This document shows positions 1 to 64,000 of a DNA stretch of 64,000 bases, one piece after another. Made by a program: the position numbers and the translations under genes. The stretch's first letter is position 1. Each line of letters starts with the position of its first letter. This stretch comes from Cliona cf. orientalis (Eukaryota; Porifera; Demospongiae; Clionaida; Clionaidae): positions 8,354,225 to 8,418,224 of the forward strand of contig OZ005690.1 in the NCBI GenBank assembly GCA_963930775.1. Direction: 5' to 3'. The notes beneath the pieces are model-generated. The model saw only the letters and a program-made list of their open reading frames with translations. It ran no database searches and was not told the origin of the DNA.

Positions 1-437
1 CCACAGGTCTGAGTTTACATAACACCTACTTAAGCTACACAGCATGAGGCACCGATTACGATTTTGCTTGCGTCATCCTACCGGAATGCTATACAGGCTT
101 CTGTATGGGAGTTCAACACTCCTATCTAATCTACTCCTGGTCACGGTAAGGACCACTAAAAGTTTTGGAGGTCATGAATACTCACAAACCCAGGCAGAAA
201 CTACAGAGATAAGTGCCAGAAAAATTATGTATTGATGTTCCTTACTATCAAATCCAGAAAGTACAGCAAAAGAGCTGCCGATTGACGTGCGAAGCATGGA
301 AAACGGTCGAGAATTGGCTTGTGGGCGTGAAAATTTGTAATGTCACTTTATGGTGCCGCGTTTAGATAGACTATAACGCGTAAAAACAAGCGACGCATTT
401 TTGCGAGTTATAATTATCCTTTGGACTCGCTAAAACT

Positions 438-553
438 AGTTATATCGCACACTCGGGATGCATGGCATTTATTGCCCTCAACCCTCGGGCGCTTTGCGCC
501 CTCGTGCTTCGGTGCAATAAATGCCATACATCCCTTGCGCCCGTGATATAACT
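438..553. repeat. Imperfect hairpin, about 44-bp arms
   Basis: The arms begin AGTTATATC and end GATATAACT, and both contain GGCATTTATTGC in opposite orientation. The core is richer in GC than its surroundings. The hairpin sits exactly where the neighbouring ZSWIM-like coding sequence stops, so it probably truncated that gene. Family unknown. Confidence 0.65.
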
Positions 554-1256
554 ATTACATATTGCCTGTCTCTTGACACAGTTGTTGCTGCACCATTTTT
601 TTGGTTGGCTTTCATTTTCAAGAGAGTGGCTGCCTTTTCCTTCACTTCTTTTGTAAGGTGCCTTTGCTGAGGAAGATGCCAAAACAGCTCCTATATACAG
701 TATGTGATTGCAATAACCCCAATGAAACACATTATAGTCAGCTATACATACCTGGGAAACTTCATGATTGTGCTCAAAGTTCACACTCCTAACTTTAAGC
801 GTGTTTCCATTTTCATCAGCTCTGAGAGTGATGTGAACAGGGCAATCTTGCTTGAACGTCCTGTATATTATAAAATTTCATTTTTATGAATCAGTATAAT
901 CAGCTGGTACATGTAGCTATATCTTGTACAAAAAGGAGAGACCACACTATATTAGCTACTTACGAGGTGCTCCTCTGTCCTTTTCCTTTTGGCTTAAAAT
1001 TTTGACCACCATGAATGCAGCAAAATTTTAGCTCATAATACTTGAGAGCAGGATTCAAAGGTCAGTCCAGACGCTTCTTAGCTGCTTCGATGGTTCGAGC
1101 ATCGCGTTTCCAGAACTTTACAAAGTGTGCTTGTTCGTGAGCCTTAATCTTAGTTTGCAGAGCATCAAAACTTTCGAAAGAGTCACCTACACTAAAAGAT
1201 ACGTCTTCAGATGCCTGTGAGATTTTTAAATCCTCCACAGCGCCAGCACCAGCCAT
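554..1256 (-). pseudogene. ZSWIM/FAR1-type (MULE-derived) gene fragment with in-frame stop
   Basis: Three exons can be followed on the minus strand: 1256-964, 860-752 and 690 to about 554, each bounded by GT/AG and with matching phases. Exon 1 begins MAGAGAVEDL and contains a stretch around DSFESFDAL and a later YYELKFCCIHGG segment. Exon 2 carries TFKQDCPVHI and FEHNHEVS; exon 3 has ELFWHLPQQR. These blocks are typical, in this order, of the FAR1/FLYWCH-like zinc region at the N-terminus of ZSWIM1/3-like proteins, which derive from Mutator-like transposases. A TGA at 1064-1062 (codon 65) interrupts exon 1, yet the family pattern resumes in the same frame right after it. The transposase and SWIM parts are missing, with the gene ending at a hairpin. 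I read it as a decayed fragment; the family assignment is from memory of the motifs. Confidence 0.6.
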
Positions 1257-1465
1257 CTTCCTCGTGTACGGATCTTGATACGCGAAGTTGGTTACCGGTA
1301 CTCTGTGCGCGCTATCTTAAATCACCGTCACCGGTACTGCAGTATTAAAATTTTCGATCCCGATACTGGTACGTTAGAGAACAGCGTAATAATAATGAGC
1401 TCTGCTGACCCCAGTAAATTCATGGCAACCGCCGATTCTTCAAGTTCTCATCGAACTAAGGTTGG

Positions 1466-1550
1466 GGGGGTCCCCATATTCACGGAAGGGTCCCCAAAAT
1501 CATAATGAAAATGGGGACCCGGGGTCCCCAATTTAATGGGGTCCCCAAAA
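1466..1550. repeat. Clustered GGGGTCCCC-type short palindromes
   Basis: The 6-9-bp motif GGGTCCCC or GGGGACCC occurs about five times in 85 bp, in both orientations because it is its own reverse complement. No coding potential or known family was recognised. Confidence 0.5.
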
Positions 1551-1655
1551 TTTTATGACACCGTTCCTACTTCGAGTTACGCCCGGAGGCGAAAACTGAA
1601 CATGGGCGATAGTCGAGGTTTTGCGCTATAACTATTTTAGCTACTTGTAACATAA

Positions 1656-1889
1656 GGCCACTTCAATTTAATAATTATTCTATTTCTCGGGCAGGCCTTT
1701 TCTCAGGATAGGGTCGGTAGGCTGGCTTGTAAATAAAAATAAGTTCTGGGCGTGTCCTAGGTCAATAATTGAGTCTTGTCTCTATTGCGCATGCTCAGAA
1801 CATAATTAAACCCAACCTCTGACCTCAAAAGTAACAAAAGTTTTCTGGTCAGTCGGGCCCGAGAAACAGAGTATTAAGGCAAAGTGGCC
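1656..1889. mobile_element. Harbinger-like MITE (234 bp, TAA target duplication)
   Basis: The termini are GGCCACTT and AAGTGGCC, followed inward by TTTCTCGGGC in both arms. TAA flanks both ends (1653-1655 and 1890-1892). A 3-bp TWA duplication is the hallmark of PIF/Harbinger elements. Related copies with GGCC ends and an inner GTTTCTC block occur at 9.7, 17.5, 36.7 and 62.4 kb. Confidence 0.65.
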
Positions 1890-2182
1890 TAATCAAAACC
1901 TTGTTCTGCAACAGTTATGTAATGTATGTAGTGTCGTGGTTAGTGAACGTCGCCGTTAGTGAAATGACAATTATGCGCATGCGCACGTGCGGCCAACACG
2001 GGTGCAATACTAACCCTATTAAAATTCCAAAGTCAGTATGTACGCGCTAGCAACCGGAATTCCCTACGAGGGCGGGGTCTGGGGACGACACAAGTATCGC
2101 CGAGTATCACGCCTATGTTTCTGAGTAAATCTAAGGATGGGCGCCTATAACTCAGATCAAAGTAAGTGTACTACCCCCAAGT

Positions 2183-2221
2183 TAGCCTCGAAGCCAGGCT
2201 CTGAGCCTGGGTTCGAGGCTA
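2183..2221. repeat. Short TAGCCTCG...CGAGGCTA hairpin
   Basis: A 39-bp near-palindrome with TAGCCTCG and CGAGGCTA ends. The same termini bound the 397-bp MITE at 5,832-6,228 and the element at 28,667-28,811, so this may be an internally deleted remnant of that family. Confidence 0.45.
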
Positions 2222-2239
2222 CCCCCTGGTAGGCCCTGC

Positions 2240-4107
2240 GTGCATCATGTGAAGTTTTTGTATGAATGCATAGCAGCAATAGGTACTCATCATGCTCAAA
2301 CGCATACAGATTAGGTGGTCAACTATTCAATATAAGCCATTACAATTTTATTGATGTTCACTAACTGCAGCAGCTTCAACGAAGGGGCTGTGGTTAGTGG
2401 AAACATTGATGAGACAAACATAATCAGATACAATACTCATCAGGTTCAAAGGCATACAGATTAGGTGGTCAATTATGCAAGAATATGAGCCATTTTAGCG
2501 ATGATCACTAACTGCAGCAACTTCAACGAAGAGGCTGTGGTTAGTGGAATCATTCAATTTGATAAGATAAGTATAATCAGATGCAATGCTCATCAGGTTC
2601 AATGGTATACAGATTTGGTGGTCACCTATGCACTATGAGCCATTTTATTGATGTTCACTAACTGCGGCAGCTTCAATGAAGGGGCTGTGGTTAATGGAAA
2701 CACTGATGAGACAAGTATTATAATCAGATGCAGTACTCATCAGGTAAATGGCATACAGATTAGGTGGTCACTTATGCACTATGAGCCACTTTTTATGTTC
2801 ATTAACAGAGGCAGCTTCAACGAAGGGGCTGTGGTTAGTGGAAACATTGACGAGACAAGTATAATTAGATGCAATTCTCATCAGGCTCAAATGCATACAA
2901 ATTAGGTGGTCAACTATGCAATATGAGCCATTTATTGTTGTTCACTAACTGTAGCAGCTTCAACGAAGGGGCTGTGGTTAGTGGAAATATTGATGAGACA
3001 AGCATAATTAGATGCAGTACTCACTAGATGCAAAGTTGTAACAGACCAGGTGGTCAGCTATGCATTATGATCCATTTTATTGATGTTCACTAACTGCTGC
3101 AGCTTTATCGAAGGGGCCGTGGTTAGTGGAAACACTGATAAGACAAGCATAATCAGATGCAGTACTCACTAGATGCAAAGTTGTAACAGATTAGGTGGTC
3201 AGCTATGCATTAGCTATGAACCATTAATTTTTATTGATGTTCACTAACTCCCACAGCTTCAACGAAAGGGCTGTGATTAGTGGAAACACTGATAAGACAA
3301 GCATAATCAGATGCAGTACTCACTAGATGCAAAAGTTGTAACAGATTAGCTAGGTGGACAGCTATGCATTATGAGCCATTTTATTGATGTTCACTAACTG
3401 CCGCAGCTTCAACATAGGGGCTGTGGTTAGTGGAAACACTGATGTGACAAGCATAATCAGATGCAGTACTCACTACTAGTAGGTCCAAAGTTGTAGCAGA
3501 TTAGCTAGGTTGGCAGCTATGCATTATGAGCCATTTTATTGATGTTCACTAACTGCCGCAGCTTCAACGAAGGGGCTGTGGTTAGTGGAAACACTGATGA
3601 GACAAGCATAATCAGATGCAGTACTCACTAGATGCAAAGTGGTAACAGATTAGGTGGGCAGCTATGCATTGTGAGCCATTTTATTGATGTTCACTAACTG
3701 CCGCAGCTTCAACGAAGGGGCTGCGGTTAGTGAAAACATTGATGAGACAAGCATAATTAGATGCAATACTCACTAGATGCAAAGTGGTAACAGATTTATA
3801 GGTGGTCAGCTATGTATTATTAGCCATTTTGTTGATGTTCACTAACAGCCGCAGCTTCAACGAGGGGGCTGTGGTTAGTGGAAACACTGATGAGACAAGC
3901 ATAATTAGATCCAGTACTCACTAGATGCAAAGTGGCAACAGATTAGGTGGTCAGCTATGCATTATGAGCCATTTTATTGATGTTCACTAACTGCCGCAGC
4001 TTCAACGAAGGGGCTGTGGTTAGTGGAAACATTGATGAGACAAGCAAAATTAGATGCAGTACTCACTAGATGCAACGAGGTAACAGATTAGGTGGTCAGC
4101 TATGTAG
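2240..4107. repeat. Satellite-like tandem array, 12 units of about 147 bp
   Basis: Units can be phased on GATGTTCACTAACTG, which starts near 2353, 2500, 2650, 2794, 2937, 3082, 3236, 3386, 3541, 3686, 3834 and 3979. Spacing varies from 143 to 155 bp. Each unit also has GGGGCTGTGGTTAGTGG and GATTAGGTGGTCAGCTATG blocks. A partial unit precedes the first. The four or five leftmost units differ from the rest (CATCAGGTTCAA against CACTAGATGCAA), so two subfamilies exist. Short open frames inside are not conserved between units, so I do not call a protein. Confidence 0.9.
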
Positions 4108-4237
4108 GTAAGGAAGTACGGCACAAGATGCCTGCTAAGGCATGACAATTGACTTTCACAGTGACGATAGCTTCCATTATGCACAAGGGATGCTCCATTA
4201 CCTGCACAGGTATGGTAAGTAAGTACAGCACAGGGTA

Positions 4238-4327
4238 GGTTATTGCCCTAAGCCGAGGCTCTACGGCGATTATGCAACATCCCGAGTGGTTTCTAATAGC
4301 CGTAGAGCCGAGGCGTGGGCGATAACC
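4238..4327. repeat. Hairpin with GAGGCTCTACGGC arms
   Basis: A 90-bp imperfect inverted repeat. GAGGCTCTACGGC is matched downstream by GCCGTAGAGCC, and the outer arms are GGTTATTGCCC and GGGCGATAACC. It lies just outside the satellite. Non-coding. Confidence 0.6.
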
Positions 4328-4554
4328 GGCTTAGACTATGGGGCGCGCGGCGCTGTGCATTTGTGGTCTGCTATAGTGCATCCTGTTGCTAGGTTACCAA
4401 TCCGCTGTGTGAGCGTGGTTTTGTGGGTAGTTGCTTAGTAACCGTGCTGCATTGAAAAGTGACCAATCAGATTCATGTTGCAGAGCAGGAAGTATGCAGC
4501 AATGATGTCACACTTCCTTCACGTATATAAGCTAACAAGGTAGCCACGTGCGTT

Positions 4555-6398
4555 ATTCAGTATGCAAGGGCAACTGCAAAACCTGGACTCTGGACTCTGG
4601 ACTGGACCGTGGACTGGACTATGGACTGGACTGGTGACGACCATTACCAGCTTTCCGAGACTGAAAAAAGTGACAAGTAGTGTGTTTTCAAACCTGATGA
4701 CTCACAGAGAAGTGAAGTCACTCTGTTGTAGACTCAAAAGTATATGATCAGAGTTCAAATCTGTACTTATGCTACCAGTATGTATATACCCATGGTATAC
4801 CGTGACTGATATATCAGCATATTGGATATAAACCCCACTGCTTGTAGAAATGCAAAAAGATTATATTATATGTGACAGGATATAAGAAAAGGGACCACTT
4901 CGCGCATTTCCCGAATTTTCATTTTAAAACGCTTATATCTCTGGAACCATAGCAGCTATGAACTTCAAACCTGGTATGAATATTCTTACATCATCCTGCT
5001 ACACTCGCTGCAAATCGCGAGCCCCGCCCACATCCGGTGTGGGCGGGGCGAGCGGCCGCGTCGATCTCGTTCGAAAATCGCCGTTTTATGCCTCACTTTG
5101 GCGGCTCACCGCTCGGGACAGGAGGCTTGCTGCAGCTTCTAACGTTGGATCTGTGAAGTAGAAGGCCCAAACTGCTTACAAACCAAGTGGGAAGCCTGGG
5201 GCTCTTGAGGCCTTGAAATGGTGACAGTTTGAAAAATGGCAAAAAAACGCGTTTTGCGCGAAGTGGTCCCTTTTCTCATATCCTACCACATATGATGAGA
5301 ATGTAACCTATTCAGCCTGTAATCCAAATGTCTACTAGCTATCACAAGGCTCTGAGAGCCTCATTTGACAGCTGTGACAAAGATGTTCACTATTGATTGG
5401 TTTGTATATAGATCACAGTCCCTTATTCGAAACATAGCTAGCCATCAGTTATTGCCGGAACAATACGGAGTTATTGTTTAGTGTATGTCAGAGATAAGCA
5501 ATTAGTGAACAGTGGCCTGGGACTATTTACTGTCACGGTCTGGGCCAGCTGGTGACTCACGATCCCTCAGAACAGTGCATATTAGAATATGGTCATGACT
5601 GCTCGTGTAGGTGAGTTTCCATGGAATAAAATAGCATGTTGACCTACTGCCCTGGCTAAGCACATAAAAAGTGGCTCTACCATTCGCTGAGCCTTGAACC
5701 GAGGCTCACTGAGCAGATAAATTACAGGATCTCTTTAGGAGGATCATGCAGTAGTGGCATATATTTAATTTTCACATGGTCAACTGTGTGGCCATTAGAT
5801 GGTAGCATAAGTACAAATTTGAACTCTTGTCTAGCCTCGTCCCCAGGCCCCTCCCAACGCGGGGAGAAGGGCCTGGTACACACCGACTGCGCATGCGCCA
5901 TTTTATCCGTAGATTTTCTGTAAAATTGTCCGTATACTATAGCTTACCACGTGGCAAATCGATCGCTTGCCCAAACAGGTGCCAGGGTAAGTCTTATTGC
6001 TTTCGCTGGCCAGCCAACTGCTCGGACAAACTGTTTCAGCTCGCATCGAGCGTTACTTGGCCATACGCGAGCAGAAAGAAAGGATGACGTAATCTTAAAT
6101 ACTTAGTTTACTGAATATTTTACGGGAATATACGATGTACCCAGATTCTGGGTACAAATTGGCGCATGCGCAGTCGGTGTGTACCAGGCCCTTCTCCCCG
6201 CGTTGGGAGGGGCCTGGGGACGAGGCTAACTCTTGTCATACTTGGTAGTGTACAACGAGTGATCTGTGAGTCATCCAACCTTCTCTCTGCCTCAGAAAGC
6301 TGGTATTGGTCGTCACCAGTCCAGTCCATAGTCCAGTCCACGGTCCAGTCCAGAGTCCAGGTTTTGCAGTATCCCGTATGCAATGCCTGTGTAACGTA
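4555..6398. mobile_element. Inverted-repeat element with TGGACTGGAC-rich arms (about 1.8 kb)
   Basis: The left arm (about 4560-4710) and right arm (about 6255-6398) are reverse complements, sharing GCAAAACCTGGACTCTGG, the run of CTGGACTGGA units, GGTGACGACCA and GACTCACAGA. The interior has no recognisable transposase, and a separate MITE lies inside it. A similar TGGACTGGACT run occurs at 13,676-13,730, so the simple unit is dispersed. The interior at 4.7-5.8 kb holds only short frames. Likely a non-autonomous element or an inverted duplication. Confidence 0.6.
5832..6228. mobile_element. MULE-like MITE (397 bp, 9-bp target duplication)
   Basis: Terminal inverted repeats of about 65 bp begin TAGCCTCGTCCCCAGGCCC. 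The direct repeat ACTCTTGTC is present on both sides (5823-5831 and 6229-6237). Nine-base duplications are typical of Mutator-like elements. The interior has no transposase. It lies inside the TGGACTGGAC inverted-repeat element. Confidence 0.8.
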
Positions 6399-6910
6399 GT
6401 GCTAGTGTTGGTGGCTCTGTCGATCTATTGACCGCCACGTATGGTCTCCTATTTGCTACTAAAGCTGTTTGAGACACCCAAAGCTTGGCTATAAAGCCAG
6501 AGGAAATTTTTCTAGGACCTTTTTGACCGTGAGATCTGGACTGCGCTGGGAATGAAGGTGATTCTATGCTTCAAGCAGCTGAGGAGCAACTGTCTCAGCT
6601 GGGTCTCATGCGACACCCCCTTCTACACGTGCGAGACTCGTCTCACAACAGTTTTTAGTGGTAGGAGAGACTACGTGGCGCTCAAGAGAGCCACCAATAC
6701 TAGCACTCGTGCCGTGTGTCAGTGGGCTCAGCTCAGTCCCCATTTGAATTTTGCCAGAAAGCAAGGTTTTTGCTAATTTAAACCTTGATAGAGCTACAAT
6801 TGCTGAATGATTTGCGGACACCGATTTAGTAGCTCGTATATTGTGAACCTTCACAGATTCACACACCAAAACAAAAATTTAATGCACACAAAAATTAATA
6901 TACACCTGCG
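6399..6910. other. No recognised gene
   Basis: Short frames of 60-90 codons occur on both strands but match nothing I know and have no supporting neighbours. The right end is a TTA microsatellite (6901-6942) that forms the tail of the adjacent minus-strand LINE. Confidence 0.5.
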
Positions 6911-8998
6911 TTATTATTATTATTATTTATTATTATTATTATACTCTTCAATGACTGTGAATACTGGTGGAAATGGATGACAATAATATATTGGTTGTAT
7001 AATGTGTTTGGTAATTAACAGTCACTGGCAGACTGAATCCACTTAAGGATCAGCTGCATAAAATTAATGATATCTACAAACATAAATAGAGCATGGGGAG
7101 GAGTGGTATCATTTTAAAGTACAATTAGAACACGAACAAATTAATTGGTAAGTACAGACTCGATCTGGGTTGAAATTAGCAATGAATATGGACCATAGAT
7201 GTTGTTGGAGATGTGTTTTAAGAGTTCCTAGGGATAGAGAATACTGCTAGGAACTTTGTTCCATAGTTTTACAACTCTCTTGAAGTAGAAGTGTCTGGTA
7301 GTTGATGTTCGATTGTAATTAGATCTTAGCTGATTGTGAGCTGTTGCACGAGTTTTGGATGATACAAAGGTAATGTGTCTGTAAATGTTGATGCTGTCTT
7401 CTGGGTCTTTTAAACATTTCAGCAAGAACATGAGGTCTTGCAGGTCAAACCAGAGCATGAGTGGTAAGAGGTTCAAAGCGATCAGTCTATCCTTGTAATT
7501 AGTGGTGGAGTCACTGAGTATATATTTGGTTGCTCTTCTCTGCATGAATACGTTCTAAATTAGCTATGTCTTTAAGAAACCGAGGTCTCCATAATTGACA
7601 ACAGTAAGTTAGGTGAGAGCGCACTAGGGATAAGTATAACATTTTCTTGAGGCTGACTGATGCAGATGACGATAGTGTTCGCCTTATCAAATGTAGTGAG
7701 TTATATGCTTTGGTTGATATTTTTTTGTAGTGTTCAAACCATAGTAGATCACTTCTGACCACAATCCCCAGATCTGTCTCAGAATTTGAGAAGGGGATGA
7801 TGTTACCCGCTAGGGAGTAATGACTTATTTGATCTGACAGCTTTGTTCAGCATGAATTTCAGTACATGACATTTGTAGGTCTTCCTGGAGGAGTAGCTGG
7901 TCTTGGAGGTTTGAGATCACACGAATAATTTTAGCATCGTCTGCAAATAGGAGACAGTCTGAGTTGTTGATGCAACTGGGTAAGTCGTTGATATATATTA
8001 GAAATAGCAGTGGACCTAGTATGCTTCCCTGTGGGACGCCCGATGTGACTGGTAGAGTACCTGATTGATGGTCATCTATAGAGACATAATGTGATCTGTT
8101 GGTTAGGTAGCATCTAAATAGTTTCCATAGTGGCCCAACAATGCCAATTTGCCATAACTTGAACAGCAGTTGCGAGTGCGGTACAGAGTCGAAGGCTTTC
8201 CTGAAATCGAGGTACATTATGTCAGCTGACTTTTGGTTGTCGATTGCTTGATTTATTGTGCTGAATGCTGTTAGTAGTTGAGCCAAGCATGACTTTCCCT
8301 TGGTGAATCCAAATTGGGTTTTGCTCAGTTTCGGTTGAATAAATGTAATGATCTTCTTATAGATAACTGACTCTAGGATTTTAGAGGTGATGCATAATAG
8401 AGAGATGGGTCTGTAGTTTTTGATGCGTGATAAGTCACCTTTTTTAGGTATCGGTGTGATCTTGTGTGTCTTCCATTCCTGTGGAAGAGTACTTGTGCTT
8501 AAACATAACTGAAAGATGTGATTTATTGGTTCAAGTAGAGATTCTGCACAAAATCTTAAAATTCGTGGGTGTATGTTGTCACAGCCAAATGACTTAGTAC
8601 AATCCAGTGAACAGAGTGCATCAAAGATATCAGGTGTAATTATCTCTATTTGTGAAATAAAGTTGCTAGGTGGCTGGAGATTATCTAGGTCCGATAGAGC
8701 TGAAGTATTAGAGCTAGTGAATGTAGAATTGAAGTATTCATTGAAAGACTCAGCTTTTACTTGCGGGTCAGCTATCACATTGCCTAGATGTGTGATGTAG
8801 GTGGGTCAGATTTTGCTCTGACTGATTTGCTTGAGGTGACCATAGAGCTTTTTGGGATCTTCTCGAAAGGTTGATGTGAGGTTTTCTAAGTAACTATCTT
8901 TTGCTGATTCAATTAAACTTTGTAATTCGTTTTCAGCAATTTGAAGTTTTCTAGAATTTGTAGCTGAAGGGTTGCTTCTGAATTTCCGTCTTAAAGTA
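6911..8998 (-). mobile_element. 5'-truncated non-LTR retrotransposon (CR1/Jockey-like reverse transcriptase)
   Basis: A minus-strand remnant. The longest open stretch (8778-7825) contains the reverse transcriptase blocks TPIPKKGD, NYRPISLL, FGFTKGKS, DFRKAFDSVPH, SGVPQGSILGPLLFLIYIN and FADDAKII in the usual order. Downstream frames at 7762-7511 and 7545-7228 carry the C-terminal region (LVRSHLTYCCQLWRP and VVKLWNKVPSSI). The palm/thumb part between the FADD motif and KYLG is shortened and frameshifted, and coding sequence extends past 8778 to about 8998 with a stop. No endonuclease is left, so the copy is 5'-truncated. The 3' end leads into a (TAA)n tail at about 6901-6942. Dead copy; the clade is a guess. 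Confidence 0.85.
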
Positions 8999-9106
8999 TG
9001 TATTATAACGTGTACCCACTACCTACCTACGCTCCTGGATTATTGGGGCGAGCCGAAGCGAGCCCCACACAGGTGATACCAATCGAGATTTTCCATTTAT
9101 ATGTAT

Positions 9107-9170
9107 GTGTATATATATATATATATATCTGCCGTACGTCCTTCCGTACCGTATATATATATATATGTAT
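9107..9170. repeat. (TA)n microsatellite pair
   Basis: Two runs of alternating TA flank CTGCCGTACGTCCTTCCGTACCG, forming a strong hairpin. Confidence 0.8.
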
Positions 9171-9277
9171 CTTCTATTTCAACGATGTACATTCGATAAT
9201 TTTTAATTAATGCGTATGCGTAATAACACAACTTACGTATAACAATTGCTGACTCAACGTTCATTAACTGAATCAAT

Positions 9278-9640
9278 ATGGAGTCTTCAGCTGCGAGAGA
9301 AAAAAACTCCAACGTAGAAGAGAAAGGGAGCGAGCTCATCGAGCGGCTGAAACTGCGGCCGAAAAAGAAGAAAGTTAAGAAAACGTCGAAAGAGAGACCA
9401 GGAAAGGAGAGCTGCAGAAACACAAGAACAGAGACAGACAAGACTTCAGAGAAAGCGCTCTAGGCAGAGCGAAAGTTTTTCATCAGAAACTGAAGAACAG
9501 CGAGGGGTCATGATCAGATTGATTAGATCAGTTAAGTAATAACCAAAGGGAAAGATTGGCGAGAGAGTCTCAGGACGAGCGTGATGCCAGACTGCGAGAA
9601 CGAGGGCAAATCAAAGGGAGAGATTGGCGAATGCTTATAC
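9278..9640 (+). other. Arg/Lys/Glu-rich coding remnant, possibly Helitron-type N-terminus
   Basis: An open frame starts MESSAAREKNS and is rich in Lys, Arg and Glu. After its stop, another frame contains RERLARESQDERDARLRERG. Such repeated R-x-RER units precede the Rep domain in some Helitron proteins. No Rep or helicase motif follows, so this is only a suggestion. It could equally be low-complexity sequence. Confidence 0.2.
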
Positions 9641-9708
9641 TGCTGTGTAGGTATACAACTGTTACTTGAGATAAGTAACAAATTTACAATTCTTCATCAT
9701 CACACTAA

Positions 9709-9973
9709 GGCCAAATAAAATTGAATATTAGTTTCTCATCCCCGCCCGCCTCGAGTTTTTCCTCCGCCTGACTACATTTTAATTCAAGAATATCATTAAA
9801 ACTATCATTAAAAAATGCACGAGGCATTACGTCATAGATGCGCCAATTTTTTAATGAAATTCATGATGACATTTAATGATATACATGACAAAAAATAAAA
9901 TTAAAAGCCACCCTCCCGCCTGGGGAAATTCCTGAACATAGGATGAGAAACTAATAATCAATTTTGCTTGGCC
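9709..9973. mobile_element. Harbinger-like MITE (265 bp, TAA target duplication)
   Basis: Termini are GGCCAAATAAAATTGA and TCAATTTTGCTTGGCC, with ATTAGTTTCTCATCC in both arms. TAA is duplicated at 9706-9708 and 9974-9976. The interior is AT-rich and non-coding. Confidence 0.8.
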
Positions 9974-10727
9974 TAAATCCACTCACTATAGGAACATATG
10001 CACAATCATATGAATTCAGCAACTTTGTATAGAACAACAGACATGCAGCTGTGAAATATTATCTGAAGAGGGGCAAGGCTACAGAGAAAATATGTCTTTC
10101 TAGGCAGGCAGAGCAAAACATTTTGAGTCGCGGCAGAGGGTCCATGTGAGACTCCAAATTCAAGGCGATTCAAGGCCCTAAAAAGATCAAACAAGTGACT
10201 GTTGCTAGCAAAATAATCAATTTGCTGAACTATGAGTAGCTAGAGACATGTTCCGAGCTAAGCTATTAAACCATAGTTTCCACTCCCTCGAGTCAATCAT
10301 AAAATTAATTCCTATCTGTATACCAAATCATTTGTACTTGTGTGGGGTTCGCGGAGGCTCGCCCCATTGATGTTAAAACATCGTCTCTAGTTAATATTGT
10401 CCTGACAGTATTTCTTCAACCGATGACCAATATGACGGTACGTGCATGCATGCACAAACAATGAACTTTAATAAACTCCACCCACTTAGGCCTATAATTA
10501 AATATCAGTTTCCGGTGACACCAGCTGACTGCATGCACAGTTCTTATTATCGACCAGCAATCCCTGCAAGCGTCGGACTTGTATCTTTGTGTATCAAATC
10601 TATCCGTCACGGTTGCAGCTCTACGTAGCTACCGAGTCTTCTTCTGTCAGTTAGGACTTCTTACTAGCTATTAAAGGAGCCATCTCGGTGCCAAAAAAAG
10701 CTATGATGGCCGGGAAGAAAGGAATGC
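9974..10727. other. Non-coding upstream region
   Basis: Contains a GGGGTTCGCGGAGGCTCGCCCC block (10,344-10,365) matching blocks near 9,043, 34,728 and 37,322, evidently a dispersed repeat end. Otherwise only short shadow frames. The segment just before 10,728 could hold the promoter and 5' UTR of the cysteine-rich gene. Confidence 0.4.
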
Positions 10728-11877
10728 ATGATGCCGTCAGTATCAGAGCTGCTCCGGGAATCTAAGAGACGAAAGACTGCTTTGACCTCCGTTAAAGATG
10801 CCTGTGCGATCGTCAGATCTGCAGTAGACTCTTTAGACGAGTGTGATATGAGCGAATTGGACCTGTCCGAGAAAGCGATATTGGCCGTTGCTACGTATGG
10901 CCTCGGTGCAGTTGTCAAAGGCATTAAATTGATGCAGTCCATGCCACCTACTTTGGGCAAACAAAGAAGTACCATCATTGCTTCAGATTGCAACATCTCA
11001 ATAGATGAAGTAAGCTCATTAGTTAATCTTTTAAAAGACTGTTGCTGTGATGGATTCTGTGATACTGATACAACGGTAGTGCTCACACCACCAGCTGTAC
11101 AGTGCTTGGACTGTGAATGCACTCTGGTAACAAATCATGTTACCAAAGTGAGGTGCTACACTTGCACTGGAGCTAGCTTTGCAACAAAGATTACTCTACG
11201 ATGCAAGCACTGCAGTATATCCTACAATTATTCACAATTTGGGAAAAAAAGCGAAAACGGTTTCCGGTATTATCCAGTCATGCAAGAATATGTTGAAGCT
11301 TCAGATACAGTGTTCGTCCACCGCCAACTTAGAAATCATCAGCAGTGTTGTTTAGCGTAAGTATTCATAATAATAATACTGTCAATAACTCATTCTTTTA
11401 TAATACTGCCATGTATCACAATGTCATGGTGTCTGCATGTGTGCGTATACCATCACGAGTAGTGAGATAATTAAATTTTTATGAATTGCTGTTATCATAA
11501 TAATTATGTTTTTAATTTTGGTTCAATGCAGGAATCATTCTTGGATCTCATTTCAAGGATTCTGTGAAAGTTACAATGATGCCTTTAATCTACCACGTGA
11601 TTTAGGTGAAATGAATATTATTTATATTATTATCAATGGGTACATTTGTTGAATTATAGTTGCAATGTCTGTGATTCAGAATTTACACCTCGTGTTGTGG
11701 CTGATGCTTTCTACACTGGAGAGTTGGAAGCTGAGCTGAGACTTGTTGGCCATGTTGACTACCATTTCAAGAAAGATAGTGATAGGGAGTTGTGTATGGA
11801 GATGATCGAAGAAATACGACGTACCAGTACATACCCTCATCCTACTATGGAATGTGCACCTGATTGCAAACAGAGAG
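10728..11877 (+). CDS. Cysteine-rich protein exons, KDZ-transposon (CxC-like) type, 3'-truncated
   Basis: Exon 1 (10,728-11,356) encodes about 210 residues starting MPSVSELLRES. It has paired cysteines (CLDCECT, RCYTCTG, LRCKHCSISYNYSQFG) and then GFRYYPVMQEYVEASDTVFV. Exon 2 (11,532-11,605) continues the frame with NHSWISFQGFCESYNDAF. A third exon-like stretch (11,660-11,877) encodes CNVCDSEFTPRVVADAF and ends at a GT donor, but its frame does not join exon 2 cleanly. This could be a frameshift or a splice site I missed. The spaced cysteines and the HSWISF/SYNDAF block recall the cysteine clusters upstream of KDZ transposases (Kyakuja, Dileera, Zisupton). No catalytic domain follows; instead the palindrome begins 72 bp later. 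It could also be a domesticated host gene. Function unknown. Confidence 0.45.
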
Positions 11878-11948
11878 GTACTATTATAATATTATAATGT
11901 GCAGCACATGCATGCACGATGCTATGGAATGATCACTATTATAATATA

Positions 11949-12338
11949 TACAAGTATAAAAACAATTGAATAAAATTGAAGAATGAAGTAGGGATGGCAG
12001 GATCAAAAAGTACACAAACAAGAGATAATTGCATCTACTATACATCCCTACGCTTACTTTTCTCGACTATTGTGCACCTATTAATCATGGTTGATGTGTT
12101 TGTTGAGTGCAGTATGTGGGAGACACTGGTGCAGGTTTTCCCTAGTTGTCACGATGGTTCGGGTTTATCAGTTTTGATTCAATTGCATTACTACTGGTCA
12201 TATTTGCACCCCTCAAAAAGCAAGCAAGCGTAGGGATGTATAGTAGATGCAATTATCTCTTGTTTGTGTACTTTTTGATCCTGCCATCCCTACTTCATTC
12301 TTCAATTTTATTCAATTGTTTTTATACTTGTTTCTGCT
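11949..12338. mobile_element. MITE with about 105-bp terminal repeats at outer end of left arm
   Basis: TACAAGTATAAAAACAATTG and its inverse bound 390 bp. The arms share GAAGTAGGGATGGCAGGATC and GATAATTGCATCTACTATAC. The second copy forms the outer end of the right arm and is split by the insert at 15,586-17,331. A TA flank is possible. No coding content. Confidence 0.75.
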
Positions 12339-13963
12339 CTTTTTTATTACACTTAGTGAAATTTATCAATGTCATCTTACATGGTTTGCTCACAATTTCT
12401 GATTAAGTGGAAGATGGGAGGTGCACAAAATTCTTTGCCACGCCCCTCATTAACTTGCGTTCATAATTATGATGACGATGAACAGGATGACCAAGAACAA
12501 CAAGAAGGCTCAGTGCTTTAGGCGGCCCAAGTAGTGATGAGACTTAACGCTTAGGGAGAAAACTAAGTTATAAGTTTTACTGTCGGCAGCAGCTAGCTAC
12601 CCGGCATAATTTTATGATCTGTACGTTATTAAAATACCGCTGCTCGAGCCTCAGTGCGCCTTTGTATCGCGATGGTATGATATCTATGATCGATCCAGCA
12701 TAGCACTAACGCTGCAAGCGCTAGCGAGTAGCTCGCCTATGCCTAGCGCCTCACCGCTCCTCGAGCCTTGAACCTTCATATCTATGATCGCCGTTGCACG
12801 AGCTAGCAATGTACGAGCTAGTATCGTATATAGCTCGCCTAGCTAGGCGCCTAGGGCCAGGCGCTGTCACATGACTTCACCATGGCAACATATTCCGAGC
12901 ATGCGCATTATATCATAAAAATGGCGTATCAGACACACCCATTCGATAATGCGCCGTACACGCCCACTATTACGTCCTATCGAGATAACGACTAACTAGC
13001 GTGCCACTGCACTGCGCGCTGCAAAATAGAGTAGATTTATACTCAAAGTAAGATGAGCGGTGGAGGCAGTCTTGAGCTAGCCCAAGAAACTAGAAAGAAA
13101 GAAAGAAAGAAGAAAGAAAGAATGAGAAATGGCCTATTTTTTGAACGTCTGGTTCTGACGTGTACAACTGTTTTGATGAATGATCTTGGTCTTGTTAGAT
13201 GCACAATTTGCTGGAGATTCTGATTTTCACACTTAGAAATTTCATAAAATTACCGATTTTGAGATATTTGGGTATTTATAATGTATTACATATATGGCAT
13301 ATCCGGGCCATCCCTACTTATAGAGTCTACCGACTCTATGATGACTTTTTAATATACACCACAATCGTAAATTATGTGAACGTTATGAGACTGCATGGTT
13401 AATTAACTTTCATCAACCAATTAGAGTATATACGAGGTACAGATGTCACTGTGAACACCTGCAAGGTACCATTGTGAAATACCCTAAGCCCTAGCTCTCC
13501 TTTGTTACCAGAGCTGGACACCTGTGCATCAATAAAATTAATAGTAACTGTTGTATTTCTGATTCAGGTACATAATTATAATGAAGGCATTGTATTTACA
13601 CAATGTGTGTATGACATGTACATGTATAATAATAATTACGTAGCTATGGTAACATTGATTATCTGGGGAGTCTGTAAACTGTGGACTGGACTGCTGGACT
13701 GGAATACTGGACTGGACTACTGGACTGAGGGGGCGGGGTCATTTTTATCGTTTGCGCATGCGTAGAACGAAGGCTAGGGTTATTACAGTTGTATTGCTGC
13801 CTTCACGGTGACACCCTTCGAACCTTTCTCCCTGCGTTTCACAGGAGACTTAAGACAGCGGGAGACCGAGCGGGGGCCCGGGCTCTGGATTTACCAGGAA
13901 TATCGCAGCTCAGTCAACTGAACTCGCTCTAGCTGACAGTATGAGATACTAAATTCATGAAGG

Positions 13964-14092
13964 TCAAGTGGTAGCTACATCTGGAGCTTCTTTGTAGAGT
14001 AGACTACAGTGATCACGACAAAAGGTTTTGCCTTTCAGTGGAGTGGCCACACACACATCAGGCAAGTTGAGCTTTAAATTTTGAACACTTTG
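13964..14092 (-). CDS. Putative terminal exon (42 residues) inside palindrome spacer
   Basis: An AG acceptor after a pyrimidine-rich tract precedes an open stretch of 42 codons ending in TGA. It contains the dense block CVATPLKGKTFCRDHC. A Cys-x12-14-Cys-x3-Cys pattern with FCxxHC looks like a zinc-binding end of a transposon protein. The rest of the spacer is non-coding apart from a TGGACTGGACT run at 13,676-13,730. The strand is opposite to the cysteine-rich gene at 10.7 kb. Weak call, based on one exon. Confidence 0.25.
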   Translation of the reverse strand, partial: QSVQNLKLNLPDVCVATPLKGKTFCRDHCSLLYKEAPDVATT

Positions 14093-15585
14093 CTGAAAAA
14101 TATAAAATACATAATCACATACACAGCATGGTTTTAATGAGGAGCTGTAAAAGGTTATGGGCTATAGTGACAGTGCAATGTGTATAGCCAACACTCTGGG
14201 GACCAGTAAGCAGATTGTCACTTAGTTAACACCTGCATATGTATCAGCATGAGAGACCTATTATATAGTAATTACCCCTTTGGTGTAGCTATAATAACTA
14301 ACCTCTACACGAAACATGCAATGGGGAAAAACAGTTTTCCATATACCATCAGTAATCCATAAACTCCCACAACCTGCCTGCAATCAAATCAAAGTATCAT
14401 AGAGTCGGTAGACTCTATAAGTAGGGATGGCCCGGATATGCCATATATGTAATACATTATAAATACCCAAATATCTCAAAATCGGTAATTTTATGAAATT
14501 TCTAAGTGTGAAAATCAGAATCTCCAGCAAATTGTGCATCTAACAAGACCAAGATCATTCATCAAAACAGTTGTACACGTCAGAACCAGACGTTCAAAAA
14601 ATAGGCCATTTCTCATTCTTTCTTTCTTCTTTCTTTCTAGTTTCTTGGGCTAGCTCAAGACTGCCTCCACCGCTCATCTTACTTTGAGTATAAATCCACT
14701 CTATTTTGTAGCGTGCAGTGCAGTGGCACGCTAGTTAGTCGTTATCTCGATAGGACGTAATAGTGGGCGTGTATGGCGCATTATCGAATGGGTGTGTCTG
14801 ATACGCCATTTTTATGATATAATGCGCATGCTCGGAATATGTTGCCATGGTGAAGTCATGTGACAGCGCCTGGCCCTAGGCGCCTAGCTAGGCGAGCTAT
14901 ATACGATACTAGCTCGTACATCGCTAGCTCGTGCAACGGCGATCATGGATACGAAGGTTCAAGGCTCGAGGAGCGGTGAGGCGCTAGGCATAGGCGAGCT
15001 ACTCGCTAGCGCTTGCAGCGTTAGTGCTATGCTGGATCGATCATAGATATCATACCATTGCGATACGAAGGCGCACTGAGGCTCGAGCAGCGGTATTTTA
15101 ATAACGTACAGATCATAAAATTATGCCGGGTAGCTAGCTAGCTGCTGCCGACAGTAAAACTTATAACTTAGTTTTCTCCCTAAGCGTTAAGTCTCATCAC
15201 TACTTGGGCCGCCTAAAGCACTGAGCCTTCTTGTTGTTCTTGGTCATCCTGTTCATCGTCATCATAATTATGAACACAAGTTAATGAGGGGCGTGGCAAA
15301 GAATTTTGTGCACCTCCCATCTTCCACTTAATCAGAAATTGTGAGCAAACCATGTAAGATGACATTGATAAATTTCACTAAGTGTAATAAAAAAGAGCAG
15401 AAACAAGTATAAAAACAATTGAATAAAATTGAAGAATGAAGTAGGGATGGCAGGATCAAAAAGTACACAAACAAGAGATAATTGCATCTACTATACATCC
15501 CTATGCTTGCTTGCTTTTTGAGGGGTGCAAATATGACCAGTAGTAATCAAAACTGATAAACCCGAACCATCGTGACAACTAGGGA

Positions 15586-17331
15586 ACAACTCAGGCCAGT
15601 TAAGGACTGGAACCAGCTAAATTTTACTGTTTTTACCATGTCTTGTAAGCATAGTTACAGCAAAATGAAAAGTAATGAAGTAATGTGACAGTTATCCCAG
15701 GTTCTTCAACCTTTGATGTGGCTAATGACACCTCTTTTAGCCCCGCCCATCAAACCGCAACGGCCACGCCTCCATTTTCGTGGAAGCACTTCAGTCAACA
15801 TGGATGAGCTAGGTGGTGAACTTCTCGGCCATGGATGAGCTAGATAGCCATAGTAGTAGTTTCTTACTTAGATTTATAACATTTTTGTTGTTTGCAATTT
15901 TTAAAATGACCGTTCATTTGGCAGAGAGAGGTGAAAATCAACAAAAGTTCCACTCCCACTTTCTATTTAAAGCCTTCTTATGAGAAACTGGAGGGGTAAG
16001 TTAAAAATTGCAAACAACAGATCTTTAGATATTACTTACATAAGTACTATGAGCGACAGAACTTGTCGAACCATCTTGTTCCAACACCTCGCCTAGCAGA
16101 GTCTACCTATTCCTATACTTCACTACTAGCGGGTGTGGCTTAGGTCACATGACCTGTCAGTTAGCTGCTCCAGAATCGCCATTCAGAAGGTCTCCTACTG
16201 GCTATACATGGATGAATCATTGATAAACTCAAAGGATTATCACGTATGTACTGGATTTTCGGTGTAAAATTCGTCGATCTCGGATATAGCTGTACGGTGG
16301 GCGGGGACCCTGCTATGAATATCATTATCGCGCGGGTCCCAGTCCTTAAGGTACCATTTAATTGCGTGGGCGTGAGCGTCAGGAATGGCTAATTCAATTA
16401 GCGAATCGTGAAGGGGCGTGGCCGAAGAGGCCATACGAGTGCTTTTGGTCGAAGGTGGGCGTGTCCAGAATCGGCCAGGGATGATTATGCGCGTGTAATT
16501 AGCGACCGGAAGTGGCCCCTGAAGAAAAGGCCGGTAATTGCCCACATCAAAGCATTCTTGCTTAACTATTAACCGCAACGACAAAAAAGCTAATTAAGCA
16601 TGTGGGCGTGTTCCTGGCACTGTATGGAGTGTGTGCGTGTGCGTTAATGCAGGTTTTATTGCTTCCGATTGGGCGTGGCTTCACAGGCCAGTGCTTGGAC
16701 ATCGGGGCCGGGGACTTGGCTGCGGCGATAGGTGGGCGTGTCCCGGATGCGGTGGTGACCTTTGAACCCGTCCAGGAGGCTTTGGGGGCGTGGCAGGAGG
16801 TCAAAGGTGAGGCCATGTCTGTTAATGAGGCACTGTACGGCGGTGCGATCGAGGGGCCTGTACGGCTGGACGGAAGGTTTGAAGCGGATGTGGTTGCGAT
16901 GACGTGTTGTTACTCCGCCCACACAGGAAATGAGGTGAGCTCTTGTGTGGGCGGTGTGGCAGAACGGCCTCCAAGTGTTTGTGTGTGTTTTGGCCTTGAG
17001 GAAGCTGTAGGTTTTAATTGGGATTGATTGTGGGCTTCCGGTGGACATCCGGTGGTTAGTAGGCACTTGATTGAGAATGGTGGTCCTTGGGGACCAGGGT
17101 GGGGCTGTTTTGGGCGTGGCCTGGCCCCTTCCTTCCGGCTCGGCTTCCGGTCCATGGAGGATATTAAATGAACACTTCCGGCTCTAGCAGCCACCCCCCC
17201 CTGAGACCTGTGCAATTAAAAGGGCGTGGTTACACAACATGCACCTCACTAATGACTTTGATGTGGTTTAGGTGTCATATCCCCACCTCACGCCCACGCA
17301 ATTTAATGGTACCTTAATGCGCCTGAGGTTC
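15586..17331. mobile_element. 1.75-kb insert in right palindrome arm, rich in GGGCGTG and CTTCCGG
   Basis: Comparison with the uninterrupted left arm defines the insert almost to the base. Its ends carry short inverted AACTCAGGC and GCCTGAGGTT blocks. From 16.3 to 17.3 kb the DNA is GC-rich, with about ten GGGCGTG boxes, nearly all in the same orientation, and several CTTCCGG boxes. Frames of 114 codons (16,584-16,240, minus) and 141 codons (16,602-17,027, plus) are divergent, but I recognise neither; GC richness alone can create such frames. TAAGGTACCATTTAATTGCGTGGGCGTGA near 16,347 recurs inverted near 17,310. A hairpin of TTGTTGTTTGCAATTTTTA lies at 15,886-16,018. Confidence 0.6.
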
Positions 17332-17532
17332 CTGCACCAATGTCTCCCACATACTGCACTCAATAAACACATCAACCATGATTAATAGGTGCACAATAGT
17401 CGAGAAAAGTAAGCGTAGGAATGTATAGTAAATGCAATTATCTCTTGTTTGTGTACTTTTTGATCCTGCCATCCCTACTTCATTCTTCAATTTTATTCAA
17501 TTGGTTTTATACTTGTACCAGATGGAATATTA

Positions 17533-17779
17533 GGCCACACAAACTTGATTGTTAGTTTCTCGTCACCGCCCGCGTCTGTTTCAACCTACCGCTTCTGCCT
17601 TCATTATTGCCTTGAAACATCAGCCACACCTCTTTTTTGCTAATTATTTGGGCGGTTCCAGGAAACCACACCCTCAAAATGCCATAATATTGAACAATGA
17701 ATAATGAATAATGACCGCCCGCCCGCATAGAAATAGAAAAACGGGTGGACGAGAAACTAACAATGTAGTTTGATTGGCC
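17533..17779. mobile_element. Harbinger-like MITE (247 bp, TTA target duplication)
   Basis: Ends are GGCCACACAAAC and GTTTGATTGGCC, with GTTAGTTTCTCGTC in both arms. TTA flanks at 17,530-17,532 and 17,780-17,782. It is the same element as 62,442-62,677 in the opposite orientation. It is inserted just 3' of the TYMS exon-8 fragment; the corresponding TTA is uninterrupted in copies A and B. Confidence 0.85.
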
Positions 17780-17842
17780 TTACTATACAATAATATCACT
17801 ATAGAGAGGTTGTTTAAACACTTGTAGATGATGTTGCGTCAC

Positions 17843-17986
17843 TCAGACAGCCATGTCCATTTTGATCTTTGGGTGAGGAGAGTAGCCATTGATACGAAAA
17901 TCTTGGAATTTAAAATCATCAATATTGCTGATTTTATCGCCTCCAATGATCTCAAGGATAGGGAAGGGGCGTAGCTTTCAAGTAAG
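17843..17986 (-). pseudogene. Third copy of thymidylate synthase last exon
   Basis: 144 bp aligned end to end with TYMS exon 8 of copies A and B, including the AG acceptor and the C-terminal PKIKMDMAV plus stop. The third codon is TGA where the intact copy has CGA (Arg), so it cannot be translated through. Similarity extends about 55 bp on one side and 30 bp into the intron on the other, then ends at the TTA-flanked MITE and at a GAGCACATACCCC repeat. An orphan fragment, older than the A/B pair judging by its greater divergence. Confidence 0.85.
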
Positions 17987-18162
17987 CTGTGAGATAAACA
18001 GTACAATGCATACATTTTGGGGTGAAACTAGAGCTCTATAGAGCACATACCCCGTGCGCACATCGCGCAATCTATGTTGCTGCAGCCAAACGTATGCCAT
18101 TAGCATTATTGACGACCTTTACCAGTCTATCTGAGATAAGGCCTACCGGGGATATTGTATTT

Positions 18163-19122
18163 AGAGTAAACAATCAATTATCGGACACATCAATTTTCGG
18201 ATACCAATATCGGGAGAATGGAAATAGCTACGATCGTCGATCTTGCGCGAGGATGTAGCCCCACCCACATAATGCTTGCAAACCAAATAGGAGCTTGGAG
18301 CGATGTTCCGTTTTCGCGATATTCCGCCAGAAACACCAGTGTCCGAAAACTGCAGTTATCGGACAAAATGATCAATTTTCGGACAGCGCTTATTATAGGC
18401 ATCCAGAAGCAGAGCCAGATATCGAAAGTGGCCTGCAAGATTACTTATTTGTTCCTCTAACACGCCTCCAAACCTCGAACGCAAACGACCTCGTTTGCGC
18501 TCAGCAGCGTTGCCTAGATTTGCTCGATTTCTAAATCAAATGTCGGACAAATTCTGAACTATGAATTTATCAGCAACTTCTAATAACTAAATAGGTATGC
18601 ATACAGGGTGAAGATTGATCCTGAGGGCATTCTAGAGCTGCATGCATCATTCTAGAGCGAGTCTAATGGTGCCTGCATGCAGAAAATTTTGAGCGCGTAT
18701 ACAGCTGCATTAGCTCACGTTTTGCCCATGATTTTTGTCCGACATTTGATTTAGAAAACGAGCAAATACAAGCAACGCTGCTGAGCGCAAACGAGGTCGT
18801 TTGCGTTCAAGGTTTGGAGGCGTGTTAGAGGAACAAATAAGCAACCTTGCAGGCCACTTTCGATATCTGGCTCTGCTTCTGGACGTCTATGATAAGTGCT
18901 GTCCGAAAATTGATCGCTTTGTCCGATAATTGCAGTTTTCGGACACTGGTGTTTCTGGCGGAATATCACGAAAATGCAACATCGCTCCAAGCTCCCATTC
19001 GGTTTGCTAGCATTATGTGGGTGGGGCTACATCCTCGCGCAAGATCGACGATCGTAGCTATTTCCATTCTCCCGATATTGGTGTCCGAAAATTGATGTGT
19101 CCGACAATTGATCGTTTACTCT
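18163..19122. mobile_element. 960-bp foldback element with about 390-bp arms and TCGGACA motifs
   Basis: Left arm 18,163 to about 18,556 and right arm about 18,735-19,122 are reverse complements starting AGAGTAAACAATCAATTA. The arms contain several ATCAATTTTCGGACA-like units in alternating orientation. The spacer of about 180 bp has CATTCTAGAGC repeats. Open frames on either strand are mirror images of the arms, not proteins. No clear target duplication seen. Confidence 0.8.
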
Positions 19123-19962
19123 AGTTGCCCAAGGTGATAATTATCATTTTTCACTTTTTGGCATAGATCGATAGAGGAATCATTCCTCTATACAAAAATC
19201 TGCTTCGTAGCTTCTAGAACGCTATACTTACTGAGTTATGGCTCGAAGAAGTCGGCTGTGTAGCTACCGTAAAAGTTCTAATTAGCTACAGCGCCAAAAA
19301 AAATAATTTTAATCTTCGTGTGGCGCTTATATTAGAACTTTAAAAATTGCGTTAAGTAGCTATATAGTATGTATAGTGGCGCTTAGATTAGGGCGGTGCT
19401 TACTGATTGGAACGAGCTAGCTGTGCTTAGAATCGCACCGTACCTGTACTTACCGGTTATAGATATGCCGGGGGTGATTTTGAAGTCAGCTTGTATGCTG
19501 TGGTACATGGTTTTCATGTGTACCAAGCTGTTTGGACTCCTGCAGTTGGAGAAGTCCGTACATACATCTATATATATAATATATATGTATATATGTGGTA
19601 CGTAGCAATGTTTCATTGTGCTTGCTGCACATATTACGGTCGATCCGATCCGGGTACATTTAGGCTCATATCTCCATGACTACACGAGCTGGAGACTTCA
19701 AATTTGCAGGAGCAATAGTTCAAAGGTTGTACTTGGTAATAGTGGCCTTAACTAAAAATCGGTTGTCAGTGCAATATGGTTGGTTTTGTCATGGAAGGTC
19801 ACAAATACAGCTAGACGACCAGCATTTGGTGTTAATAAACTTGGGACCTATGATCTTCCATGAATTAAATTACGAAAGTTTTTAGTCTATAACAATTATT
19901 TATGGCAAAGCCAAGAGCTAGAGATACACAATAGCACAGTAATGGCTAATCTAGTGTGTAAC
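19123..19962. other. Intergenic, with small MITE-like hairpin
   Basis: AAAGTTCTAATTAGCTACAGCGCC near 19,270 is mirrored by GGCGCTTATATTAGAACTTT near 19,322. A TA-rich run lies at about 19,565-19,595. Short frames up to 69 codons are unrecognised. Confidence 0.4.
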
Positions 19963-22008
19963 TTAAAATGATACATAATAATTATAAAACAAAACAATTA
20001 CTAGTAAACATGTAAATATACTTTTGTACTTATGTTGATCCGATGATTCCGTAATAGTGTTGCGATAAATATGAACTTCCCTTAAGAGCCGTACATACAT
20101 ATCTGGCTGTTGAAATTCAATTTCTTTTCTATTGGCCCGTTCATTAAGATTCTCATTAACATTTATCAGAATTCCTACAACACTCTTCGTACTTTCTCGT
20201 GCCAGACGCGCATCCAAGCACTTCCCTTTGTATACATGAATGAGTAGTGGCCTGGCATTGTGGCACAGGCAAGGAGATAGTTGCCTTCTGCCGGGATAGT
20301 CTCCTTGGTGATTACATCTAAAGCGAACTTGGTGGAGACCGTTGCCGTCACTGAGCTTCCACGACTAGCGTCTATCAATAGAACTTTGGGAACTTCACCA
20401 AACTTTCGAATTGAGGAAGGTAGAAGTGGCTCTAAAATATCAGTCTCGATGTTCACTATGCTATTATCTTGCATCATTATGTATTTATTGTTCAGGCCAT
20501 GTCCAGAAAAAGCAAAGAGAATACACTCATATTTTTGAATAAATTCTCGACTTTCATGTTCTTCTAGACTCTTAACTTCATCCATTACGTCAGAGATTGT
20601 TTGATTGTTAATGTTATGTAACCAGAGGACAATGAAATCAGAATGAATTAATGTCTCAAGGAGATTATATCCATCCTTACAAGTACCAAGTAATGTTTGA
20701 CTGTAGTCATTTGTGATGATTATTCCTAGTCCCCGAGCCGTGGGATTTCCAACTACACATTCTGAAATGCCTATTACACGTACACACATACACAGGAAAT
20801 CAATTTCTACATTCTGAAACACACACACATAGCTACATGTACACAGATATTCATCTTCAAAAAATTAATAATAAATATTATACTAGCTAGTCTCATTCCC
20901 ACACCCCATCCTCAAGGATGGAAAGGGTCTGGTGAACTTGCGCCGATCAATCTTGTTCTACAGAATCATATGCACCAATAATTATGATCTGATTGGTCCC
21001 TATGGCTAAATTTGCATGTGATCGCAACCCGGCTGTAAAATAAATCTTGAATCTGAGTGATCAGCGAAATTGAATAGCTTATGGGGTATCACTGGGGGGG
21101 GGGGGGGGGGGGAGGGTGCACTTGCCCCTCCTTAATTGGCTGTGCCCCTCCCCTCAGCAGCCACAATCCATAATACACATTATATGTACAAATATAAAGG
21201 GAGTGTGGCATGCAAATTTTTAATTGTCCTGTTTGTCCCCCCCCCCCCCCCCCCCCCCTCTGACAAAAATCCTAAATGTAACTCTGGCTTATACAGCTAC
21301 AGCAAATAATATAGCAATGTTACATTCCTGTGGTAAGCTTATCACGTGACTGAGCCAGAGCTGTGATTTCATTGGTGCATGGAAATTCTTCGGTGCAGGC
21401 CCAAGGATTCTACCATTCTACGGTACCCAGACCCATTTCCTCGTTGCAGGTGGGGTCTGGGGGCAAGACCAAAATATACACATAATCCGCATTATAATAA
21501 ATATATAATTATTATGTAGTCACATGATATATAAATTATAGTACCTTTTGTGCACACGAAATTCATGTTTAGTTCTCCAGACAGTGTAATACCATTACAA
21601 TTGAGCAGTCCGAAATTATGCTTTGGGATAACATGATTTCTCATCTCTAAAATTAATACAAGATTATTATAGTAATTGAGATACTGATATTATGGTCTGA
21701 TTGGGTCAGAGCTATATTATGGCTTAAGTTAGCTCATTGGGCTGCATGTCCATGCTTTGATTGTTAACCCTGGGCTCACGCGTGGGTAGTTGTGTGTGCA
21801 CATAATATCAACATTATGGTGAGTGTGTCTGTCCTTTACCATGCTAGCTGCCATATACCTTGTTTCAATTGAATACAAAGTGCCATGGATTGTCCAGGCT
21901 TCTTTTATGCTAATTCCAAGATATTATGCATTGCATACGTAGCTTTCATTGGAGTTTAGGCAATTGCTGCATGCTGACTCTTCATTGAGCTCTCAATGGA
22001 CAAGAGAG

Positions 22009-22418
22009 CAGACTGTCCAACCATCACGATTTCGGCGGGATTCTCCCACTTAACGATGGATTTTCCCGCATCCCGACGTACCTCCAAGTGGGATAGTATA
22101 AATCCCGCTCACCATGCATCATGGCATATATTTGGCTAGATAGCTAGATTCAGCACCAAGAAAACTAGACTGTACCTGTATCTGACAGAAATTTTGACTG
22201 TTTATAGTACTCTAAAAGTCCTCTTCCACTCGGTTTTCGTCAGGTTTGGGTCCGTTTGCGGCAGTTATGTGGGCGTGGTTTCGGTAAAATGGGCGTGATT
22301 GGCCTATTTTGCCATGTTAACTGGGCGGGGCTTCAATAAAACGGGGCGTGGTCGTAAAATTATTTCCTTTTCTTGTCTTAAATCCCTCTCAATTAAAATT
22401 ATTTGGTTGGACAGTCTG
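22009..22418. mobile_element. hAT-type MITE (410 bp) absent from copy B
   Basis: Perfect 14-bp ends CAGACTGTCCAACC and GGTTGGACAGTCTG. Flanks are CAAGAGAG (22,001-22,008) and CAAGGGAG (22,419-22,426), an 8-bp target duplication with one mismatch. Copy B has the single uninterrupted site ACAAGAGAGTGACAG near 50,555. CAG/CTG ends plus 8 bp fit hAT elements. The insert contains several GGGCGTGG boxes. It lies in the intron between caspase exons 3 and 4. Confidence 0.9.
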
Positions 22419-23794
22419 CAAGGGAGTGACAGTAATGCATCGCTTATTTTCAAGAAAACGAATAACATTATTTAGGTCTACCCTAATTATGTTCATGCAT
22501 GCATGTCGCTATTATTCGAGGGTGGCTACTATTTTTTTTCGCAGAGCTCCATGTGCAGGTAGTATTTGAGGGTGGCTATTAGCTAATCGGGGTGCGGCTT
22601 CTATTCAAATGAATGCATTGGAGTGCCACGAGAACCCTCACCACTACATGCATGCATGACTCATGTGCATGTATTGCATGCATGGCTTACTGTACATATG
22701 TATATTTGTCAATAGTATTGAACTGTGTACATACCCTTCACCTAAACGTGGTTATGGTATGATCTAGGAGTAAGGGAAGGAACCTGTCTATGTCACTATA
22801 TAAACTGAAAGCCTCTGTGACATACCTAAACTGAATTATGCACTTGAGAGCCACTGCCTGTTTTTATACACTGTCAGTGCATTGACAACTGACCAGCAAA
22901 CCACAGAATTAATGGCCAAGGATATATAGCTGAGGCAGGCAGGTCCGTATGCAGCCTTTCTCAAAGGGACTATATGACGGCAGTTATATTGTGGGCATTA
23001 ACCCATAGCCCACCTATAGCTAGGGGTCTGGGGGCACGCTCTTCCAGAAATTTTTGGAAATTTTTACTCTTTGAGAGCGATTCTGAGGCATTCTGGATAG
23101 TAACAGACTTTTTGTATGGGGTCAGCCAGCTTCACCTTTAATGAGTAAATACCCTGTGCTGTACTATTCTCTGTTCATACTAGCTAGCTATAGTAGCCAG
23201 TTCTCTTCTGAACTATACATACTGCCATAGATCACGTAGTCTAATTCTATGACATTGCATATAGCCATTGTACATTATTTTGGAAAGCAACGCATAATAT
23301 GTTTGTGCAAAGAAACATGTAAGTTACACCTACATTGTTACCAATAATATTATGCTTGCTAAGTGGCCAAAAAAGAGGGGTTAATCCGAACCCCAACCCC
23401 CCTGCCTGTGAGGTAAGTGCCATGTAAATACAGACGGGCAACAGGTGCACACTACTACACCACTGGGTAGGACGGGTAGGACTTAACATAATTATGGCCA
23501 CTATTCCTTTATGCTGGGTATACCTCGAATGCATATAATTTCTCTCAGATGACCCTTACCATTTAGCACAGGGGGGTGGGACGGATGAATGGACAGATGG
23601 AAGGACGGACAAAAATTGACAAACAATTGCAGTAACCCTCGATCCATCTATGCTTTGCGACGAGAGTTAATAAATACAGTAATTTAGCTATTACCTGAAG
23701 TGGTATACCTGTGTGTCCATGGTGTTCTGGGACTTCACCAACAACTGATTCTCCATGATTATCTGTACAGTGGTTACAATTATAGACGTGCACC

Positions 23795-23925
23795 CCAGCA
23801 AAATAAATCATAACCACATACACATACACACGTGTACCCCAGCAAAAAAGTCATAACCACATACACACACACACGTGTACCCCAGCAAAAAAAGTCATAT
23901 ATAACCACATACATACACAATGTCA
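23795..23925. repeat. About 43-bp minisatellite, roughly 3 units (copy A)
   Basis: Units contain TCATAACCACATACACACAC followed by GTGTACCCCAGCAAAAAA. The orthologous array in copy B has about five units, three of them nearly identical. Confidence 0.8.
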
Positions 23926-25041
23926 ACGTTAACAATATTAAAGTAACTGGGTTGGATGATGAAGTACACCCTCTCCTATAATGAATGTTATGCAGTTGAT
24001 TTAGCTACATGACTAATCTTCATCATCAGGCTATATTAATATGATAATCTACAGACAATATATGTATACTCATCCCACAGACGATATATAATATAATATT
24101 ATTATAATTTATCTGTATAGCTAAATAATTATGACGTGCTCTGTGAAAAGGGACCTTAAGACATAAATATTCATTTTCCAATAATTATAGCTGAAATGTG
24201 AAAGATCTGCTTTTCTACTTTTTAGTCTATCAAAAAATTGAAGGTTCTGGCTTTATTTTGATATATTGTATTTATACATTTGTATCAAGTAAAATGTAGC
24301 TATGGGCACAATAACATTAGGTGCTCCAATATACGCAACTTTAATTAAAAACGCCTATATTTTCAAAAAAACGACTCTATCTACCCCAGTGAATAAAAAT
24401 GGTCATAACTCCACTTGTGATCAATATTAAATTAATTTTTTCCTTGAAATTTGCACCATTGTATTCAGCATAGACAGAGCTATATCTATCCATGCTAAAA
24501 TCCAACTATTTATGAAAAGTTTTCTCAGAGCAGGTCACAGTTTTTTAGTTGTTATGCGATCACAAACATGCACACATCACACATATAATAAAATTATATG
24601 CATGCACATCTCTTGAATCAGGTTATGTGTATACTTCATTGTATTGAATTCACACCTACCATGTTCATTCACACCTACCATGTTCATACATTTCTTCAAT
24701 AATCGATGCTAAATAATTTAGCTGAGCCTGATGTAGACACTCCACTATATCTACCCAAGAGCCGCCATCCGAAACTGCATAATAATATTATTATGATAGT
24801 TTAATATCATTAATAAATAATTATGGACAATCACCTTTCAGTCATTCGTTGAAAATTTCCTCTACTATTGGTTTCACTTTGTAGTTATTGCTATCTATAA
24901 AAGCATATAGCCTCCCCCCATCTTCATCTTTCAAAAGACAGATAGCAAAAATGCTATAATCTGCTCCAATCCTTTGAAGGAAATTCACATTTCCTTCCTT
25001 TGTTTTGAAATGTTGTAAGGCAGGCAGCGATGGCCGTTCAG

Positions 25042-27863
25042 CTATAGCATAGTACTAATGTTAATGTAGCTACATGCAATATTCAAGTCACTGTGTTTTA
25101 CGCAAGAGTATTTTAGCAGTAAGAGTGTGCAATTGGAACTTGCATAGTACCATTCTACTAAGTTAAACATTCATTCATATTGACATCATTGTCACTCACC
25201 AATATTATTGAATAAGCTACTAACCATCTAGTGCATGTAGCTACGTATACCATAGTCCTTTTTGCAGGCAGTTGTAGTAGCTAGCTGCGGCTCAAAGGTT
25301 ACACATCTGCACTACTATACCACCCCTTCTGGCTATAGAACTAAGAAAACTGCTGCTATGGCTCACCTTAGAATGTTTTAGAAGAAAATGTGTTTGAGAT
25401 TGGACTGGTAGGGCTGGTATATACGTAATTTGTCTCAAAAACTATCGAAATGGGCATGGTTTTGCCACAAAGTGGGCGTGGGCTTCTAAAATTTCGCACA
25501 CACTTCGCACGCAAGGGTGTACTACAACCCCCCTTCTAGAAATCCTGGATCCGCCACTGGGAACAAGTTTGCATGTAGTTCAACACTCCTGTCTAATATA
25601 CTCTTGGTTTTAATCATGTGCTATATAGTTGTCCTGTAGAACTCACTTGATTTTATAGAATCCACATATGAAATCCAACTAGTAACTGAAATGAAAAGAA
25701 TTATCATGGTTAGTGCATGCGCAGCAAAGATCGAATCTGACTCTGAGACCATAATACCAAATAAAATTAATGCAACACATTTAAAAATCCATCATAGATT
25801 AAAATTAATAGTAAATTAATTTTCAGTGATTTCATAGACATATGTTAGATTATTTAGATGATTTTTTTTACTACTCAATCACAGAGTGATTATATCATGA
25901 TTTTGTTGCACATTTCTGGTGGTGTTCATTATCAAACAGCGCGTGCATGCACATAAATTTAATGGCTATTAATTTCGTATTGGATTCCCACCTATGGTAT
26001 ATAGATTGATCTACTGCCAGGGTAATAATACTGGATATTGCCCTATGGCTATGCATAATTCCAATATCAACGTTTACCTCGTTAGCGCCACAGAGAAGTA
26101 GGAAACAGGGGGCCAGGGGACCACTGCCCCCTCCCCGCACCCCCCCCCCCCCCAAATCATGTTTGATACATAGTTCAGTGTATATCTAATTTTCATTATG
26201 TATCAGACTTTCCTCACAAAAGCCTGGTTTGAATTACTAAATTACGACCTCTACAAAAGAATAATTGTGGTCACAAACTTCAGTAATCAAAGCTACACCC
26301 ACAATTTGTATCGGTGGCCCCCACAACATGCGATTGCTTCCTACTCCACTGTGCCAGGATCAAAGGTGGAATGGTAAGAAATTGGCTGTGTTCTAAGAGA
26401 AATTTTGCAGACATAATAAAGTGAGCATATGATCAGTGGTATAATGGTGTGTATAGGTTGGGAAGCATGAACTAACTTAGTTTTCAGCATTGGAGATAAA
26501 CCTCAGCCTTGCCCAGCCCTCAGGCTACCTCCAAAAAAGTGGGGGTGCTATAGCACACCTATCCCCCCCCCCCCCCCCCCCCCCCTGTTCCTACGCCTAT
26601 GTGTATAGGGCAATAATATTATTATCATGATACTGCTCTGTGACAGCTGACTACTATGGGTACCTGGCCCAGTGGTCAGACTCAGACACCACACCTGTAT
26701 AGAGCTGTCACAACAAGTGCTGTATGGAAGCCATTAGTAGTGACCACTCATGTGTAACACAATTCCCCCATGCTGTATGTGGTTACTGCACTCCTGCAGC
26801 TGTCCATACAATAATATATAATATGAGCACGATACTATAATAATAATATTATGTTATAATAATAATATTATTATAATAATAATTATACTCATGAATATAG
26901 CAACAAAGGGTGGTATTACAGCGATTTATATTACAGTACAAAGCACCAGTAGTAAAAACTGCTAATACCATGAGTGCATGGCGTACTATTTGTATTATGG
27001 GAAGTGCTGATCATGCATGAGGTAGCTCTATGTCACAATGTAAACTTTTACAGACAATTCAAGTAAGAGAGTAGGTCATGCAAGCTCCTATAAATAGCCA
27101 GCCCAGTTCTGCCCGGGCCAGTATTCTATATAGTGTAGAGGAAGCTATTTTATTCTGTATCAGTGGCTACATGGAGCTAGCTGGTTTAAAAGTGATGGGG
27201 CTCTTGACAAAATTTAATTTTGAACTGCAGCTATAATATGGGATCGCCACCTACTAGCTACCACATGCTACAAGCGCACCATGCAGGATCTTCTACAGAT
27301 GGTTACACTAACCTCAAGCCCAACAATGTCATGTAGCTATAGCAAAAAGGCCGACATGGCATGGCATGCATATGGCAGCCCCCTGAGTCGCACTGAGCTG
27401 TATAGCACAGTACCTATGCTAATAGTCTTGGTACAGGGGGAGCTATTCTGCATTTTCTGTAGATAGATAGCTGTTTGGGATCCTTGTCTAATCTTTTGAC
27501 AGCCCAAGGCACCGAGTCCAGCAACCAGAAGCCTGTAAATTAGGTATTCGTGGTGGCTGTTATAATTATTACTAGGTAAAATCTGCAGGAATGCGTGCTA
27601 TAAGTAGTGTGCTACAACATGTTATAGCATGGTCTGGGGGTCCCTAATTATTACTTATAGTCACCTCATCCATGCTGTGCTTGGTTTATACAACTCGCGG
27701 TGCCTTTGATCTGCATGGCTTCCATAGTACAAGTTCGGCTATACATTATTATAATACTATGTTGTATGAGTCTAATCATAGCCATGACCAGTCCTATAAT
27801 AAAATTATTATACATTCATCTCTCGTGCCATATTATGCATACCCTTTGGATTGGGATCCTTTG
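25042..27863. other. Upstream flank of caspase A; no confirmed exon
   Basis: Duplicated at 53,746-57,060. Contains a TGGCGGATCCAGG repeat end (25,543-25,558 region), polypyrimidine tracts at about 26,142 and 26,567, and TAATATTAT-rich sequence at 26,810-26,885. The missing 5' caspase exon(s) and promoter should lie here, but I could not fix a start codon. Short open frames differ between copies. Confidence 0.4.
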
Positions 27864-28335
27864 TATTTGGGGGAGGGGGAGTGTATGATGTACATAACTG
27901 CAATATGCTACATTATTATTCTTTTTACGTTTTAATTTTATACTAGTACTTAACCTGTTCATTGTTTCTATGTAGGTGTCATGATGTTAAGGCTAGAGGC
28001 CCGGGAAGGGGGTCCAGAATTATTAATGCCATCATGGTCAGTGTATATTTCCACCAACCAAAATCCTCTTAATTAAGATAATAGTGATATTATGTAATTG
28101 GTGCTATAAGTTTAAAATCCTAAATCCTAGGACCAAATTATTTACATTGAGTGTGTGGAAGAATAACGTGTAATTGATAATATTAGTATACCATAAGTTC
28201 AAATAGGATAATCCAAAATCCTAGATAAAAACCGCTGATATTTCTCGGGTGTGGCCAACAAATACTTTTGCGCATGCGCACTAAAGAAGTTCAGCACTAG
28301 CTGTCCACGCGAGTCTTGGTTCACTGCCAGTTGCG

Positions 28336-31034
28336 ATGCCGTCTGATGTTGTACTGAAGCGGGGGATGGATCAGGTTGAAGTGGATTCCTCCAGGGTGAC
28401 AAGCGAAATTTTGAGAAGGACCTTCAGGGTAAGACCACTTAGTACTCGGCCTCGTCCCCACTGAGCCTGAGCAGAGGACGAGGCTAGCCACCAATACGTC
28501 ATACCCTAGTCTCACGGATTAAAGGGTCTGGCTCCGCAAAACTATAGTCATACCCCATCAGTGCGCTATACTAGAGCTACATATAATTTCATTGCCTAAT
28601 TGAACTATCAGTGTGGTAGGGCATGGGGTGAAATCATGTCGGCACTGTAGTAGTCTTGTGCCCAGCTAGCCTCATACCCAGACCCGGAAGGAGGAGGAAA
28701 GAGGGCCTGGTGCATGTACCTATTGCATGCGCATGTGCCAAGAAAACCTGGGGTGCCACAAACGATTATACGCTTGTTCGTCCTCCTCCCGCAAGCTAGG
28801 GTACGAGGCTACACCAATATGACATAGTACCCTACTCTTTCCAAATAAGGCCCACCTACTCTTGAAAATTGCCAAGGAGCATTGTAAACACTGTATTTTA
28901 TTGGCCATGCCTATTAATATCATCTGCTGTAGGCCATGTGCTTTTTGCTCATATGCACAACTTAGCACAATACAGGGTCAATATGCGTATGCTTGCTGCC
29001 GCTATAACTCGTCTCTATGTGGACAGATATTATGTATGCAATCAGGGGCGGCTGAGGGTAGGTCGGTTTGGGGGGGCAATCAGGCACCCATAAGTTTTGT
29101 AACAAATGTTATATATTTAGTACAGTTCAATAAACGGAGCTTGTAGCTAGCTAGTTAGGTCCCGGCACCTTCATAGCTATCACATAATAATGAACTTGAA
29201 TTGATTATAGTAGATGAAATACAGTATACATGCATCAGAATAATAATGTAGGTCTAACTCTAGCCATCCAGTTTGGGGGGGCAAGGCCCATTGATCTTAA
29301 CTTTGGGGGGGCGGTTGCCCCCCCTGCCCCCCCTGTTCCGCCTCCCCTGGCAATGCGCGTGGGGTATGTACTGTGTACTCTAGAGACCTATTTCTTTATA
29401 TTGGCAATCAGTGTATGTATTTCAGTACATTTGCAGTTACATGTGGCTATGTATAATTGTTGCAATAAACATGCAGGTTGATCCATCCGAAGTATGGTTA
29501 AGGGCAGAGCAGGATAACCGAGCCTTTTTTCCAGATGATTCCGGCCACTTCAATCTCCCTGATGCAAATCTATTGTTTGGTGCTGTGCTTTTTGTGGAGG
29601 GATCAAACTTGGTGTCACCACCTAACCCACGTCTGACTGTTTCTAGCACTGCACAATCATCTGGTTCTGGTGCTTCTGCCTCCTTCAATTCTAATCCTCC
29701 CCCACCTGCTTTTAAGTCTGTGGTCCCCAAGCAAGCCGTGCCCAAGGGTCCAACAGCTAGTGTGAAGATTATCCGTGCTAAGATGGAGAGATCCCGGACT
29801 GGAAAGGTCGAATTTACTCAAGAAGCACAAATGCATTTAGATGTAGCAGAATCTACGGCAAATGTGCAGCATGTTCTTAGTGAGGTGCAGCAACGCTGGG
29901 GAGATCAGTATGTACTTGTTACTATTGATGGGTTGGAACTGGAAGACTGTGAAGGAACTAAAGGTAAGATACTCTAGATTATGATAGAAATTTTGACTAA
30001 TGTTGAACACTTTCACTCCGTAATTACCATAGTGTTTTTATGATTGGTTTTGTGATGATTGATCACAAAATAATATTATTGGTGGGAGTCACTGTAAAGG
30101 TACATCACACTGTACCACATCCCCTGTATATAGCTGTATGGTACACATGGTAAAAGGTCGTCAATGCAGTGCGTATGCAGTCTACATCACATTGTAGTAC
30201 TAGCACATTATGCAAACGCAATTGCTCTGCGTGTATATATGTGGCTCCTATATGTACTACCTACTATAATAATATAGTGGGAATCTTTCGAGGGAGAAAA
30301 TTTCTATGGATTGATAGCTAAAAGTGAGCATTTCATGGAGAAAACTTGTCCAGAATGCGTATGGATGGGTGTGGCACGGGAAGTAAAGTATAGCACACTT
30401 TCCCATAATTATGCAGGGTATTCAAGAGTTATAATATTTATCTATTGTGACTATAGGTCTAAAATTCTGGAAATCTCCAAGGCGTAAAGTTTTTGCCGTC
30501 CCAGTAAAGGATTTAAAGGGCAAAGCACGCTCTACCAGCAAGAAACGTCATTGCATGACTATAGATACAGACTCTGACAGTGATGAACCCACACCTAAAA
30601 GATTGAAGGATGATACTGTAATGAGGGTTGAACGCATCGAGTCAAATGTTGAAGATCTTTTGCAGGAAGTGGACTCTATGAAAACGTCCATAAATGATAT
30701 CTTGCACCTGAATGAGCGGTCAAAAGTGCCAGTTGCACTGCAGAGACTCATGCGGGATGCATTTCAATGCAAAATATGCCTATGCACTCCAATAAAACCC
30801 CCAGTGATCATGTCTAAGTGCTGCAAATCAATATTGGGGTGTGAAAGGTGTATCAATGAGTGGTTTAATGGCCCTGATGCTCTACTGAAGACCTGCCCAG
30901 CTTGCAACACGGAGCGTGGCTACAGCGAGACATTAATGCTAAGAGGTCTCGATAGTTTTCTTACGGAAGTGAAAAGTGTGATACAGACAGAAGATGAGAG
31001 GGACGAAGAACAGCTCCCAGCCATTAATAATTAA
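28336..31034 (+). CDS. Transposon-encoded 385-residue protein with RING-like zinc domain
   Basis: Three exons: 28,336-28,428, 29,477-29,963 and 30,457-31,034; the lengths sum to 386 codons including stop. Exon 1 starts MPSDVVLKRG. Exon 2 has a possible folded segment (VDPSEVWLRAEQDN) then a Ser/Pro linker (SSGSGASASFNSNPPPP) and an acidic region. Exon 3 carries a basic segment (KSPRRK, SKKRH), an acidic DTDSDSDEP tract with PKRLK as a likely nuclear signal, and a helical stretch predicted as a coiled coil (VERIESNVEDLLQEVDSMK). It then has a zinc domain: CKICLCTP, CCKSILGCERC, and CPACNTERGY. The spacing resembles RING or U-box-like fingers. Probable role is a nuclear partner of the transposase or a ubiquitin-ligase-like factor. 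Start chosen as the only ATG giving consistent phase. The long first intron holds MITEs, so splicing must skip them. Confidence 0.8.
28667..28811. mobile_element. TAGCCTC-ended MITE-like element in intron
   Basis: Ends TAGCCTCATACCC and GGGTACGAGGCTA, with an inner GGGCCTGGTGCATG block and GCATGCGCATG. Related to the 397-bp MULE-like MITE at 5.8 kb. No target duplication could be confirmed. A shorter relative (CGGCCTCGTCCCC to GACGAGGCTA) lies at about 28,443-28,488. Confidence 0.5.
29043..29349. mobile_element. MITE with CAGGGGCGG ends (307 bp, 5-bp direct repeat)
   Basis: Starts CAGGGGCGGCTGAGG and ends CCGCCTCCCCTG. G-runs lie near the left end and C-runs near the right end. GCAAT flanks at 29,038-29,042 and 29,350-29,354. 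It is inserted in the first intron of the transposon accessory gene without touching its splice sites. Confidence 0.65.
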
Positions 31035-31634
31035 AGATCTCCTGACCGCGGTCGATCATGCTACAGTTTTCCTCACAGTATGTATCGTATTATGATAATA
31101 TGTTATGCTGCCTCGATCACATTAGGCTCATATTGATCATGACTCGCTTTAAGAATCGATTCTTCTGATGATCACGCATATTACTATTATTATACTTTAT
31201 CAAGCTCTTGCAATCATGTATACAGATCATCGTGTGCAAGGATGCATAGCTATAATGTTTTGTTTTGGATGGAGCACGGAACTTAGCTATAACTGAAATG
31301 TGCATTACCATTACCATGTTAGCTACACGCATAAATATCAACTAATGATTATGATTCATGCAATCATGAACAATCATAATAATATTATTGCATTGTTCAT
31401 CATTGGATCACTATTATAATTATCAGAGTATAATTTATTATTATGTAGAGTAGGTACGTGTGACGCTGATATTATAATAACAATTAAGTAATAATGCAAG
31501 TCAAACAGTGATAATAATTGATAAAATCTATAGCTAGTCAGTGCATGCATGCATGACATTAATTGTGTTAGTATTATTTTGGAGAGACATGTAAAGTGCA
31601 AAGATAATGCATATCAGTGAGTACTATAAGAAAG
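31035..31634. other. Shared 3' region between the two convergent transposon genes
   Basis: AT-rich, no open frame worth calling. Both genes end into it, so it should hold both polyadenylation signals; AATAAT-rich stretches are present on both strands. Confidence 0.5.
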
Positions 31635-33302
31635 TCAGGTAACAGTGCTAAACAAGCTTTGAGTTATCTGAATGAAGTAAAGGAGACCATCACAAAACTC
31701 ATTATCGTCACCATTGACCAGTTTGTGGAAAAAAGGATCAAATTGTGGATATCTGTAATGAAATTCAGCTTCCCGCTGCTGAATGAGGCATGTATTATTG
31801 CTAAGAGGATCTTCGCCAAATACACTGAAATCGGTTAGGCGGCCTCCTGCTGCACTGTACTGTCTTACTGCATCGTCTGAAGATGGAATCAGATGGGGAT
31901 CAATTCTTGCTACTTGATTGTTGGATGACATCAGGTGGTTGGGAGTACCACGTGATGGACAACCTGGTCTAGCACCTACATATTATTATACATGATTATA
32001 ACAATGATAATGATCACTGTACAGTGTCATGGTTTATGCATGTCATTGACCTGGAACTGGATGTTCATTCCATGCTTGAACTGCAAGCTTAGTGCCAACA
32101 GAACAAACTCGGATGGCAAACCATGACACACAAAACTTGTGCATTGATGATTCCATATCTATCACACCAAATTCTTCCATTTTAACCAGGCAAGCCTTCA
32201 CAGGATAGTTGACTCGAGTATTGATCTCCACCCAAAATCGTTCAACAGGATGGTTCTAATCATGAAATAATGCATGATAATATTATTATGTAAGCGATGA
32301 AGAATTAGCTATAGGTACCTGTCGTGATGTTGATTGCATGTGAGGAGCTCTATTAGTATTTGTCCGGAATTGTGCTAACATCTCCTGGACATACAACATC
32401 AGGTAAAATTCTTTTCCATGGTCTACACGTATTTGATCCCATAATCCATGAGTTAGTGTCAACTCTCTGCATAATATTAAGCATTATGCATACATATCAG
32501 TACACGCAGACATTACAATAATATTGATCACCCCGTGTTGTGAAGTACATAATATTGCTGTGATGATTATTACCTGAAAAGGTTTTCATAAATCTCAATG
32601 TTGTTCTTAATTGGCATGGTAATAAATGACACAACCTTACCACTGTACCCATCTCTTGCACATACATGAGTGACTCCATACATGACCAGCTTTTCATTCT
32701 GGTCTATGTGTACTTTGTGACCAAAGTATTCGGCTGAGTAAGGAACTGGATTCAGCTGCTTGGCAGTTGAATTCATCCGCTGATGGTGGTATGGTGGGTT
32801 GGTACGCCTGAGTGATTCTCCTACTCTCACTTGGCTAACTCTCAGACCCTGTGATGCTAACAGGCCTGTCATGGTCTTTCTACCGTATACTGGACCTACC
32901 TGCATGTTTTAATAATATTTTGAGACTAGGGATGTGGTTATACTTTATAATGATTATGCGTGCATGCAATGCGTGCGTGAAGAAAGGGGTGGAGCTGCAT
33001 AAAAAGCTCAGCATGATCACGGCTGCATGCAAATTATTATAATAATATGGTAAGCGATCAACACGTAGAATGCTTCTTACCATGGCAGTAGCAGTTGATA
33101 CAGCGACATCCAAGCTTCGATCATCAATGCGTGAAGTCTTGTGTATGCCCTTGTTGCCACAAAATCTCTCGATAGAGCGCACGCTAAATCCCCTTTGCCC
33201 AGGATAGCTTTCCATCAGAAAGGTACTGATTTGCTTGTGTGTCCATCGCTTGTTCTCTATCTTATCCCGTATAAGATCTTCAAAACCCTCCAAAGCACTC
33301 AT
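31635..33302 (-). CDS. DDE integrase-type transposase (413 residues, five exons)
   Basis: Exons: 33,302-33,081, 32,899-32,574, 32,466-32,319, 32,255-32,051 and 31,975-31,635. The phases join perfectly to 414 codons including stop. The N-terminus (MSALEGFEDLIRDK, then RWTHKQISTFLMESYPGQRG and RSIERFC) looks like a helix-turn-helix DNA-binding region. Exon 2 has VGPVYGRKTMTGLL and an RVGESLRR segment, then GHKVHIDQNEKLVMYGVTHV, with a likely first catalytic Asp. Exon 3 gives IRVDHGKEFY (second Asp). Exon 4 gives NHPVERFWVEINTRV (Glu). This is the layout of an rve/IS3-type catalytic core. All exons are free of stops, so the protein may be functional. It should cut and join the transposon ends in the nucleus. 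Confidence 0.85.
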
Positions 33303-33697
33303 TATTAACAGGGAGCAGGGAGCTGTTATACAAAGACTCGAGCGCAGTTTCGCAGCTCGAATATGCGCGGGCTTTTTTTAGCCCCGCCCACATAATTCAC
33401 ATAGCGCGATTTTCAAGTAACAATTATAGTTTGGTAGAGTTTCTTTAATCCTCAGACTAAGGTTTATAGCCACTCGGTTTAATAGTGTAGAGCTCCATGC
33501 ATCTGGACGTTAGTACCATAAACTACATACATGACATCTAGAAACATAGCTAGTTACCAGGATCTAGGACATAAAACAATCAAGGCTTATCCTATACTTA
33601 GGATTTTAGGATTTAGGATTTATATCGCTAATTTTATATTACTGAATTTCTATTTGTATAGGAATTCATTTGGTGGAAATATACACTGACCCATCAT

Positions 33698-34706
33698 GAA
33701 TGATGTTAAGTGTGACATAATAATTATAGCTACAATCATCTAAACTTGCATGTTTGTGCACACCCTCATAGTAAACTCAATTGCCCAGGATTTATAACTA
33801 TCCCCAAAAAACATGGGAAGGCCTAGCTATACCCAGTGTGGGATACTTGAGATCTATACCTATGTAGCTACTGACTCATGATCAGCTAGAATAGATAATA
33901 ATAATAATTATTATTATACAGTAGCTAGCTATAGCCTATAGAGTGTTAGACTCCAATTGTCATGATTTGATTGGTTTAAAACAAGGGTTCTACTAATTAA
34001 CTGAGTTACTTAGAACCCCTGTACTTAGAATCCCTCTACTTTGAAAGCTAGTTCTTTAGGCAACAACATAGCTACAAGAAGTTAATTACTAAGAAACAGC
34101 ATGCTAGAGTCTAAACAAGGTAGATACTTCAGTCAATGGGATCTACAGTCTTTAGAATACTTCAGACACTTATATTAAAAAAAGTATAAAATCCTCAGGC
34201 TTCGCCTCTGGAATTTTATATCAGTGTCTTCAGTATTCTAAATCCTGTAGATACCTTCCGGGCTTCAGTGTTTAAATGCCTTTTTTACAAGAGGTAGCTA
34301 AAGATATTTAATCACATTGATGAGCTCTTAATTGGTATCTAGCTACATATACGACAGTCATTAGCTATTAATTAATCAACTTACAAATACTATGAATAAT
34401 CAACACTGCAACCAAAGGCTTCATATTTTTAACTTGTGACCTTTGGAGGCTCACTGCTAGTGGCGCGCGAGACTAGCTCACCCCTAGCATTCAGACCACT
34501 CCCTAAGTCGATCCGCATGCAGCTTTGTGTTTATGACGCTCCTCATCTTTCAAGGGGCAAACCTCTCCTACGGAGTCATGCTATTATGGCCATGTCGCGG
34601 GCGAGCGCGAGTACGTTCGTCCCCGGATAGGGGGCGGGGTCATGGGACGCGCCCGTATTTGCGCATGCGCACTTGCATCGGTCGATCGCGAGTCCCCAAT
34701 CTGTAT
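33698..34706. other. Duplicated intergenic segment between caspase and TYMS (copy A)
   Basis: Matches 57,060-58,262. Contains a hairpin of TTTAGAATACTTCAGACACTTA with its inverse AGTGTCTTCAGTATTCTAAA (34,154-34,242) and a GC-rich block GGGGGCGGGGTCATGGGACGCG (34,630-34,651). No gene recognised. Confidence 0.5.
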
Positions 34707-35084
34707 TACTAGTGACATGCAGGGCCTGTTTGGGGCGAGCCTGAGCTGAGCCTCTGAAAGTGTCTGTCAGTAGCTGCTACTCGAAAACTTTAATAAAGCC
34801 ATAGCACGATAAATCTTGAAGACTACTGGTACAGATCCAAGCAAACAATGACAGACAGTCTCATAGTGCCGTGTAGGCCTGTAGGTCTACAGCTGCATGA
34901 TAGTCCCCTTCCATCCTTCAGTACCGACAGTCAATACAAAGTTTTACCAGAGTCATCAGTGAGCAGTACGTCTAGACTATCTTTATCTCTTAGCTGGTCC
35001 TTGCGCTATTGAGCTGATGACAGGCTCTATCTCGCTCAGAGTGTCCTCCTTTGGAGCCTTCTGCTTGCTTCTGTACAGCGCACG

Positions 35085-36683
35085 ATGCGCTCTCTCTCTT
35101 TCGCGCCTTCTTTGAAGCCTTTTCTCTCTCTTCGCTTCAGCAGATTGAGTGTTAGTAGAACTCAGGACAGCTCAGTTCCAGCTCAGTTCCAGCTCAGTTC
35201 CAGCTCAGTTCCAGCATTCATTCTTTCCTGGGACTATTGCTCAAATTATCGGCCTATATCTATCCTCTCAGTTGTCAGTAAACTTCTTGAGCGTCATGTC
35301 CATCATCTACTGCTTCAACATCTTAATGCCTATCCTTGCTACTCCATATCTAGCCGGCAATGGGGCTTTCTTCCGGGTAGGAGCACTGCGTCTGCCTTGC
35401 TATCTGTCACCTATGATTGGCTGCAACAACTTGAGCTAGGGAACGAAGTCTGTTCTGTCTTCTTTGACCTAAAGAAGGCTTTTGATAGCACAGTGTCCCA
35501 CACCATCTTCTGCTGCAGAGACTACTCCAGATCAATACTAACCCATTCATTGTGCAATGGGTCCGTAGTTATCTTACATGCAGATCTCAATCAGTGGTTG
35601 TTAGCGGTGAACACTCTTCTTCCCTTTCTGTTCTTTCAGGGGTGCCGCAAGGCTCTGTACTTGGCCCCTTATTATTTTTAATATTCATCAATGAAGTTAC
35701 CTACCAGATCTCCCCTGGAAGTACAATATCTCTATTTGCAGATGACATTGCTCTATATAGACCGGTCTCCTGTATAGAGGACTACACCATCCTTCAAAGC
35801 GATGTCACTGCAATAGTGAATTGGGTTGCGAATTCTCTTCTTTCTCTACAACCAGCTAAGTGTTGCTACATGGTCATATCGAGGAAACGCTGTTTGAGAC
35901 TTCACCCCCCTCCTATCTTAGTCAACAATTCTCCTTTGGTGCTTGTCAACAATGTAAAGTACCTAGGCATCCAGATTAATTCTGACCTGTCCTGGTCTGC
36001 ACATGTCACCAGTCTCTGCAATAAAGCAAGGCGTCTAATTGGGTTACTATACCGACGCTTCTATAAGCATGCTGCATCGTCCACCCTGCTGCAACTTTAT
36101 AAATCATTTATTCGACCTCATCTAGAATACTGCTCTGTTGTATGGAACCCCTATCTAGTCTGTGATATTGAGGCATTGGAAAAAGTTCAAAGATTTGCTT
36201 TAAGAGTTTGTTTAAAGAACTGGTCAGCTAGCCATGAACAACTCTACGATCAAAGTAATGTTCCCCCTCTTTCGGCCAGGCGTACTAATGCAAGTCTCTG
36301 CTACCTGTTCAAGTTGGTCAACAATATGATTGTCTATCCGGATCCTCCTCTCCATTTTAGGGTCATCCGGTACAACAGCAGGCATTCTCACGTCCAGCAA
36401 CTGCAAGATATTCACTGCAGGACAGCTCAGTTCCAGCATTCATTCTTTCCTGGGACTATTGCTCAGTGGAATTCCCTACCACACTATGTGCTATCTTCAC
36501 CTTCCCTCCCCTGTTTTAAGTCTTCTTTATCATAAACTCATTAGTCTTATTATTCCTGTTTATCTATATACCTCATACTATATCTGGTTGCGTGCCTGTA
36601 TTAGCTACAATTTCAGCTATTCACGTTAACCTCTGTCATTTATTGTACAGAAATTGTTATAAATAAATAAATAAATAAATAAA
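35085..36683 (+). mobile_element. LINE fragment with (AAAT)n tail and internal self-copied segment
   Basis: Plus-strand reverse transcriptase. NYRPISILSVVSKLLERH and WGFLPGRSTAS in one frame lead to VFFDLKKAFDS, then a frame change. A 327-codon frame (35,552-36,535) holds SGVPQGSVLGPLLFLIFIN, LFADDIALYR, VKYLGIQINSDLSW, RPHLEYCSVVWNPY and FFPGTIAQWNSLP. The tail is AAATAAATAAAT at 36,657-36,683. The 5' end is abnormal: 35,163-35,245 repeats the segment from 36,419-36,468 with the 11-bp unit CTCAGTTCCAG repeated four times. It lies in DNA present only in copy A. Dead copy. Confidence 0.85.
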
Positions 36684-36693
36684 CTCATACTAA

Positions 36694-37098
36694 GGCCAAC
36701 AAAAGAAAATTCTTAGTTTCTCAGGCTTTTTCAGCCAAAAAATGATGCGGGCGGGCGGCTTTTTTTTTTAATTTTTTTGGGGCGTGGCCCACCCTTAACC
36801 ACGCCCATATACGGCCTACCTCGAGCTGAAATTTGGCTGAAAGTAACTGGAATTTGCAAGTCTTAGTTAATCTATAATTTGTTATAGCATAGCCATCAGA
36901 GAAGCGACTCTTTGAGAAGTCAGATGCCTACTAGAGAGTGTCAAGGCTGATGCTCAAGCACAGCCAGCCAAAGAGATCGAGCGATAAGCACGACGATAAT
37001 TAAATTACCACACCCACTTAATTAAAAAAAAAAAAGGGCCCAGCAGCCAAAAACTGATGCGGGCGGGCCTGAGAAACTAAATATTTTTTTTCATGGCC
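36694..37098. mobile_element. Harbinger-like MITE (405 bp, TAA target duplication)
   Basis: Ends GGCCAACAAAAGAAAATTC and TTTTTTTCATGGCC, with TTAGTTTCTCAGGC in both arms. TAA at 36,691-36,693 and 37,099-37,101. Both arms also carry GCAGCCAAAAA-TGATGCGGGCGGGC-like blocks. Confidence 0.75.
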
Positions 37099-37345
37099 TA
37101 AAACAGTAGCAAAGAACAAGTATAGTCGTAATAAAGTGGCCTTTGAAATAATTCAATGTGTCAAAAAAACACGTGACTATGCTGACGCAAATGTTTTCAT
37201 GCGGCCTTTTGAAATATAGCTACCGCGCAGCGCTGTACAATGTCTATGGCGGTTCGCGCGTGACGGACGTACCATACATATAACATAATATATGGATTGC
37301 GAGCGTTTGTCTCGTCTATGTGGGGCTCGCTCAGGCTCGCCCCAA

Positions 37346-37636
37346 TAATAACAAGAGGAAGAGAGGGAGAGTCTCTTACTCTGTATAGCTACTGCTGTGC
37401 AAACACACTGCGGATCATTAAATCCGTATATCCTTGTAAACTATAGCATATTACACATACCACCTTGTAGTTAAGTGAGTGTCGGCCAATAATTGGTCTA
37501 GAGCAAGCCCACCTGCAGTAGTGGTGTGTTTCACGGTTTGTTTGAGTCAACCACTCATTGCAAATTTAATTATCCGCGGTGCGTTTGCACAGCAGTATAC
37601 AGAGTAAGATACTCTCCCTCTCTTCCTATTATGTAC
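37346..37636. mobile_element. Foldback MITE with GGAAGAGAGGGAGAGT arms
   Basis: About 55-bp arms share AGGAAGAGAGGGAGAGT, CTTACTCTGTATA and CTGCTGTGCAAAC in opposite orientation. A TAAT microsatellite follows. The element lies in the copy-A-only block upstream of TYMS exon 8. No target duplication was confirmed. Confidence 0.7.
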
Positions 37637-37806
37637 TCTTGATAATAATTAATTATTATTATTATTATTACGTAGTACGACTGTATGATCCAATATTAAA
37701 TTTTAACCTCATAACATTTACATAGTTTACAATTGTGGTGTGCATAAAAATGTTACTATACAATAATAGAGAGTTGTTTAAAGACTTGTAGATGATGTTG
37801 TGTCAC

Positions 37807-40711
<2,905 letters not shown>

Positions 40712-42744
40712 CTATATAAGATAACAAAATGTGATGACAGTGGTAATTTCAGTGTAATGTGTATGACACTTTTAGGCAAGTCACTAGAGCAAATTGAATA
40801 GTGGTACATATTCTTAATATCAAAGGGCGCTTTTGGTTTCAAACATGAAAAACGGCTTTTTAAGAGTGGTGCTGCGCTACTCTACCATTCTTAGTGCTTG
40901 AAATTTTTCACAGGTTTCAACATGTATCTTGTGCTTATACCGATAATCACGATGACACGACCAATTAGGCTACACTGTTAGTTTCTCATACACCCATTTT
41001 TATATTTCTATGCAGGAGGGTGGTCATTATTCATTAGCTGTGTTGCAGAGCTATCGTGGAAGGGAAAGATGAAGCACTTCTTTGCGAGGGGGAACAGAGT
41101 TGCAAAAGATGAATGCATCGATATTGTGCTGGTGTCTCTGTCGAACACTATAAGTCTCTTGATCAGTCACCGCTCCCGTTTAATAGCTCACTTTGTGTTC
41201 AAAGAAAGCAAGCTGCTCAAATTGATGAACTAAAATCTACGATTGCAGTGCTAACAGCAGAAGTTGCTGAGTTGCGCGCAGCTATGGCTAAACAGCAACA
41301 GCCTTTAGCTGTGCGACCAAACGCCAATGATAACGTAAGTAAATGGTCTGATGTAGTTGCACGAAGGGCAAGAAAGGGACAGGCACATTTGCAAGATGGC
41401 CCAGCTCCCCACAGTAAGAACCGAACAAGAAATGGTGATAAGCAAGATGCAGGTGCTACTAGAATATTGGCCTCAAGAATTGCTGTTCCTGGAGTGAAAA
41501 GGGTGTGGGGGACAAAGAAGGATGCTTCCACTACCGTGGTGCTGCAAACCATTAGACAATTGACCCTGGAAAAAAGCTGTCAGTGAAAAGGAAATTCAAA
41601 GAAGGTGATTCGGGGTGATGAGATCAATGGTAGTTTCTGGTTAGGGGAACTGAAGTTGTTCTTGAAGAGCTAGAATGTTTGTGGAGTAATGTATCCCTTC
41701 AAGTAGGTTGGAAACTTGAATTGTACACCAAACCTAGTGATGATGACAGTGAATTAGATGCAGGTTCAAATGCAACAGAAAGTGTTGGTGCGAAATGTGT
41801 GGAAAGTGATAGTGCAGGTAATAGCTACTGCCCTGAAATCAAGTGCTTGTCCTCCTTCCGATACAAACAGCCCTGAAATGTCTATAGCAACACGTTCAAA
41901 TGACACAAAACAAGCATTATTATTAATAAAAATGACATCAACTCCAGTCAGCTTGACTCGAATGCACATGCTAGTCATTGCAACCCTGCTATAACTGCAC
42001 CTACTAATAACAACATTTTTTTAGACAAATAAACACTGGTAAGGATACTAATTATCATCTTAATATTATTTTGTATTTTAATGCTAGAAGTTTAATTCCT
42101 AAGATAGATGAACTTAGACTTATTTGTGCTACTAGTTCTCCTCATAATATTATTTGTGTGGTAGAGACTTGGCTGGGTGATGACATATCTGATAGCGAAA
42201 TTTCCATCCTTGATTATAATGTAACTAGGTTAGACAGAAATAGACATGGTGGTGGGATTATTTTGTTTATATAAGATCTGACTTGCACTCTGAAATTGCA
42301 CTCAAACAATCTTATGATTTAGAATTTTTATTTCTAACCTAAAATTATTTTCTAACAAAATACATGTAGATATTTTTTATCGTCCCCCAAACTCACCCTC
42401 AAATTCACCTGAACTTTTATACAATTGTTTTCAAGGTGTCGCTGTTTACATTTTTTCTAATTTTGTACTTTTAGGAGATTTCAGTGTTATTAGAAACCCA
42501 TCCCACCCCCTTTTTTCAGATTTATTTAATAATGTTATATTGCGTAGTTTTTCTCTCACTCAAGCAGTCCAGGAAGATACTCATACAAGTCCTCAAGGCA
42601 GCATATCACTCATCGATCTGGCTCTAGTCTCCGAGATATCACTGCAGTCATCATGCTGTGTTATTCCCCCTCTGGCTACATCATACCACAATGGTATACA
42701 GTGTTCATTAAAATGGAAAGCTAGCAATCCACTTAAAGCTAGTG

Positions 42745-43083
42745 CATAGGCGCCGGAAGTATTTTGAATGTGGGGGGGCCAGGAGTTAGTACAGTACGCG
42801 CGCAAAATTTTAAGCCACGCCTACTAATTAACGGTAACGCGTTCGTGACACTGATGGCGAAAATGAAGAAACAACGATGGATAATAGGAAAAAACAGTCG
42901 ATTTCAAGGAGAGCAGCAAAGAAACTAGCATGATTTTGACTCAGAGATGACAGAAGGCTATTGCAGACTGGTAAAATTGATAAGTTCACTGTTTTTGCTT
43001 AGCACAAGGCAAGAGTGGGTGTGTCAGCCTGAAAAAGTGGGGGGGCCATGGCCCCCCTGGCCCCCCCGGTTCCGACGCCTATG
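42745..43083. mobile_element. MITE with CATAGGCG ends (339 bp, 5-bp direct repeat)
   Basis: Begins CATAGGCGCCGGAAG and ends CGGTTCCGACGCCTATG. TAGTG flanks at 42,740-42,744 and 43,084-43,088. G-runs near the left end and C-runs near the right end. It interrupts the LINE reading frame. Confidence 0.75.
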
Positions 43084-43208
43084 TAGTGCAAGGAAAGTCT
43101 GGCGGTACAATCTGGCTGATTTTGATACTGCAAACAACCTCTTAGATTCAATTGATTGGGACAATAAACTTTCTGGTGACATTAATCAAGCGTGGGACAA
43201 CTGGAAAC

Positions 43209-44203
43209 AAGATGATGTCCTACTTTATCGATTAATTGCTAGTCCACTGGACGCTAGAGCCATCCAACATGACATAGAAGAAGTAGAACAGTGGGCAAGT
43301 TCCAATTATCTAAAACTTAATGCCACCAAGTGCAAGTACATGATAATATCGAGGAAACCCAGTGTGTCCTATACGTTCACCTTTTATTTGAATGGAGTTC
43401 CATTGGAAAGAGTTGAAATTTTTAAGTACCTTGGAGTTCTCTTGAGGAGCAACCTAAGCTGGTCAGACCATATAGCTATGGTTTGTTCAAAAGCTAGGAA
43501 ACTGCTTGGTCTGCTGTATCGACAATTTTATAATCATGCTACACCCAGCACAATGAAGCAGCTGTATCTCTCACTCGTTAGGCCGCATCTAGAGTATGCA
43601 GCCCCTTTATGGGATCCTTACCTCCAAAAAGACGTTGATGCATTGGAAGGGGTACAAAAGTTTGCCATGAAACTTATTACTCGCAAGTGGGACCAGGGCT
43701 ATACACAGCTTATGCAAATGGTCGACTTACCATCTTTACAGCATCGTCGATTGCATTTAAAATTACAGCACATGTTTCGTATTATTCATGGTCTGTGTGA
43801 TTTCCCCTCGATCTTTCAAGAGACTACAAGTTATTGTGAGAGGCGTGCAAGATCACACCTGCTACATCAGCCATTTGCGAGAACAAATGCATTCTTTTAT
43901 TCGTTTGTACCGAGTGGTGCAACTGCATGGAACCACCTCACTGAGCAGCAAGTTACTGCGAGCAGCTTACAGGCTTTTAAAGGGCTACTGCACTAACTAT
44001 TATTCACTTTATCATTATTTATACATGTACGTTCTTCATTTATGTATACTGTATCCTATTTATATTATTATAATTATAACTTTTGTATCGTTATTTTATT
44101 TATGGGGTGTACACACGATTAGCTATTTTTTGTGTCAGCTATTGTGCATCCTTTGCTATGCAAGAAGTATTATAGACAAAAAAAAAAAAAAAAAAAAAAA
44201 AAA
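43209..44203 (+). mobile_element. 5'-truncated LINE inserted in another LINE, with poly(A)
   Basis: Starts inside the YADD-type motif (DDVLLYR) and runs open to LQAFKGLLH plus stop (43,995), with KYLGVLLRSNLSW, VRPHLEYAAPLWDPY and SFVPSGATAWNHL. It ends in about 28 A at 44,176-44,203. The host LINE frame reads into WDNWKQ before it and resumes with AFLSVMEQ after it. The junction has short microhomology but no evident target duplication. Confidence 0.85.
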
Positions 44204-44797
44204 AGCCTTTTTGTCTGTCATGGAACAGTGCATTCCACACACAACTTTTAAAGCCAAACGCAACCTACCATGGATAAAGATTGAACTAACACAGTCAATG
44301 AGGGCAAGGAATCTTGCCTACAAAAAAGCAAAGAGGAGCAACAATCTCAAACATTGGAGTGCATAATTATAGAAAAAAAAACGAAACCATGCTGCTAATG
44401 AACTTAAACGTGCGAAATAGATATTTTTTAAGTCCCTTAATCCATCAAATCCGAAATCCTTCTGGAAAGGTGCAAAAATTTTGACCAAAAAGAAGAGTAG
44501 AATACCTGTCCTCAAGCCAGAAAATGGTGAATTGATTTTGGATGACTATGAAAAAGCTGAAACTTTGAACAAGTTTTTCTCCAACTGCTTTAATACATGT
44601 GAAACACCACTATCAGAGAGAGATCGTGACTTATTTACTACCTTTTCTCCGGATTGTCCCCATGCAGGACTTTTGTGTTCCGAAGATGATAGCTATCCTA
44701 GAACTACTGTATACTCCTTAGATATTACCAAGGCTAATGGTCCAGATGATATCTCAGCGACTATGCTTAAAGCTACAGCTCCTACCATTGCTAAAGG

Positions 44798-44949
44798 CAG
44801 TGGCATAGCCAGGGTATTATTATTAGATATTTTGAACTTGTGTGAATAATGCTATTAAAATATCAGCTCCTAAATCTTGGCTGTATACAAAATTAAGCAT
44901 CAACCCCCACTTCAGCCACACCAATGTTTGTGGGCTAGCTACGACCCTG
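44798..44949. mobile_element. hAT-type MITE (152 bp, 8-bp target duplication)
   Basis: Left end CAGTGGCATAGCCAGGGT; right end, inverted, CAGGGTCGTAGCTAGCCC. GCTAAAGG is duplicated exactly at 44,790-44,797 and 44,950-44,957. Removing it and one duplicate restores the LINE frame APTIAKG-VMILFNKS. Confidence 0.9.
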
Positions 44950-45349
44950 GCTAAAGGAGTTATGATCTTGTTCAACAAGTCCATAGAACTTGGTGAGGTC
45001 CCAAAGGAATGGAAGACCTCTTCAGTTGTGCCGATACCAAAGGGTAATGATACATGTCAATCTAGTAACTATCGCCCAATATCTTTATTATCAGTGTTAA
45101 GCAAGCTGTTGGAGAGGCATCTGAATAAACACATCTTGAAGCACATGGAATCAACCATGCCACTAGCCCTGCAGCAATGGGGATTCCGATCTGGTCGATC
45201 CACTGCATCAGGACTGTTAGATGTCACACATAAATGGTTCCAGTCAATGGATAAAGGCAAGGAAATCTGTGCCATATTTTTCGACCTACGCAAAGCGTTT
45301 GACTCAGTCCCCCATCGATCGCTACTAGAAAAACTCAAAGCCTGCAATA

Positions 45350-45686
45350 CAGCCTAATAATTGCATGTCATTCCACAGAAGTTCTTAATTGCATGAGCAA
45401 TAGACTGAGGCTGCATGCTATCCTCTCTATCAGCTTGACAAAACCACACTTAGTGCAGCTACTTAACATCACACCTCAATCAATAAGCAGTTGTGACCAA
45501 TACATGCATACGTAATTATTATAGTAGTCACTTCTGTGATTGTCATGTGACTGAGCATGTCACAGTAGTACATTGAAATTGTATAGTACAACAGCAAGAA
45601 ATATTCCAACCCTTGTTGCGAGTACATTATAGTAATTAAACCCATACACACGTGCACCCCCCCTTTTAAAAAGTCTGGCTACGGGC
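45350..45686. mobile_element. MITE-like insert flanked by GCCTGCAATA (about 337 bp)
   Basis: The LINE reading frame stops at KLKACNT and resumes after the insert. The direct repeat GCCTGCAATA lies on both sides. The right end GTCTGGCTACGGGC resembles hAT-type ends; the left end is degenerate. No coding content. Confidence 0.65.
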
Positions 45687-45952
45687 CTGCAATATCAATG
45701 AATATATTCTAAGGTGGTTGTTCTCTTACCTTCAGGGCAGAGAACAATCAGTAGTCTTGGATGGGAAAACATCATCATCCATTCCAGTATTGTCGGGTGT
45801 ACCCCAAGGCTCTGTTTTGGGTCCTCTCATATATATATATTAATGACCCTGCATGCGTGCAACTAAATCCTGGCACGTACATCACAATGTATGCTGATGA
45901 TCTGCTATTACATACTAGAGAGATAAACTGCCCTGAGGACTATCCTAAACTA

Positions 45953-46345
45953 GAGCTCTGTAGAGCACATACCCCGCGCGCTCTGCAATACTCTGCAATA
46001 TTGCAACTTGGGCAAAGCTGTTTTATGACTTGACGACCCTTTTCAACACTGAGCTTGAGCATGCGCAGTTGCATCAGCATACTAAAAGAGTGGGTGTGGT
46101 CGACAAACCACAGGCATGCAGAACAGAAAATGCACGATTTGTAGCTCTAGTAAGCCTTTTTGAGCAATTCGAAGCGCGTATAAACCAGTTTTTCACCGAT
46201 ATCTATCGATTGGTTGTGCTTACAACACGCACAGACGCCTAGAACTCGAGATCTGGCGATTTTCGTGCCGACGACAACTACAACAACAACAACAACAACA
46301 GACATACAAACCGATTGCTTTACCCCTTGCGCATGCGCGCGGGGT
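45953..46345. mobile_element. 393-bp MITE family with CATACCCCGCGCGC ends, AACTA duplication
   Basis: Starts GAGCTCTGTAGAGCACATACCCC and ends GCGCATGCGCGCGGGGT. AACTA flanks at 45,948-45,952 and 46,346-46,350, and removal restores the LINE frame PKLQQDVNEIAKW. Relatives: about 40,250-40,505 and 61,049-61,365 (TYMS intron 3, both copies), a fragment at about 18,014-18,070 and a diverged piece near 61,842. An ACAACAACA run is internal. Confidence 0.8.
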
Positions 46346-46980
46346 AACTACAGCAGGATGTGAATGAAATTGCCAAATGGGTTGATATGAATCATCTAAC
46401 GCTTAATTCTAAGAAATGCAAATATATGATTGTCTCTAGACTTCGTGGAAGGTCAGTTCCAAGCTGCACACCCAGCCTTAATGGTCAGCCATTGGATAGA
46501 GTCCATCAGTATAAATATCTTGGAGTTATTCTCACTCCATGTTAAAGACATCCACAAACTGGAATTGGTGCAGAAATTTGCACTAAAAATGTGCTGCAAA
46601 TGCTGGGACTCCAGCTATTCAGAAAACCTAGACCAAAGCTTACTGCCTGAGCTATATCCCTCCGCAGAAAATACCTTAGTTTAAGCTATTTCTATAACCT
46701 AATCAATGGACTCTTTGAATGTGCCAACCATACTACGTCAACTTACCTACAGTACACGTAGTAGACATGCAAGTATATTATGTTCAACCATTTGCCCACT
46801 CTAATTCTTCTCTTTATTCTTTCTTTCCTAAAACCATATCGCTATGGAACTCTCTTCCATCCAGTGTCATGCTTTCTACCTCTGTTTCATCATTTAAGCG
46901 TAATTTATATTCTTACTTACATTACTCTTAATGTGATTATTCAGTTAGTGTTGTGTTGTTGTCCTTATAAGTTTTAGTTG

Positions 46981-47475
46981 GTGCATGTACTATTATAGTG
47001 ACCTACATCACTGACACATGTACCTTTGCATATAATCGCATAAACATTTTTCCATAGAGCTAAAAATCAAAATCGCAAAGCGTGTAGTTAACCGATTTGC
47101 TTGATTCAAGGTTCAGAAAAAAGGCCATTCACTCAGCTAACTCTTGGTTTGTGTTTCCTGTTCATAGCTAAATCCATTACCAAGTTAGCTATGGCTGCTT
47201 TTATTGACAGAGGTCGATCGTCTGGAATCACTACCATCAGATCCATAACATATAAATATTATGCAACTATAGGGATGTGGTCAAGTTTTTCATAGTATTA
47301 TTATTATACCATTGCTATATTTCAGGGGTATAATATATATAATTATAATAATTATACAAAAGTAGACCAAAATTTAATATTATTCACGATGTTACAGTAT
47401 ACTATTCTCTCAAAAATTGATGCCTAGCTAGAGCGCTAGTGCTAGCTATAATGGTATCTCTGCAAAATTCTTAGA
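46981..47475. other. Junction between LINE remnant and duplication copy B
   Basis: AT-rich; contains the LINE 3' tail region and TATAATTATAATAATTATAC repeats at about 47,330-47,356. No gene seen. Caspase copy B ends at 47,476. Confidence 0.4.
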
Positions 47476-50400
47476 CTATAATTCCGTATGATTATGCTTA
47501 TATTGATCCGATAATTCCATAATAGTGTTGCGATAAATATGAACTTCCTTTAAGAGCCGTACATACATATCTGGCTGTTGAAAACGAATTTCTTTTCTAT
47601 TGGCCTGTTTAGTGAGATTCTCATTCACGTTTACCAGAACTCCTTCTACACTCTTTGTACTTTTTCGTGCCAGACGCGCAAATTCTTGCATCCAAGCACT
47701 TCCATTTCTATACATGAATGAGTAGTGGCCTGGCATTGTGGCACAGGCAAGGAGATAGTTGCCTTCTGCCGGGATAGTGTCCTTGGTGATTATATCTAAA
47801 GCTAACTTGGTGGAGACCGTTGCAGTCTCTAAGCTTCCACGACAAGCGTCTATCAGTAGAACTTTGGGAACTTCACCAAACTTTCGAATCGAGGAAGGTA
47901 GAAGTGGCTCTAAAATATCAGTCTCTATGTTCACTCTGCTTTCATCTTGCATCTCTATATATTTATTGTTCAAGCCATGTCCAGAAAAGGCAAAGAGAAT
48001 ACACTCATACTTTTGAATAAATTCTCGACTTTTATGTTCTTCTAGACTCTTAACTTCATCAATTAAGTCAGAGATTATTTGATTATTAATGTTATGTAAC
48101 CAGAGGACAATGAAATCAGAGTGAACTAATGTCTCGAGGAGATTATGTCCATCCTTACAAGTACCAAGTAATGGTGAATTGGTGTGACTGTAGTCATTTG
48201 TGATGATTATTCCTAGTCCACGAGCCGTGGGATTTCCAATTATACATTCTGAAATGCCTATTTACACATACACATACACACATACACAGGAAATCAAATT
48301 CTACATTCTGAAACACACACACATAGCTACACAGGTAATTATCTTCAAAAATAATATACTAGTCTCATTCCCAGATCCCCTCCTCAAGGAGGGAAACGGT
48401 CTGGTGAACTTGCAATTGGGCCGATCGATCTTGTTTTGTAGCATCATAATGCACCAATAAGGCCATAATCTGATTGGTCCCTATGGCTACATTTGCATGC
48501 ATGTGATCGAAACTTGCAATTGGTTGTAAAATAAATCTTGAATCTGAGTGATCAGAGAAATTGAAAAGCTTATAGGGTTTCATGGGGGGGGGGAAACTTG
48601 CCCCTCCTGGCTGCGCCCCTCCCCTCCTTGACAGTAGCCACTATCCATACACGCAATATAGCTATGTAGCTACAAATAAAAAGTTTGAATGGTGAAAGTG
48701 TCCAAAGCGGTAGTTTTGCTCATTTTAACCCCAAAACTACCTGAAGCTTCATATGCTATGCGTGGTAGGAGACACATTCCACATCCTTGCAACATTTGAC
48801 TTAAAATGGAGGGGAACCAATCAAGTGGATATTACTTACAGGCTTTCCCCATCTGAGTGCTCAGAAGCCTACGGTGGCCGAGAAGGACACTGCCGTGGTG
48901 GCCAATTGCAAAAGCCACCGTTGGCCGCCGAAGGGCCGCCCATCGCCTGCGGCTGGCCGCGCCGCCGCGGCTTAGCCGCGCCCACCAAATCTGTTTGAAA
49001 ATTGATTCTCTAGCTATGAATGGTTAACTAGACTATTATCCCGCACGCATGCGCAAGCGGCCAGTTTGTCAGTCTATCGTCCACACGATATGCATAGGCA
49101 TCTGGGCACGGTGGGTTATAACTGCGATAAAATACAACAAAGAAACGGACTCGGCCTCATTTGGATTCGATTGATACTGGCTAGCTACAGGGGCTAAAAT
49201 GCTTGTTGGTCACGCCTACCAACCACGTGCTTTCTGCCCATGCGCACGCAGCACTAACTCACCAGACCACGCCCACTGCAACGTTTAAGCGTACGCTTTC
49301 GATCTCTGCTAAGCACAAGAACGTGATAAAGAAAGGGTGATATACGTCATATAAACCCTTCCCTCTCGATACTCCCACTGCAGCGTTTAGTTAGTTTAAT
49401 ATTTTCTGACAAACACGCGGAGCGGTGAATCCCCGAGTAAACTCAACGATGTAGACCACACCTAACGTTGTCCAGTTAACCATTCGTGAACTAAATAACG
49501 ATTTTATACTTTTGGTGGGTGCGGCCGAGCAGCAGCGGCCAGCTGCAGCCAATGGGCGGCTCTTTGGCGGCCAATGGCGGCTTTCGGGCGGCCCCAACGC
49601 GGCTTGGGCCGCCGCGGCAGTGTCTCTCTCGGCCACCGTAGAAGCCACCAGAAACAGTCTCAGAAGTTGAAACATTAAAAAAATTTCTGGGGGAGCATAC
49701 CCCCAGATCCCCCTAATATAATCAAATTAGTAGCTAAGTACTACATTATTCTTTGCACATGGAAAATATTATACCATATAGTCTTTGCCATCCCCGCTTA
49801 ACTCTGTAATTGTCACGTTTGTCCCCCCCCCCCCCCCCCCCCCCCCTTGACGAAAATCCTAAATGTATAACTCTGGCTTATACAGCTACAGCAAGTATAG
49901 CGATGTTGCATTCCTGCAGTAAGGTTATCACATAACTGAGCCAGAGCTGCGATCTCATTATTGCATGGAAATTCCTCAGCGCAGGCCCAAGGATTCTACT
50001 ATTCTACCCAGACCCATTTCCTCATTGGAGGTGGGGTCTGGAGGCAAGACTAAAATATATATGTAGTCACATGATTAGTACATCTATATAAATTATAGTA
50101 CCTTTTGTGCACACAAGATTCATGTTTAGTTCTCCAGACAGTGTAATACCATTACAATTGAGCAGTCCAAAATTATCATACTTTGGGATATGATTTCTCA
50201 TCTCTAAAATTAATACAAGATTATTATAGTAATTGAAATACTGATATTATGGTCTGATCGGGTTCACAGCTATAATATTATGGTTTAAATTAGCCCATTG
50301 GGCTGCATGCATGTCCATGCTTTGATCATGTTAACCCTCGGTACATGCGTGGGAGTTATGTAGTTATAAATGCACATAATATCAACATTATGGTGAGTGT

Positions 50401-53400
50401 GTTTGTCTCTTACTGTGCTAGCTGCCGTATGCCTTGTTTCAATTGAATACAAAGTGCCATGGATTATCTATGCTTCTTTTATGCTAATGCATTGCATAGC
50501 TTTCATTGGAGTTAAGGCGATTGCTGCATGCTGACTTCATTGAGCTCTCAATGGACAAGAGAGTGACAGTAATGCATCGCTTATTTTCAAGAAAACGAAT
50601 GACGTTGTGTAGGTCTACCCTAATTTTGTTCATGCATGTGTGTGGCTATTATTCGAGGGTGGCTACTAAGTTTTTTCGCAGAGCTCCATGTGCAGCCACT
50701 ATTTGAGGGGGGCTACTAATCTGGGTGTGGCTTCTATTCAAATGAATGCATTGGAGTGCCGCAATAACCCTCACCACTACATGCATGCATGACTCATGTG
50801 CATGTATTGCATGGCTCACTGTACATAATATGTACCGTACTCGCTCTAATTATTCGAAGATTCTAATAGCCCGAACGGCAAGTTTAAGTATTTTATTTCC
50901 TTCCTAATTCGTTGAACATCTTGAATTTCAAGTTTTCTCATCCGCTCTAAATCAACCGAACGGCCACGCGGTACGGAATGGCAGGAGCTCGAGACAACTC
51001 TTCCACGTTCATCGAAGAGTGTGGCTACCACATCTTGGACAGCATATAAGAGCAGAAAGGTAACATAGACACAGACGGCGATCACTTTCCGATCGCTCCT
51101 GAGAGCACAGCGATACTGAGAACTCTAGAGCTGACAACGATAAACCTATAGCTAGTTGGACACCGACTGCTGTTTCTTCGTCGCTATAATAGTGCTTTCT
51201 ACATTTGCACCTGGTCCGTTATATTTACACTTGAACAAACCATTGCCCGAATTTATTTACTTTCTATTTAACACCGAACGGCGATATTAATAATTATTTT
51301 TGGCCGTTCAGATAATTAGAGCAAGTACGGTATGTTTGTTAAGAGTACTGAACTGTGTACATACCCTTCACCTAAACGTGGTTATGGTACTATTCAAGTC
51401 TCTTCATGATCTAAGAGTAAGAGGAAGGAAGCTGTCTATGTCACTGTATAAACTGAAAGCCTCTGTGACATACCTAAACTGAATTATGCACTTGAGAGCG
51501 ACTGCCTGTTTACACTGTCACTGCATTGACAACTGACCAGCAAAGCACAGAATGGCCAAGGATATATAGCTGGGGCAGGCCCGTATGCAGCCTTTCTCAA
51601 ATGGACTATGATGGCAGTTATGCTATGGGCATTACCCATAGCCCACCTATAGCTAGGGGGGTCTGGGGGCACACTCTCCCAGAAATTTTTGGAAATTTAT
51701 ATAGACTCTTTGAGGGTGATTCTGAGGCATTCTGGATAGTAACAGGCTTTTTGTAGGGCTCAGCCACCTTCACCTTTAATGAGTAAATACCCTGTGCTGT
51801 ACTATTCTCTGTTCATACTAGCTAGTTATAGTAGCTAGTTCTCTTCTGTACTATACATACTGCCATAGATCACGTAGTCTGATTCTATATTATTACATAG
51901 CTCTTGTACATTATTTTGGAAAGCAACGCATAGCTAATATGTTTGTGTAAAGAAGCATGTAAGTTACACTTACATTGTTTCCAATACTATGCTTGCTAAG
52001 TGGCCAAAAAAGAGGGTTTATTCCGAACCCCAACCCCCCTGCCTGTGAGGTAAGTGCCATGTAAATACAGACGGGCAACAGGTGCACACTACTACACCAC
52101 TGGGTAGGACGGGTAGGACTTAACATAATAATGTCCACTATTCCTTTATGCTGGGTATACCTCGAATGCATATACTTCCTCTCAGATGACCCTTACCATT
52201 TGGGACGGATTAATGGATAGATGGAAGGACGGACAAAAATTGACAAACGATTGTAGTAACCCTCCATCTATGCTTTGCGACGAGAGTTAATAAATACAGT
52301 AATTTAGCTATTACCTGAAGCGGTGCCTGTATGTCCATGGTGTTCTGGGACTTCACCAACAACTGATTCTCCATGATTATCTGTAGTGGTTACAATTATA
52401 GACGTGTACCCCAGCAAAAAATTCATAACCACATACACATACACACATGTACCCCAGCAAAAAAAGTCATAACCACATACACACACACACGTGTACCCCA
52501 GCAAAAAAAGTCATAACCACATACACACACACACGTGTACCCCAGCAAAAAAAGTCATAACCACATACACACACACACGTGTACCCCAGCAAAATATTAT
52601 AGCTAATATTATTATTAGGTGCTCCAATATATGCAACTCTAATTAAAAACGCCTATATTTTCAGGAAACGACTCTATCTACCCAAGTGAATAAAAATGGT
52701 CATAACTCCACTTGTGATCAACTTTTTCCTTGAAATTTGCACCATTGTATTGAATTTCAGCATAGACAGAGCTATCTATCCATGCTAAAATCTCACTATT
52801 AATGAAAAGTTTTCAAGGGTCTCAGAGCAGGTCACAATTAAGTTTTTAGTTACCGTATTTCCTCAATCAGACGCCGCGGCTACTATTAATTTCGAGCTTT
52901 GCTGGAGTGCGGCTACTAATCGAGGGCGGCTTTTATTAATTTGAAGCAACACCTCTTGGTGACATTGACACAATAGACTCGATTTTTAGGGACTGATTTT
53001 CGAATATTCGAGATAGATGATCGATAAATAAGCAGCAGAACCAAGCCAAGGACGTTTTCTGCCATGTTCTTGCCTCGAACTAACGATCGTTCATGGCTTG
53101 CTATCGTGGCCACGCCCACTTAATTGTGTTTGCGCATGCGTGCGGCTACTATTCGAGGGCGGCTACTATTTCTTTCCGCAGAGCTCCAAGTGTGGCTACT
53201 ATTCGAGGGCGGCTACTAATCGAGGGCGGCCTTTATTTGAGGAAATACAGTATTAGGAGATCACAAACATGCGCACACACACACACACACATCACACATA
53301 ATATTATAGTAAATTATGCATGCACATAAACTCTTGAATCAGGTGATGTGTATACTTCATTATATTGAATTCACACCTACCATGTTCATACATTGCTTCA

Positions 53401-53745
53401 ATAATCGATGCTAAATAATTTAACTGAGCCTGATGTAGACACTCCACTATATCTGCCCAAGAGCCGCCATCCGAAACTGCATAGTAATATTATTACTATA
53501 ATAGTTTAATATCATTAATAATAATTATGGACAATCACCTTTCAGCCACTCGTTGAAAATTTCCTCTACTATTGGTTTCACTTTGTAGTTATTGCTATCT
53601 TTAATAGCATATAGCCTCCCCCCATCTTCATCTTTCAAAAGACAGATAGCAAAAATGCTATAATCTGCTCCAATCCTTTGAAGGATATTCTCATTCCCTT
53701 CCTTTGTTTTGAAATGTTGTAAGGCTGGCAGCGATGGCCGTTCAG
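47476..53745 (-). CDS. Caspase (peptidase C14) with N-terminal death-like domain, copy B
   Basis: Five exons with matching phases: 53,745-53,539, 53,476-53,381, 52,380-52,315, 50,203-50,102 and 48,248-47,476, giving at least 414 residues; the first exon(s) are missing upstream. Exons 1-2 end in KPIVEEIFNEWL and SWADIVECLHQAQLNYLASIIE, the C-terminal helices of a death-fold domain. A short linker follows (EVPEHHGHTG). The last exon is the protease: NPTARGLGIIITND, then LFAFSGHG with the catalytic His, LLIDACRGS with the catalytic Cys, and a p10 part with MYRNGSAWMQEFARL and PDMYVRLLKEVHIYR. DACRG replaces the usual QACRG. Likely an initiator-type cell-death or immune protease recruited through the death fold. 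No frame lesion was seen. Confidence 0.85.
48859..49665. mobile_element. GC-rich inverted-repeat core of copy-B insert
   Basis: Arms about 48,859-48,990 and 49,510-49,665 share CTACGGTGGCCGAGA, GACACTGCCG and GGCCGCC-rich blocks in opposite orientation, ending inward in GCGCCCACCAAA-like sequence. The whole insert relative to copy A spans about 48,690-49,800. The interior has no recognised gene. It lies in the intron just upstream of the caspase protease exon. Confidence 0.7.
50833..51332. mobile_element. TA-flanked MITE with TACCGTACT ends (500 bp), copy B only
   Basis: Left TACCGTACTCGCTCTAATTA, right (inverted) TACCGTACTTGCTCTAATTA. A TA duplication fits a Tc1/mariner-type element. The copy-A site near 22,695 is uninterrupted. 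A 79-codon minus-strand frame (51,085-50,846, LFDERGRVVSS) is unrecognised and could be a transposase relic. Confidence 0.8.
52400..52592. repeat. About 43-bp minisatellite, roughly 5 units (copy B)
   Basis: Units of TCATAACCACATACACACAC and CGTGTACCCCAGCAAAAAAAG; the last three are nearly identical, indicating recent expansion relative to copy A. Confidence 0.85.
52853..53250. mobile_element. TA-flanked MITE with CCGTATTTCCTCAA ends, copy B only
   Basis: Left TACCGTATTTCCTCAATC and right (inverted) TACTGTATTTCCTCAAATAA. The interior repeats GGCTACTATTCGAGGGCGG in many copies. The copy-A site (near 24,550) is empty. Related GAGGGTGGCTACTA fragments occur in both copies at about 22,520 and 50,650. 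Fits a mariner-type MITE. Confidence 0.8.
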
Positions 53746-55174
53746 CTATAGCATAATACCAATGTTAATGCACATGCAATATTCAAGTCATTGTGTTTTA
53801 CGCAAGAGTATTTTAGCAGTAAGAGTGTGCAATTGGAACTTGCATAGTAGCATTCTACTAAGTTAACATTGATATCATTGTCACTCACCAATATTATTGA
53901 ATAAGCTACTAACCATCTATAGTGTACCATAGTCCTCTTTGCAGTTGTAGTAGCTAGCTGTGGTCTGTCAGGCTCAAAGGTTACTCATCTGCACTGCTAT
54001 ACCACCCCTTCTGGCTATAGAACTAAGAAAACTGCTGCTGTGGCTCACCTTAGAATGTTTTAGAAGAAAATTCGTTTGAGATTGGACTGGTAGGGCTGGT
54101 AGTTTGTCTCAAAAACTATCGAAATAGGCATGGTTTTGCCACAAAGTGGGCTTGGGCTTCTAAAATTTCGCACATACTTTGCATGCAAGGGTGTACTACA
54201 ACCCCGCTTCTAGAAATCCTGAATCCGCCACTGGGAACAAGTTTGCATGTAGTTCAACACTCCTGTCTAATCTACTCCTGGTTTTAATCATGTGCTATAT
54301 AGTTGTCCTGTAGGTAGAACTCACTTGATTTTATAGAATCCACATATGAAACCCAACTAGTAACTGAAATGAAAGGGTTAATCATGGTTAGTGTATGCGC
54401 AGCAAAAATCGAATCTGACTCTGAGACTATAATACCAAATAAAATTAATGCAACACATTAAAAAATCCATCATAGATTAAACAGTAAATTAATTTCCAGT
54501 GATTTCATAGAGATGTCAGATTATTTAGATAATCTTTTACTACTCAATTACAGAGTGATTATGCCATGATTTTGTTGCATATTTCTGGTGGTGTCTATTC
54601 CCGCCTATGGCGTATAGATTGATCTACTGCCAGGGTAATAGCTAATACTGGATATTGCCCTATGGCTATGCATAATTCCAATGTCAACGTTTACCTCGTT
54701 AGCGCCACAGTGGAGTAGGAAACGGGGGGCCAGGGGGAACAATTCCCCCTCCACCCCCCCTCCCAAAATCATGTTTGATACATAGTTCAGTGTATATCTA
54801 ATTTCCATTATGTATCAGACTTTCCTTACAAACCCCTGGTTTGAATTACTAAATTACGACCGCTACAAAAGAATAATATTGTGGTCACAAACTTCAGTAA
54901 TCAAAGCTACACCCACAATTTGTATCGGTGGCCCCCACAACATGCGATTGCTTCCTACTCCACTGTGCCAGGATCAAAGGTGGAATGGTAAGAAATTGGC
55001 TGTGTTCTAAGAGAAATCTTGCAGACATAATAAAGTGAGCATATGATCGGTGGTATAATGGTGTGTATAGGTTGGGAAGCATGAACTAACTTAGTTTTCA
55101 GCAATGGAGATAAATCTCAGCCTTGCCCATCCCTCAAGCTACCTCCAGAAAAGTGGGGGTGCTATAGCACACCT

Positions 55175-55178
<4 letters not shown>

Positions 55179-55209
<31 letters not shown>
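55179..55209. repeat. Poly(C) tract, about 30 bases
   Basis: An uninterrupted C run at the edge of a CCTACGCCTATG repeat end. Similar runs occur near 21,090 (G), 21,236, 26,142, 26,567, 40,027, 49,825 and 59,290 (G). Exact length is likely unstable or unreliable. Confidence 0.85.
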
Positions 55210-55210
<1 letters not shown>

Positions 55211-56281
55211 TTCCTACGCCTATGTGAATAGGGCAATAATATTATTATCATGATACTGCTCGTGACAGCTGACTACTATGGGTACCTGACCCAGTGGTCT
55301 GACTCAGACACCACACCTGTATAGGGCTGTCACAACAAGTGCTGTATGGAAGCCATTAGTAGTGCACTCATGCGTAACCACAATTCCCCCACGCTGTATG
55401 TGGTTACTGCACTCATGCAGCTGTCCATACAATAATATAATATTATGAGCACGATACTATAATAATAATATTATTGTAATAATATTATTATACTCATAAA
55501 TATAGCAACCAAGGGTGGTATTACAGCGATTTATATTACAGTACAAAGCACCAGCAGTAAAAACCGCTAATACCACGAGTGGGCATACTATTTGTACTAC
55601 GGGAAGTGCTGATCATGCATGAGGTAGCTACTTTATGTCACAATGTAAACTTTTCCAGACAATTAAGAGAATAGGTCACACAAGCTCCTATAAAAAGCCA
55701 GCCCAGTTCTGCCCGTATTCTATATTATAGTGTAGAGGAAGCTAATAAAGTTTTTATTCAGTGGCTACGTGGAGCTAGCTGGTTTAAAAGTGAGGATGGC
55801 TGGTCATTTGAACCGAGAAAACTTGCTTCTGCCTATGGGGCTCTTGACAAAATTTAATTTTGAACTGCAGCTATAATATGGGGTTGCCACCTACTAGGTA
55901 CCACATGCTACAAACGCACCAGGATCTTCTACAGAATCTGATGTTTACACTAATCGCGAGCTCAACAATGTCATGCAGGTTCGCAAACCAGTTGTAGCTA
56001 CGTATATTATAGCTGCATGGATATCATAGCAAAAAGACCGATATGGCATGGCATGCATATGGCAGCCCGGGAGAGCTGTTCTGCATATTCTGTGGATAGG
56101 TAGCTAGCAGTGTTTTGGATCCTTGTCTAATCTTTCGACAGCCCATGGCACTCCAGCAACCGGAAGCCTATTATGAGGTATTCGTGGTGGCTGTTACTTA
56201 CTAGGTAAAATCTGCAGGAACGCATGCTATATAACATGTTATAGCACGCTACTTATAGCACGGTCTGGGGGACACTTATTA

Positions 56282-56848
56282 CTGTATAGCTCCAAATTTT
56301 TGTGGCACAATATTTTCATGAATTTCGTGATTAATTTTGACTTTGATCACGAAATTTTCCTGACGAAAATTTTTCTCAGTATTACTGTGGATGTGGCTGC
56401 GCTCTGTGTGCACAGCAAGCTTAATTGTGCGTACGTGTAAGAATGCGATACTAGTGAACGTGTGAACTGTCTCAGTGTCTATTGAATCGCTTACTTTCAG
56501 AAAATGAGCAAAAGTCGCCTAACAAATCCACAAGGACCTTTGTCTTAACAACTCCTTCATCTCTTGTATCGACTCCGCCAACAATCACGTTGAAGAGATG
56601 GCCAAATAGACGACAGTAGAAGGCACTAAAGACAGAAAGACTCTTAGAGACGCCCGTATAAGTCTTGTCTATAGTTTCTTTCTCTTCACATTAGCATGCA
56701 CTGTACCAGCCCAACACTGATCCACGTGCAAACATGGTGGTAGATCTAATCACGAAAAAATCTGGCGGTTACGAAATAATTATTTTTATCACAAAAATTT
56801 TCAATCATGGGATTTTCAGTAATTACACGAAAATTTGGAGCTATACGG
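56282..56848. mobile_element. TA-flanked MITE with CCGTATAGCTCC-type ends (567 bp), copy B only
   Basis: Left CTGTATAGCTCCAAATTTT, right AAATTTGGAGCTATACGG, flanked by TA. Copy A has the intact site ATTATTACTTATAGTCACC near 27,650. The interior includes ACGAAATTTTCC-type inverted blocks. No transposase. Confidence 0.85.
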
Positions 56849-57157
56849 TACTTATAGTCACCTCATCCATGCTATGCTTGGTTTATACAACTGGCGGTGC
56901 CTTTGATCTGTATGGCTTTCATACGTAGTACAAGTTTGGCTATACATCATCATAATAATAATAGTGTAGCTATAACAGCCATGACCAGTCCTATAATAAT
57001 TATATATTCATCTCTCGTGCCATATATATATACCCCTTTCCTTTGGATTGGGATCCTTTGTGACATAATAATAATTATAGCTGCAATCATGGATGTAAAC
57101 TTGCATGTTTGTGAACACTCTCACAGTAAACTCAATTTCCCAGGATTTATAACTATA

Positions 57158-57371
57158 TGTGGCAGTCCCAGGTAGAAATCAAAGATTATTCCTAGTCAAT
57201 TTTGACCACTTTTTTGAATTTGAAGCTTCATAACTCAGAAATGGTAGCATCCCAGAACTTCACATTTAGTTTAGAGATACTACAATCACCTTAGAATAGG
57301 TATCTAAAATTTGGGACTAAACTATCAAGAGATGTTAAAAATATAATCGATTTCTACCTGGGACTGCCACA
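57158..57371. mobile_element. TA-flanked MITE with TGTGGCAGTCCCAGG ends (214 bp), copy B only
   Basis: About 23-bp near-perfect inverted ends TGTGGCAGTCCCAGGTAG. TA on both sides (57,156-57,157 and 57,372-57,373). The site in copy A near 33,795 has no insert. Confidence 0.85.
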
Positions 57372-58401
57372 TATTATTATTATTATCTCCAAAACATTAT
57401 AATTAAAATAAAGCCTATAGCTACCCAGTGTGGGATACTCTATTATATTATGTACTGACCCATGCATGATCAACTAGAACAGGTACTGATTATTATACAG
57501 TAGCTATATTATAGCCTATAGAGAGTTAGACTCTAATTATCACAAATACTGTGATTTGATTGGTTAAAAACAAGGGTTCTACTAATTGACTGAGTTACTT
57601 AGAATCTACTTTGAAAGCTATAGTTTTATAGTTCTTTAGGCAACAACATAATATTATAAGAAGTTACTAATTAAGAAACAGCATGCTAGAGTCTAAACAA
57701 GTGAGATACTTCGAATTCAGCCAATGGGATCTAGCTATAGTCTTTAGAATACTTCAGACACTTAGCTAGCTAGCTACTTCGGAATTCAGTTATAGCTAGT
57801 TATCAGTGTCTTCAGTATTCTAAATTCTGTAGATGCTTTGGCTTCAGTGTCTAACTTAAAAATGTCTTTCTTCTTACAGGAGGTAAAGATAATATAGCTA
57901 TAATTACAATGATGAGCTCTTAATAATTATTGGTATCCAGCTACATACACGATAGTCATCACCTATTAATTAATCAACTTACAAATAATCAACACTGCAA
58001 CCAAAGGCTTCATGTTTGGAGTGGCGCGCGAGACTAGCTCACCCCTAGCATTTAGACCACTCCCTATAAGTCGATCCATAGCTCTGTGTTTATGACGCTC
58101 CTCATCTTTCAGGGGGCAAACCTCTCCTACGGAGTCATGCTATTATGGGCATGTCGCGGGCGAGCGCGAGTACGTTCGTCCCCAGATAGGGGGCGGGGTC
58201 ATGGGACGCGCCCATCTCTGCGCATGCGCACATGCGTCAGTCGATCGCGAGTCCCCAATCTGTACATTATTACGTCGTACAACTGCAATATTAAATTTTA
58301 ACCTCATAACATGTACATAGTTTACAATTGTGGTGTGCATAAAAATGTTACTATACAATAATAGAGAGTTGTTTAAAGACTTGTAGATGATGTTGTGTCA
58401 C

Positions 58402-63126
<4,725 letters not shown>

Positions 63127-63342
63127 CCTTGCCTTGTGTTTTTCCTTTAATACAATTACAGCGCCTTCTTATGATCTGAATAGTTCACAGCTAGCTGGCT
63201 GTCTGTTTTCCCTCCAAAAGTTGCCGCGCGCGGGCACTGGGCCGTGGGCGGAGTCGAGTACGGGCATGCGCAATGGACGAGGCTACACAAGGGCTACAAC
63301 AAAATGCGTGTATCACAACCACGTGGGGAAGTGTTGTTTGAG
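63127..63342. promoter_or_regulatory. Probable bidirectional promoter of TYMS and a divergent gene
   Basis: 216 bp separate the TYMS ATG (minus) from an open exon on plus. The plus side is CpG-rich and contains GGGCGGAGTC (GC box) and GGCATGCGCAATG (NRF-1-like), with no TATA box. This is typical of compact housekeeping promoters. Sites are inferred from motif resemblance only. Confidence 0.45.
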
Positions 63343-63564
63343 ATGGCCATGGAGTCAGAGGATCGTGTATCAGACGCAGTGAGAGTGATAGAGAGAGGAG
63401 GAGGGCATCCACATCACGAGGCAATGGCGGCGGTCATGGCCAGGATCCTCGCCTCAGCCACACCGCCGGGCCCGGGATCAGCTTCTAAAATCCAGGAGAG
63501 GAAGAGGAAGGGAGGAGGGAAGAGAATAGAGCAAAATATTAAGAGAAAGAGAAGAAAAATGAAG
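63343..63564 (+). CDS. First exon of an unidentified basic protein (74 codons)
   Basis: Starts MAMESEDRVSDAVRV (a second ATG lies two codons on) and runs 74 codons to a GT donor after KRKRRKMK. It has a helical segment HHEAMAAVMARILASA, a Pro/Gly/Ser linker and a strongly basic tail (QERKRKGGGKR, KRKRRK), suggesting a nucleolar or nuclear protein. The AM-x-x-VM-x-x-IL then basic layout recalls the conserved core of RRP15-like ribosome-biogenesis proteins, but this is weak. It is divergent from TYMS; the rest lies beyond the window or the terminal MITE. Confidence 0.5.
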
Positions 63565-63627
63565 GTAGTAAAAGTTGCAATATCCCTGGTATTATTTTCT
63601 AATTTTAATATGCAGATGTCATTTAGG

Positions 63628-63985
63628 TAGTCTCTCGCAGCCAGACTCTCTCAGGGAAAAGGGGGAGGGAGAGTCTGGTAAAGTGCTATACATCGAGTTG
63701 TCCCAGCGCCTCGTACGAGGCGCGACCAATCAGATTGCATCTTTAGTTTGCGGTGGCATATCCGATTGTGAACGGAGAATAAACACACGTGTGCAACGGT
63801 ATCTCGTCCGTTCATAATCGGATACGCCACCGCAAACTATGTAATGCCATAAAGATGCAATCTGATTGGTCGCGCCTCGTACGAGGCGCTGGGACAACTC
63901 GATGTATAGCACTTTACCAGACTCTCTCCCTCCCTTTCCCCCTCCCCCTTTTCCCTGAGAGAGAGAGTCTGGCTGCGCGAGACTA
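63628..63985. mobile_element. MULE-like foldback MITE (358 bp, 9-bp target duplication)
   Basis: Arms of about 150 bp begin TAGTCTCTCGCAGCCAGACT. TCATTTAGG is duplicated exactly (63,619-63,627 and 63,986-63,994). The arms contain GCGCCTCGTACGAGGCGC and an internal palindrome ending AAACTATG. The 9-bp duplication and TAG-start match the MITE at 5,832. Confidence 0.9.
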
Positions 63986-64000
63986 TCATTTAGGCCATAC

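Follow-up and report, generated by a model that had tools for sequence, protein, structure and literature searches.

Does the segment at positions 28036-33691 of the 64,000-nucleotide stretch that we analysed (the window), taken from Cliona cf. orientalis contig OZ005690.1, represent an intact DNA transposon with two genes, to which group does it belong, and has it moved recently? A preliminary description had seen in it an intact, recently active element with perfect ends, possibly of the IS3EU group. Our analysis indicates that it is very probably a complete cut-and-paste transposon of the autonomous type, 5656 bp long, from a lineage that has GGT..ACC ends, 6-bp target-site duplications and an rva_4 DDE transposase often accompanied by a RING-like protein, and that is probably a sister of IS3EU.

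Structure of the element

The features of the locus are as follows (window coordinates; exons from predicted splicing).

28030..28035, no strand: target-site duplication CATCAT, left copy
28036..28067, plus strand: terminal inverted repeat at the left end; its outer 22 bp (GGTCAGTGTATATTTCCACCAA) are perfect
28336..28428, plus strand: RING gene, predicted exon 1
29043..29349, no strand: unrelated interspersed repeat of ~307 bp, nested in RING gene intron 1
29477..29963, plus strand: RING gene, predicted exon 2
30457..31034, plus strand: RING gene, predicted exon 3, cysteine-rich RING-like domain
31635..31975, minus strand: transposase, predicted exon 5
32051..32255, minus strand: transposase, predicted exon 4, putative catalytic E237 (NHPVER)
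32319..32466, minus strand: transposase, predicted exon 3, putative catalytic D198 (VDHG)
32574..32899, minus strand: transposase, predicted exon 2, putative catalytic D140 (HIDQNEK)
33081..33302, minus strand: transposase, predicted exon 1, N-terminal domain with a presumed DNA-binding role
33660..33691, minus strand: right terminal inverted repeat
33692..33697, no strand: target-site duplication CATCAT, right copy
56026..58058, plus strand: diverged paralogous copy of the two flanking regions (from a tandem segmental duplication), lacking the transposon

The element begins and ends with GGTCAG..CTGACC. Its outer 22 nt are identical in both arms, with weaker similarity reaching ~94 nt inward, and the 32-nt arms as a whole are 88% complementary; the ends can thus be called perfect for the outer 22 bp only. 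The exact duplication CATCAT is present on both sides. Taken alone, the window copy is also compatible with a 3-bp duplication (CAT), but this is ruled out by the 6-bp duplications in sister families: four related elements are flanked by GAAGAG, ATACCC, GAGGTT and ATTAAT, all unlike CATCAT. The paralogous copy of the flanks also lacks ~190 bp around the insertion point.

The two genes are convergent, and both are open through their eight predicted exons. Joining the three plus-strand exons reproduces a protein of 385 residues without an internal stop, and the five minus-strand exons, separated by GT..AG introns, give an equally stop-free transposase of 413 residues; five exons leave four introns, not the five counted previously. 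On these points the preliminary description holds: the locus is a complete DNA transposon with two genes, its ends match, its target-site duplication is 6 bp long and its predicted spliced frames are open. A profile search of the 413-residue protein, proposed in the preliminary description, identified the integrase core PF24764 (rva_4) with an E-value of 2.2e-17 and 63.9 bits against a cut-off of 26, and the putative triad D140, D198, E237 is invariant in all eight aligned proteins. Searching solved structures with the profile matched four chains (8vd6, 2x48 and two ComA entries) at profile positions 5-44 only, the match to 8vd6, 'CAP REPEAT', scoring 1.9e-14; this region may form a helix-turn-helix.

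The second gene is, as far as its sequence tells, RING-like. The window protein scores below the cut-offs for Pfam RING families (E 0.14 for the whole protein, 0.042 for exon 3), and a sister protein matches zf-RING_2 (6.2e-5) and zf-C3HC4_3 (9e-5), again below the curated cut-off in both cases. Eight cysteines are kept in 12 of 15 aligned RING rows, several of which represent the same place. A single-sequence AlphaFold model of exon 3 alone (mean pLDDT 46.4) features a long helix at 47-87 and is otherwise uninformative. The repeat in intron 1 has 40 other genome matches with 76-97% identity, two of these rows being neighbouring pieces, from the 40 of 421 first-look candidates that were scored.

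Copies of the family and its activity

A genome search for further copies revealed no second complete member of the window element's own family. One other long copy is truncated at the 5' end, lacks the left 2.45 kb and has a transposase with stops and insertions; a third consists of a 105-bp end. The preliminary description had named a lone copy as one observation that would refute its reading, and the genome comes close to this situation without matching it exactly. 'Recently active' is thus too strong as a statement about this element. Elements flanked by different 6-bp duplications do exist in a sister family, in which L043 and L044 are 99.0% identical over 6.1 kb and sit at different sites within GAAGAG and ATACCC. 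That sister family has moved recently. For the window element's own family, recent activity is no more than plausible on sequence grounds, because only one complete copy was found and the others are truncated or contain stops.

The element may even be dead, its frames being intact merely because it is young and its family no longer mobile. We regard this as a serious possibility, if not the favoured one: besides the state of the other copies, a foreign repeat sits inside intron 1 of the RING gene and the inner terminal repeats are imperfect. On the other hand, the open genes and the perfect outer 22 bp argue against it, as does the comparison of the window copy with the broken one, in which pN is lower than pS for both the RING gene (pS 0.060, pN 0.014) and the transposase (pS 0.034, pN 0.009; combined Fisher p 2e-4).

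Relation to IS3EU and other superfamilies

The earlier suggestion of IS3EU comes near the mark but needs qualification. IS3EU and GingerRoot are described as having an integrase-like DDE transposase and a 6-bp duplication (PMC10045372), and the window element has the PF24764 core with its putative triad as well as CATCAT, alongside the four other duplications of its lineage. According to the same source, IS3EU always ends in TA..TA and GingerRoot in TA..TA or also TG..CA (PMC10045372), whereas the window lineage ends in GG..CC; GingerRoot was rejected on this point. The same genome contains a TA..TA element that is complete and has a 6-bp duplication; its transposase shares the PF24764 core with that of the window element. 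In a nine-row tree limited to five lineage rows and four in-genome core rows, this transposase and three relatives form a clade apart from the window lineage (100/100); ends are determined for two lineage rows (window element, L043) and a single core row (L055). Identity to three in-genome core relatives is 23-24%. Given its GGT..ACC ends and the separate clade of its transposase, the window element does not appear to be a canonical IS3EU.

Could it simply be an IS3EU element with atypical ends, GG..CC having arisen by drift of the terminal bases? The Pfam core domain, the 6-bp duplication and the two-gene layout are the same, and such elements may already be filed in Repbase. We nevertheless consider this unlikely, since five duplication-flanked pairs from four families all end GGT..ACC (one of the five had been found by the GGT pattern itself), the TA..TA element of this genome has its transposase in another clade, and the second gene differs, being RING-like rather than HECT-like.

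Perfect 6-bp duplications were present at five of the seven lineage end pairs tested and absent from the other two. Matches to a degenerate end pattern (98+128) were outnumbered by those to its reversed control (161+143), so only exact or paired sites from this pattern were used. We failed to find convincing ends for L045-L047 and L049-L054; L049-L052 and L054, and likewise L053, therefore enter the comparison as transposase relatives, without ends. None of 18 pattern matches in viral contigs was confirmed. In a prokaryote collection, one of 73 was confirmed, on a contig binned with a symbiont of a poecilosclerid sponge; because a gap of nearly 900 bp interrupts this match, we read the contig as probable host DNA.

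Other candidates were set aside. Ginger1 and Ginger2 also have an integrase-related DDE transposase, but their duplications are given as 4 or 4-5 bp (PMC10045372), whereas those of the window lineage are 6 bp wherever present. Dada makes 6- or 7-bp duplications, comparable to the 6 bp seen here; in the description cited it lacks terminal inverted repeats and inserts in small RNA genes (PMC3706591); the present lineage has clear inverted repeats (22-bp perfect ends in the window element) and five different duplications. KolobokP resembles the L043/L044 family in its composite-like build, with long terminal units around a transposase (PMC9587614), but these are direct repeats (PMC9587614), whereas the arms of L043 and L044 are inverted, 2.2 kb long, and contain a RING reading frame each. 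Fungal TET-bearing IS3EU elements are reported with an alpha-kinase (PMC12730594) rather than a RING-like gene.

RING-like and HECT-like partners

RING genes and lineage transposases are coupled in this genome: for 14 of the 15 RING clusters, a transposase of the lineage lies no more than 12 kb away. The converse holds for 14 of 31 lineage transposase clusters, and 17 have no RING match within that distance; on closer inspection, one of the 17 (L049) shows weak RING homology and two relatives (L050, L051) show none. The IS3EU-type relatives have HECT-like partners instead. Of all 110 HECT matches, 20 have a neighbour among the 58 core rva_4 matches at a distance of up to 5 kb (0.31 expected), and 19 of these are convergent; 37 of the 58 core matches have no HECT match within 5 kb. 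The two sets do not mix, as we found neither HECT matches within 12 kb of lineage transposase clusters nor RING clusters within 12 kb of core rva_4 matches. There was also no HECT within 7-8 kb of L052 and L054.

The RING gene might be a passenger without a role in transposition, and the 17 clusters without a RING match and the weak score of the window protein could be taken that way. We think this improbable. All but one of the RING clusters accompany a transposase, pN is below pS between copies, the sister group has HECT genes as a counterpart, and L042, L043 and L044 each carry the gene in both of their long arms, with open frames in L043 and L044. That sister lineages pair with two different partners of presumed E3 type appears to be a new point: the literature searched, with Repbase and subscription journals outside its scope, contained no report of a transposon with a RING or HECT partner in this pattern.

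Transposition might proceed as follows. The N-terminal domain of the transposase would bind the inverted repeats, and the enzyme would cut at the GG..CC ends and insert them into the target, whose two strands would be joined with a 6-bp stagger. The RING protein, for its part, may be an E3 ubiquitin ligase or an adaptor, either controlling the transposase or eliminating a host restriction factor, with a HECT ligase doing the equivalent job in the IS3EU-type relatives. More broadly, and only tentatively, the GG..CC elements may be a lineage of superfamily rank, sister to IS3EU, with ubiquitin ligation built into transposition through separately acquired partners, RING here and HECT in the IS3EU-type sister; in two families the RING gene would have become part of long inverted arms, its orientation being opposite between the two.

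GG..CC ends together with a 6-bp duplication provide a signature by which annotators can keep this group apart from IS3EU, to which it would otherwise be assigned. If the E3-type partners act in transposition, we would have here a natural example of a DNA transposon equipped with a ubiquitin ligase, and the RING and HECT sister lineages would permit side-by-side testing of its role.

Anatomy of the window element

The window lies at C2:8354225-8418224 in the genome, which was scanned over 216.8 Mb in 149 contigs (C1, C2 and so on). The preliminary description had noticed an intact two-gene transposon with matched ends, a CATCAT duplication and stop-free frames; re-reading confirmed this observation and found its coordinates, lengths and exon counts exact.

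Features of the window element
28036-33691: transposon, 5656 bp, with inverted ends and flanking CATCAT duplication
+ strand: second (RING-like) gene, 3 exons, 385 codons, no internal stop
minus strand: transposase gene, 5 exons, 4 GT..AG introns, 413 codons, no internal stop

The two genes occupy the element in convergent orientation, and CATCAT is present at either flank. The ends had been called perfect, which is true of the outermost 22 nt but not farther inward, the terminal inverted repeats of 32 nt being 88% complementary; the transposase gene had been credited with five introns, one more than in the gene model. A ~307-bp interspersed repeat (29043-29349), with at least 40 other matches in the genome, is nested in intron 1 of the second gene.

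A profile search, as proposed in the preliminary description, matched the 413-residue protein to PF24764 (rva_4, integrase core) with an E-value of 2.2e-17 and 63.9 bits (cut-off 26). Asp140, Asp198 and Glu237 are invariant in an alignment of eight transposases, all from the same genome, with D-57-D-38-E spacing; from knowledge of the family, we take them to be the putative catalytic triad. The profile of these eight proteins matched four chains of solved structures, at the N-terminus only, and we read this part as a putative DNA-binding domain.

The C-terminal part of the 385-residue protein contains C-x2-C, a CC pair, G-C-x2-C and C-x2-C. Of 15 aligned rows, several of them representing one and the same place, 12 keep this eight-cysteine arrangement; the CC pair is missing from the related loci L027 and L047 (a single place, with a stop), and the row of locus L049 has one fewer cysteine. 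The match to Pfam zf-RING_2 is weak (0.14 for the whole protein, 0.042 for exon 3 alone). A sister protein scores better (zf-RING_2, 6.2e-5; zf-C3HC4_3, 9e-5), both matches being below the cut-offs. A predicted structure of exon 3 gave no useful information. Judging from its sequence, the second protein is best termed RING-like.

The anatomy suggests how the element might move. The transposase would bind the element ends, make paired cuts at GG..CC and join the cut ends to target strands 6 bp apart, and repair would yield the 6-bp duplication. The RING protein likely acts as a putative ubiquitin ligase or adaptor, which would tune transposase stability or remove a host factor.

Insertion site and family copies

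A diverged paralogue of both element flanks is located in the same window (56.0-58.1 kb). It belongs to a tandem segmental duplication whose pieces are ~77-95% identical and which spans ~20000-41000 and 47500-62000, both element flanks included. The paralogue lacks the element, but ~190 bp surrounding the insertion point are missing too, so that it cannot serve as an exact empty site. The element may have been lost imprecisely from the paralogue; the simplest reading of the sequences is that it inserted later, after the segmental duplication.

The left 465 bp of the element occur once in the genome. The right 389 bp have four matches, one being the element itself and two (93% and 91%) belonging to a copy at C1:22.3 Mb, L038; a 105-bp end piece of the family is found at C5:7003904-7004007 (96%). 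L038 begins within RING exon 3; it contains insertions, a segment of it is duplicated, and three stops along with three gapped codons are present in its transposase. Substitutions between the window copy and L038 amount to 2.4% in RING exon 3, 1.5% in the transposase exons and 1.7% in the transposase introns, with 5.0% between the genes and 3.4% at the right end. Because pN is below pS for RING (0.014 and 0.060) and transposase (0.009 and 0.034; combined test, p = 2e-4), both proteins alike appear to have been under past constraint, the counts being small (16 synonymous, 15 other) and unpolarised.

The GGT..ACC lineage

Seven GGT..ACC end pairs were tested, five of which, from four families, have perfect 6-bp duplications; the two pairs without one are 17 kb (on C3) and 1 kb (on C2) long. 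Besides that of the window element, four duplications were read in the lineage, each with a different sequence.

Perfect 6-bp duplications at GGT..ACC elements
Window element: CATCAT
C7 element (L043), C7:8374174-8380247, near-identical partner of L044: GAAGAG
C1:25.6 Mb element (L044), C1:25627436-25633517, near-identical partner of L043: ATACCC
C13 element: GAGGTT
C1:31.05 Mb element: ATTAAT

L043 and L044 are 99.0% identical across 6.1 kb. Both have inverted arms of 2.2 kb (99.8% alike), and every arm holds a RING reading frame without introns (342-343 residues), the arms flanking one intronless transposase (409 residues in L043, shortened to 340 in L044). At a further locus, L042, the arms measure 2.9 kb and are 99% alike; here the RING gene faces outward, not inward, and the transposase is incomplete. 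The two genes of the C13 family are divergent.

Among the clusters listed, 14 of 15 RING clusters lie no more than 12 kb from a lineage transposase, whereas just 14 of 31 lineage transposase clusters have a RING match within that distance. Thus, the RING gene accompanies the transposase, yet the transposase frequently occurs without RING. Some of the 17 RING-less clusters may be decayed, or may contain a RING gene so diverged that the window query misses it, as in L049; a closer look at two loci, L050 and L051, revealed no RING gene.

Transposons of the PF24764 type are concentrated on one half of C1, the largest contig (37.5 Mb). The part beyond 16 Mb, with an expected share of 10%, holds 22 of the 31 transposase clusters of the lineage, 29 of the 55 core (IS3EU-type) clusters and 9 of the 15 RING clusters among those listed; reverse transcriptase matches are not enriched there (18 of 150 scored, among those listed). 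A 40% identical transposase, in pieces, is present on LWTN01000144.1 (L065), a contig binned with a Cycloclasticus symbiont of a poecilosclerid sponge, which is probably sponge DNA within a bacterial bin.

Relationship to IS3EU and the second gene

The same genome contains a complete IS3EU-type element.

C5:4265879-4273971: IS3EU-type element, 8093 bp, TATGGCGCGCC ends, duplication CGCCCT

Its inverted repeats are perfect over 211 bp. Exact TATGGCGCGCCAAACG end pairs were located at eight places, the C5 element and seven more, with flanks read for the C5 pair. Three of the eight pairs span just 1.7-2.4 kb and are probably non-autonomous. Three strong PF24764 proteins (272-278 bits) cluster with the C5 transposase in the tree; the window lineage scores 57-94 bits. 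In a tree of nine rows, with ends determined for two of five lineage rows and one of four core rows, the window lineage and the core proteins fall on opposite sides with support of 100/100. The tentative assignment of the window element to IS3EU therefore holds only in part: its ends depart from the TA..TA termini that IS3EU is said always to have (PMC10045372), and by comparison with the core proteins of this genome it is best called a sister lineage.

A convergent gene in the C5 element matches HECT slightly below the cut-off (8.9e-5), and the gene adjoining another core transposase, L053, is also convergent and matches HECT above the cut-off (4.2e-8). The whole genome has 110 HECT matches, in a scan that misses weak genes, the one in the C5 element among them; 20 of these matches have a core rva_4 match (58 in all) no more than 5 kb away (expected, 0.31), 19 in convergent orientation. 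Conversely, 21 of the 58 core matches have a HECT neighbour within 5 kb and 37 have none; no HECT homologue was seen across 7-8 kb at two core loci, L052 and L054. Genome-wide, none of the 110 HECT matches lies within 12 kb of any lineage transposase cluster, and none of the listed RING clusters lies within 12 kb of any core rva_4 match. By these sequence matches, the sister group holds a second, putative E3-type gene, with HECT where the window lineage has RING. This pattern of RING and HECT partners at the level of lineages is worth testing by transposon specialists.
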